This document shows positions 1 to 45,081 of a stretch of DNA of 45,081 bases, piece after piece. The stretch is taken from NCBI GenBank assembly GCA_003228875.1, contig QIGK01000145.1, positions 1 to 45,081 on the forward strand, in the 5' to 3' direction. The notes under the pieces were generated by a model. It did no database searches, was not told the origin of the DNA, and saw only the letters and a program-made list of their open reading frames with translations. Source of the stretch: Rhodobacterales bacterium. Its GTDB lineage: Bacteria; Pseudomonadota; Alphaproteobacteria; Rhodobacterales; Rhodobacteraceae. A program made the translations under genes and the position numbers. Each line of letters opens with the position of its first letter. Within the stretch, counting starts at the first letter, position 1.

Positions 1-157
1 AGCGATCCCGATGTTTGATCAAAGCAATTCTGAGATGATTCCGATTGTTGAAATCACCGAGAGTGGCCCGCAATTATTGGGCGGACTTTACCATATTGAT
101 GCTTTGAAAGCCTATAACAGGGTTTTAGTCGAACGCGCCCGCGAGGAGCATTCCTAA
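1..157 (+). CDS. C-terminal end of a CBS-domain protein, probably a ClC-type chloride channel (partial)
   Basis: Only the last 51 codons are inside the window (frame beginning at base 2, TAA at 155-157). The peptide contains IVEITESGPQLLGGLYHID followed by ALKAYNRVLVERAREEHS. This is how the last CBS domain and tail of alphaproteobacterial ClC chloride channels usually look, with a pattern of the type LLG-x-x-H-x-x-DALKAYN-x-x-LVE-x-x-x-EEH. CBS domains bind adenine nucleotides and gate the channel from the cytoplasmic side. The membrane part lies to the left of the window, so the channel identity comes from tail similarity alone; another CBS-domain protein is possible. It converges with the peptidase gene on the other strand. 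The 160 bases between the two stops hold an imperfect GC-rich hairpin at 197-213 but no convincing gene. Confidence 0.6.
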   Translation, partial: AIPMFDQSNSEMIPIVEITESGPQLLGGLYHIDALKAYNRVLVERAREEHS

Positions 158-318
158 AGGAAGCGGCGCTTTTGGCTTTCGCCCGATGCAAAGTCAGCAC
201 CGCGCCGCGCTGCAAAAACTTTACTTTGATCAAACCATTTCAACGGTGGTCTTGTTTAGTCCGATCATATCGCGTTCCTTACTTGGATGAAACCCATGAT
301 AAAATGTGCGGCCTTGAA

Positions 319-2184
319 TTACAACGCGACGGGTTGGCAAGCATTTTCTAGCCAAGGCAACGTTTTTCCGGAAACCAACGGGCCGATTTTTTTGAGCACT
401 TGCTTGTGATAGGTATTGATCCAAACCAGTTCGTCAGCATTCAATAGTTTTGGATCAATAAGACGGCGGTCGATGGGCACCCAAGTTATGGTTTCAAAGC
501 CAAGCATTTCACGATCTCCCAACGCGGGGAGGTTTGGTTTTGAGACAATCAACAGGTTTTCGATACGAATGCCCCATTCGCCTTCGCGGTAATAACCCGG
601 TTCGTTTGACATGATCATACCCGGCAAAAGCGGTTGGCCGCTTTTCTTGGAAATTCCTGCGGGGCCTTCGTGAACTCCTAGATAAGCCCCGACGCCGTGA
701 CCAGTTCCGTGATCATAATCAAAACCCTGTTGCCAAAGTGTTGCGCGGGCAAAAGCATCAATATCGCGTCCCGCGCGCCCCTCGGGCCAGCGTAAGGTTG
801 AAATTGCGATCATGCCTTTTAATACCAGTGTAAACATCCGCACCATGTCATCGCTGGGCTGGCCTATGGGGATAGTTCGGGTAATATCGGTTGTTCCATC
901 AAGATATTGACCGCCACTATCGACCAGCAAAAGGTCAGGGTTTTCAATTGTCCGATTGCTGTCCTCATCAACACGGTAATGACATATCGCGCCGTTTGGG
1001 CCAGTCGCACTGATGGTTTCGAACGAAATATCCATCAACGCGTTGGTTTTTCGGCGGAAATTTTCCAGTTTTTTTGCTACGTCAATTTCGGATATACCGC
1101 CATTCGGCACGGTTTCATCTACCCAGTGCAGAAATTCGACCATCGCAACTGCATCACGCAGATGTGCAAAACGCGTGCCTGCCAGCTCTGTCGGATTTTT
1201 GCAAGCTTTTGGTAAAGCACAGGGGTCGTCAAACCAAACCCGTTTTGCATTGTCAATCTGCGAACCTGTGCTGTTCATGTTGAATCTGGCGTGATCTTCC
1301 AATTGAACCAGACTGACAATTTGATCTGAAATCCAGATCGGGGCCGTCAGCCGGTCAACCCCGATATTGCCAGCCATAGCGTGAAGATAAGCTTCCAGAT
1401 CGATGTTGCTATGGACCTGTATTTCCGGCCCGAGATGATCGATCAAGGTCTGACTAACCTTGACAGGATCAACAAAAAGATCCAGCGAAGCATCTGCCTT
1501 TAATATTGCAAAACAAAGGGCCACGGGGGTGTTTGCCACATCATTGCCGCGAATATTTAGCAGCCAAGCGATGGATTCTGGCAGGGTTATAACAAATGCA
1601 TCCAGATCATTCTTACCAAGAATTTTGGCAATATCTGCGCGTTTATTACTGCTGGAAAGGCCAGAAAACTCAATAGGATAGGGGGTGATCTTAGCTTGTG
1701 GTGCTGTGGGCTGATCCAGCCATATCTGGTCAATCAGGTTTTCAGAACGCTTAAGGGTAATACCTGCCGGTTCCAGCGTTTTTGACAGGGTGTTAATCTC
1801 ATCATAACTATGGAGCATCGGGTCAAAAGCAATTACCCCGCCATCTGGCAGGTTGCTAACCAGCCAATCCGCCACTTTGGTTTCGGGCCAGTGAACGGGG
1901 CTGAAGGCCGTTAGATCAATCTGAGTTTTGACCTGTATGCGATAACGGCCGTCAATAAAAATACCCGCCTTTTCCAATAAGGCGGCACAACTGCCCGCAG
2001 AACCGGTAAACCCTGTCAGCCATGCAAGACGCTCATCACCAGGCGCTACGTTTTCGCCTTGATGCGCGTCGGCGCGAGGCACCAAAAAACCGTCGAATTC
2101 GCGGGCCTTTAATACTTGCCGCAGCTTAGCAAGACGCGGCGGGCCGGCTTCAGGCGTTGACGTAACGGTGAAGTTTTGGAACAT
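319..2184 (-). CDS. pepP: Xaa-Pro aminopeptidase, M24B family
   Basis: Cytoplasmic metallopeptidase that removes an N-terminal residue preceding proline. The 621-residue product has the three-domain layout of the long aminopeptidase P form: two creatinase-like N-terminal domains (about 1-330) and a C-terminal pita-bread catalytic domain. All five expected metal ligands can be placed: D422 in LLLVDSGGQYLDG, D433 in TTDITRT, H496 in DHGTGHGVGAY, E528 in MSNEPGYY and E542 in IRIENL. The length is normal for the bacterial/eukaryotic cytosolic long form (about 600). The start is supported by GAGAAA a few bases upstream of the ATG. The gene stands alone, divergent from the small membrane-protein gene at 2290, so the 105 bases between them should hold both promoters. 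The symbol pepP is used in the broad sense. Confidence 0.93.
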   Translation of the reverse strand: MFQNFTVTSTPEAGPPRLAKLRQVLKAREFDGFLVPRADAHQGENVAPGDERLAWLTGFTGSAGSCAALLEKAGIFIDGRYRIQVKTQIDLTAFSPVHWPETKVADWLVSNLPDGGVIAFDPMLHSYDEINTLSKTLEPAGITLKRSENLIDQIWLDQPTAPQAKITPYPIEFSGLSSSNKRADIAKILGKNDLDAFVITLPESIAWLLNIRGNDVANTPVALCFAILKADASLDLFVDPVKVSQTLIDHLGPEIQVHSNIDLEAYLHAMAGNIGVDRLTAPIWISDQIVSLVQLEDHARFNMNSTGSQIDNAKRVWFDDPCALPKACKNPTELAGTRFAHLRDAVAMVEFLHWVDETVPNGGISEIDVAKKLENFRRKTNALMDISFETISATGPNGAICHYRVDEDSNRTIENPDLLLVDSGGQYLDGTTDITRTIPIGQPSDDMVRMFTLVLKGMIAISTLRWPEGRAGRDIDAFARATLWQQGFDYDHGTGHGVGAYLGVHEGPAGISKKSGQPLLPGMIMSNEPGYYREGEWGIRIENLLIVSKPNLPALGDREMLGFETITWVPIDRRLIDPKLLNADELVWINTYHKQVLKKIGPLVSGKTLPWLENACQPVAL

Positions 2185-2289
2185 TGTTTCGATTTCTCAC
2201 AACAGATTTATGTTAGGGCAATTGCACTTTTGTCCTATTTTGCCTAAAACAACAGGTAATGAAAATAGATATTCTGAACGAGGCTACAA

Positions 2290-2652
2290 ATGGCACGATT
2301 TTTTTCTTTTATCTTTCTGGTGGCAGCTGGCACCGCTGCTTTTTTCGACTGGCGCGCTGCGCAAGGCTTTCTTACTACTGAATTCAGTTTTGCACCCATC
2401 GGGCAAATCTGGGCTCAGATCCATTTTGGCAGCTTGCAGGTCACGCAACCAGCAATCGAACGGTATTTATCACCTAATATTTGGGAATACGGGATATTGC
2501 CGGTATTATTATGGCCCGCGGCACCGGTGCTTTTTACAATTTCAGTGCTGTTCTGGGTGTTAAGACGCCGCAAACCAAGGCTCAAAAAAGCGGAAAAATC
2601 ATCTGATTCTGAATCTGAAGAGCATAGCGGCCCAATTCGGCGCGATCGCTAA
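2290..2652 (+). CDS. Small two-helix membrane protein, function unknown
   Basis: A 120-residue protein with an N-terminal hydrophobic helix (about 4-20, ARFFSFIFLVAAGTAAFF), a polar middle containing WAQIHFGSLQ, a second hydrophobic helix (about 69-91, ending in FWVLRRR) and a charged, serine-rich tail. Both ends probably face the cytoplasm, with a roughly 45-residue periplasmic loop. Comparable small proteins are common in Rhodobacterales but I know of no assigned function. The start is an ATG preceded by an AACGAGG-type ribosome site. It is convergent with cobT. I consider it real because of its coherent membrane topology and clean coding frame, but no enzymatic motif is visible. Confidence 0.7.
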   Translation: MARFFSFIFLVAAGTAAFFDWRAAQGFLTTEFSFAPIGQIWAQIHFGSLQVTQPAIERYLSPNIWEYGILPVLLWPAAPVLFTISVLFWVLRRRKPRLKKAEKSSDSESEEHSGPIRRDR

Positions 2653-2690
2653 GCCAAAGCGGAGCGCAGCTAGGCCTGCGCCAACGCTAG

Positions 2691-2722
2691 GCCGGACATG
2701 TTGCAAAGACAAATTGTCCGGC
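2691..2722 (+). terminator. Hairpin between convergent genes, possible terminator
   Basis: GCCGGACA (2691-2698) pairs perfectly with TGTCCGGC (2715-2722) around a 16-base loop. A T-run follows about 18 bases later (2740-2746), just after a second tiny hairpin (GGAA-TGC-TTCC, 2728-2738). The position between the stop of the small membrane protein (2652) and the stop of cobT (2784) suits transcription termination, but the T-run is not directly attached, so this is not a textbook intrinsic terminator. Confidence 0.4.
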
Positions 2723-2783
2723 ACATAGGAATGCTTCCATTTTTTTAAGATTGGCAGCATCCCAGTCTTGATCGAATTAATTG

Positions 2784-4643
2784 CTAACGTGCCAAACTGA
2801 ATTTTCTTTTTCGCGCGTCAGCCTCAAAAAGCGACGCGAGCTGTTCGGTCATAGCGCCCGCCAGTTGTTCGACATCGGTGATGGTCACGGCACGTTCATA
2901 ATACCTTGTGACGTCATGGCCAATGCCAATCGCGATCAGTTCGACCATTTTACGGCTCTCGACCATATCAATCACATCGCGCAGGTGTTTTTCCAGAAAT
3001 GAAGCAGGGTTAACCGACAATGTGCTGTCATCGACCGGCGCGCCATCCGATATTACCATCATAATCTTGCGTGCCTCGCTGCGCCGCAGCATGCGCCGAT
3101 AGGCCCATTCTAGCGCCTCGCCGTCGATGTTTTCCTTTAACAAGCCTTCTTTCATCATCAAGCCCAGATTGGGCCGCGCCCGTCGCCACGGGGTGTCGGC
3201 TGATTTATAGATGATGTGGCGTAAGTCGTTTAACCGGCCGGGGGTAGCAGGGCGTTCAGCTGCAAGCCACGCCTCGCGCGATTGCCCGCCTTTCCATGCC
3301 CGGGTGGTAAAGCCCAGAATTTCGACCTTAACCTGACAGCGTTCCAGCGTGCGGGCCAGAACATCTGCGCAGATCGCGGCAATTGAAATGGGCCGCCCAC
3401 GCATAGAGCCTGAATTGTCAATCAGCAGCGTCACAACTGTGTCGCGGAACTCGGTTTCGGATTCCTGTTTGAACGATAATGGCGTTGTCGGGTTGGCGAC
3501 CACACGGGCCAGCCTTGCGGCATCCAGAATGCCTTCTTCCAGATCGAACTCCCAATGGCGGTTTTGCTGGGCTTGCAACCGGCGTTGTAACTTGTTGGCC
3601 AGCCGCCCGACTGCGGCCTTTAGCGGTTCAAGCTGTTGATCAAGATAAGCGCGCAAGCGTTCCAGTTCTGCGGGGTCAGCCAATTCAGTGGCACTGATTT
3701 CCTCATCATGTTCAGCCGTAAAAACCGTGTAATTTGGGTCAGCATCCGAAAAGGGCGGCGGAGGCAGCTGGTCATCCGGCGGGTTGCCCTCTGCCATATC
3801 TGTTTCGTCCGACATATCTGCATCGGGGCTGTCATCAAGCGATGCCTGCGCCTGTTGTTGATCCATGCTTTCGTCTTGATCTTCGGGCGGTTGGTCTTGA
3901 TCGTCCGAGCTTTCATCCTCGTCGCCGCCCTCTTGATCTTCGCTATCGTCGCCGTCTTCCTCGGCCGCTTCGTCTTCTTGATCGGGGTCTTCCAGATCGG
4001 GGTCGTCGCCCAGCTGGTCGCCATAGCCAAGATCGGTGATGATTTGGCGCGACAGTCGTGCAAATGCGGTTTGATCGTCAAGGTTGCCAAGAATTTCACC
4101 AAGCGTTTCGTTGGCTTTTCCCAAAACATCACGACGTAAATCCACAATATTTTGTGCATCGCTTGGCAAATCGCGCCCCGTTGCCAAATGGCACAGCAAA
4201 TACCCCGCAGCGGTCGCCAATGGCGCGTCAGCCGCGTTTTTGATGGCACCAAAGCCTGATTTCTGCGCCTCGGCGCTGATTTTGGCGTCTATGTTTTTTG
4301 CAGTGCCGGGCAGTGCGCGCGCGCCCAAAGCCTCACAACGCGCGGTTTCAAGGGCCTCATACAGCCCCACCGCGATCTCGCCCTGTGGCGAATATTTGTT
4401 ATGCGTTGCGTCATTATGGAACCGTAATTTCATCGCATAAGCATCCGCTGCGCCCCTCGCCAACAGAATTTCCTGCGTGGTCATGCGCCGTGTGACCTGC
4501 GGCAAGCGCACTGTGTCGCCGCTGATGCCCGAGGGATCAACCGTAAAGGTGACATTCAAATCGCTGTCATTGGCAAGGGTTTTGGTCGCCTCAGCCAGCG
4601 CTTTTTTGAACGGGTCGGCGGGGTTGTCGTTGGGTTTGGTCAT
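2784..4643 (-). CDS. cobT: CobT, VWA-domain subunit of the cobaltochelatase chaperone complex
   Basis: CobT works with the AAA+ ATPase CobS as the chaperone pair that lets CobN insert Co2+ into hydrogenobyrinic acid a,c-diamide in aerobic cobalamin synthesis. The 619-residue product has an all-alpha N-terminal region (1-210), a very acidic D/E/Q-rich linker (about 212-290), and a C-terminal von Willebrand A domain whose MIDAS motif is [11 protein letters not shown] (DxSxS at 409-413). The length matches the family. I chose the ATG at 4643 ([10 protein letters not shown]) over the in-frame one at 4679 because GAGAAAG precedes it and the longer N-terminus ([10 protein letters not shown]) looks like untranslated sequence. 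cobT is the last gene of a J-domain, cobS, cobT series. The other cob genes, including cobN, are not in this window. Confidence 0.92.
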
Positions 4644-4772
4644 GTCAACTTTCTCGCCCGGCTTGCCCGGGCAGCGCACGAACCTCCCCCGTCGTGCCGG
4701 AGGCGCGCTTCCAGCGTGACGGGAGAGCGCTTCTCGCCCACCCCGAGGTTCGCGCGATGCCCTATGTTATTG

Positions 4773-5750
4773 CTAGCCAAGGCTCACACTCACCGCGCTT
4801 TCCGGCAGTTCCTCGTCAAAGCAACGCTGGTAAAACTCCGCCACGGTTTGGCGTTCCAGCTCGTCGCATTTATTCAAAAACGTCAGACGAAAGGCAAAGC
4901 CGACATCGCGGAAAATCTCGGCGTTTTGCGCCCATGTGATACAGGTGCGCGGTGACATCACCGTGGAAATATCACCGTTCATAAATGCGGTGCGGGTCAG
5001 ATCGGCCACCGTCACCATTTGCGAGACAATCTTGCGGCCATCGTCGGTGTTGTAATGCGGGGCTTTGCCGAGCACGATCATGGTTTCCGCGTCGTGTGAC
5101 AGATAATTCAACGTAGAAACAATCGACCAGCGGTCCATCTGGGCCTGATTGATCTGCTGTACGCCGTGATACAATCCGGTTGTGTCGCCAAGGCCAACCG
5201 TATTGGCAGTAGCAAACAAACGGAAACTTGGATGCGGGGTCAGGATTTTATTTTGATCAAGCAGGGTCAGCTTACCATCGGTTTCCAACACCCGCTGGAT
5301 CACAAACATAACATCAGGCCGCCCCGCGTCATATTCATCAAACACAATCGCGCAAGCGTTGCTAAGCGCCCAAGGCAGGATGCCCTCTTGAAATTCGGTC
5401 ACCTGCACACCGTCGCGCAGCTTGATGGCGTCTTTGCCAATCAGGTCAATCCGGCTGATATGGCTGTCCAAGTTCACCCGCACGGTGGGCCAGTTCAGAT
5501 GCGCCGCGACTTGTTCAATGTGGGTGGATTTCCCCGTGCCGTGATAGCCTTGGATGATCACCCGGCGATTATAGCCAAAACCGGCCAGAATGGCGCGGGT
5601 TGTGTTCGGGTCAAATTTGTAAGTTGGATCAATTTCCGGCACCCGATCCATACCCTTTGGAAAAGCTTTGACACGCATATCACTTTCAAAACCAAACGCG
5701 GCGCGGATGTCGAAATCTTCGGTTGGCAGTTGGAGTTGGTCACGCGACAT
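4773..5750 (-). CDS. cobS: CobS, AAA+ ATPase subunit of the cobaltochelatase chaperone complex
   Basis: MoxR-like AAA+ ATPase that forms a ring with CobT and drives cobalt chelation by CobN. In the 325-residue product the Walker A motif is GYHGTGKST (68-76) and Walker B is AIVFDEYD (D138, E139); downstream [21 protein letters not shown] carries the sensor 1 region with an arginine-rich C-terminal lid. I chose the start [16 protein letters not shown] at 5750 because AGGAAA lies 6-8 bases before it, whereas the upstream ATGs at 5771 and 5792 lack a ribosome site. The gap to cobT is 129 bases and holds nothing recognisable. Upstream lies the J-domain gene with a 67-base gap, so the three are probably co-transcribed. 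Confidence 0.93.
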
Positions 5751-5817
5751 TATCAATTTCCTATCATTCATTTCGGGCAAGTTGTGGAGCATTTAAAGGG
5801 CGGGTGCAAGCCAGCGT

Positions 5818-6474
5818 TTAGTCACTAAACACTCGGCTGACTTTAACCTGTTCCCATGCCCAGACCACTTCGGTCAGCTTTTCTTCGTCGTCGCGCCGCC
5901 CGCCATTCAGGTCGGGATGCAGGTCTTTGACCAAAGCTTTGTAAACTTTGCGCAATTCGGATTTTGACATCGTGTTGGGCGAACCAAGAATATCCAGCGC
6001 TTTGCGCTCGGTCGGGGGCAATCGGCGGGCATTACTGGCGGTATTGGGGTTGCTGGCAGGGTTCATGGTTGCGTTGCTGCCAAGAACCTCGTGCGGATCG
6101 TCAAACCCAAAACGCTTCCATGCTTCTGCCTCGGGATTACTTGGGGTTTTGGGCTTTTCTTTGCCAAAGGGTTTGGTTGGGCGACCCCAAGTTTTGTCGG
6201 ATTCGTCTTGCTGGTCGGGCGTTACATGCACTTGCCCGTCAAAAAAATTCCACGTCCGGTTATGTTCGCGAATATGATCAAGGCAAAACCAGATGAAATT
6301 TTCCAGATCATCGGCAGATTTTGGTGCGCGGTATTTGCCGGGCAACATGCAGCCCTCTTTTTGACATTCGCGCGACGAGGTTTCCACCGCCCCCGACATA
6401 CCACGCTTTTTGGATCGGCGCTTTTTGTCGGCGCCAACCGATATATCAAAATTTAAAGGCGAGCGCTTGCGCAT
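5818..6474 (-). CDS. J-domain protein encoded with cobS-cobT
   Basis: A 218-residue protein whose J-domain is at the C-terminus (about 155-218), unlike DnaJ itself. The essential HPD tripeptide is present in VKDLHPDLNGG (186-188). The N-terminal two thirds contain a conserved-looking segment with C37, C42 and C63 (SRECQKEGC, IWFCLDHIREHN) and a W-rich stretch, typical of the J-domain family found beside cobS in alphaproteobacteria. J-domains stimulate Hsp70 (DnaK) ATPase, so the protein probably recruits DnaK to a specific client; a role in assembling CobS-CobT is a guess from context. The start is supported by AGAGGATT upstream. It is divergent from bolA with 96 bases between the two starts. 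Confidence 0.85.
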   Translation of the reverse strand: MRKRSPLNFDISVGADKKRRSKKRGMSGAVETSSRECQKEGCMLPGKYRAPKSADDLENFIWFCLDHIREHNRTWNFFDGQVHVTPDQQDESDKTWGRPTKPFGKEKPKTPSNPEAEAWKRFGFDDPHEVLGSNATMNPASNPNTASNARRLPPTERKALDILGSPNTMSKSELRKVYKALVKDLHPDLNGGRRDDEEKLTEVVWAWEQVKVSRVFSD

Positions 6475-6570
6475 TCAGCAGAATCCTCTTACCAGTTTTG
6501 ACAATTGCGGAACACAGCATAGGGGCAATCTGGCAAACGCCAACCCCTTAAACACAAAAAGGTTCAGAAA

Positions 6571-6876
6571 ATGACATATGCAGAACGTATGGAAACCAAG
6601 CTGGTTGCGGCTTTTGCGCCAACCCATCTGGAAATCATTGACGAAAGCGAAGACCATCGCGGCCATGGTGGCTATCGCGAAGGTGGTGAGACCCATTTTA
6701 AGGTTTGTATCAAGGCTGAAGTTTTTAACAACATGAGCCGCATTGCACGGCAGCGCGCTGTGATGACCGCTGTGAAGCAAGAGCTGGACGAGCGGGTGCA
6801 TGCATTGGCGCTAGTGGTCTCGGGCACCGAAATAAATCAAGCCCGAGACCATAAGTCAAAAATTAAGAACGCTTAA
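6571..6876 (+). CDS. bolA: BolA family protein with a C-terminal extension
   Basis: BolA proteins partner monothiol glutaredoxins in handling [2Fe-2S] clusters and affect cell shape and stress responses. The 101-residue product shows the family core: HLEIIDESEDHRGH, YREGGETHFKVCI, then NNMSRIARQRAV and HALALVVSGTE. The usual protein stops right after the GTx triplet; here translation continues for 14 more residues (INQ to KNA). Those codons are exactly the sequence of a perfect inverted repeat (6816-6850), so the tail is probably translated terminator rather than domain. The gene overlaps the last 14 bases of the convergent GlsB-type gene. It is divergent from the J-domain/cobS/cobT series, a frequent alphaproteobacterial arrangement. 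Confidence 0.93.
   Translation: MTYAERMETKLVAAFAPTHLEIIDESEDHRGHGGYREGGETHFKVCIKAEVFNNMSRIARQRAVMTAVKQELDERVHALALVVSGTEINQARDHKSKIKNA
6816..6850. terminator. Perfect 10-bp inverted repeat inside the bolA 3' end
   Basis: GGTCTCGGGC (6816-6825) pairs with GCCCGAGACC (6841-6850) around a 15-base AT-rich loop; a further T-A pair extends it to 11 bp. It lies where the convergent bolA and GlsB-type genes end, so it could stop transcription from both sides. The right side continues with ATAAGTCAAAAATTAAG and lacks a clean T-run, so it may act as a bidirectional or Rho-assisted terminator. It lies inside the open reading frame of bolA. Confidence 0.6.
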
Positions 6877-7129
6877 CGAATTTGAGGATGAAAAGTGCGA
6901 CAGAAGCACCGACCAAAGCAAAAATGACCGAATTGAGCACAACCCCGATAATACCGCTGCCGAAATAAATGCCAACCCTTGGTAAAATCTGGCCGAGAAC
7001 AAGGGCGCCTACGGCACCAACAACCATATTTCCGGTTGAGCCTAGACCGTAATCTGGCTTTTTCGTTGTTAAGAACCAGCCGATTGCGGCCCCGACAGCT
7101 GCGGTGATTAGGTATGCAAGAATAACCAT
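6863..7129 (-). CDS. GlsB/YeaQ/YmgE family membrane protein (transglycosylase-associated)
   Basis: An 88-residue, glycine-rich integral membrane protein with three predicted helices: VILAYLITAAVGAAIGWFL near the start, NMVVGAVGALVLGQILP in the middle and a third before FILKFVKRS. The small-residue spacing (GxxxG-like) and the N-terminal AAVGAAIGWF motif are typical of the family, which is often induced by stress; its molecular role is unsettled. The start follows an AAGGAAAC ribosome site 5 bases upstream. Its 3' end overlaps the bolA tail by 14 bases on the other strand. The gene sits between a working bolA and a broken bolA copy. Confidence 0.88.
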   Translation of the reverse strand: MVILAYLITAAVGAAIGWFLTTKKPDYGLGSTGNMVVGAVGALVLGQILPRVGIYFGSGIIGVVLNSVIFALVGASVALFILKFVKRS

Positions 7130-7221
7130 AGATGTTTCCTTTTTATATCAATAGGAGTTTAGGTGAAAATACTTTTAATAAATACATTATTAGACAGCGA
7201 GGTCCTATCAGATCATAGCAG

Positions 7222-7439
7222 GGGTGGCTACAACTTATTTCTCAAGGTGAAAGCGAAGCCCGCACTAAGCATCGCCATTATCGCGAGGGGGGTGAGACAC
7301 ATTTTAGGTGATGATCACCGCTGCTGCTTTTAACGACATGACCCGAGTTGCCCGGCAACGGGCCGTTATGCAACTGTTAAAAGCCGAAATGGATGAGCAG
7401 GTTCATGCTTTAACGATGGTGGTTACAGGCACCAAATAA
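7222..7439 (+). pseudogene. Truncated, frameshifted second copy of bolA
   Basis: Two adjacent reading frames match BolA end to end. In frame 1, bases 7228-7305 give LQLISQGESEARTKHRHY followed by REGGETHF, aligning with LEIIDESEDHRGHGGYREGGETHF of the intact gene. In the next frame, from 7310, the sequence reads MITAAAFNDMTRVARQRAV and continues to HALTMVVTGTK with TAA at 7437-7439. Adding one A after TTTT at about 7305 (giving THF-KV-MITAAAF) restores one continuous frame; the intact gene reads TTTTAAGG here and this copy TTTTAGG. The first 20 or so codons including a start are missing, with an in-frame TAG at 7216. It is therefore an eroded duplicate rather than only a sequencing slip. It ends 1 base before the stop of the DUF4177 gene. 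Confidence 0.85.
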
Positions 7440-7440
7440 T

Positions 7441-8070
7441 TCAATTGCGTTTTGCGGGGCCTAGAATAGGCGCGTCAACCGAGGCGCCTGTATTGGTATT
7501 GGAATGGTCATAATTCAAAGTTCGCTTTTCGTGGTTCAATTCAGCAAGTACGCTACTGTCGGTCATTCCCAATGTCGGGGCTGGCGCAGGACCGGGGAAA
7601 CGCAAAGAATCGGATGTGTCAATCTCAGGCTTTTTTGGAAATGGATCATCATTTGATTGTTCAGGAACATAAGTCGGCATTGGCTCTGGAAAAGGTTCGG
7701 ATACTACAGTCATTACCGGTTCCGGTTCTGGTGCCATAACCGGCATTACAGCCGCAGCGGGGGCGACGGCCTGAACAACGGTGCGCGCCCGTTGGTTTCG
7801 CATATCTTCGAGCTTTTGGTCCAGCGGCACCGCATCGGTTGCAATGTTGCGTTTGAAAACCAGATAGGTCAGCTCGGTGGTTATGGGTTTTTTCATCAAG
7901 CCTTGTTTGTCGTCAACCGAAAAAGATTCTTGCCCGACAAATTCCCAGCCGTTTTTTGCTTCGGTATTTAATGCCTCGGTCAACGCATGGGCAAACCGTT
8001 CGGGAACGGCTTTTAGGCCTTTGGCTTTTTTGCTGGCGGCTGGCGTTGGCAGCAGGCGATATTCAAACAT
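7441..8070 (-). CDS. DUF4177 domain protein with a Pro/Glu-rich linker
   Basis: A 209-residue cytoplasmic protein. The N-terminal 75 residues (MFEYRLLPTPAASKK to TELTYLVFKRNI) fit the DUF4177 fold: a YR-x-L-P strand, a long helix containing ALTEALNTEAKNGWEFVG and a YLVFKR strand. The middle is Pro/Glu/Val/Met-rich and probably unstructured (about 108-150), and the C-terminal 60 residues are low complexity. No catalytic motif is visible. AAGGAAA precedes the ATG by 5 bases. Small DUF4177 proteins usually lack such a tail, so the linker may tether the domain to a partner. The gene is tail to tail with the bolA remnant. Confidence 0.75.
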   Translation of the reverse strand: MFEYRLLPTPAASKKAKGLKAVPERFAHALTEALNTEAKNGWEFVGQESFSVDDKQGLMKKPITTELTYLVFKRNIATDAVPLDQKLEDMRNQRARTVVQAVAPAAAVMPVMAPEPEPVMTVVSEPFPEPMPTYVPEQSNDDPFPKKPEIDTSDSLRFPGPAPAPTLGMTDSSVLAELNHEKRTLNYDHSNTNTGASVDAPILGPAKRN

Positions 8071-8162
8071 GGTTTTTCCTTGAATAAGATTCTCGGCATA
8101 GGCAAAAAATATCGTTTACCATTATTAATAATAGCTCGGCAAGTGTGGCGGAAGAATGTCGC

Positions 8163-9671
8163 CTATTGCAGTTTTTCCCGGATAATTTCGTTAACAGCCT
8201 TTGGATTGGCTTTGCCGCCGGTGGCTTTCATGACTTGGCCGACAAACCAGCCGGCCATATTGGGTTTTTCCTTGGCGGCGGCTACTTTATCGGGGTTGGC
8301 AGCGAAAATCTCATCCACTGCCGTTTCGATAGCGCCGGTATCCGTCACCTGTTTCATGCCGCGCGCTTCAACAATCTCAGCGGGGTCGCCGCCATCGTTC
8401 CAGATAATTTCAAACAATTCCTTGCCGATTTTACCGGAAATTGTATCAGATTTGATCAAATCAAGGATGCCTGCCAATTGTTCGGCTGAAATAGGCGAGT
8501 CGTCAATGGTGTGACCTTCTTTATTAAGGCGGCCAAACAATTCGTTGATCACCCAATTCGCGGCCATTTTACCATCGCGGCCTTTGGCAACTTTTTCAAA
8601 ATAATCGGCGCTGGTCACATCAGCAGTTAACACGCCGGCGTCGTATTCTGTCATGCCATATTCGCTGACAAACCGTGCCTTTTTTGCATCGGGAAGTTCC
8701 GGCAAACCGGCACCAATTTCATCAACCCAAGCCTGTTCAATCTCCAACGGCAACAGGTCAGGGCAGGGGAAATAGCGGTAATCATGGGCTTCTTCTTTTG
8801 AGCGCATGGAGCGCGTTTCGCCCTTTACCGGATCATAAAGCCGTGTTTCCTGATCAATTTTTCCGCCATCCTCCAGAATGGCAATCTGACGTTTGGATTC
8901 AAAATCAATGGCTTGCACGATAAATCGCATCGAGTTCATGTTTTTGATCTCACAGCGGGTGCCTAGAACTGAAAAATCGTCATTCTCGCGAAATTTTTCA
9001 TAGGTTCCGGCTTTGCAAACCGAAACATTCACATCAGCCCGCATAGAGCCTTCTTGCATATTGCCGTCACAGGTCCCCAGATAGCGCAGAATTTGGCGCA
9101 ATTTGCGCACAAACTCGGCAGCCTCGTTGGGGCCGCGAATATCGGGGCGGCTGACAATTTCCATCAGGGCTACGCCGGTGCGGTTGAAATCCACAAAAGA
9201 CATTTCCGGGTCCATGTCATGCACCGATTTGCCCGCATCCTGTTCCATATGAATGCGCTCAATGCGCACCCGGCGCGCCACGCCCGGCTCCATATCGACC
9301 AGCACTTCGCCCTCGCCGACAATGGGATGGTAAAGCTGCGAAATCTGGTATCCTTGCGGCAGGTCGGGGTAAAAATAATTCTTGCGATCAAAACGCGAAA
9401 ACAGGTTGATTTTGGCCTTCAGCCCCAAACCGGTTCGCACCGCCTGTTCCACGCAATATTCATTGATGACAGGCAACATGCCGGGCATGGCAGCATCAAC
9501 CAGCGACACATTCGAATTGGGTTCGGCACCAAATTTTGTCGAAGCGCCTGAAAACAATTTGGAATTGGATGAAATCTGTGCATGAACTTCTAGCCCGATT
9601 ACCAACTCCCAATCACCGGTGGCACCGGCGATGATTTTTGGTTTGGGTTCGGTGAATGCTAATTCGGTCAT
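8163..9671 (-). CDS. gatB: Aspartyl/glutamyl-tRNA amidotransferase subunit B
   Basis: GatB is the kinase/transamidase subunit of GatCAB, which converts Glu-tRNA(Gln), and in many bacteria Asp-tRNA(Asn), to the amidated form. The 502-residue length is typical. Diagnostic segments are [13 protein letters not shown] near the N-terminus, [35 protein letters not shown] and the [15 protein letters not shown] block of the catalytic domain; the C-terminal YqeY-like helical domain runs to [17 protein letters not shown]. GatA and GatC are not adjacent here, which is common. The start is the ATG at 9671, preceded by GCGGAAC. The downstream gap of 92 bases before DUF4177 has no recognisable signal. Confidence 0.97.
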
Positions 9672-9827
9672 GGCTGGTTCCGCGATTAAGAGATCAGCGC
9701 CTTTTACGAAACCCTGCTAGCTTGGGCAAGTGGCCGTTCACCAATGATTGGAATTTTTGGTCATTTTTACGATCACTGTTTCCAGTCAAACCGAATAACC
9801 GCTAGGCCAGCGCCTGTTGTCCTCAGC

Positions 9828-12377
9828 TTAAGATATTATGCGGCTGACGATTTCCGAGCAGTTTTTGGACAAGCCTTTAGTATCCAAAATTCGATTCAAT
9901 TCAGTTTTTATCTGCGCTTGGCGCGCCGGAGCAAAGCGCCGCCAGCTTTCAAAAGCGGTGGACATAACAGCAGCCGATTTCGGATTAACCGGATCAAGCT
10001 TGATAATCCAGTCGGCCAGTAAGCCATAGCCTTTGCCATTAGGATTGTGAAAACCCGCAAGGTTTCCGCCAGCAAACATACCCAGCAATGACCTGAAACG
10101 GTTGGGATTTTTCCAGTCAAAATCTGGATGCTCGCTTAGTCGCTTAACGCGATTAACTGCGTCTTGTGGCGGGCTAGACGCAGCCTGAACTGCAAACCAT
10201 TTATCCAAAACCAATTTTTCGTGCTGCCAATTGGTATAGAATTTTTGCAAAGCGTCTTTTGCCCGATCTGCGGCAACCAAAAATGTCAGGGCCGCCATTT
10301 GATCTGTCATATTATCGGCCTCAACAAACTGGGTTTTTGCATGTTTTGCGTCAGGGTCAAGCGCTGTCAGCAAAACCAAAACGTTGTTACGCAATGCCCG
10401 CAACCCCGAGGCATCGGCGTTTGGCGAATAAGCGCCTTTGACTTTCAAGTCTTGATACATGGTTGGCAAAGTTTCAGCCATTTCTGTTGCCAGTGCCAAG
10501 GTCAAAGACTTGCGGGCTGCAAAAATTTGAACCGGATCCGGCAGATGGCCATTTTCAAAAACAGCCGCGCTGATGGTTTCTTCGCTTGGCAAGGTCAGCG
10601 CCAATGCCCGAAAAGCTGGTGCCAGCGTTTGGTTTTTGGCCAGATTATGCATGGCTGTCAAAAAACCGGCATTGATATTTTTGCCACCTGTTGCCAGATC
10701 ACACAAAATCCCCAACGCGGTTTTATGTCCTGCCTCCCATTTATTAAACGGATCGGTGTCATGGGCCAGCAAAAAGGCGTTATTACTGTCATGAACCAGT
10801 TTTACCGGCGCAGAAAAACCGCGCAGAATTGATGCAATAGGTCGATGTTCAAGACCAGTGAAACTGAAGGTCTGGCTTTGTTCAGTCAATTCCAGAATCT
10901 TTGTTGCCACCGCCTCATGGCCATCGGGGTTAAGCAATCCTATTGCCACCGGAATATGGCGCGGGGCTTTGTCAGATTCGTCCGGTGTGGCGGGGGTGGA
11001 CTGGGTTAAAGTAAGGTTGAAAACCCCATGTTCCCATGTCTCAACCGCCGTGATTGTCGGTGTGCCCGCGCTGGTGTACCACAATTTGAACTGGCTTAGG
11101 TCGCGGCCGGTTATGTCCTGAAACACCGTGATCCAGTCATCAATGGTGCAAGCCTGCCCATCATGACGATCAAAATAAAGATCTAACGATTTGCGATAGG
11201 CTGCATCGCCAACCAGTAAATGCAACATACCAACGATTTCAGCGCCTTTTTCATATACCGTGGCGGTATAAAAATTGTCGATCTCGATATATTCGCTTGG
11301 TCGTGGCGGATGGGCCAAAGGCCCTGTATCTTCGCGGAATTGTCTGGTTCTTAAAAGCTGGGCATCTGCGATGCGCTGAACAGTCTTATCGCGCATGTCA
11401 CCGGTGAATTGTTGGTCACGATAAACCGTCAAACCCTCTTTCAGGCAAAGCTGAAACCAATCCCGACAAGTAATGCGGTTGCCTGTCCAGTTATGGAAAT
11501 ACTCATGGGCAATCACACTTTCGATATTTCCAAAATTCTTATCGGTGGCGGTTTCAGGGCTGGCCAACACCAAGGCTGAATTGAAAATATTCAACCCCTT
11601 GTTCTCCATTGCGCCCATATTAAAGTCATCAACGGCAACAATGTTGAACAGATCAAGATCATATTCGCGGCCATAAACTTGTTCATCCCACGCCATTGAG
11701 CGGATCAGCGAATCCATCGCGTAAGCGCACTTTCCTTCATCGCCAGACCGGACATAGATTTTCAAATCAACTTTGCGGCCTGAATTTGTGGTAAAACTGT
11801 CGTCAACTGAAACCAGCGCCCCGGCAACCAGCGCGAAAAGATAGCTGGGTTTGGGCCAAGGGTCATGCCATTCCGCCCAGCCCTCCCCGCTGGCGGTTGG
11901 GTTGCCATTTGACAACATCACCGGTTGGTCAGATTCGATGCGTATCTTAAATGTGGTCATCACATCGGGGCGATCAGGGTAATACGTGATTTTGCGAAAC
12001 CCTTCAGCCTCGCATTGGGTGCAATACAGCCCGTTAGAAATATACAACCCTTCTAATGAGGTGTTCTCACTCGGGTTAATCTCGGTTTCGCATTCCCAGA
12101 TAAACGGGCTAGTTGGCGCATCAATCTCCAGCCCGTTTTCTGTCAGATGCAATTTTGATTCGGGCACCGTAACGCCATTAATTTTGGCAGATATTAATTT
12201 AAGCTGCATTCCATCCAAAACCAAACGTCGATCTGAATATTCCGGATTGGGCTTAAACGCAATTCTGGTTATTACCCGGGTCGCGGTCTGATCCAACACA
12301 AACCGGATATCGACGCTTTCCAGCAAAAAAGGAAAGGGCTTGTAATCTGAAAGATAAACCTTGGTTGCCTGTTGCAT
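9828..12377 (-). CDS. pepN: Aminopeptidase N, M1 family
   Basis: Zinc aminopeptidase of broad specificity that finishes peptide degradation in the cytoplasm. The 849-residue product matches the E. coli PepN type in length (about 870). The GAMEN exopeptidase motif is at 255-259 (DFNMGAMENKGLNIF). The zinc site is HEYFH (H291, E292, H295) with the third ligand E314 in LKEGLT. The N-terminal beta domain and the long C-terminal helical domain (about 540-849) are both present. AGGCATG with GGAGACAGG upstream supports the start at 12377. The gene is monocistronic, with 156 bases before gatB and divergence from the hydrolase gene at 12611. Confidence 0.97.
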   Translation of the reverse strand: MQQATKVYLSDYKPFPFLLESVDIRFVLDQTATRVITRIAFKPNPEYSDRRLVLDGMQLKLISAKINGVTVPESKLHLTENGLEIDAPTSPFIWECETEINPSENTSLEGLYISNGLYCTQCEAEGFRKITYYPDRPDVMTTFKIRIESDQPVMLSNGNPTASGEGWAEWHDPWPKPSYLFALVAGALVSVDDSFTTNSGRKVDLKIYVRSGDEGKCAYAMDSLIRSMAWDEQVYGREYDLDLFNIVAVDDFNMGAMENKGLNIFNSALVLASPETATDKNFGNIESVIAHEYFHNWTGNRITCRDWFQLCLKEGLTVYRDQQFTGDMRDKTVQRIADAQLLRTRQFREDTGPLAHPPRPSEYIEIDNFYTATVYEKGAEIVGMLHLLVGDAAYRKSLDLYFDRHDGQACTIDDWITVFQDITGRDLSQFKLWYTSAGTPTITAVETWEHGVFNLTLTQSTPATPDESDKAPRHIPVAIGLLNPDGHEAVATKILELTEQSQTFSFTGLEHRPIASILRGFSAPVKLVHDSNNAFLLAHDTDPFNKWEAGHKTALGILCDLATGGKNINAGFLTAMHNLAKNQTLAPAFRALALTLPSEETISAAVFENGHLPDPVQIFAARKSLTLALATEMAETLPTMYQDLKVKGAYSPNADASGLRALRNNVLVLLTALDPDAKHAKTQFVEADNMTDQMAALTFLVAADRAKDALQKFYTNWQHEKLVLDKWFAVQAASSPPQDAVNRVKRLSEHPDFDWKNPNRFRSLLGMFAGGNLAGFHNPNGKGYGLLADWIIKLDPVNPKSAAVMSTAFESWRRFAPARQAQIKTELNRILDTKGLSKNCSEIVSRIIS

Positions 12378-12539
12378 GCCTGTCTCCGAAACTTGTTTTG
12401 GCCACAGTATGCAATTTCAATGTGACGACAAGCCATGATATCCTATGAAACCCTTTTGGCTGGAGATTTTTAATGCTATATTCGGCCTGTCAAAGTCGAA
12501 ATAAACGACTCAAGCCATTTTTTCAGAGCAGAATCGAGA

Positions 12540-12554
12540 TTACAAAAAGTGTAA
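12540..12554. promoter_or_regulatory. Short inverted repeat upstream of the amidotransferase-type hydrolase
   Basis: TTACA (12540-12544) and TGTAA (12550-12554) form a 5-bp dyad spaced by AAAAG, 57 bases before the hydrolase start. A TTGACT at 12556-12561 and a TAATAT at 12574-12579 lie just downstream but only 12 bases apart, too close for a standard promoter. The dyad could be an operator, but at this arm length it may be chance. Confidence 0.2.
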
Positions 12555-12610
12555 CTTGACTTTTTTGGTCGGGTAATATTTCCTGACCTGAACAATCCAG
12601 AGGTTTTACC

Positions 12611-13363
12611 ATGAGACGCCCAATTGTTGGCATAATCGGCAACCACCAAATGCTTGGCGACGACTATCCGGTTCAGGCGGTCGGTATTATGAATATTGAT
12701 GCTGTTAGCCAAGTTGCAGGTGCGGTGCCATTGATTATTCCGGCAATGGCTGCTGAGGCCAGTGTTGAGGAGCTGAGCGCCATTTGTGACGGTTTTGTTT
12801 TTACCGGCGGGCGTCCAAACGTGCATCCCAGCCATTATGGCCACGAAGCAACCGAAGCCCACGGCGCCTTTGATATGGACAGAGACAACCTGACCTTGCC
12901 ACTTATTCGCCATTGTGTTGATGCGGGTAAACCTATTTTGGGCATTTGCCGTGGTTTTCAAGAATTTAACGTGGCTTTTGGCGGCACATTGCATCCTGAA
13001 ATCCGCGATATTCCGGGCCGGATAAACCATAGAATGCCACCCGAAGGCACAATCGAGCAGAAATTTGAGGATCGACACACGGTTTCACTGGAATATGGCG
13101 GCATATTTGCTGAAATTTTTGGTTCGGTAGAAGTCTGCGTCAATTCCCTGCACGGGCAAGGAATATGTGAACCGGCTGAACGGGTTGCCATCGATGGCCG
13201 CGCCGAAGATGGCACGATTGAGGCAATATATGTCAAAGAAGCGCCGGGCTTTGCGTTGGCTGTTCAATGGCATCCTGAATATAACGCCAGCCAAAACGAA
13301 GTTTCCCGCCCCCTATTTGAGGCATTTGGTAACGCGATGCGTGAAAAAATCGCCAATAGTTAA
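12611..13363 (+). CDS. Gamma-glutamyl-gamma-aminobutyrate hydrolase family (class I glutamine amidotransferase fold, peptidase C26)
   Basis: A 250-residue cytoplasmic hydrolase. The catalytic triad expected for the C26 family is visible: nucleophile C113 in ILGICRGFQEFNVAFGG, H221 and E223 in VQWHPEY. The preceding DGFVFTGGRPNVHPSHYG (about 60-77) corresponds to the oxyanion region. PuuD and its relatives cleave gamma-glutamyl-GABA in putrescine breakdown; other members hydrolyse different gamma-glutamyl amides, and substrate cannot be fixed from sequence. No putrescine genes are nearby, so the symbol is left empty. AGAGG precedes the ATG by 6 bases. It is preceded by a 233-base divergent region shared with pepN. 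Confidence 0.9.
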   Translation: MRRPIVGIIGNHQMLGDDYPVQAVGIMNIDAVSQVAGAVPLIIPAMAAEASVEELSAICDGFVFTGGRPNVHPSHYGHEATEAHGAFDMDRDNLTLPLIRHCVDAGKPILGICRGFQEFNVAFGGTLHPEIRDIPGRINHRMPPEGTIEQKFEDRHTVSLEYGGIFAEIFGSVEVCVNSLHGQGICEPAERVAIDGRAEDGTIEAIYVKEAPGFALAVQWHPEYNASQNEVSRPLFEAFGNAMREKIANS

Positions 13364-13818
13364 GCAGGCGTGTAGGTAATGTATTCAGGTTTTACCATAC
13401 AAGGCATGAACTTTACTGTCACTGCTAACGTGTTGGAATATAACGATAAGAATCGCTGTCTGTAATGACATGGCCAACCCGGGAAACGGAAAGTGATACC
13501 CAAGAACCATGATTCTATCTGATGCGGCCATATCAAACAAAGCCCTTCGGGTGGCGGGTCTGGTCTACGTCCATATCTTGGCTGTCGACCCGGTCGGGGC
13601 AACCGCCCAGTGTAAACTTAAAATTGCCCTTCGCCCCCCCTAGTGCTGTAATTTTATTGGCAGTCAAAGAAAATGCTGGGGCGGCTGTGGTCATTTTCAA
13701 AATGTTGTGCCGGCTTGGTTTTAATATGTTCTTCTGGGGCTTTTATAAAACTAAGATATACAGCGTTCCTGAAATCATGCGATATTGCAAGTTGTCGGGT
13801 CAATTGCGATAACGCCGC
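13364..13818. other. 455-base intergenic region without a convincing gene
   Basis: Nothing here reaches the coding quality of its neighbours. Short open frames exist: 13380-13466 (28 codons) and 13509-13643 (44 codons, beginning MILSDAAISNKALRVAGLVY), the second with no ribosome site. The 96-residue frame at 13522-13812 overlaps both and has implausible composition. The mixture of partly coding-like pieces in different frames may reflect a decayed gene, but I could not tie them to a family. The last 60 bases should hold the promoter of dusA. Confidence 0.35.
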
Positions 13819-14802
13819 ATGATCGACAGCTTGATTCCTATAAACCGCCGTTTGTCTGTGGCACCAATGATGGACTGGACAGACCGCCATTGCCGGTATT
13901 TCCATCGGTTGCTTAGCGCAAAAACCCTGCTTTATACCGAAATGATTACCGCCGCGGCGGTGGTCCATGGGGATCAGGACCGGTTATTGGGTTTCCATCC
14001 TGATGAGCAACCAGTGGCGTTGCAACTTGGTGGTTCTGATCCAAAATTATTGGCCGAAGCAACTCAAACTATCGTTAAGCGAGGCTATCGTGAGGTCAAT
14101 CTTAACATTGGTTGCCCGTCCGACAGGGTGCAATCTGGCAGTTTTGGCGCGGTGTTGATGGAGCAACCGGATTTGGTGGCTCAATGTGTTGCCAGCATGA
14201 TCGAGGCATCTGGTGACGCGGAAATTACAGTCAAATGCCGGATTGGCGTTGATGATCAGCAACCCGAAAAAGTGTTACCCGCATTTCTGGAGCAGGTGTC
14301 TTTGGCGGGCGTGCGCAGTTTTACAATCCACGCCAGAAAAGCATGGCTGAAAGGCTTAAGCCCCAAGGAAAATCGCGAAGTTCCACCGCTTGATTATCCG
14401 CTTGTTTACCAGATGAAGCGGGATTTTCCCGATTTGGAGATTTGTATCAACGGCGGCATCACGTCATTGGACGAAGCAGAGATCCATTTAGCCAACGGCG
14501 TTGACGGTGTGATGATCGGGCGCTCTGCGTATCACAACCCCGCCCAAATTTTGTGCAATGCTGACCGGCGAATTTTTGGAGACAAGACCGATTCAGATAT
14601 CCAGCTAACCATGCAAAAAATGTTGGTTTATATCGAAAATGAAATGTTCAAAGGTGTGCGCCTTAACCAGATAACGCGCCATATTCTGGGCGCTTTTTCA
14701 GGCCGACCCGGCGCGCGAAACTGGCGCAGAGTAATCTCCGAAGGTGCGCATCTTAAGGGCGCGGGGCCGGAATTGATCTTGAAAGCACTTGAGGGTTTGT
14801 AA
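13819..14802 (+). CDS. dusA: tRNA-dihydrouridine(20/20a) synthase DusA
   Basis: FMN-dependent enzyme that reduces uridine 20/20a in the tRNA D-loop. The 327-residue product shows the flavin-binding start SVAPMMDWTDRHCRYFHR, the YTEMITAAAVVHGD segment characteristic of DusA rather than DusB/C, and the catalytic cysteine C99 in VNLNIGCPSDRVQSG. FTIHARKAWLKGLSPKENR is another DusA signature, and GGITSLDEAE with GVMIGRSAYHNP forms the phosphate-binding part of the TIM barrel. The ATG at 13819 follows ATAACGCCGC with no strong ribosome site. The stop overlaps the start of the following permease gene by one base (TAATG), indicating translational coupling. Confidence 0.96.
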   Translation: MIDSLIPINRRLSVAPMMDWTDRHCRYFHRLLSAKTLLYTEMITAAAVVHGDQDRLLGFHPDEQPVALQLGGSDPKLLAEATQTIVKRGYREVNLNIGCPSDRVQSGSFGAVLMEQPDLVAQCVASMIEASGDAEITVKCRIGVDDQQPEKVLPAFLEQVSLAGVRSFTIHARKAWLKGLSPKENREVPPLDYPLVYQMKRDFPDLEICINGGITSLDEAEIHLANGVDGVMIGRSAYHNPAQILCNADRRIFGDKTDSDIQLTMQKMLVYIENEMFKGVRLNQITRHILGAFSGRPGARNWRRVISEGAHLKGAGPELILKALEGL

Positions 14803-15614
14803 TGGAATTATTACCGCTATTGATTTTAATGCTTGTGATCGGGGCATTTGCTGGTGTCGCCGCTGGTTTGTTAGGGGTTGGCGGCGGCATCATTTTGGTG
14901 CCTGCATTTTATTACGCTTTTACGTCTTTGGGCTATGACAGCCCGCAACTTATGCAGATTTGTGTCGCAACTTCTTTGGCAACGATTGTTTTTACATCGG
15001 CGCGCTCCGTATTAAGTCACCATAAAAAAGGCGCGGTTGAATGGGATATATTGCGCCAATGGGCACCGGGCATTGCGGTTGGTGCCATCATCGGGGTGGT
15101 TATTGCCAGCGGGTTAAAATCAAATTCCTTGATGGTCATTTTTGGCGTTTTGGGCTTGCTAGTTGGCATTTATATGGCCTTTGGAAAATCTGATTGGCGG
15201 CTGGGAACAACAATGCCAAAAGGCATATCGCGCGTGATCTTAAGCCCGCTAATCGGGTTTTTGTCAGTGCTTATGGGCATTGGCGGTGGCAGTTTTGGGG
15301 TGCCAATGATGACCCTTTATGGCCGACCAATTCACCGAGCCGTGGCCACCGCAGCCGGATTTGGCATTTTAATTGCCGTGCCTGCGGTGGTGGTTTTTTT
15401 GCTGGCTGGGTCTGAATTGACAAATAAGCCACCCTTTACCATCGGGCTGGTCAACGGTGTGGCTTTTGTCTTGATTGTTTCAATGACAGTCCTGACCGCG
15501 CCCATTGGTGTGCGTCTGGCCCACGCCATGGACCCAAAACCGCTTAAACGGATATTTGCAGTTTTTATTGCGATCATGGCTGCAAATATGTTGCGAATAG
15601 CGTTGTTTGGTTAG
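14802..15614 (+). CDS. TauE/SafE family membrane permease
   Basis: A 270-residue integral membrane protein with about eight hydrophobic segments. The N-terminal AGVAAGLLGVGGGIILVPAF and the internal repeat PLIGFLSVLMGIGGGSFGVP are the two copies of the glycine-rich motif that defines the family (DUF81). Members export sulfite, sulfoacetate or other organic anions, and some import them; the substrate cannot be told here. Its start overlaps the dusA stop, so it is co-translated with dusA, although the two have no obvious functional link. It converges on the aspartic-protease gene with only 3 bases between stops. Confidence 0.9.
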   Translation: MELLPLLILMLVIGAFAGVAAGLLGVGGGIILVPAFYYAFTSLGYDSPQLMQICVATSLATIVFTSARSVLSHHKKGAVEWDILRQWAPGIAVGAIIGVVIASGLKSNSLMVIFGVLGLLVGIYMAFGKSDWRLGTTMPKGISRVILSPLIGFLSVLMGIGGGSFGVPMMTLYGRPIHRAVATAAGFGILIAVPAVVVFLLAGSELTNKPPFTIGLVNGVAFVLIVSMTVLTAPIGVRLAHAMDPKPLKRIFAVFIAIMAANMLRIALFG

Positions 15615-15617
15615 CGC

Positions 15618-16286
15618 TTATTGCCGAAAAATCATTTCGTCTCGGCGAATAACAGTTTCGCTTAATTGTTCTAGATAGCTCATGCCAAGCAAAGAAGAAT
15701 GTAGCGCGCGGCGCTGCGCGATTGCACCATCAACATTGCGAACGATCACATCGCCAATCTGGATGGTTTCAAACCGGTAAGGCGCAACATAAGTCCGCCC
15801 GCCAGCGGTGGTTAGCGGGACGGAATAATCAAGCATTTTGGGGTCAATGCCGATACGAACCGCGTCGTCATATCGTAATAAAACAATTGATGCGCCGGTA
15901 TCCACCATCAGGCCAACGTCAACCCCTTCGATCTGGGCGATTGCCCGAAAATGGCCATCCCATGCGCGGTCAAGTCTAGCTTCTGCGGCATTAATCGTGG
16001 CGAGCGCTGCAATAGGTGTGATGCGATTGGGCGACGCAAATTGTATGACCCCAAGGATGGTAACACCGGTAATCAGCGTTGTCGCAGCGGCTGCAGCATT
16101 TGAAATACCTGAACCATTTTGGGATCGTTGTGCAAGCATCAACCCAAAAGCAGTTGCCAGCAAAATCGAGATCAGAATATCCAGCCAGATAATTCCGCCG
16201 GGCAAGGTGGTTGCGGCATCGATTGGCACCCGCATGATCAAAAGTCCGGCACCATAGGCAAGCAATATCAAAGTTAAAAAGCGCAT
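15618..16286 (-). CDS. Membrane-anchored retropepsin-like aspartic protease (TIGR02281-type)
   Basis: A 222-residue protein. Three hydrophobic helices occupy the N-terminal half (about 2-20, 31-52 and 65-83), followed by a single-lobe aspartic protease domain. The active-site motif is LMVDTGASIVLL with D129, the expected DTGAS, and the family's second feature ILGMSYL appears as SSLLGMSYLEQL near residue 205. One copy of the motif implies the active enzyme is a dimer, as in retroviral and DdiB-like proteases. The protease domain lies on the periplasmic or cytoplasmic side depending on helix count. Substrates are unknown. This family is frequent in alphaproteobacteria. The region upstream (16287-16372) is AT-rich. 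Confidence 0.85.
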   Translation of the reverse strand: MRFLTLILLAYGAGLLIMRVPIDAATTLPGGIIWLDILISILLATAFGLMLAQRSQNGSGISNAAAAATTLITGVTILGVIQFASPNRITPIAALATINAAEARLDRAWDGHFRAIAQIEGVDVGLMVDTGASIVLLRYDDAVRIGIDPKMLDYSVPLTTAGGRTYVAPYRFETIQIGDVIVRNVDGAIAQRRALHSSLLGMSYLEQLSETVIRRDEMIFRQ

Positions 16287-16372
16287 AGCTGTCCCTTTTC
16301 AATTAGGGATACCATATCCCACTTGGGCATTTTTTTACAGACTAATTAAAGTTATTTAACAAAATGTGACTA

Positions 16373-16612
16373 TTATGACTCACGTTGTTTTTGCCTGGCC
16401 TTTCGGCCCCCGCGACGCTTTTTTCGTAAAAGTCCCGCGCGTTCCGGCAAAATATTCACAATATTTACGCGCTGTTCGTGGGTTAATCGCGACCATTGCG
16501 CGATTTCAGTCCTTGTGCGGTTACAACCAATACAAATTCCCGCATTCTCATCCATAATGCATATTTTGACGCAAGGTGAGTCGCTCTCTTCTCGTTTCCA
16601 AACATCATCCAT
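16373..16612 (-). CDS. DUF1289 protein with a four-cysteine cluster
   Basis: A 79-residue protein. Four cysteines (C14, C18, C27, C30) lie in SPCVKICIMDENAGICIGC and are followed by RTRTEIAQWSRLTHEQR, which is the full DUF1289 signature. The spacing suggests a zinc or iron-sulfur site, but no function is established. The C-terminus is highly basic (RKKRRGGRKARQKQR), which could bind nucleic acid. The gene is 2 bases downstream of ruvX, so it is part of the ccmI-ruvX-DUF1289 series. Confidence 0.88.
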   Translation of the reverse strand: MDDVWKREESDSPCVKICIMDENAGICIGCNRTRTEIAQWSRLTHEQRVNIVNILPERAGLLRKKRRGGRKARQKQRES

Positions 16613-16614
16613 TT

Positions 16615-17091
16615 TTACGGCTTTCTTCCCAAAAATTCGATGCGGTTAAGCGCGCCTTGCAGAATATAGGAAGCTGCGACATGGTCAATCACTTCGGCAC
16701 GGCGTTTTCTGGATGTGTCTGCCTCCAGCAATGCCCGCTCGGCTGCCACCGTTGAAAGCCGCTCGTCCCAAAAAGTAATGGGTAAATTGCAAAGCGGCGC
16801 CAGATTGCGTGCGAAAGCCCGTGTAGATTGACATCGCGCCCCCTCGGAGCCATCCATATTGATCGGTAAGCCAAGAATAATACCGCCGATACGACGCTCA
16901 TTTAGAATTTTTACCAACGCCTCTGCGTCTTTGCCAAATTTGGTCCGGCGCAGGGTTTGGAATGGCGTCGCAACCGTGCGCGAAGTGTCAGAAACCGCCA
17001 AACCGATCGTTTTTGTTCCTAGATCAAACCCAATCAAAGCTGACTTTGGCGGCGTGGCTACCAAAAATTCGACAATGTCGTCGGTGATCAT
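16615..17091 (-). CDS. ruvX: RuvX/YqgF, putative pre-16S rRNA nuclease (Holliday-junction-resolvase-like)
   Basis: An RNase H-fold protein needed for processing the 5' end of 16S rRNA in E. coli (YqgF) and resembling RuvC. The 158-residue product has IGFDLGTKTIGLAVSDTSR with the first catalytic aspartate, GGIILGLPINMDGSEG, WDERLSTVAAERALLEAD and VIDHVAASYILQGAL with the last catalytic aspartate. The longer open frame starts at 17247 inside ccmI; I chose the ATG at 17091 (MITDDIVEF) because the family begins close to this point and it lies 7 bases after the ccmI stop. The DUF1289 gene follows by 2 bases, indicating a transcription unit. Confidence 0.93.
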   Translation of the reverse strand: MITDDIVEFLVATPPKSALIGFDLGTKTIGLAVSDTSRTVATPFQTLRRTKFGKDAEALVKILNERRIGGIILGLPINMDGSEGARCQSTRAFARNLAPLCNLPITFWDERLSTVAAERALLEADTSRKRRAEVIDHVAASYILQGALNRIEFLGRKP

Positions 17092-17098
17092 CTTGTGG

Positions 17099-18376
17099 TC
17101 ATTCCGATATCGTCTCTGAGGCAACACCCGCCGAAATCGCAGCAGCGCGGATGGTTTCCAGATTTTCGTCATCAGCGAATACCTGTTGGGCTTCGGCCCA
17201 GATCGCCGCTGCCCGCTCGCGTTCTTCCAAGACGCCGTAGGCACCAATTAATCTTGCCCATTCTTCGGCAGGGCCGCCCTCATTGGCAAGGCGGCTGGCA
17301 AGTCCGGCCACCATATTTCGGATCATTTCCGTTTGCTCGTCAGCCGACATATCGCCCGCCGCTTCGATGTCTTGTTCGGTTGGGCCGCGCAAAGTTGTTG
17401 GTTGTGTGATACCGGCAGCTTCGGCAATTGCCCCGATCTGGGCGCGAATAGACGGGATCCAAGGTGCATCTTCCGGTCCTTCTTCTAAAAGCCCCGCCCA
17501 TAATCGATAAGCCTGTTCTGGATACCCGAATTGGTTCGCCGTATATCCGGCAAAATATCGCCCGCGCGGATTGGAAGCATCCAGAACCAATGCCTTTTCC
17601 AATGCCCTGAATGCTTCGGGCGAAACATAACCGCCAGCCGAATTAATCATAATCTCTGCATGGGCAATTTGATCAACCGCTGTGGCGTTTTCGCCCAATA
17701 TTTCGATGACTCTGTCCTGCGCCTGTCGTGCTTCGACAAAGCGTTGCAAACTGGCCATGTTCCGCGCCAACATCTGATGGCCAGCCAAATCATCGGGGCG
17801 ACTGACCAATGCTTCTTTTAACTGGTCTACCAAGTCGTTTTGCTCGTCATTAACCGTATTGATACTTGGCAACCCGTTGGCCTGCATGCTGTTGCGGCGT
17901 TCCTCGGCTATGGCTTCGGCTTCGCTTTGCGATGGACGGCTTGCATCCAGCGCTTCGCGATCCGCCAACATTTGTTCTTGCAGAGCAACATTTGTGGTCA
18001 GGGGGAAATCTCTGGCTCCGGGGGCCCCGATTGATTGATAGGTGACAAAACTGCCAACAACAATAACAGCGATGATACCTACACTGGCGATTTGTGAAAT
18101 CCATGGCGGGGCATTCTGGGTGGCTATTTCAGTTTTTTCGACTTCTGCGGCTGCCAGTAATCGCCGCGATATCTCGGCACGGCTTCGCTGGGCTTCGGTT
18201 TCGGTCAGAACACCTTTGTTCATGTCTGATTCAACTTCGATCAACTGATCGCGAAAAACCTGCATTTCATAGCTGGCGCGCCGTTCGCCGCCAGAATCCT
18301 TGTTCCACAACAGCGGTAAAAGCACCCAGGCTAATAAAAGAAGCGTAAGAACCGCCATAAAAACCCAAAACATCAT
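17099..18376 (-). CDS. ccmI: Cytochrome c maturation protein CcmI
   Basis: CcmI holds apocytochrome c for heme ligation by the CcmFH complex in the System I pathway. The 425-residue product begins with a membrane helix (FWVFMAVLTLLLLAWVLLPLL), a cytoplasmic segment with a leucine-zipper-like helix (EVESDMNKGVLTETEAQRSRAEISRRLL, in two pieces), a second helix around 95-113 (VGIIAVIVVGSFVTY) and a long periplasmic TPR region (about 180-425) containing DLAGHQMLARNMA. Layout and length match Rhodobacter CcmI. The other ccm genes are not here; ccmI is often separate. It is divergent from soxB. The double ATG at the start leaves one residue uncertain. Confidence 0.92.
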   Translation of the reverse strand: MMFWVFMAVLTLLLLAWVLLPLLWNKDSGGERRASYEMQVFRDQLIEVESDMNKGVLTETEAQRSRAEISRRLLAAAEVEKTEIATQNAPPWISQIASVGIIAVIVVGSFVTYQSIGAPGARDFPLTTNVALQEQMLADREALDASRPSQSEAEAIAEERRNSMQANGLPSINTVNDEQNDLVDQLKEALVSRPDDLAGHQMLARNMASLQRFVEARQAQDRVIEILGENATAVDQIAHAEIMINSAGGYVSPEAFRALEKALVLDASNPRGRYFAGYTANQFGYPEQAYRLWAGLLEEGPEDAPWIPSIRAQIGAIAEAAGITQPTTLRGPTEQDIEAAGDMSADEQTEMIRNMVAGLASRLANEGGPAEEWARLIGAYGVLEERERAAAIWAEAQQVFADDENLETIRAAAISAGVASETISE

Positions 18377-18559
18377 GTCTTTATATTCCTCGTTTTTTCG
18401 CGTCGATTATGCGGTAATGCTCGCAAGCTGCAATGCGTGATTTTGATGCAGATGGCTTCGCCAAGTTTATGTCGTTTAATCCGCATGAATCGCCGGATCG
18501 AAGCTTTGTTATATCAGTCAATATGTCTTATCACACATAACATAGCCGTGAGAGAGCCC

Positions 18560-19807
18560 ATGAAACGATATTCTGCCTTTGCCATCGCAAAAGAAGCCCG
18601 GCGCCATCATAAGGGCTGGGAAAGGGCTTGGCGCTCAGCCGTGGCGAAACCCGAATATGACGTGGTGATTGTTGGCGCTGGCGGTCATGGGCTGGCTACA
18701 GCCTATTATCTGGCCAAGAATTTTGGAGTCACAAATGTTGCGGTTATCGAAAAAGGCTGGCTGGGTGGAGGCAATACCGGCCGCAATACCACGATTATCC
18801 GCTCAAATTACCTGCAAGACGAAAGCACTGCAATTTACGAAAAAGCCCGTGGGCTTTATGAAACCCTGTCACAGGAATTGAATTACAACATCATGTTCAG
18901 CCCTCGGGGTGTGATGATGCTGGCCCAGACGGAACACGAATTGCGTGGTTTTAAGCGCACCGCGCATGCCAATGCTATTCAGGGTGTTAAAACCGAATTG
19001 CTGACCCCGCAGCAAGTTAAGAAAAAAGTTCCTATTATGGAGATCAACGGCCCGCGTTATCCGGTGCTTGGCGCATTGTGGCAGGCGCGTGGCGGCACGG
19101 CACGGCATGACGCGGTGGCGTGGGGGTATGCGCGGGCGGCTTCTGATATGGGCGTTGATATCATACAGCAAACCGAAGTCACCGGCATAGATCAGTCGCG
19201 TGGCGCTGTCAGTGGCGTGCAAACATCACGCGGCATGATTAAATGCAAAAAACTGGCGATAGTCGTTGCTGGCCATTCCGGCCTGTTGGCGGAAATGGCA
19301 GGATTTCAGTTGCCGATTGAATCGGTTTCCTTGCAAGCAATGGTCACCGAGCCGGTCAAACCCTGTCTTGATGTGGTGGTGATGGCAAATACTGTGCATG
19401 GCTATATGTCTCAATCTGACAAGGGCGAATTGGTGATCGGCGGTGGCGCGGATGGTTACAATAATTACACCCAGCGCGGCAGTTTTCACCATATCGAAGA
19501 AACCGTTCGGGCGCTGATCGAAACATTCCCGATTATTTCACGTCTGAAAATGTTACGTCAATGGGGCGGAATTGTTGACATGACAGGCGACCGGTCCCCG
19601 ATCATTGGAAAAACGCCGTTGGAGGGATGTTTTATAAATTGCGGCTGGGGAACCGGCGGCTTCAAGTCTATTCCCGGCTCTGGCTGGGCAATGGCAGAAA
19701 CCGTTGCAAATGGTTCGCCCGGTACTTTGGCCGAACCATTTAGCCTTGACCGGTTTGCCGAAGGCCGGTTTATTGACGAAAGCGTGGCAGCTGGGGTGGC
19801 ACATTAA
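18560..19807 (+). CDS. soxB: Heterotetrameric sarcosine oxidase, beta subunit
   Basis: Carries the FAD that oxidises sarcosine to glycine. The 415-residue product matches the family length when started at the ATG at 18560 (MKRYSAFAIAKEARR), preceded by GAGAGAG; the longer in-frame extension from 18437 has no support. The dinucleotide-binding motif is DVVIVGAGGHGLATAYYL (34-51). The segment GGTARHDAVAWGYARAA (178-194) contains H183, the likely equivalent of the histidine to which FMN is covalently bound in characterised enzymes. NCGWGTGGFKSIPGSGW near the C-terminus closes the FAD domain. soxDAG lies 655 bases downstream, separated by a minus-strand gene, so soxB may have its own transcript end. 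Confidence 0.95.
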   Translation: MKRYSAFAIAKEARRHHKGWERAWRSAVAKPEYDVVIVGAGGHGLATAYYLAKNFGVTNVAVIEKGWLGGGNTGRNTTIIRSNYLQDESTAIYEKARGLYETLSQELNYNIMFSPRGVMMLAQTEHELRGFKRTAHANAIQGVKTELLTPQQVKKKVPIMEINGPRYPVLGALWQARGGTARHDAVAWGYARAASDMGVDIIQQTEVTGIDQSRGAVSGVQTSRGMIKCKKLAIVVAGHSGLLAEMAGFQLPIESVSLQAMVTEPVKPCLDVVVMANTVHGYMSQSDKGELVIGGGADGYNNYTQRGSFHHIEETVRALIETFPIISRLKMLRQWGGIVDMTGDRSPIIGKTPLEGCFINCGWGTGGFKSIPGSGWAMAETVANGSPGTLAEPFSLDRFAEGRFIDESVAAGVAH

Positions 19808-19836
19808 TGCACAGTTTAGCCGCAATTCGCCTTATT

Positions 19837-20064
19837 TCAATAATCGACGCGTTGACGCGTTTCAATCTGGTTACGCAGCTTTGCCTGCCGCGCCCGGATC
19901 AAGAAAATCATCAGCGCCAACAAGGCACCATAGAATATCCAGTGAACCAGTTCACCGCCCAATTCGCGACCGGTTATTGCAAAGCCCATTTGGGCGATAA
20001 GCGATTGTGCTATATTGCTAAATCCAGTCCAATAGAACAACAAAGCACCAATAAATTCATTCAT
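19837..20064 (-). CDS. Small membrane protein on the opposite strand inside the sox cluster
   Basis: A 75-residue protein with a hydrophobic N-terminal half (EFIGALLFYWTGFSNIAQS), a short polar loop with GRELGGELVHW, a second strong helix (IFYGALLALMIFLI) and a basic tail (RARQAKLRNQIETRQR) that should lie in the cytoplasm. It is preceded by CAGGAGCAAGACA, an excellent ribosome site at 7-base spacing, which makes it more credible than the plus-strand frame at 19807-20358. No family is recognised. It converges with soxB, ending 29 bases from the soxB stop, and has its own promoter region between 20065 and about 20300. It interrupts what is usually a compact soxB-soxD junction. Confidence 0.7.
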   Translation of the reverse strand: MNEFIGALLFYWTGFSNIAQSLIAQMGFAITGRELGGELVHWIFYGALLALMIFLIRARQAKLRNQIETRQRVDY

Positions 20065-20462
20065 TGTCTTGCTCCTGTATTTGTTACAACTGTCAAACTA
20101 TTTAATATCTCCAAGAATAGCATAAACAAACAAATAGCCGCAACTTTTACGAACTTTGCGCAAATGCTGAGTATTATTTCAAATCTGCACCGGATTTCAT
20201 ATCGCGTAAAGCGTTCTAGAGTCACAATAAATTCTACAATTGATCCCAATTTCTGGACTGATATTCCGCAGCAGCACACCGGACCATTGAGTCAAAAATG
20301 GCGGAAATCCGCCGAAAATAAGGCAAAAAAAGGCGAAAGATGTCCAAATGTTGGTTAGATTAATCTTGTGTTTGTGCCGAATCACCCTTGTTTCCCGCTG
20401 CATTTCGCATCGAAAACCAAAGCAGCTTTTACCACGAAATTATTTTTTATGAGAGTGATGAA
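20065..20462. other. About 400-base non-coding stretch upstream of soxD
   Basis: AT-rich, with no open frame of coding quality on either strand. It holds the 5' regions of the minus-strand small membrane gene (start 20064) and of soxD (start 20463). A hairpin at 20300-20313 is listed separately. I see no glycine riboswitch motif, which would otherwise be a reasonable expectation before glycine-producing genes. Confidence 0.5.
20300..20313 (-). terminator. GC hairpin followed by a T-run on the minus strand
   Basis: GGCGG (20300-20304) pairs with CCGCC (20309-20313) around AAAT. Read on the minus strand the hairpin is followed by ATTTTTG, the form of a short intrinsic terminator. No minus-strand protein gene ends here, so if functional it would terminate an antisense or small RNA that begins near the soxD start. 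The stem is only 5 bp. Confidence 0.3.
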
Positions 20463-20786
20463 ATGCTATTCCTGACCTGCCCAAATTGCGGTGTTGCTGC
20501 CGAAGAAACCGAATTTCACGGGGGCGGAGAAGCCCATATAAAACGGTTTTCCGATGGTTCTGATGACAAGCAGTTTACGGGTTATTTGTTTGACAAGAAA
20601 AACCCGCGCGGCGTGCTTTTTGAACGGTGGCGGCATGTCTATGGCTGCGGACAATGGTTCCACGCTGCCCGTTGTTCCGCGACGCTGGAAATTTTTGGCA
20701 CCTATAGTGCGCAGTCCATCGAACCGCCTGAAGCCATTATCAAAGCTGTTCGTAAAAAACGCCCCGACTGGAAAGCCAAATCATGA
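20463..20786 (+). CDS. soxD: Heterotetrameric sarcosine oxidase, delta subunit
   Basis: Small zinc-binding subunit that caps the tetramer. In the 107-residue product the expected ligands are all present: C6 and C9 in LTCPNCG, and H58 and C62 in WRHVYGCGQWFH. ARCSATLEIFGTYSAQ (69-84) is the normal C-terminal motif. The start MLFLTCPNCG at 20463 is chosen because members begin a few residues before the first CxxC and GAGAGTGATGAA precedes it; the in-frame ATG at 20388 would add 25 unusual residues. It overlaps soxA by 4 bases (ATGA), so translation is coupled. Confidence 0.95.
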   Translation: MLFLTCPNCGVAAEETEFHGGGEAHIKRFSDGSDDKQFTGYLFDKKNPRGVLFERWRHVYGCGQWFHAARCSATLEIFGTYSAQSIEPPEAIIKAVRKKRPDWKAKS

Positions 20787-23746
20787 GCCACCGTATTGAA
20801 AAAGCCGGTAGCCTGATTGACCGGAGCAAACCAAAGAATTTTACTTTCAATGGGAAAAATCTCAGCGGGTTCCAAGGCGATACACTGGCCTCAGCGTTGC
20901 TGGCCAACGGCCAAACATTGATCGGGCGTTCGTTTAAATACCATCGTCCCCGCGGCGTGGTTTCATCGGGAGCAGAAGAGCCAAACGCCCTTATGAATAT
21001 AGGCGAGAGCCCAACATTTGAGCCAAACCAGCGCGCCACGACCACTGAATTATTTGACGGTTTAGTGGCAAAATCACAAAATCACTGGCCAAGTCTCGAA
21101 TTTGACATCGGGGCGATCAACAACCGGTTTTCAAAATTCTTGCCAGCGGGATTTTATTACAAAACTTTTATGTATCCGCGCTGGGCGTGGAAACATGTGT
21201 TTGAGCCGATTATTCGCAATTCGGCGGGGCTTGGCAACGCGCCCCAACAGGCTGACGCAGACCGGTATGAATATTTTTACGCTTATGTTGATGTGTTGGT
21301 CATTGGCGGAGGCTCTGCTGGTTTGCAAGCCGCAATTGCAGCCGGAGAATCCGGTGCAAAAGTTCTTTTGTTAGAGCAAACTGCCCATGCGGGTGGACGT
21401 GCGCTGGTCGATGCAGCTGGTGTTGATCCACTTCTTAAGCAGTTGAAAAATATGGCTAATGTTACCATTCGCACACGAACAATGGGGGCAGGTATCTATG
21501 ATCATGGATATGTGTTGGGTTATGAACGGGTTAGCGATCACAAGCCGGGTTCAAACCAGCTGCGCCACCGGCTTTGGCGTATTCGCGCCAAACGGATTGT
21601 CACTGCGACGGGTGCCATTGAACGAACCTTGAATTTTTCTGGCAATGATATTCCTGGTGTGATGCTGGCCTCGGCAGTGCGCGATTATGTGTCGCTTTGG
21701 GGGGTTGTACCTGGCAAATCTACGGTGATTGTTACAAATAATGATGATGCTTATCGCACCGCCATCACTTTGTTTAATTCGGGCCAAAAGGTTGCTGCAA
21801 TCCTTGATGCGCGGCCAAATGGCGGCGGTCCGTTGGCCCAAAAGGCAACCGCGCTTGGCATTCGGGTGCTTAACGGCAAAGCGATTAAAAAGGTATTGGG
21901 CAAAAAATCGGTGACCGGCGTGATCGTTTGCGATCAATCCGATGAAAACAGTCCCGCTGAGATAATCCTTTGTGATTGTGTTGCCATGTCGGGCGGTTGG
22001 TCTCCTGTGGTGCATTTATGGTCCCATTGTGGTGGTAAACTGAATTGGGACACTGAAAATGCCATGTTTGTGCCTGATAAAACCCGCCCGCCAACCAATC
22101 ATAACGGGCAGGGGTTTGTTATTGCCGCTGGCGCTGCTTCTGGCGCGCTTTGGCATAACGCAGGCCTTCAAGATGCTGTGCAGGCAGGGCGTCAGGCGGC
22201 TGACGAGGCGGGGTTTACCCCCTCCGAGAAAGTCGCAGCCACCGCCGCTGCGCAAAGTGATAGCCCGATGCTAGCGGTCTGGTCGATGCCCAGTGATGCC
22301 TCTTATAGTTTGCGATCAAAAACATGGCTGGACTTTCAAAATGATGTGAAAGTTTCGGATGTGCAACTGGCCGCACAGGAGGGTTATGAAAGCGTTGAGC
22401 ATACCAAACGATACACCACGTTGGGCATGGCAACTGATCAAGGTAAGCTAAGTAATATCAACGGGTTGGCAGTGCTTGCTGACAGCCTGAATGCCGATAT
22501 TCCCGATGTTGGCACCACCACATTTCGCCCGCCGTACACACCTATTTCCATTGGCTCCATCGCGGGCGAAGCCCGTGGCCCGCTTTTCAAACCCACCCGT
22601 AAATCCCCAATAGATGCTTGGCAGGATGCCAATCATGCGGTTTGGGAACCGGTGGCTGATTGGCGGCGTCCTTATGTGTATCGCCATTCAGGTGAAACCA
22701 CGCCACAGGCGGTCATTCGTGAAATCAATGCCACGCGCAATAGCCTTGGCCTATTGGATGCATCAACTTTGGGCAAAATTCTGGTCAAAGGGCCGGATGC
22801 GGGCAAATTTCTTGACCTGATCTATACCAATATGATGTCCACCCTGAAACAAAGCCGTTGCCGGTATGGCTTGATGTGTAATGAAAACGGGTTTTTGTTT
22901 GATGACGGAGTGGTGGTGCGAACCGGCAAAGACGAATTTCTTTGCCATACCACTTCTGGCGGCTCAGATAATGTGCATGCGTGGATGGAAGAATGGCTGC
23001 AAACCGAATGGTGGGACTTGAAGGTATATACTGCCAATGTTACTGAACAATTTGCCCAAATCGCTGTGGTTGGCCCCAATGCCCGCAGAGTTTTGGAAAA
23101 GCTGGGCTCTCTGGATGTCAGCGACGGAGCCCTGCCATTCATGGGTTATACAGAGGGTAAGTTGGCTGGAATTTGGGCGCGCCTGTTTCGCATATCTTTT
23201 TCCGGTGAGCTGTCTTTTGAAATCGCCGTGCCTGCCAATCAGGGGCAGGAATTGTGGGATAAGCTGCTAGACGCAGGCGCGGAATTTAACATCACCCCCT
23301 ATGGCACCGAAGCCCTGCATGTGATGCGCGCCGAAAAAGGCTTTGTTATGATCGGTGATGAAACCGATGGCACGGTCATCCCCCAAGATCTGGGTCTTGG
23401 TTGGGCCGTTTCCAAGAAAAAGACCGATTTTTTAGGAAAACGCGCCCAGCAACGCCGCCACATGGTTGACCAAAATCGCAAACAATTGGTTGGACTTTAT
23501 ACGCTTGATTCCGATTATGTGTTGCCCGATTGCTGCCATGCAGTGGAAGATGGAAAAATTATTGGCCATGTCAGCTCCAGCTATTTTTCGCCGACTTTGG
23601 GCCGTTCCATTGCAATGGCGTTAATCAAGGGCGGGGCAGGGCGCATGGGCCAGATTTTAAATTTTGTCATTGATGGCAAGGAAGTGCAGGCCAAGGTGGT
23701 TGACCCTGTTTTTTATGACAAAGAAGGAGCGCGGCAGAATGTCTGA
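20783..23746 (+). CDS. soxA: Heterotetrameric sarcosine oxidase, alpha subunit
   Basis: Large subunit that binds NAD+ and carries the folate-binding site where the methylene group is passed to tetrahydrofolate. The 987-residue product is full length. Segments in order: a ferredoxin-like N-terminal fold (about 18-90, with IGRSFKYHRPRGV), the pyridine nucleotide-disulfide-type domain starting at VDVLVIGGGSAGLQAAIAAG (169-188), and a C-terminal GcvT-like aminomethyltransferase domain (about 600-980) with SLGLLDASTLGKILVKGPD and FEIAVPANQGQELWD. The last part ends in SYFSPTLGRSIAMALI, as in T-proteins. It overlaps soxD by 4 bases and soxG by 8. glyA, folD or purU, often linked to sox genes, do not follow. 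Confidence 0.96.
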   Translation: MSHRIEKAGSLIDRSKPKNFTFNGKNLSGFQGDTLASALLANGQTLIGRSFKYHRPRGVVSSGAEEPNALMNIGESPTFEPNQRATTTELFDGLVAKSQNHWPSLEFDIGAINNRFSKFLPAGFYYKTFMYPRWAWKHVFEPIIRNSAGLGNAPQQADADRYEYFYAYVDVLVIGGGSAGLQAAIAAGESGAKVLLLEQTAHAGGRALVDAAGVDPLLKQLKNMANVTIRTRTMGAGIYDHGYVLGYERVSDHKPGSNQLRHRLWRIRAKRIVTATGAIERTLNFSGNDIPGVMLASAVRDYVSLWGVVPGKSTVIVTNNDDAYRTAITLFNSGQKVAAILDARPNGGGPLAQKATALGIRVLNGKAIKKVLGKKSVTGVIVCDQSDENSPAEIILCDCVAMSGGWSPVVHLWSHCGGKLNWDTENAMFVPDKTRPPTNHNGQGFVIAAGAASGALWHNAGLQDAVQAGRQAADEAGFTPSEKVAATAAAQSDSPMLAVWSMPSDASYSLRSKTWLDFQNDVKVSDVQLAAQEGYESVEHTKRYTTLGMATDQGKLSNINGLAVLADSLNADIPDVGTTTFRPPYTPISIGSIAGEARGPLFKPTRKSPIDAWQDANHAVWEPVADWRRPYVYRHSGETTPQAVIREINATRNSLGLLDASTLGKILVKGPDAGKFLDLIYTNMMSTLKQSRCRYGLMCNENGFLFDDGVVVRTGKDEFLCHTTSGGSDNVHAWMEEWLQTEWWDLKVYTANVTEQFAQIAVVGPNARRVLEKLGSLDVSDGALPFMGYTEGKLAGIWARLFRISFSGELSFEIAVPANQGQELWDKLLDAGAEFNITPYGTEALHVMRAEKGFVMIGDETDGTVIPQDLGLGWAVSKKKTDFLGKRAQQRRHMVDQNRKQLVGLYTLDSDYVLPDCCHAVEDGKIIGHVSSSYFSPTLGRSIAMALIKGGAGRMGQILNFVIDGKEVQAKVVDPVFYDKEGARQNV

Positions 23747-24290
23747 ATTCAAACGTATTTCTGCTGATGGTGAGGTTACCATTTCGCAGCCAACCTTAAA
23801 CGGTATGGTAACAATCCGCGCTGATCTGACTGATGAAAAAACGGTCACGGCTATTGAGCAAATAACCGGCATGGCACTGCCCTCGCAGCGCAAAATTACC
23901 GGTGATCTAATACGGGGTCTGGCTTGGATGTCACCAGATGAGCTGATGGTGTTTTGTGATGATCCCGAAACAATGACAACCCAGCTAAACAGCGCGCTTT
24001 CGGGTGCTTTTCTGGTTGCTGATGTCAGCCATGCTCGGGCGGTTTTTCTGCTGCAAGGTGACGGCACGCGTGAGGTTTTGGCAAAAGGCGCACCGGTTGA
24101 CCTGTCGCCAGAGGCATTCACGCTGGGCGATTTTCGACGCACGCGCATGGGGCAGGTCGCTGTGGCATTTTGCATGACAAGCCAATCACCGGACAGTTTT
24201 GGCTTGATCTGCTTTTCTTCGGTTCAGGAATTTATGTTTGAATGGTTGGTGACCGCCTGCAAAAAAGGGTCTTTGCCAGCATATCTATGA
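23739..24290 (+). CDS. soxG: Heterotetrameric sarcosine oxidase, gamma subunit
   Basis: Fourth subunit of the tetramer, distantly related to the GcvT fold and thought to have a structural role. The 183-residue product begins at the ATG at 23739 (MSEFKRISADGEVTISQ), inside the last codons of soxA, with an AAGGAGCG ribosome site; the frame starting at 23664 is entirely within soxA and is not used. Typical features are LAWMSPDELMVFCDD (about 65-80), DVSHARAVFLLQGDGTREVL and a C-terminal RTRMGQVAVAFCM. It is the last sox gene; 54 bases follow before the GT61-type gene. Confidence 0.93.
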   Translation: MSEFKRISADGEVTISQPTLNGMVTIRADLTDEKTVTAIEQITGMALPSQRKITGDLIRGLAWMSPDELMVFCDDPETMTTQLNSALSGAFLVADVSHARAVFLLQGDGTREVLAKGAPVDLSPEAFTLGDFRRTRMGQVAVAFCMTSQSPDSFGLICFSSVQEFMFEWLVTACKKGSLPAYL

Positions 24291-24344
24291 TTAATTAGGC
24301 AGGGTGACAAAGCCCGGCAGCATTGGTAACTTGTTAAAAGGCCA

Positions 24345-25631
24345 ATGGAATTGGGTTTGAGTTTGTCAGAAATTTCTAAAATTGCCGTTTATGGTGCCAA
24401 CCCCGAATATTCGGAAGCCGCCCGTAGCGAGTTTTCAATGGACAGCCCGCTTGCGGTTGAAAAAGTTGCTGACGCGCTGATCATGCCCGCCCAGAAGACA
24501 CCATTTGATCATGATTTCGAATTTTTTGCCGGTGCTTACACAGCCGATCAAATATTCATCCCTCACTCAACTCTAAAACGGCGCAAAGGTCATATAAGCG
24601 GCCCATATCCAGCAGAAGTTTTGCGAGTGGTCTCACCACAGTTCCGCAGCGGCGAAGCCGTATTTTGCGGCCTAATGAATCAACATTTTGGTCATTTTTT
24701 GGTCGAGGCAACCGCGCGTCTTTGGTGGGGTATCCGTAATAATTTTCGCGGAAAATACCTATTTCAGATTTTTGATGACGTAAATTACAAGCCTGCTGCA
24801 AAAGAGTTTTTTGAACTGCTGGGCATTGGCGATCAAATCGAATTTATCCGCACTCCCACGGTTTTTGAAACGCTTTATGTGCCTCAGGCTGCGATAATTT
24901 TTAATCATAGCTATGCCAGCGAATATCTGTTGCCTTTTGAACGTGTTCGTCAGGCCCTTGCTAATCAGGTTTCCGATAACAGCCCGAAAAAGATATTTTT
25001 ATCGCGGGCCGGAATGCAAAATCGTTCGGTTATCGGGCAGGACATGGTTGAAAGCTGGTTTGTTGGTCAGGGGTATGTTTCTATCTCTCCAGAAAATTTA
25101 CCCCTAAGCGAACAGATAAAACTTGTTCTGGGCGCGGATGAAATTGCTGGGATCAATGGCTCTGCTTTTCATTTGCTTTTGTTTACCAGAGGCAAAAAAA
25201 CCAAGACCGTCATGCGTGATGGCCCCTTTAACGCCACCTATATGATGATAGACAAGGCCACAAATACATTCGCTGAATATTTCTTTGCCTATAAAAAAAT
25301 GCAGCGCGCCAGTTTTGGCCTGCTGACCCCGACTTTGCTTGATTTGGAACGCCTCGCTGCTTTGTTGCAAAGGTCTGGTTTTGCGTTGCCAGCAAAGATG
25401 GAATTACCCGCCAAGAACAGGATGATGCAGCAATATCTGGCCCGTTGGCATGCTGCCTTTGCCCAAAAAATCAGCAACACAGCCCCTTCGGACGAGACCT
25501 TACTGCCAGCGCTTTTGTCCCATATTCTTGATAATGACGGGCCTGTTGACCATTCCCGGTTAAGCCGAATTCTGGCCGAAGCAGGCTATGAACAAGAGGC
25601 AGCGTCGCTGCGCCCCGACCAACAAGAATAA
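24345..25631 (+). CDS. Glycosyltransferase of the GT61 (DUF563) type
   Basis: A 428-residue protein probably transferring a sugar during surface polysaccharide or glycan synthesis. The central region resembles the DUF563/GT61 family: LMNQHFGHFLVEATARLWW (about 107-125), the basic KKIFLSRAGMQNRSVIGQDM segment (about 215-234) and the acceptor-side motif LGADEIAGINGSAFHLLLF (about 261-280). There is no signal peptide or clear membrane helix. The C-terminal 110 residues lack the family signature and look helical. The ribosome site AAAAGG is close to the ATG. It lies alone after the sox cluster with no other polysaccharide genes, and base composition appears slightly more AT-rich than the sox genes, compatible with recent acquisition but not proof. 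Confidence 0.75.
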   Translation: MELGLSLSEISKIAVYGANPEYSEAARSEFSMDSPLAVEKVADALIMPAQKTPFDHDFEFFAGAYTADQIFIPHSTLKRRKGHISGPYPAEVLRVVSPQFRSGEAVFCGLMNQHFGHFLVEATARLWWGIRNNFRGKYLFQIFDDVNYKPAAKEFFELLGIGDQIEFIRTPTVFETLYVPQAAIIFNHSYASEYLLPFERVRQALANQVSDNSPKKIFLSRAGMQNRSVIGQDMVESWFVGQGYVSISPENLPLSEQIKLVLGADEIAGINGSAFHLLLFTRGKKTKTVMRDGPFNATYMMIDKATNTFAEYFFAYKKMQRASFGLLTPTLLDLERLAALLQRSGFALPAKMELPAKNRMMQQYLARWHAAFAQKISNTAPSDETLLPALLSHILDNDGPVDHSRLSRILAEAGYEQEAASLRPDQQE

Positions 25632-25666
25632 CGCTTAATTGGCAGTGCCATTGGCCAAACACCCAT

Positions 25667-26347
25667 TCAGCTTTTCCAAGCGATTTCCAGCTTTTTGATT
25701 GCATCAATGCGGTCTTGGGTTTTTGGATGGCTCATTAACCAAGCGGCAGTGCCGCCGCCTTTTGGGGTCCATTCTTCCAGCTTTCGAAACAGGGATATTT
25801 GTGGGTAAAGGCCAATGCCGGATTTTTCCAGTAATGCCGCTGCGTAAGCATCTGCCTCGTATTCATCTTTGCGAGACAGGCCCGCTGCCAGCAGCCCGAC
25901 CAGAAAATTGGCAATATAAACCCCGAAAAACGGGATATACCGCCCCAAAACCATGCTCAGCGCCACGCGAATGGCATTTTGCCCCGAAAAATCAATCATG
26001 CGTCGTTTGGAATGGCCCAGTGCCACATGGCCCAGTTCATGGGCGATGACGCTGGCTATTTCTTCGGCGGTAACCTCACCGGATTGATATTTTTTGAAAA
26101 ACCCACGGGTGATGAATATTCGACCATCGGGCGCTGCCAAGCCATTAACCGGTTCAACTTCGAATATAAAAGTTTTTAGCTGCGGCAGGTCTAATTGCTG
26201 CGCCATTTTTTTGGTTAGAACCAGTAAATCAGGGTCATTCAGCACGCTGGAGCGGCGATTGAGGTCTTGCCCTGTTCGCCATGCGGAAAACCGATACATG
26301 ACAAACCCGACAATAACGGCCATCAGAATTGGGGTGAATTTCAACAT
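25667..26347 (-). CDS. M48 family metalloprotease, HtpX-like
   Basis: A 226-residue membrane-linked zinc protease. A hydrophobic N-terminal helix (KFTPILMAVIVGFVMYRF) precedes the catalytic region, where the zinc motif is IAHELGHVALGHSKRRM (H103, E104, H107), with E162 in SRKDEYEADAYAA as the third ligand. EVEPVNGLAAPDGRIFITRG upstream is typical of M48 substrate-binding strands. M48 enzymes degrade damaged membrane proteins or, in the periplasm, process surface proteins. It is the last gene of the ten-gene minus-strand series, 16 bases after the DedA gene. Confidence 0.9.
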   Translation of the reverse strand: MLKFTPILMAVIVGFVMYRFSAWRTGQDLNRRSSVLNDPDLLVLTKKMAQQLDLPQLKTFIFEVEPVNGLAAPDGRIFITRGFFKKYQSGEVTAEEIASVIAHELGHVALGHSKRRMIDFSGQNAIRVALSMVLGRYIPFFGVYIANFLVGLLAAGLSRKDEYEADAYAAALLEKSGIGLYPQISLFRKLEEWTPKGGGTAAWLMSHPKTQDRIDAIKKLEIAWKS

Positions 26348-26363
26348 ATCCCCTAAATAGGGT

Positions 26364-26969
26364 TTAAGATTTGTTTTTAACAGCCTTGCGTGCGTTTTTT
26401 AGTAATTTTTTTCCTAAAATAAACATACCCAAAGCCCCGAGCAAGAACCAGCTTATGTCTGCAAGCAATGCTGCAATCGCCTCGGCGTTGGCCGAAAACA
26501 ATAGGCCAAGACTAAGATAACCCCCTACCCAGATTATTTCGCCCAACAAAGCCCAAAAGGTAAATCCGCGCCAGCTGTAATCACCAATGCCGCTGGCGTA
26601 ATTGATCCAAGGGCCAACCGGGGCCACCAGCCAGCGGCTTAGAAACACACCTATGCCGCCCCATTTTGCCGAAAATGCTTTGGCCCTGCGGATGGATTTT
26701 GAATATTTTTGGGAATGCGATAATCGGGCTTCCAATGCATCGCCACCCCTTGCCCCAAGAAAATAGGCTAATTGGTCACCAATGGCTGCTGATAAAAAGG
26801 CGACCACCAAAACAGCTATCAAGTCCAAATCACCAGACCCAACAAATGCACCGCTAAGCACCAGCAAAACTGAACTGGGCAGCGGCACTGCCAGACATGC
26901 CAGAACGATTGAGGCAGATAAAACAATCAGCCCGTAATCTGTAATTAGTTGCATTAAAATATCTGTCAT
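26364..26969 (-). CDS. DedA family membrane protein
   Basis: A 201-residue integral membrane protein. It has the family features: two re-entrant-like hydrophobic segments near the start (LIVLSASIVLACLAVPLPSS), the AAIGDQLAYFLGARGGD motif, and FLSRWLVAPVGPWINYASG (about 109-127), where the R and GP residues are conserved in DedA proteins. DedA proteins flip undecaprenyl phosphate or phospholipids and affect envelope integrity; the exact substrate here is unknown. The start overlaps the stop of the preceding gene by 4 bases (ATGA). Confidence 0.9.
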   Translation of the reverse strand: MTDILMQLITDYGLIVLSASIVLACLAVPLPSSVLLVLSGAFVGSGDLDLIAVLVVAFLSAAIGDQLAYFLGARGGDALEARLSHSQKYSKSIRRAKAFSAKWGGIGVFLSRWLVAPVGPWINYASGIGDYSWRGFTFWALLGEIIWVGGYLSLGLLFSANAEAIAALLADISWFLLGALGMFILGKKLLKNARKAVKNKS

Positions 26970-27316
26970 GGCTGCGGCGCCATGGCGCGGTGCTGGTCAA
27001 TAGCATCCATCAACTGCCTGACCAGTTGGGCATAAGGAATGCCGGTTTCATCAGCAACGCGCTGGATGCGCAGGCGAATGGCGTTATCCAATGAAATACC
27101 GGCAGATTGCAAAAGCACCTCTGGGGGGACGTCATAGGTTTTGGCGATATACCCAATTGGCATCCAAGGTTCGATTTCGCGATCCCTGTTATTTTGAAAG
27201 TAGACAGTATCAACAATGGTGCGGATCAAAAACATAACTGTAAATAGGCTGACAAAAACGAATCCAAGCAAAAGTAAACGGTGTTCTTGCCAAAGATGTC
27301 GGAGTTTTTTGATCAT
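26966..27316 (-). CDS. Single-span membrane protein, function unknown
   Basis: A 116-residue protein with a short basic start (MIKKLRHLWQEHR), one membrane helix (LLLGFVFVSLFTVMFLIRTI, about 14-33) and a soluble C-terminal part of about 80 residues (TYDVPPEVLLQSAGISL, then RIQRVADETGIPYAQLVRQL) predicted to be helical and probably periplasmic. The start at 27316 has GGGGGGCAAA upstream and overlaps the P450 stop by 3 bases; the upstream ATG at 27334 is less well supported. It shares a 4-base overlap with the DedA gene. I do not recognise a family beyond a DNA-binding-like helix pattern in the C-terminal part, which may be coincidental. Confidence 0.7.
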   Translation of the reverse strand: MIKKLRHLWQEHRLLLLGFVFVSLFTVMFLIRTIVDTVYFQNNRDREIEPWMPIGYIAKTYDVPPEVLLQSAGISLDNAIRLRIQRVADETGIPYAQLVRQLMDAIDQHRAMAPQP

Positions 27317-28473
27317 TTTGCCCCCCATGTGCAAGGCAGATTCAATATGCCGCGAAATGCCCAGCCGCCAATTTTCACGTCTCCGGTTAATCTTATGTCT
27401 TTGAGTCGCTCAAAAATCAATGGCAAGGCAACATCGGCGATCAGCGCTTTGCTGGCCCATGCGCCTGCGCAGAAATGCGGCCCTGCGCCAAAGGCGATAT
27501 GTTTGCTTGCGTCGCGAGTAATGTCGAACTGTTCGGGGTTTTGAAAATAATCTTCGTCATGATTGGCTGAGTTAAACATAAAGAACACGTCGTCACCGGC
27601 TTTGAGGTCAATCCCAGAAAGCGTTGTGCCTTTGGCAACACGGCGCGGAGACATGCCAATCGGGGCCATCCATCTGATATATTCCTCAAATACTTGTTGC
27701 CAGCCAATCTGGCCGCTTAGCACCATTTCCAGTTGCGCAGGGTGGGTCAGCAAAGCCCAGATTATGCCGGCAATCACATCACGGGGTTCATTTTGCCCAC
27801 CGCTGATTGCCAGCCGGATATTGGCGTAAATGCTGGGTTTGGGCAGGCCCGCCGCCTGCATAATTTTCAAAAGGTCCGGCGCATCAGCTTCACGGGCCGA
27901 GGCCGCTTGGATGGCCGTATCAATTTTTTTGGTGGCGATGTTACAGGCCGTCTCGATCAGCGGATCACCGGCATAGTTGGAAATACCGTCAATCATCGCC
28001 TGAGAGGTCTGGTCCATTTCTTGCCAGCTTAACCCGCTAATTCCGGTGATTATGCGCAAGGCCTCGCCAGATAAGTGGGTGGCAAAAAGGGTAAAAAGGT
28101 CACCGTTTTTCAGAGGTTTGATGTCTTTCAAAATGGCATCCGCCACGGCATGGAATTGCGCTGTCCACACATTGCGCACGGTTTTAGGCGATAATGTCGG
28201 AAAAATTGCTTTGCGTTCCAAGCCATGGCTTGCGCCATCTTTGCGCATCAGGTTTTCGCCCATCAGCCGCGTCATTAATCCGTCGAGTTGCAGCGATGAA
28301 AAACTGGCAATGTCTGGTTCTGCTTTGACAATATCATCGCGCCTGGTGATCAGGGTGCGGTTAAGTTCTGGCACAAAACAGATCGGCGTATTTTTCCGCA
28401 TTTCTCGCAAGGCAGGGTAGGGGTTTGCCCAAAAGCTGGGTAAATCAACATGGACAATCGGGGTGCTGCTCAT
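27313..28473 (-). CDS. Cytochrome P450 with a non-canonical I-helix
   Basis: A 386-residue soluble P450 without membrane anchor. The heme-thiolate motif is FGAGPHFCAGAWA with C335, and the K-helix ExxR pair is E264-R267 (EEYIRWM). The I-helix reads AISGGQNEPRDVIAGI (222-237). The usual A/G-G-x-D/E-T pattern is absent: asparagine and glutamate (N228, E229) stand where an acid and threonine are expected, so oxygen activation may differ from typical monooxygenases. Substrate is unknown and no ferredoxin or reductase gene is nearby. The ATG overlaps the end of the VWA gene by 4 bases, and the stop overlaps the next gene, so expression is coupled on both sides. Confidence 0.92.
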   Translation of the reverse strand: MSSTPIVHVDLPSFWANPYPALREMRKNTPICFVPELNRTLITRRDDIVKAEPDIASFSSLQLDGLMTRLMGENLMRKDGASHGLERKAIFPTLSPKTVRNVWTAQFHAVADAILKDIKPLKNGDLFTLFATHLSGEALRIITGISGLSWQEMDQTSQAMIDGISNYAGDPLIETACNIATKKIDTAIQAASAREADAPDLLKIMQAAGLPKPSIYANIRLAISGGQNEPRDVIAGIIWALLTHPAQLEMVLSGQIGWQQVFEEYIRWMAPIGMSPRRVAKGTTLSGIDLKAGDDVFFMFNSANHDEDYFQNPEQFDITRDASKHIAFGAGPHFCAGAWASKALIADVALPLIFERLKDIRLTGDVKIGGWAFRGILNLPCTWGAK

Positions 28474-29654
28474 CGCACCAGTTCCTTCATGGCGCTATCG
28501 ATGCCTTTCAGGGTCATCGGATGCATACGGTTTTCAAAAATCTGGCTAATCATGTTGGTGGAATGGGTATATTGCCACTGGTCCCTTGGCACCGGGTTTA
28601 TCCAGATATGATCAGGCCATTTTTCACGGGCGCGTTGCAGCCAGACTTCTCCGGTTTCTTGGTTGTAATGTTCATTTGCCCCGCCAACATAGGCAATTTC
28701 ATAAGGTGACATCGCCGCATCGCCAACAAAAATACATTTGTAATCAGCGCCATAGGTATTCAGCACCTCCCATGTCGGGACCTGTTGACCCCAGCGCCGT
28801 GCGTTATCACGCCACACGCCTTCATAAAGACAATTGTGAAAATAGTAATATTCCAGATGCTTGAATTCGCTGCGCGCTGCTGAAAACAGTTCTTCGACCA
28901 GTTTGATATGGGGGTCCATGGACCCGCCCACGTCCAGAAACAACAGCACTTTGATGGCGTTGCGCCGTTCTGGCCGTAGTTGCACATCCAGATAGCCGTG
29001 TTCGGCAGTCATCTGGATGGTGCCGTCCAGATCCAACTCGTCCTCCGCCCCTGATCGCGCCCAACGGCGCAGGCGTTTCAGGGCCATTTTGATGTTACGA
29101 GTGCCAAGCTCCACACTGCCGTCAAGGTTGCGAAATTCGCGTTTATCCCAGACCTTGACCGCCCTTTGATGGCGGGATTTATCTTGGCCAATACGCACCC
29201 CTTCGGGGTTATAGCCATAGGCGCCAAATGGCGAAGTGCCCGCAGTGCCGATCCATTTTGAACCGCCCTGATGACGTTTTTCCTGCTCGCGCAAGCGTTC
29301 TTTCAAGATTTCCATCAGCTTTTCAAACCCGCCAAGGCTTTCGATTTTTTCGCGCTCCTCGGCGCTTAACTGGTTTTCAGCCAGTTTTCGCAGCCATTCT
29401 TCGGGGATGTCCACCTGTTCAATAATATCAGCCAATGATAGGGTTTCCAGCCCCTTAAAGGTGGCGGAAAATACTTGATCGAACCGGTCCAGATGGCGCT
29501 CATCTTTAACCATGGTGATACGGGCAAGGTAATAAAACCCCTCAACGTCATACATCACCAATGCTTTTTGCATGGCTTCCAGAAAGCTGAGGAACTCGCG
29601 CAGGCTAACGGGGATTTTGGCGTCTCGTAAATTAGTAAAGAAACGCAGGAACAT
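28470..29654 (-). CDS. VWA domain protein, CoxE-like
   Basis: A 394-residue protein with a helical N-terminal half and a von Willebrand A domain at about 235-394. The metal-ion-dependent adhesion site is VLLFLDVGGSMDPHIKLVEE (D241, G243, S245), where the usual DxSxS is DxGxS, as in CoxE-like proteins. CoxE together with the MoxR-type ATPase CoxD helps assemble the metal centre of CO dehydrogenase, and related pairs mature other enzymes. A charged linker (about 95-130, EREKIESLGGFEKLMEILK) precedes the VWA domain. A MoxR ATPase gene lies upstream in the same transcription unit, and a P450 gene follows with a 4-base overlap. Confidence 0.88.
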   Translation of the reverse strand: MFLRFFTNLRDAKIPVSLREFLSFLEAMQKALVMYDVEGFYYLARITMVKDERHLDRFDQVFSATFKGLETLSLADIIEQVDIPEEWLRKLAENQLSAEEREKIESLGGFEKLMEILKERLREQEKRHQGGSKWIGTAGTSPFGAYGYNPEGVRIGQDKSRHQRAVKVWDKREFRNLDGSVELGTRNIKMALKRLRRWARSGAEDELDLDGTIQMTAEHGYLDVQLRPERRNAIKVLLFLDVGGSMDPHIKLVEELFSAARSEFKHLEYYYFHNCLYEGVWRDNARRWGQQVPTWEVLNTYGADYKCIFVGDAAMSPYEIAYVGGANEHYNQETGEVWLQRAREKWPDHIWINPVPRDQWQYTHSTNMISQIFENRMHPMTLKGIDSAMKELVR

Positions 29655-29657
29655 TTT

Positions 29658-29828
29658 TTAGACGAGCCCGAGTTTGCTCGCAAGAATGGCAATGAACAAA
29701 GCAGCGATGGAAAATATGATGCCAAATATAAACCCGTATTGAAGCTTGTCGGCCGTTTGGCCGCCGCGCTTTGCCGCGCGCACCCAACCAAATATTCCGC
29801 CCAGAAGAAACATCACCGGATAGATCAT
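29658..29828 (-). CDS. Mini membrane protein (56 residues), function unknown
   Basis: Starts with MIYPVMFLLGGIFGWVRAAK, then a polar GGQTADKLQYG, then a second helix (FIFGIIFSIAALFIAILA) ending in SKLGLV. The start at 29828 has AAAGGG upstream at 7-base spacing; the longer frame from 30044 overlaps the lipoprotein gene and is not credible. Only 10 bases separate it from the stop of the preceding lipoprotein gene and 3 from the VWA start, so it is clearly in the operon. Two short helices with a positively charged loop between them suggest a small hairpin membrane protein; partner unknown. Confidence 0.75.
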   Translation of the reverse strand: MIYPVMFLLGGIFGWVRAAKRGGQTADKLQYGFIFGIIFSIAALFIAILASKLGLV

Positions 29829-29838
29829 TATATGCCCT

Positions 29839-31113
29839 TTATTGTCCGGCCGGAACCAATCCGGCGATTTGTGCCTGTGCTGCTGCAATGCGCTCAGCAT
29901 CTTCTCCAAACGCATACCTTGCCTGCGCCAAACTGTCGAGCCGCGCCCGAGTTGATTCTGCGTCACGCCCAAGATTGGCAAAAGCCAGCGCGCGGATGCC
30001 TTGAATTCCCGCAACCAACACCGCGTCCTGATGTCTGCGCGCAACCGCCAATGCGGGCGTGGTCAGTCGAATAACATCGTCAAATCGCTGGGCCGCCAAG
30101 GCAACCGCTGCAATATGCATGGCAGCCACAGCCGTGCGCAGATTGTCAACGCCAAGCTGCGCCAACGAAAGTGAATAAGCTTCTTGAAAAGCAGGCGCAG
30201 CCAGTTGCGGTGCGCCGCGTAAATTAAGACGACCATAAACCAGCAAAGAATGGATCAACCGGTGGTCTCCCATGCTTCGGGCCACTTGAATGGCCTGTTG
30301 CGCAGCCAAAACGCGGGTGCCGCGCGGGTTACCGCCAATCAAGGCAGTTTCCATCAGGCGTTTCCATTGGGGGTTCGGCCGCAAAACCGTTCCGGACCGG
30401 TTACCAGCGGGGTTTATATCGTTCAGAATGGAGGCGGCAATCGCAGAGGCTTGGGTTTTGTTCATGCCGACCTCAAGGCGATCATTATACAAAACGCGCA
30501 ACATCAAAATATCAAAATCGGTTAGCCGATTATGCACGTTATCATCATTAAAAATTGAATCAGCAACATAGTAAAGGTCATTGACAGGCCCAAGCGCCTG
30601 ACCAATTTCTTCGTTCAAACAGGCGCGAACTATGTATGGCGGCGCGTCATCAGGAATAAAAATGGCTGCTTTTTGTAGGTTTTGCTGGCTGGACCAGCTT
30701 TGGCTCTGGCCACGGCGAAACGCGGCCCAACTGTTGACACCCGACGCAACAACGCAAGCTGCGTTAGGGAAATTCCGCTCCATCACCGCCGCCGGAATTT
30801 GCTGCACATGAATTTGGGCATTGTCGTTGCCAGCTGCGATATCAATATTTGCGCCAAGCCGGATTTTTTGCAACACTTGATCCAGATCACCACGGTATTG
30901 CGTTAGAGCAGGGCTAAGCGACACGCGAATTGGGCCTTCATATTTCAAAAGCCCCTGCACCGAACGACCGGTTTCGGTTTGAAAAGTCAAATCTATGAAT
31001 TCGTTGCTCAAGACCAAATTTGATCTTGGCACGCCGTTGCTGGCTGGAACAGAACCGCCCGAAGGGGCAACACAGCCAGCAAGAAGTAATAACAAAGTGA
31101 GCTTTTTCAACAT
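29839..31113 (-). CDS. DUF2927 lipoprotein with a TPR-like C-terminal region
   Basis: A 424-residue secreted lipoprotein. The signal ends in a lipobox LLLLAGC with C14, so it should be anchored to a membrane facing the periplasm. The DUF2927 region (about 30-240) includes SNEFIDLTFQTETGRSVQ, CLNEEIGQALGPVND and DSIFNDDNVHNRLTDFDI; the EE-x-x-Q arrangement in this motif looks like a degenerate zinc-protease site, so catalysis is uncertain. The C-terminal part (about 255-424) is helix-rich with paired-helix repeats (HIAAVALAAQRFDDVIRL). The family is common in Rhodobacterales and its function is unknown. It is 1 base from the GNAT stop and 10 bases upstream of the mini membrane protein. Confidence 0.82.
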   Translation of the reverse strand: MLKKLTLLLLLAGCVAPSGGSVPASNGVPRSNLVLSNEFIDLTFQTETGRSVQGLLKYEGPIRVSLSPALTQYRGDLDQVLQKIRLGANIDIAAGNDNAQIHVQQIPAAVMERNFPNAACVVASGVNSWAAFRRGQSQSWSSQQNLQKAAIFIPDDAPPYIVRACLNEEIGQALGPVNDLYYVADSIFNDDNVHNRLTDFDILMLRVLYNDRLEVGMNKTQASAIAASILNDINPAGNRSGTVLRPNPQWKRLMETALIGGNPRGTRVLAAQQAIQVARSMGDHRLIHSLLVYGRLNLRGAPQLAAPAFQEAYSLSLAQLGVDNLRTAVAAMHIAAVALAAQRFDDVIRLTTPALAVARRHQDAVLVAGIQGIRALAFANLGRDAESTRARLDSLAQARYAFGEDAERIAAAQAQIAGLVPAGQ

Positions 31114-31114
31114 T

Positions 31115-31555
31115 CTAGCGGCTATATTTTATAAATGGAGTCAAGGTGCCGATGCGATCATAGAGCCGCCTGCCGGCTTTGTTGAAATCTTGGGTCAGCC
31201 AATAAACCTTGGGGCAGCCAACCTTATCTGCGGCGCTGTAAACGCCGTTGATCAGGGCGCGACCTATGCCGGTTCCGCGTAGTTCTGGGTCTGTGTATAG
31301 GTCTTGAAGGTAACAGGCATTTTCAAGCTGCCAGCCATGGGTATGATATATATAATGGGTTAACCCCGCCAGTTTGCCGTCAACTTCAGCCACCAATCCA
31401 TGATAATCTGGATGTTTGTCTGACAGCATCCGACTTATTGCGGCATCATAAATTTCTGACGGCAGGCTTGTTTCATAATAATCCAGATACCTTTTCCAAA
31501 GCACCCGCCATTGCGGTTCGTCGTTTTGTTTGAGCGGGCGGATAATAAGGGTCAT
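31115..31555 (-). CDS. GNAT family N-acetyltransferase
   Basis: A 146-residue acyl-CoA-dependent acetyltransferase. The core reads GLVAEVDGKLAGLTHYIYH, LQDLYTDPELRGTGIGRALI (the acetyl-CoA pyrophosphate-binding R/Q-x-x-G-x-G/A motif is RGTGIG) and GCPKVYWLTQDFNKAGRRLY near the end. The resemblance to polyamine or amino-acid acetyltransferases is weak, so no substrate is proposed. It overlaps the AEC permease stop by 4 bases (ATGA) and is followed 1 base later by the DUF2927 lipoprotein gene. Confidence 0.9.
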   Translation of the reverse strand: MTLIIRPLKQNDEPQWRVLWKRYLDYYETSLPSEIYDAAISRMLSDKHPDYHGLVAEVDGKLAGLTHYIYHTHGWQLENACYLQDLYTDPELRGTGIGRALINGVYSAADKVGCPKVYWLTQDFNKAGRRLYDRIGTLTPFIKYSR

Positions 31556-32460
31556 GCAGTTAATACCGAAAGCGAAATGATTGAAAGAAGCGTAGAGATT
31601 AACACAGCTTTTGCAATGGTGTCAGTTTTAACACCATATTGGGTGGCAATCACAAAAGGCATGGCCCCGCAAGGCCCTGCCGCCACAATCAAAGTGATAT
31701 TGCTGGTGAATTCTGAGACAACAAACATGCCAAGCCCCATCCAGACCAGTATCGGAATGACCAGCAATTTTGTGCCGATAACCACCCAAACCGCGGCTCC
31801 GATTTTTAGCAATGAAGAACTTGCAAGTGTTATGCCCAAGGCAAAAAGCAATACCGGCGCCGCCGCTGCGCCAGCGAATTGTGCAAATGTCATGATACCT
31901 GCTGGTGCGCTGTCACCCAGTATTCCCAGAACAATACCGACGGGAGGCGCGTAAAAAAACGGGTTTTTGAATATCATCCCTGACATTTTTGCAAAACTTT
32001 GCCGTCCTGCGCTTAGCAGTGCAACAATAAATACGCTTGCGGGAATAATCACGCCCGCATCAAACATGACAATACCGGCCATCGGGGCACCGGCATTTGC
32101 ACCGTAAATCCGCTCGGCGATGGGCAATACAAAGAAGATATGATTGACGATGACGGCGCAAAGACCCAGCAAAACCGATTCTCTGATTTCGCGTTTAAAA
32201 CCATAAAACATCAGCATAAAAACCACAGCATAGATCACAAGCTGCACCAGTAAATTGACCAAAATCGCTGGCCACTCAAAATTCGATATGGGCGCTGACC
32301 CAAGCACCGAGACAATCAGCGCCGGAACCGCCATGTAAAACGCAATTTTGTTGATAGAGACCGCGTCGCCTGTGCTTAGAACGCCAAGTTTATTTAATAA
32401 ATACCCGACCACCAAAGCCATAAAAATCGGCAATACTGGATTGGCGAGGGTTTCGAACAT
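31552..32460 (-). CDS. AEC family transporter (auxin efflux carrier superfamily)
   Basis: A 302-residue membrane protein with about ten hydrophobic segments arranged as two bundles with a central polar stretch. PVLPIFMALVVGYLLNKLGV at the N-terminus, VNHIFFVLPIAERIYGANAG in the first half and AAGPCGAMPFVIATQYG near the C-terminus are typical for the family, which exports or exchanges carboxylates and other organic anions. No regulatory domain is fused. Its start abuts the MoxR stop directly (32460/32461), and its end overlaps the GNAT gene by 4 bases. Confidence 0.9.
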   Translation of the reverse strand: MFETLANPVLPIFMALVVGYLLNKLGVLSTGDAVSINKIAFYMAVPALIVSVLGSAPISNFEWPAILVNLLVQLVIYAVVFMLMFYGFKREIRESVLLGLCAVIVNHIFFVLPIAERIYGANAGAPMAGIVMFDAGVIIPASVFIVALLSAGRQSFAKMSGMIFKNPFFYAPPVGIVLGILGDSAPAGIMTFAQFAGAAAAPVLLFALGITLASSSLLKIGAAVWVVIGTKLLVIPILVWMGLGMFVVSEFTSNITLIVAAGPCGAMPFVIATQYGVKTDTIAKAVLISTLLSIISLSVLTA

Positions 32461-33300
32461 TTAGCGTTGGCCACGCGCAATAAAGGCCAGCCGTTCAAAC
32501 AGATGCACATCCTGTTCATTTTTCAGCAAAGCACCATGGAGCTTTGGCAGCGCATCGGTGCCATCACGGCGCAAATCGCTTGCATCCAGATCTTCAGCCA
32601 GCAGCAGCTTTAACCAATCCAGCACCTCGCTGGTTGATGGCTTTTTCTTTAGCCCCGGCGTTTCGCGCAGTTCATAAAACTGGGTTAGTGCGGCTTCTAC
32701 CAATGTTTTTTTGATCCCGGGGAAATGCACGTCGATGATGGCTTGCATGGTGTCAGCATCGGGAAACCGGATATAATGGAAAAAGCAGCGGCGCAAAAAT
32801 GCATCCGGCAATTCTTTTTCGTTATTCGAGGTAATAATCACAATCGGACGCTGCTTGGCGCGGATGATCTCGCCGGTTTCATAGACGTAAAACTCCATCT
32901 TATCCAGCTCTTGCAGCAGGTCATTGGGAAATTCGATGTCAGCTTTGTCGATCTCATCAATCAGCAGCAACATGCGTTCATCAGCATCAAACGCCTGCCA
33001 TAATTTGCCCGGCTTGATATAGTTTTTGACATCATGCACCCGCGCATCGCCAAGCTGGCTATCGCGCAAACGGCTGACTGCGTCATATTCATAAAGGCCT
33101 TGCTGGGCTTTGGTGGTTGATTTTATGTTCCACTCGATCATGGTCAGGCCCAACGCATCAGCGATTTGGCGCGCTAGCTCAGTTTTGCCAGTTCCGGGTT
33201 CACCTTTGACCAACAGCGGCCGTTCCAACGTGATTGCGGCATTGACAGCCACCGTCAAATCATCCGTTGCAACATAGTTTTTGGTGCCTTCAAAACGCAT
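32461..33300 (-). CDS. MoxR-type AAA+ ATPase
   Basis: A 279-residue ATPase and the first gene of the ten-gene minus-strand series. Walker A is GEPGTGKT (33-40), Walker B is LLLIDEIDKAD (D115, E116), and PIVIITSNNEKELPDAFLRR contains sensor 1 and the arginine finger region. MoxR-type ATPases act as chaperones that insert metal or other cofactors with a VWA partner, and the CoxE-like VWA gene lies five genes downstream. Length and sequence match the CoxD/MoxR-like group. AGGATTATCC precedes the ATG. The region upstream (33301-33497) is shared with dksA, which is divergent. Confidence 0.92.
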   Translation of the reverse strand: MRFEGTKNYVATDDLTVAVNAAITLERPLLVKGEPGTGKTELARQIADALGLTMIEWNIKSTTKAQQGLYEYDAVSRLRDSQLGDARVHDVKNYIKPGKLWQAFDADERMLLLIDEIDKADIEFPNDLLQELDKMEFYVYETGEIIRAKQRPIVIITSNNEKELPDAFLRRCFFHYIRFPDADTMQAIIDVHFPGIKKTLVEAALTQFYELRETPGLKKKPSTSEVLDWLKLLLAEDLDASDLRRDGTDALPKLHGALLKNEQDVHLFERLAFIARGQR

Positions 33301-33372
33301 GGATAATCCTGACTGTTTTCTTTGGAATCAGCGCGCAGATTAACAGCAAGAAAAATTGATGCAAGTTTGTCG

Positions 33373-33384
33373 CACTAGCTAGTG
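33373..33384. promoter_or_regulatory. Perfect 12-bp palindrome upstream of dksA
   Basis: CACTAGCTAGTG reads identically on both strands. It lies about 115 bases before the dksA start and about 75 bases from the divergent MoxR start, so it could be an operator for either gene. Only the dyad itself supports a function. Confidence 0.3.
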
Positions 33385-33450
33385 ACATTCCCGAAATAAG
33401 CAGTTATTCCACCCCCGAGATCGAGATAAAACCGTGCAATATTCAGCGCG

Positions 33451-33464
33451 CCCCAACCTTGGGG
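33451..33464 (+). promoter_or_regulatory. Compact hairpin in the dksA leader
   Basis: CCCCAA (33451-33456) pairs with TTGGGG (33459-33464) around CC, so in RNA at least the outer 4-5 pairs can form. It ends 33 bases before the dksA ATG, so it should be in the 5' untranslated region and could affect translation. No T-run follows, so it is not an intrinsic terminator. Confidence 0.3.
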
Positions 33465-33497
33465 AGGGCCACACGGCAGGACTAATTGGGGTATCTT

Positions 33498-33920
33498 ATG
33501 AAAGCCGAAACAATCCTTAATACCGATTACAAGCCAGCCGAAGACGAAGACTTTATGAATACCAACCAGTTGGAATATTTTCGCGCCAAATTGCAAGGCT
33601 GGAAAAACGGCATTCTGAAAGACAGCCGCGATACGATTGAGCAAATGCAGGAAGGCACGCGCAACATTCCCGATGTTGCTGATCGCGCATCTGAGGAAAC
33701 CGACCGCGCGCTTGAATTGCGCACGCGCGACCGTGAACGCAAAGTGGTGGCAAAAATCGATTCGGCATTGCGTCGGATTGAGGATGGTTCTTACGGATAT
33801 TGCGAAGACAGCGGTGAGCCTATTTCCCTAAAACGTCTTGACGCGCGCCCGATCGCCACCCTTAGCCTTGAGGCCCAAGAACGCCATGAGCGCAAAGAAA
33901 AAGTCCATCGCGACACTTAA
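33498..33920 (+). CDS. dksA: DksA/TraR family RNA-polymerase-binding protein (single-cysteine type)
   Basis: DksA enters the polymerase secondary channel and, with ppGpp, reprograms transcription. The 140-residue product has the long coiled coil (about 25-95) with the tip residues DVADRA (D59, D62, A64), which match the functional D-x-x-D-x-A motif. The C-terminal globular domain should be a four-cysteine zinc finger, but only C102 remains (YGYCEDSGEPISLKRL), the other positions being S, L and A. Single-cysteine DksA proteins are known in Rhodobacterales. I chose the ATG at 33498 (GGGG upstream) over the TTG at 33486. The gene is alone, divergent from the MoxR operon, and followed by a gene remnant. 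Confidence 0.92.
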   Translation: MKAETILNTDYKPAEDEDFMNTNQLEYFRAKLQGWKNGILKDSRDTIEQMQEGTRNIPDVADRASEETDRALELRTRDRERKVVAKIDSALRRIEDGSYGYCEDSGEPISLKRLDARPIATLSLEAQERHERKEKVHRDT

Positions 33921-33993
33921 AGCCAACCGTTCAAACCAGCGTAAAAATACCGGATATTTCAACAGAAAACTTTGGCTCGCAACACCAGCTTGA

Positions 33994-34289
33994 TCTATAT
34001 CACGGACAGATAGTAAAATTGCATCAAAATTTGGTTCAAAAACAATGGCACATTGGACAGGGATTTTTGATCAAACCGATGCTTGCGTAACGCCGGTTCT
34101 AACTTATCAAGAAGCCGCAGAACATCCGCATATGGCAGCCCGCAAAGCCTTGCAAAAACATGATGGCCTTGTGCATCCGGCTCTGGCACCAAGATTTGGT
34201 TAACTGCACCAGAAATTAACTCAAATATCGCCTTTGACGGGGAAAACAGCGTTAAGATCCTTGCAGAATTAGGGTTTCGGGCCAAATAA
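33994..34289 (+). pseudogene. Eroded 3' end of a CaiB/BaiF CoA-transferase family gene (alpha-methylacyl-CoA racemase type)
   Basis: Frame 1 from 33994 reads DSKIASKFGSKTMAHWTG then IFDQTDACVTPVLTYQEAAE and HPHMAARKALQKHDGLVHPA-LAPRFG before TAA at 34201. The match is to the C-terminus of alpha-methylacyl-CoA racemase-like proteins (x-W-x-x-x-F-x-x-TDACV-x-PVL-x-x-x-EA, then APRF). Adding a T in GGTTAACT (about 34200) restores the frame to LTAPEINSNIAFDGENSV and KILAELGFRAK with TAA at 34287. A usual family member has about 370-400 residues; only about 95 remain, with an in-frame TGA at 33991. The remnant is thus truncated and frameshifted. It ends 10 bases before the monooxygenase start. Confidence 0.85.
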
Positions 34290-34299
34290 GGGGCAAAAC

Positions 34300-35478
34300 A
34301 TGGAAATGAACGGCACAGAATTCTCGGTCATCGGGGCGGGGATTGGTGGGTTGGCAGCAGCGGTTGCATTATCGCGCAAAGGTGCCAATGTCACGGTTTT
34401 TGAACAGGCAAATGCCTTAATTGAGGTCGGGGCAGGGTTGCAAATCAGCCCAAATGGCGTTGCTGTTCTACAAGCGCTTGGCCTGAAAGACAAAGCGGCC
34501 GCACTGGCGAATATCCCTGAAGCGATTGTTTTGCGTGATTATAAGGGCGCAAAAGTCACGCGGCTTTTGTTAAATGAAAATGCTGCTGAAAACCCTTATT
34601 GGCAATTCCACCGCGCTGATTTGTTGGCGGTTCTGAGCAATGCAGCCCAAAAAGCCGGTGTTAAATTTCGATTTGATCACAAAGTGACCAATGTCCTGCA
34701 AAACGGCGCAGGCGTGTCAATTGAATTTGCGCGTCAGGAAAGCGTTCTTGCGGACTGCGTAATTGGCGCGGACGGCCTGCGATCAACCACCCGTTCGGCG
34801 TTTTTTCAGGGTCATTCAGCAGAATTTACCGGACAAGTGGCATGGCGTGGCTTGGTGCAGGCAGACAAGGTGCCGAATGGTCTGTTTGCCAACGAAACGC
34901 AGATTTTTATGGGCAAAGGTCGCCATTTTGTTACATATCCACTGCGCGGTGGCAGTGTGATTAATTTTGTCGCTGTTGAAGAACGCAAAGACTGGGCTGA
35001 TGAGGGTTGGAATATTCCGGACACCTCCGAAAACCTACGCCGCGCTTTTTCCGGCTGGTGTGACCCTGTGGAACAACTGCTTGGGCAGGTCGATCACACC
35101 TTTCTATGGGGCCTGTTTGACCATCCCGCGCTTGATTGCTGGAGCATTGGCCAAGTCGCGCTTTTGGGAGATTCTTGCCATCCAATGTTACCTTTTTTGG
35201 CGCAAGGCGCCACCATGGGGCTGGAAGACGCGTGGGTTTTGGCGGACGCGCTTGAAAAATCCAGCGACATTGCAACAGGGTTGCGGCAATACGAAAACCG
35301 ACGCAAAGCCCGCACGACGCGGGTGCAAAAAGCTGCAAAACGTAACGCATGGGGATATCATTTGCGCATGCCCGGGTTTCGCGGGCTGGCCCATGCTATT
35401 TTGCGCCATTCCTCGTCAGACAAGTTAATGGCCAAGTATGACTGGCTTTACAAACATGACGTAACCAAAGCGCAATAA
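34300..35478 (+). CDS. FAD-dependent aromatic monooxygenase, salicylate hydroxylase-like
   Basis: A 392-residue single-component flavoprotein of the p-hydroxybenzoate hydroxylase class. The Rossmann motif is VIGAGIGGLAAAVAL (10-24), ADCVIGADGLRSTTR (about 148-162) gives the DG motif, and VALLGDSCHPMLPFLAQGA (about 284-302) gives the GD motif that binds FAD ribityl and phosphate. These three motifs are diagnostic. Closest named types are salicylate and 3-hydroxybenzoate 6-hydroxylases; substrate is not determinable and there are no aromatic-degradation genes around it. AAGGGGCAAAAC precedes the start. The upstream CoA-transferase remnant suggests the locus has lost a former neighbour. Confidence 0.9.
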   Translation: MEMNGTEFSVIGAGIGGLAAAVALSRKGANVTVFEQANALIEVGAGLQISPNGVAVLQALGLKDKAAALANIPEAIVLRDYKGAKVTRLLLNENAAENPYWQFHRADLLAVLSNAAQKAGVKFRFDHKVTNVLQNGAGVSIEFARQESVLADCVIGADGLRSTTRSAFFQGHSAEFTGQVAWRGLVQADKVPNGLFANETQIFMGKGRHFVTYPLRGGSVINFVAVEERKDWADEGWNIPDTSENLRRAFSGWCDPVEQLLGQVDHTFLWGLFDHPALDCWSIGQVALLGDSCHPMLPFLAQGATMGLEDAWVLADALEKSSDIATGLRQYENRRKARTTRVQKAAKRNAWGYHLRMPGFRGLAHAILRHSSSDKLMAKYDWLYKHDVTKAQ

Positions 35479-35484
35479 TCGGCC

Positions 35485-36255
35485 TTAAATGTCCAACTCC
35501 ACCCAGATCGGCACATGGTCACCGGGCCGTTCACGGCCACGCATATGGCGATCAACCTCACAAGCAGTCAATCGGTCTGCGGCCTGCGGGCTAAGCAAAA
35601 AATGGTCAATACGAATCCCGTTATTGCGGTTCCACGCGCCTGCCTGAAAATCCCAAAACGTATAATTCATCGGCGCGGGGTGCAGCGCACGAAAAGCCTC
35701 GGTAAAACCAAGGTTCAGGATTTTGCGATAGGCCGATAGGCTCTCGGGGCGATACAGGGCATCTCCCCACCAAAGATCAGGGTCATGGCAATCTTCGGGT
35801 TGGGGGATTATGTTGTAATCTCCTGCCATTAGCGTGGTTTCTTCAGACTCTATAATACCCGTAGCACGCGCATACATACGTTCCATCCATGCCAGTTTAT
35901 AGTCAAATTTCGGGCCGGGAACCGGATTGCCATTGGGCAGATACAATCCGCATATCAGAACATTGTTAATTCTGGCCTCAATCCATCGGGCCTGTTCATC
36001 ATCCGCATCACCGGGCAGACCGCAAACCAGATCCTCAATCGGATATTTGGAAAGGATTGCCACGCCGTTAAAGCTTTTCTGACCATGGGTGGCAATATTA
36101 TAGCCTAGATTTTCAATTTCTTCGCGCGGGAAATTGGCGTCGATAGACTTGATTTCCTGCAACAACGCCACATCAACTTTACTTTCATCCAGCCATTCCA
36201 GCAAACGTGGTAAGCGGGCTTTGATACCGTTAATGTTGAAACTTGCGATTTTCAT
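35485..36255 (-). CDS. xthA: Exodeoxyribonuclease III
   Basis: AP endonuclease and 3'-5' exonuclease of base-excision repair. The 256-residue product starts MKIASFNINGIKARL at 36255, the standard beginning of the family, with GGGGAAGC upstream; the in-frame ATG at 36345 adds 30 residues of non-homologous sequence. The catalytic elements are LLQEIKSID (metal-binding E near 33), TLMAGDYNIIPQPED (D and N), and RPGDHVPIWVEL (the DH pair). Its 3' end lies 6 bases from the convergent monooxygenase stop. Confidence 0.96.
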   Translation of the reverse strand: MKIASFNINGIKARLPRLLEWLDESKVDVALLQEIKSIDANFPREEIENLGYNIATHGQKSFNGVAILSKYPIEDLVCGLPGDADDEQARWIEARINNVLICGLYLPNGNPVPGPKFDYKLAWMERMYARATGIIESEETTLMAGDYNIIPQPEDCHDPDLWWGDALYRPESLSAYRKILNLGFTEAFRALHPAPMNYTFWDFQAGAWNRNNGIRIDHFLLSPQAADRLTACEVDRHMRGRERPGDHVPIWVELDI

Positions 36256-36333
36256 GTGCTTCCCCGATGTTGCTGTGCCAAAGGTATATGCGCTAGGCTG
36301 TGATAGGCAAGAGGCAGAATTGGGACTTCGATT

Positions 36334-37179
36334 TTGAAACAACATACGATTAAGGTTTTTGGTGAAAGAAGCACCGGAACCCGTGCCATGTTACGTATGA
36401 TACGCGACATGCCAAACCTGAAAACCGCGATTCCGGAATTAAAAAAGCCGTCACCGACTATGGCTTTACGGAACCGTATCAAAGACAGGTTTCGCGGTAA
36501 GTGGCTGGATGAATATCTCGATGCCCTTAATTTTGACAATACTAGCAGAATTGGTGGGGTTGCAGCGTGGAAACACGCCGCCCCCTATTTTGATGAAAGT
36601 TTTGCCAAGGTAAATGCCAGCGTTATATTCACTATAAGAAATCCTTATAGCTGGTTGATTTCGCTTTATAAACGCCCGCACCATGCCAAAGGTATTTCAT
36701 GCAAAAATTTGGAACAGTTTGTCGATTTTCCATGGATGACAATGGCCAAAGATCGTGTTGCGCCAGTGCTAAATTCGCCGATGGGATTGTGGAATGAAAA
36801 GCTTCGGGCTTATGGAGAATTTCAGGATTGCTGCGATATTCCGTATTATCAAATCAGGTTCGAAGATTTTGTTCAGAAACCTGTTGAGTCGTTGGCGGCC
36901 GCGCTTGGGTCCTTTGGATTTGAAACCAATGGCTTGGTGGCCATTCCGTTGTCGGTCAAAAACGAAAACCATAGCGCAACAGGTTTGGCAGATTATTACC
37001 GTCAGGAAAAATGGCGGCTGCGCCTGACGCGCCAATCTGTTGCTTTGATCAATCAGCATACTAATTGGCAAATTGCCGAACGCTTTGGTTATCAAATGCT
37101 GGACCCAAAGCAGTTTCCAATTGAGATTGAGCAAGACTATCGCGCAAGGTTTCCTGTGAATTTTTCATCCAAAGTATAA
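36334..37179 (+). CDS. Sulfotransferase-like protein with probable TTG start
   Basis: A 281-residue protein of the P-loop sulfotransferase superfamily. The 5'-phosphosulfate-binding loop is probably KVFGERSTGTRAMLRMI (7-23, GERSTGTR in place of the usual K-S/T-G-T), and the 3'-phosphate loop is VIFTIRNPYSWLISLYKRP (97-115), where the R-x-P-x-x-W/S-x-x-S pattern fits. QIRFEDFVQKPVESLAAAL supports this further. Because the P-loop is at the extreme N-terminus and no ATG lies before it, the TTG at 36334, with GGGAC 8 bases upstream, is the likely start. The acceptor is probably a sugar or peptide on a surface structure. The 78 bases from xthA should hold divergent promoters. Confidence 0.7.
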   Translation: MKQHTIKVFGERSTGTRAMLRMIRDMPNLKTAIPELKKPSPTMALRNRIKDRFRGKWLDEYLDALNFDNTSRIGGVAAWKHAAPYFDESFAKVNASVIFTIRNPYSWLISLYKRPHHAKGISCKNLEQFVDFPWMTMAKDRVAPVLNSPMGLWNEKLRAYGEFQDCCDIPYYQIRFEDFVQKPVESLAAALGSFGFETNGLVAIPLSVKNENHSATGLADYYRQEKWRLRLTRQSVALINQHTNWQIAERFGYQMLDPKQFPIEIEQDYRARFPVNFSSKV

Positions 37180-37197
37180 AAGGTTGCTAATAAGTTA

Positions 37198-37225
37198 TTG
37201 AAACATGACGGTTTTTCGATAGAAT
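37198..37225 (+). promoter_or_regulatory. Sigma-70-like promoter upstream of the Sel1-repeat gene
   Basis: TTGAAA (37198-37203) and TAGAAT (37220-37225) are separated by 16 bases; each box matches consensus at five of six positions. Transcription would start about 20 bases before the Sel1 ATG at 37255. The TTG inside the -35 box also opens a long frame, but that start lacks a ribosome site. Confidence 0.45.
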
Positions 37226-37254
37226 TTACGTTTAGGCTTTTATCGGGGTTTTTT

Positions 37255-38301
37255 ATGACAATGTCATTTCACGTTAGAATTTTCACAATTTTGAGCTTGG
37301 TCGGCTTTTTGGCTTTGCCTGTTGTTGCACAAACACCTGATCAGGAATTCCAGCAAATTCAGGCAGCGGCCAAGTCTGGCGATGTTGCTTCAGAATTTCG
37401 ATTGGCCGAACTTTATTATAATGGCGAAAGTATTCAGCGTAATTATGAGCAATCCGCTTTCTGGTATCAGCGTGCGGCAGATCAGGGCAACACTGCTGCG
37501 CAAGTCAATCTGGGTTTCATGTATGAAAACGGTTTTGGGGTGCAACAGGATATTGATCGCGCCTTTCAGCTTTATCAACTATCCGCAGAAAATGGTAACG
37601 CAACAGGTCAGTCAAATCTCGGGTTTATGTATGAGACCGGAACGGCCGTTGGCATAGATATGGCTCAGGCGGCTTACTGGTATCAACGCGCTGTTGATCA
37701 AGGTCATGCACAAAGCCAAAGCAATCTTGGTCTTTTGTATCTGAATGGCAATGGTGTTTTGCAAAATCTGCCTTTGGCGTTTGATTTATTTCAGCGGTCA
37801 GCCGATCAAGGTCGGGCTGATGGCATGACCAATCTTGGGTATATGTATGACACTGGACAGGGCGTAAACGTCAATGATCAACTGGCGGCGCAATGGTATC
37901 AGCGCGCCGCTGATTTAGGGTTTGCTTTGGCGCAGACTAATATCGGTTACATGTATGACACAGGTCGCGGCGTTCAGCAAAGCGATGCAGACGCATTTTT
38001 CTGGTATCTGACTGCTGCACAAAATGGTGACGGCTTGGGGCAATCCAATGTCGGGCTGCTTTATCTGGCCGGGCGGGGCACAGCCCAAAATAATGACGAT
38101 GCTTTTCGGTGGTTTCAGCTTTCTGCACAGCAAAACCACCCTGACGGGCTTACCAATCTGGGTTATATGTATGAAAACGGATACGGTATTGGCCAGAATT
38201 ACAAACAGGCTGCATATTTTTATCGCCTCGGTGCTGAATCAGGCAGTGCTTTGGCTGCAGAAAATTTACAGCTTTTAATAGACGCTGGCCGTGCCAACTA
38301 A
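37255..38301 (+). CDS. Secreted Sel1-repeat protein
   Basis: A 348-residue exported protein. The signal peptide (VRIFTILSLVGFLALPVVA) is cut probably after residue 25 before QTPDQEF. The rest is at least eight tandem Sel1-like repeats of about 36 residues, each of the form AADQGNTAAQVNLGFMYENG followed by G-V-x-Q-x-x-x-x-A-x-x-W/L-Y-Q-R. SLR proteins form superhelical scaffolds that bind other proteins and often act in envelope or signalling complexes. No cysteine is seen in the entire protein. I chose the ATG at 37255 with GGGG 9 bases upstream. The stop TAA directly touches the stop of the HesB/ErpA gene on the other strand. Confidence 0.9.
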   Translation: MTMSFHVRIFTILSLVGFLALPVVAQTPDQEFQQIQAAAKSGDVASEFRLAELYYNGESIQRNYEQSAFWYQRAADQGNTAAQVNLGFMYENGFGVQQDIDRAFQLYQLSAENGNATGQSNLGFMYETGTAVGIDMAQAAYWYQRAVDQGHAQSQSNLGLLYLNGNGVLQNLPLAFDLFQRSADQGRADGMTNLGYMYDTGQGVNVNDQLAAQWYQRAADLGFALAQTNIGYMYDTGRGVQQSDADAFFWYLTAAQNGDGLGQSNVGLLYLAGRGTAQNNDDAFRWFQLSAQQNHPDGLTNLGYMYENGYGIGQNYKQAAYFYRLGAESGSALAAENLQLLIDAGRAN

Positions 38302-38634
38302 TCACATCGAAAAAGAAGTGCCGCAGCCGCAGCTGCTGGTGGCGTTAGGGTTATTGATCACAAATCTTGCGCCGATCAGCTCATCAGTGAAATCAATGGT
38401 GGCATCCGCCAAAAATGGCAATGACACCGGATCAATCAGAACTTTTTCACCGTTCATTTCAAGAATCAGGTCGTCAGAAGCTGCTTCATCCAGCTTAATT
38501 TCATATTGAAAGCCTGAACAGCCGCCGCCCTCCACCGCGACTCGAAGAGCCTGCGGTGTAGCGACGCCGTTGTTGATTTCGCTTAAGCGTTCAAAGGCAC
38601 GGTTTGTGACTTTTGGGGGCAAAGAAAGCTGCAT
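38302..38634 (-). CDS. erpA: A-type iron-sulfur carrier, HesB/IscA family (ErpA-like)
   Basis: Carries and inserts [4Fe-4S] or [2Fe-2S] clusters into target proteins. The 110-residue product has the three family cysteines in their usual context: C39 in EGGGCSGFQYE, and C102 and C104 in SSCGCGTSF. The N-terminal MQLSLPPKVTNRAFERL is typical for alphaproteobacterial ErpA-like proteins, so the symbol is tentative (IscA or SufA are alternatives). It is divergent from dgt with 77 bases between starts, and convergent with the Sel1 gene with no spacer. Confidence 0.88.
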   Translation of the reverse strand: MQLSLPPKVTNRAFERLSEINNGVATPQALRVAVEGGGCSGFQYEIKLDEAASDDLILEMNGEKVLIDPVSLPFLADATIDFTDELIGARFVINNPNATSSCGCGTSFSM

Positions 38635-38711
38635 TATTTAGCCTTTTCCATGTTACATTTGTTATAGCGAATGTAAGCGGGCAATAGCCCCGTGACAAGT
38701 GCGGAGCAAAA

Positions 38712-39836
38712 ATGAAACAGAAATACGCCTCGAACCCAGCCCAGACGCGGGGTAGGTTGGTTGAAGAATCCGGCAGCGCCCACCGCTCTGCCTTTCAGCG
38801 AGACCGCGACAGGATCATCCATTGCACCGCATTTCGGCGTCTGAAACACAAAACCCAAGTTTTTGTCGAACACGAGGGCGATCATTTCCGCACCCGGCTG
38901 ACCCATTCCATTGAGGTGGCACAAGTGGCCCGAACCATTTCAGGTGTTCTGGGCCTGAACTCGGAACTGACCGAGGCCGTGGCGCTGGCCCATGATCTTG
39001 GCCATACCCCTTTTGGCCACACCGGAGAAGAAGCGTTGCATGCTTGTATGCAGCCATATGGTGGCTTTGATCATAACGCACAGGCCATTCGAATTGTCAC
39101 AGATCTGGAACGGCATTATGCCTTGTTTGACGGGTTGAACCTGACATGGGAAACATTGGAGGGCATTGCCAAGCATAACGGCCCAGTATTGGGTAAATTG
39201 CCTTATGCATTGGCTGATTATGATGCGCGCCATGATCTGGAATTGTCAAGCTTTGCCAGTGCCGAAGCGCAGGTAGCAGCTTTAGCGGATGACATTGCTT
39301 ATAACAATCATGATCTTGATGATGGCTTGCGTGCAGGGCTGTTTCTAATTGAGGATTTGATGGAGATTCCGATTGTAAGCGATTGTTTTCATGAAGTAGA
39401 TTCAAAGCACCCCAACCTTGACCAAAGCCGGCGAAGGCACGAAGCCCTGCGCCGTATCTTTGGGGTTATGGTCGAGGATGTGCTGCAAGAAAGCACAAAA
39501 AGGCTTAAAAATGCAGCGCCCGAAACCGCACAGCATGTTCGAGATCTCGATGCACCGGTGGCGCAGTTTTCAGCGTCGCTTTGGGCGGACCTTAAAGAAA
39601 TTCGCGCATTTTTGTTTAGCCATATGTATCGCCATGAAACTGTCAAAAAGATGCGGGTCGAAACCGCGCAGGTGGTTCGCGAATTATTCCAATCCTATCT
39701 TTCCAACCCCGAAAACTTGCCACCTGAATGGCGCACAGGCACAGATGAACAGGCACAGGCCCGCGCCATTTCCGATTATATCGCTGGCATGACTGACCGG
39801 TTTGCCCTGCAAGAACACCGCAATATTTGCACCTGA
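38712..39836 (+). CDS. dgt: dGTP triphosphohydrolase-like protein (dGTPase)
   Basis: HD-domain phosphohydrolase that splits dNTPs to deoxynucleoside and triphosphate. The 374-residue product belongs to the shorter dGTPase-like class common in alphaproteobacteria. The metal site residues are H65 (TRLTHSIEVAQVARTI), H94-D95 (ALAHDLGHTPFGHTGEEAL) and the later D in AALADDIAYNNHDLDD. RDRIIHCTAFRRLKHKTQVF near the start is the usual substrate-binding segment. The gene is followed by argS at 60 bases, in the common order erpA-dgt-argS. Confidence 0.95.
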   Translation: MKQKYASNPAQTRGRLVEESGSAHRSAFQRDRDRIIHCTAFRRLKHKTQVFVEHEGDHFRTRLTHSIEVAQVARTISGVLGLNSELTEAVALAHDLGHTPFGHTGEEALHACMQPYGGFDHNAQAIRIVTDLERHYALFDGLNLTWETLEGIAKHNGPVLGKLPYALADYDARHDLELSSFASAEAQVAALADDIAYNNHDLDDGLRAGLFLIEDLMEIPIVSDCFHEVDSKHPNLDQSRRRHEALRRIFGVMVEDVLQESTKRLKNAAPETAQHVRDLDAPVAQFSASLWADLKEIRAFLFSHMYRHETVKKMRVETAQVVRELFQSYLSNPENLPPEWRTGTDEQAQARAISDYIAGMTDRFALQEHRNICT

Positions 39837-39896
39837 CCGCGTGGCCATTGCCAAGCCTCTATGCTATGCCGCCCTGAAACTTAAACGGATACCAAA

Positions 39897-41630
39897 ATGA
39901 ACCTCTTTGCCGAAATCAAAACCCTTGTTCTGTCTGCGTTGAATGAAATGGTGGCGCAGGGCAGCTTGCCTGATGATCTGGATTTTGCAAATGTTTCCGT
40001 TGAACCGCCGCGCGATGCGCTTCATGGGGATATGGCCACCAATGCCGCCATGGTTTTGGCCAAACCTGCCAAAATGAAACCCCGTGACATTGCCCAGATT
40101 TTGGCTGGAAAGCTGGCGGTTGACCCGCGCATTGATACCGCAGATGTGGCTGGCCCGGGGTTTTTGAACCTGCGGCTTGATCCGACCATTTTTCAAAGGC
40201 TGATTCCGCAAATCTTGAAGGCGGGCACTGATTTTGGTCGTTCAAACATCGGGCAGGGCCGTAAGGTCAATGTCGAATTTATTTCTGCCAACCCGACCGG
40301 CCCGCTGCATATTGGCCATACGCGCGGCGCGGTATTTGGTGATGCGCTGGCCTCCTTGCTGGATTTTTCCGGCTATCAGGTTACCCGCGAATATGTGATT
40401 AATGATGGCGGCAGCCAGATCGACACCTTGGCGCGCTCGGTCTATTTGCGTTATCTGGAGGCCCATGGCCAAGCCGTTTCTTTCCCCGAAGGTGTTTACC
40501 CCGGTGATTATCTGGTGCCGGTTGGCCAAGCCCTGAAAGCCAAAGTTGGCGATGCCTATATCGACCAGCCCGAAGATGTCTGGATGGAGGATATTCGCAA
40601 TTTTGCCACAGACGCGATGATGGACCTGATCCGCAGCGATATGGCTTTGCTTGGCATTGAAATGGATGTGTTTTTTAGCGAAAAATCCTTGTATGGCACC
40701 GGAAAAATTGAGGCATGTCTGGACGCGCTGGATGCCAAGGGTTTGATTTATGTTGGCACGTTGCCACCACCCAAAGGCAAGTTGGGTGAGGGATGGGAAC
40801 CGCGTGAACAAACGTTGTTCCGTTCCACAGCACATGGCGATGACGTAGACCGGCCTGTGAAAAAATCTGACGGTGGCTGGACCTATTTTGCCCCCGACAT
40901 TGCTTATCACTATGATAAAATTGAACGTGGATTCGATGAATTGATTGATGTGCTGGGTGCAGATCATGGCGGTTATGTCAAACGTATGAAGGCAGCTGTG
41001 TCAGCCATGTCGGACGGAAAAGTGCCGCTGGACATCAAGCTGTGCCAATTGGTGCGTCTTTTCAAAGACGGCCAACCGTTCAAAATGTCTAAACGCGCAG
41101 GCACGTTTGTTTTGTTAAGCGACGTTGTGGCACAGGTTGGTTCAGATGTGGTTCGCTTTGTGATGCTAACCCGCAAAAACGATGCGGCGTTGGATTTTGA
41201 TCTTGCCAAAGCCACTGAGCAATCCAAAGATAACCCCGTGTTTTATGTGCAATACGCCCATGCGCGGGTGTTCTCAGTGCTAAAAAAAGCTGGCAACCCC
41301 AGCGATGAAAATCTGGTTTTGGCTGATATGTCTTTGCTGACCAATGAGGCTGAAGCCAGCCTGATTAAAAAGCTGGCCGAGTGGCCGCGTTTGGCAGAAT
41401 TGGCTGCCAGCCATCACGAGCCGCACCGAATTGCGTTTTATTTGTATGAATTGGCCTCGGAATTCCACGCGCTGCAACATATGGGCAAGGTTGAACCGAG
41501 TTTGCGTTTTATTAGGGAAGATGCAGTTGAATGCACCCAAGCCCGCTTGGCTATGATCCGCTCTGTGGCGGTTGTGATTTCCGCTGGTCTTGGTATCCTT
41601 GGCGTAACCCCGCGTAACGAGATGCGATAA
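39897..41630 (+). CDS. argS: Arginyl-tRNA synthetase
   Basis: Class I aminoacyl-tRNA synthetase that charges tRNA(Arg). The 577-residue length is typical. HIGH is present as ANPTGPLHIGHTRGA (HIGH at 138-141) and the KMSKS equivalent is FKMSKRAGTFV near 396. The N-terminal Add-1 domain (about 1-115) and the C-terminal DALR anticodon-binding domain (about 455-577, with the VEPSLRF segment) are both seen. No frame disruption. The 77-base spacer to the SPOR gene holds a perfect palindrome, so argS may end or the next gene be controlled there. Confidence 0.97.
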   Translation: MNLFAEIKTLVLSALNEMVAQGSLPDDLDFANVSVEPPRDALHGDMATNAAMVLAKPAKMKPRDIAQILAGKLAVDPRIDTADVAGPGFLNLRLDPTIFQRLIPQILKAGTDFGRSNIGQGRKVNVEFISANPTGPLHIGHTRGAVFGDALASLLDFSGYQVTREYVINDGGSQIDTLARSVYLRYLEAHGQAVSFPEGVYPGDYLVPVGQALKAKVGDAYIDQPEDVWMEDIRNFATDAMMDLIRSDMALLGIEMDVFFSEKSLYGTGKIEACLDALDAKGLIYVGTLPPPKGKLGEGWEPREQTLFRSTAHGDDVDRPVKKSDGGWTYFAPDIAYHYDKIERGFDELIDVLGADHGGYVKRMKAAVSAMSDGKVPLDIKLCQLVRLFKDGQPFKMSKRAGTFVLLSDVVAQVGSDVVRFVMLTRKNDAALDFDLAKATEQSKDNPVFYVQYAHARVFSVLKKAGNPSDENLVLADMSLLTNEAEASLIKKLAEWPRLAELAASHHEPHRIAFYLYELASEFHALQHMGKVEPSLRFIREDAVECTQARLAMIRSVAVVISAGLGILGVTPRNEMR

Positions 41631-41670
41631 ACGCACCAATTTGTACATTTAGGGGTTGGAGCAGAGCAGG

Positions 41671-41686
41671 GCACTATTTATAGTGC
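41671..41686. promoter_or_regulatory. Perfect 16-bp palindrome between argS and the SPOR gene
   Basis: GCACTATTTATAGTGC: GCACTA pairs with TAGTGC around TTTA, 21 bases before the SPOR start. As DNA it could be an operator; as RNA a short hairpin in the leader. The lack of a following T-run argues against an intrinsic terminator for argS. Confidence 0.35.
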
Positions 41687-41707
41687 TACCCGAGAGGCGT
41701 TTAACCA

Positions 41708-42649
41708 ATGAGCGAATCGCGATTTAAGATTAATAATATTGATCCCGATGCTGAAGAGCAGCAAATCGGCGGACTTGCTGCGCAAATCGCTAAATGGTCT
41801 GGCGGAATTGTATCATTGGTTTTGATACTGGGTGTGGTTTACTGGGCCTTTGAACTTGGTAAGCGCGACGCCAATGATGTTCCGGTTATTCAAGCGATGG
41901 GCGGTGTTGCCCGCGAACGGCCAGAAGACCCAGAAGGCACCCAAGCCAACAATCAGGGACTGGATGTTAACGCGGTGTTGGCCTCGGATGAGACAGCGCC
42001 GGTTGGTGCGGAAACTCAGCTTGCGCCGCCGCCACAAAGGGCCATAGCCGAAGACGTGCCAGTTTCAGACCAACCTGTCGAAATAACAAATGACCCTGTT
42101 CCGGTGAATCCGGCTTTGCCAGTTATTCAGGCAACGGAAACGCCTGTCGAAACGCTGACAACAGAACCGATAATACCAGCACTAACTGACGTTTCAGCCG
42201 AAACGACACCCGCCGTTGCAGACCCGGATATGACCCGACCAGTTCGGCGGGTTGAACAACCCGGCCTGTCGCCAAGCTCTGATCAGCTAAGCAATGCCAT
42301 TGCTGCCGCCATTGCCCAAGAAGCATCTGACAATGCACCAACAGCGCCGGTTGCACCCATTATTTCCGAACCTGGCGGTAATGTTAATGATGTCCCGGTT
42401 GGCACCCAGATGATCCAGCTCGGGGTGTTTGACGACGAACAAAGCGCCGTTCGGAACTGGGATTTCCTGTTGACCAACCAACCTGATTTGTTGAACGGTT
42501 TGAACCGCTATATTGAACGCCGAGAGGCTGGCGGGCGGGTATTTTACCGGCTGCGCGCAATCGGTTTTGCGGACACCGCTGCTGCGTCTGACTTGTGTGC
42601 AGTGCTGATGGGCCGCGATGTGCAATGTATCCCTGTGGCCGCGCGTTAG
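41708..42649 (+). CDS. Inner-membrane SPOR-domain protein
   Basis: A 313-residue bitopic protein. A cytoplasmic N-terminal stretch (1-30), one membrane helix (SGGIVSLVLILGVVYWAFEL, about 31-50), a Pro/Thr/Ala/Val-rich periplasmic linker (about 55-235) and a C-terminal SPOR domain of about 75 residues (MIQLGVFDDEQSAVRNWDFL, then RLRAIGFADTAAASDLCAVL). SPOR domains bind denuded glycan strands at the division septum, so a role in cell division is likely. It lies between argS and scpA, as in related genomes, although nagZ, which often follows it, is missing here. GAGAGGCG precedes the ATG. Confidence 0.9.
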   Translation: MSESRFKINNIDPDAEEQQIGGLAAQIAKWSGGIVSLVLILGVVYWAFELGKRDANDVPVIQAMGGVARERPEDPEGTQANNQGLDVNAVLASDETAPVGAETQLAPPPQRAIAEDVPVSDQPVEITNDPVPVNPALPVIQATETPVETLTTEPIIPALTDVSAETTPAVADPDMTRPVRRVEQPGLSPSSDQLSNAIAAAIAQEASDNAPTAPVAPIISEPGGNVNDVPVGTQMIQLGVFDDEQSAVRNWDFLLTNQPDLLNGLNRYIERREAGGRVFYRLRAIGFADTAAASDLCAVLMGRDVQCIPVAAR

Positions 42650-42658
42650 GATTAATTG

Positions 42659-43450
42659 ATGCCTGATGATTTTGTAAGTGACCTGCAAGAAGAAGATACC
42701 AAAAGTCGCCGTTTGGCTGAAGCATTGGTGGTGGATGTTGACGGCTTTGAAGGCCCGCTAGACCTGTTGCTAACCTTGTCACGTACCCAAAAAGTTGATC
42801 TTCGCAAGGTCTCTATTCTGGAACTGGCAGAGCAATATCTGCTGTTTGTTGAGGAAGCAAAGCGCCTGCGTATTGAATTGGCTGCTGACTATCTGGTTAT
42901 GGCGGCGTGGCTTGCCTTTTTGAAATCGCGGCTATTATTGCCCGCAGATCCTGAGGATGAGGGGCCGTCGGGTGAAGAAATGGCAGCGCATCTTGCGTTC
43001 CAGTTGGAACGGCTAGAGGCCATGCGCCGATCTGCGGCTCGCTTGATGGCGCGAGACCAGTTGGGGCGAGATTTTTTTGCCCGTGGTCAGGCTGAAGGTG
43101 TTTCGCGAAAACGCACCATTCGATATACTTCTACTTTGCTGGATCTGATGCAAGCTTATGCCCAGACAAAAACCCGCGATGATTTTGAACCACTGTCGAT
43201 GAAACGGGACGCGATTTTCACAACGGAACAAGCACTTGAGCGGATGAAAAAACTGATTGGCCATGCCATTGAATGGGGGGATCTGATGCAGTATTTGCCC
43301 GAGGCATGGCGGATTGACCCACAAAAAAGGCGCTCGGCCACCGCATCAACTTTTGCGGCTGCGCTGGAGCTGGTCAAAGAAGGCCAACTGGAAATGCGGC
43401 AATCGGATGTTTTTGCGCGCATTGATCTGCGCAAGCGGACCCTTTCATGA
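42659..43450 (+). CDS. scpA: Segregation and condensation protein A
   Basis: Kleisin that bridges the SMC ATPase and ScpB to form bacterial condensin. The 263-residue product has the N-terminal VDGFEGPLDLLLTLSRTQKV segment diagnostic of ScpA, the helical AADYLVMAAWLAFLKSRLLL that contacts SMC, and a C-terminal winged-helix part. The start is the ATG at 42659 (TAGGATTAATTG upstream); a TTG three bases earlier is in frame but unnecessary. It follows the SPOR gene by 9 bases and overlaps scpB by 4 bases (ATGA), so all three should be co-expressed. Confidence 0.95.
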   Translation: MPDDFVSDLQEEDTKSRRLAEALVVDVDGFEGPLDLLLTLSRTQKVDLRKVSILELAEQYLLFVEEAKRLRIELAADYLVMAAWLAFLKSRLLLPADPEDEGPSGEEMAAHLAFQLERLEAMRRSAARLMARDQLGRDFFARGQAEGVSRKRTIRYTSTLLDLMQAYAQTKTRDDFEPLSMKRDAIFTTEQALERMKKLIGHAIEWGDLMQYLPEAWRIDPQKRRSATASTFAAALELVKEGQLEMRQSDVFARIDLRKRTLS

Positions 43451-44076
43451 TTGAGGACGAAGACCTGCAATCGCTGTTTGAGGCCCCGCCAATGGCTGAA
43501 CAAGAACGTATGGTTGAAGCAATATTATTTGCCAGTGCTGAGCCGGTTTCTGTTGTCGAAATTGAAAGCAGAATGCCCCATGGTAGCGACGCGGCTGAGG
43601 CTATGGTTTACCTTCGCAAACGCTATGAGGGCAGGGGTGTATCCGTTGTCAAAATCGGCGAGGGCTGGGCGTTTCGCACTGCGGCTGATTTGGGTTTTTT
43701 GATGCAAAAAGAACGGGTTGAGCATCGTAAGCTTTCCCGCGCCGCGATTGAGACCCTTGCGATTATTGCTTATCATCAACCCGCCACACGGGCTGAGATT
43801 GAGGAAATTCGCGGCGTTTCTGTATCGCGCGGCACCATTGATATGCTGATGGAACTGAGCTGGGTAAAAATTGGTCGCCGCCGCATGACCCCGGGGCGTC
43901 CGGTGACGTTTACGGTAACACAAGGGTTCTTGGATCACTTTGGGTTGGAAACATCGCGCGACCTGCCCGGTGTCAAGGAATTGCGCGAATCTGGCCTGTT
44001 GGACAACCGCCCCGCACCGGGCGCGCTGGATGACGATGAAGCGAATGAGGTCGATCAAGACGACATGTTTTCGTAG
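43447..44076 (+). CDS. scpB: Segregation and condensation protein B
   Basis: Winged-helix protein that dimerises and binds ScpA within condensin. The 209-residue product includes MVEAILFASAEPVSVVEIES, WAFRTAADLGFLMQKERVEH, AIETLAIIAYHQPATRAEIE and IRGVSVSRGTIDMLMELSWV, covering both winged helices, then GRPVTFTVTQGFLDHFGLET. The acidic tail (DDDEANEVDQDDMFS) is common. It overlaps scpA by 4 bases. The tatABC genes that commonly follow scpB in Rhodobacterales are not present; instead a repeat hairpin begins at the base after the stop. Confidence 0.96.
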   Translation: MIEDEDLQSLFEAPPMAEQERMVEAILFASAEPVSVVEIESRMPHGSDAAEAMVYLRKRYEGRGVSVVKIGEGWAFRTAADLGFLMQKERVEHRKLSRAAIETLAIIAYHQPATRAEIEEIRGVSVSRGTIDMLMELSWVKIGRRRMTPGRPVTFTVTQGFLDHFGLETSRDLPGVKELRESGLLDNRPAPGALDDDEANEVDQDDMFS

Positions 44077-44096
44077 GGTGGGTGCTCGCACCCACC
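44077..44096. repeat. REP-like palindrome directly after scpB
   Basis: GGTGGGTG (44077-44084) pairs with CACCCACC (44089-44096) around the tetraloop CTCG, a perfect 8-bp GC-rich stem; the loop can also close as GC pairs. With TAG of scpB the string TAGGGTGGGTGCTCGCACCC resembles dispersed extragenic palindromes found in many proteobacteria. It may also terminate the scp transcript, although only a weak TTTT follows at 44108-44111. A single copy is seen in the window. Confidence 0.5.
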
Positions 44097-44144
44097 ACCC
44101 CGTTAACTTTTGCAACAAAACCACCGATTTGGGTGTAATTTTTC

Positions 44145-44165
44145 TATAAGTTTTATATAAGTTTT
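44145..44165. repeat. Tandem 10-bp AT-rich direct repeat
   Basis: TATAAGTTTT occurs at 44145-44154 and again at 44156-44165, separated by one A. It lies in the 290-base gap between scpB and the next gene. The rest of the gap is AT-rich with no open frame of note; the promoter of the secreted-protein gene at 44367 should lie in its right half. Two short copies alone do not establish a function. Confidence 0.35.
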
Positions 44166-44366
44166 CCATATGCCGCCAAAAGGTTAACGCATCGGTGCGT
44201 GGGGACCACCCCCCTAATGGCATCTGAGAGGAGGTCATTCTTGGTATCTTCCAATATTTGGAACTCTGCCAATGCAAATATGGGCATACTATATATTTTT
44301 AGATCAACTTGATTAAACTATCCGTGAGTCGCCATGATAGCCGAAAGCCCACAAGGAGAATTTCGC

Positions 44367-45081
44367 ATGAGTGTTCAAGATAAGCACGCAAACTTTCGTC
44401 TGGTTCTTATTTTAATATTTGCGAATCTACTCGAAGTGCCGCCCCTTGTAGCCCAAGAAAATGATTCCCCTTATTGTGCGACCGAAGATCCGTATTTTCC
44501 GAATGGAAAAATTGCACATATTGAAGATCGCTTTTTTCGTATTTGTGGCGGGCCAATTTGGGTACCTCAAGATGTGAATAGTACAGGAAGACCCCGCGTC
44601 CAGCTGCGCCCGCGCGACCAAATTGAAAGGTTGTTGGTGGATTACCCAGAGCGCATAAGACGCCTCAACATGGAACTCTCGACAAATTTTTCTGAAAATT
44701 CTTACATTAACAGGTTCGGAGAAATACTTCAGTCCACCGATTTTGAAGTCTTTGACAGACGGCGTTATTATAACGTAGGCCGCGTTAGTTTTGGCGCAGG
44801 AGAATATGTCATTGTTGTTAGAGGAAACAGCGTTGCGCTTGCGCGGTCTCAAGAGGCATTATCTGCTGGCGGATTACCCGCGCATGCAGATTATGTGTTT
44901 AATGGTCCTGCATCTCTCAATCTTCCCGAACACTATTTAGGCTGCAAAGGCGACCCATTGGCTGAACCTCGTGGAGACTACAACTGTAGAATAGTCATTC
45001 GATATCGCCCCTCAGAACGTATTAGCATCCAAAGTAGCTTTCTATGGAGCCCGAGTTTTTTAACGTGGGAAGGTATCAAAC
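44367..45081 (+). CDS. Secreted protein of unknown family (3' end beyond the window)
   Basis: An uninterrupted frame of 238 codons begins at the ATG at 44367 with AAGGAGAATTTCGC before it, a very good ribosome site, and runs open to the end of the window. The N-terminus has a signal-peptide-like stretch (FRLVLILIFANLLEVPPLVA) with a likely cleavage before QENDSPY. The exported part contains four cysteines (in SPYCATED, FRICGGPIW, YLGCKGDP and YNCRIVI), possibly two disulfide bonds, and many aromatic residues. I recognise no domain. Codon choice is more varied than in scpB. It lies where tatABC would be expected, so it may be on an inserted segment. Confidence 0.75.
   Translation, partial: MSVQDKHANFRLVLILIFANLLEVPPLVAQENDSPYCATEDPYFPNGKIAHIEDRFFRICGGPIWVPQDVNSTGRPRVQLRPRDQIERLLVDYPERIRRLNMELSTNFSENSYINRFGEILQSTDFEVFDRRRYYNVGRVSFGAGEYVIVVRGNSVALARSQEALSAGGLPAHADYVFNGPASLNLPEHYLGCKGDPLAEPRGDYNCRIVIRYRPSERISIQSSFLWSPSFLTWEGIK

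Follow-up and report, generated by a model that had tools for sequence, protein, structure and literature searches.

Xenologous replacement, that is gene displacement in which the resident copy decays, is a general process. The locus described here is like it in that two homologues flank what is probably newly arrived DNA, one being intact and the other decaying, and differs from it in that the direction of replacement is not proven. Both homologues fall in the BolA family (PF01722), to which the IbaG/YrbA-type paralogue also belongs, a type whose gene is paired with that of a monothiol glutaredoxin. A literature search on the phrase 'bolA pseudogene' found nothing, and a broader search, by title, found nothing on such a relic. 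The case we present is very likely that of a dead second bolA, which would have been parted from the intact copy when a glsB-type gene arrived, in the ancestor of the genome under study (G000) and its sister (G010).

The window, i.e. the whole stretch of 45,081 nucleotides that we analysed, lies on contig 4 of a draft genome of 2.6 Mb in 146 contigs. This genome probably belongs to the Rhodobacteraceae, as the two named relatives retrieved with its BolA are from an uncultured Amylibacter and a Rhodobacteraceae bacterium. Its genes run in the order cobT, cobS, a dnaJ-like gene (all three on the minus strand), bolA (plus), a glsB-type gene (minus), the remnant (plus), a gene for 209 amino acids (minus) and gatB. 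The names cobT, cobS, gatB and glsB are presumptive, while DnaJ, BolA and the Transgly_assoc domain of glsB were assigned by Pfam. The features around the remnant are as follows.

5818-6474, minus strand: gene of a DnaJ-domain protein (Pfam DnaJ, 32.1 bits), which stands 5' of bolA as a conserved neighbour and was found in all 13 genomes of the genus
6571-6876, plus strand: intact bolA, 101 amino acids, an open frame (Pfam BolA, 84.7 bits), its last 14 bases shared with the 3' end of glsB
6863-7129, minus strand: gene of a glsB/yeaQ-type small membrane protein, between the bolA copies (PF04226, 26.2 bits, cut-off 25.3)
7130-7224, no strand: spacer, 5' of glsB and of the remnant, with no recognisable bolA 5' end left
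7225-7308, plus strand: first piece of the bolA remnant, 28 codons, lacking a start codon and with a stop at the end
7308-7439, plus strand: second piece of the bolA remnant, 43 codons and a stop, its register shifted by one base against the first piece
7441-8070, minus strand: gene for 209 amino acids, the usual 3' neighbour of genus bolA, with no Pfam match

The remnant encodes the C-terminal three quarters of a BolA-type protein at 7225-7436, across two overlapping frames. Translation of 7225-7308 gives WLQLISQGESEARTKHRHYREGGETHFR followed by a stop, that of 7308-7436 gives VMITAAAFNDMTRVARQRAVMQLLKAEMDEQVHALTMVVTGTK before the stop codon at 7437-7439, and the frame is broken at about 7308 by a one-base offset in register. 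In a whole-genome search with Pfam BolA on the raw DNA, the remnant alone scored 47.4 bits (5.3e-12), and when read through with an X at the break it reached 57.2 bits, above the cut-off of 25.7, hence its match to the family is far beyond chance. It covers profile positions 16-71 of 76. On the intact BolA the match starts around residue 19-20, so that the first 18 or so codons are absent, and no start codon leading into the first frame was found upstream. The preliminary description had reported a broken second bolA in two frames that lacks its N-terminal part and flanks, together with the intact gene, a GlsB-type gene, and on all these points it holds.

The remnant sits in the chromosomal neighbourhood of genus bolA, and differs from a family member in its absent start, its missing first codons and its broken frame, which make it a pseudogene; it has no full-length open frame with a start codon. 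Because the start and the 5' end are gone and the frames are offset by one base, it is a relic and not a working BolA, and for want of a 5' end, a start codon and an upstream region it cannot be translated as one. Disabling lesions are accompanied by erosion at the same place in a relative, as described below. Neither the remnant nor the intact copy is the enterobacterial BolA equivalog, since they score 27.4 and 59 bits, respectively, against NF008638 (E. coli-type BolA), whose cut-off is 137. The intact bolA presumably performs the work of BolA.

The genome holds three BolA matches, namely the intact gene, the remnant and a gene for 80 amino acids on contig 107. The last adjoins a gene for a 121-residue protein, which by its CGFS motif we take to be a monothiol glutaredoxin, and we regard it as the IbaG-type gene of this genome on account of this neighbour. 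The remnant has no such linkage but lies in the dnaJ-bolA neighbourhood; by this neighbourhood and by the separate gene on contig 107, it is of the BolA type and not, on these grounds, of the IbaG type.

As a draft genome of 146 contigs and an offset of a single base are involved, it might be asked whether an intact second gene only appears broken because of faulty sequencing or of a metagenome assembly that is chimeric. An intact gene at the same place in a related strain, which the preliminary description had named as the refuting observation, was not what we found: the separately assembled sister G010 has the same order, i.e. dnaJ, bolA, glsB, a residue and the 209-residue gene, and its stretch from glsB to the last gene aligns with the remnant along its length. 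The local score of remnant against residue is 67, while shuffled sequences gave 29.2 +/- 5.1 with a maximum of 51.5, none of 1000 reaching the observed value. Against intact bolA genes of the genus the residue scores 74 (G008), 59.5 (G006) and 58.5 (G009), with reverse-strand controls at 42 or less; the two intact copies nearby give only 33 and 36, and G007 gives 37, no better than background. By eye, it keeps a LLK-EM stretch like the remnant, where both intact copies have AVK/AVR-QEL. The counterpart of the second frame is destroyed there and no open frame is kept. By this alignment the relic is common to both genomes, predates their split and is more eroded in G010. With the same order and a worse-eroded residue in an independent genome, and with the start codon and some 18 codons missing besides the offset base, an artefact is rejected, and we give it almost no credence.

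The second frame stays open over 43 codons, has a possible GTG start and keeps the BolA core, and one may thus imagine a working small protein, or two frames joined by programmed frameshifting. Such readings are extremely improbable: the frame has no open counterpart in G010, the 3' piece of bolA in G007 spans the place of the break in one frame, and the first frame has no start codon. Since the start codon is missing, the frame is broken and G010 conserves no open frame, the remnant is not likely to be functional, judged from its sequence.

The distribution of these genes was compared in 13 genomes of the genus, G000 included. All 13 have a BolA match, three being found in G000 only, two in ten others and one in two; each of the 12 other genomes has at most one BolA-type and at most one IbaG-type match. 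A relative of the 209-residue gene lies near bolA, downstream of it, in 10 of the 12 other loci read, G010 among them, and was not seen in the G004 and G009 loci. G010 is the only one of the 12 in which glsB and a residue stand between bolA and that relative. The glsB-type gene occurs in two of the 13 genomes, G000 and G010, and the second bolA copy was seen only in the same two. In the family, a glsB relative is present in 20 of 149 sampled genomes, the window's own included; outside the window's genome there are 20 matches in 19 genomes, all 48% identical or less. As it is present in just two of the 13 and its closest relatives in the family sample are less than 50% identical, the glsB-type gene was probably acquired.

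A plasmid or phage source of glsB was rejected: no match was found in plasmids, and of 22 stretches on viral contigs that were candidates none was confirmed as a relative. A donor within the family was set aside as well, given the low identities of its matches and given that no bolA match was seen in the flanks (at most about 1.5 kb per side) of any of the 20 family loci. The glsB-type gene lies at 6863-7129 in the window and at 1766-2029 in locus L009.

Since the second copy occurs only in genomes bearing glsB, a local event connected with glsB takes fewer steps than an old paralogue lost elsewhere. The arrival of glsB, in one event or in linked events, would have parted the second bolA from the intact copy in the common ancestor of the G000 species and G010, and the second copy would have been eroding ever since, slowly in G000 and much further in G010. 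We infer a joint arrival of glsB and the second copy, and a frame break later than the loss of the 5' end. On its sequence the remnant would be a pseudogene of the ordinary kind, connected with the acquisition of glsB, and a case of ordinary gene turnover.

As to which copy is the native one, the trees give a hint. In a tree of CobS, DnaJ and GatB, G000 groups with G010 and then with G007, apart from other members (SH-aLRT 99 and 99). In the BolA protein tree, the remnant is joined with the bolA of G007 (93/89, not starred), while the intact copies of G000 and G010 stand among other genus members (87/82). The residues that the remnant has in common with G007 only, and the LLK-EM stretch in the residue of G010, point the same way. 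All this is what one would expect of a remnant that is the resident gene and of an intact bolA that arrived together with glsB. The incoming pair of bolA and glsB, from a different lineage in the genus or from near it, would have recombined by homology into the resident bolA, leaving two copies that flank the insert; the incoming bolA would have taken the place behind dnaJ, and the ancestral one would be dying at two stages of decay. We regard this origin as a serious possibility, somewhat short of probable. The preliminary description took the intact copy as the reference, and the protein tree hints that the broken copy may be the original one, without settling the matter. Against displacement, the position of the remnant is unsure because of its long branch (1.32), remnant and G007 are joined at only 37/35 in the DNA tree, and the residue of G010 scores best against the bolA of G008 and at background against that of G007. 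Over the same 67 protein columns the remnant shares 43 identical residues with G007, 43 with G009 and 40 with the intact copy, and G007 came first or equal first in only 790 of 2000 resamples; at the DNA level the identities are 66.7% (G009), 66.2% (G011) and 65.7% (G007). No alternative was rejected by AU tests (p 0.098 to 0.42); for a grouping of G007 with the intact copies of G000 and G010, p was 0.098 and 0.175. What is more, the bolA of G007 is split over two contigs that break inside the gene with an overlap of 11 bases, so a second copy there is possible. The choice of the native copy is thus weakly supported.

The same uncertain long branch leaves room for a simple tandem duplication: in the ancestor of G000 and G010 the resident bolA would have doubled and glsB would have inserted between the two, while the 3' copy, having lost its 5' end, diverged fast for lack of constraint. 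The two-copy arrangement is confined to these two genomes, and a clade of remnant and intact copy was not rejected (protein p 0.281, DNA p 0.297). However, the remnant has three residues exclusively in common with G007, one each with G004 and G009, and none with the intact copy or G010; and at the C-terminus remnant and intact copy agree at 25 of 41 positions, against 32 of 41 for the intact copies of G000 and G010. We hold this origin to be doubtful, if possible.

An older duplication, or a paralogue now in decay, had been proposed in the preliminary description. That a bolA copy is decaying, and that it is not marked as a recent duplicate, stands; that it was a distinct functional paralogue is less likely, with at most one BolA-type match in each of the 12 other genomes. 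Two distinct BolA paralogues that predate the diversification of the genus, and of which one or the other was lost in separate lineages, would be in keeping with copies that differ at about 40% of their amino acids, and the protein tree also fits hidden paralogy with reciprocal loss. At most one BolA-type match in each of 12 genomes would however demand many independent losses, glsB is confined to two genomes, and the only BolA-type gene found in G007 adjoins the same 3' neighbour; we think it an unlikely history.

For the function of BolA nothing changes, and the relic mainly records a past local rearrangement. It does show turnover of bolA, the locus of which is stable in the rest of the genus, and calls for caution, as vertical inheritance may not hold for the intact bolA of the G000 and G010 species. 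The same relic at two stages of decay in sister species is also a small natural example of pseudogene erosion.

Some further observations were made at the locus. The GC content from bolA to the remnant is 45-51%, slightly low across glsB and the remnant, which is not telling. Within 6400-7600 there are two promoter-like matches, against 1.6 in shuffles, and four terminator-like sites, all on the minus strand, against 1.8 +/- 1.4 expected; besides the bolA pair the repeats are short ones only. The intact bolA carries a C-terminal extension of about 15 residues (6829-6876), which reaches into glsB, on the opposite strand, at the 3' end of the latter; the extension in G010 is shorter and different, and the 11 other members stop at about residue 86-87. 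Only the N-terminal 100 or so residues of the 209-residue gene product (7441-8070) align in several genus members. The remnant as a query matched 335 of 394 family genomes, some with two matches. G009 has two full-length gatB genes, at 4472-5974 of its contig C7 and 2897-4399 of C233, 86% and 84% identical to that of the window, and is perhaps a mixed bin.
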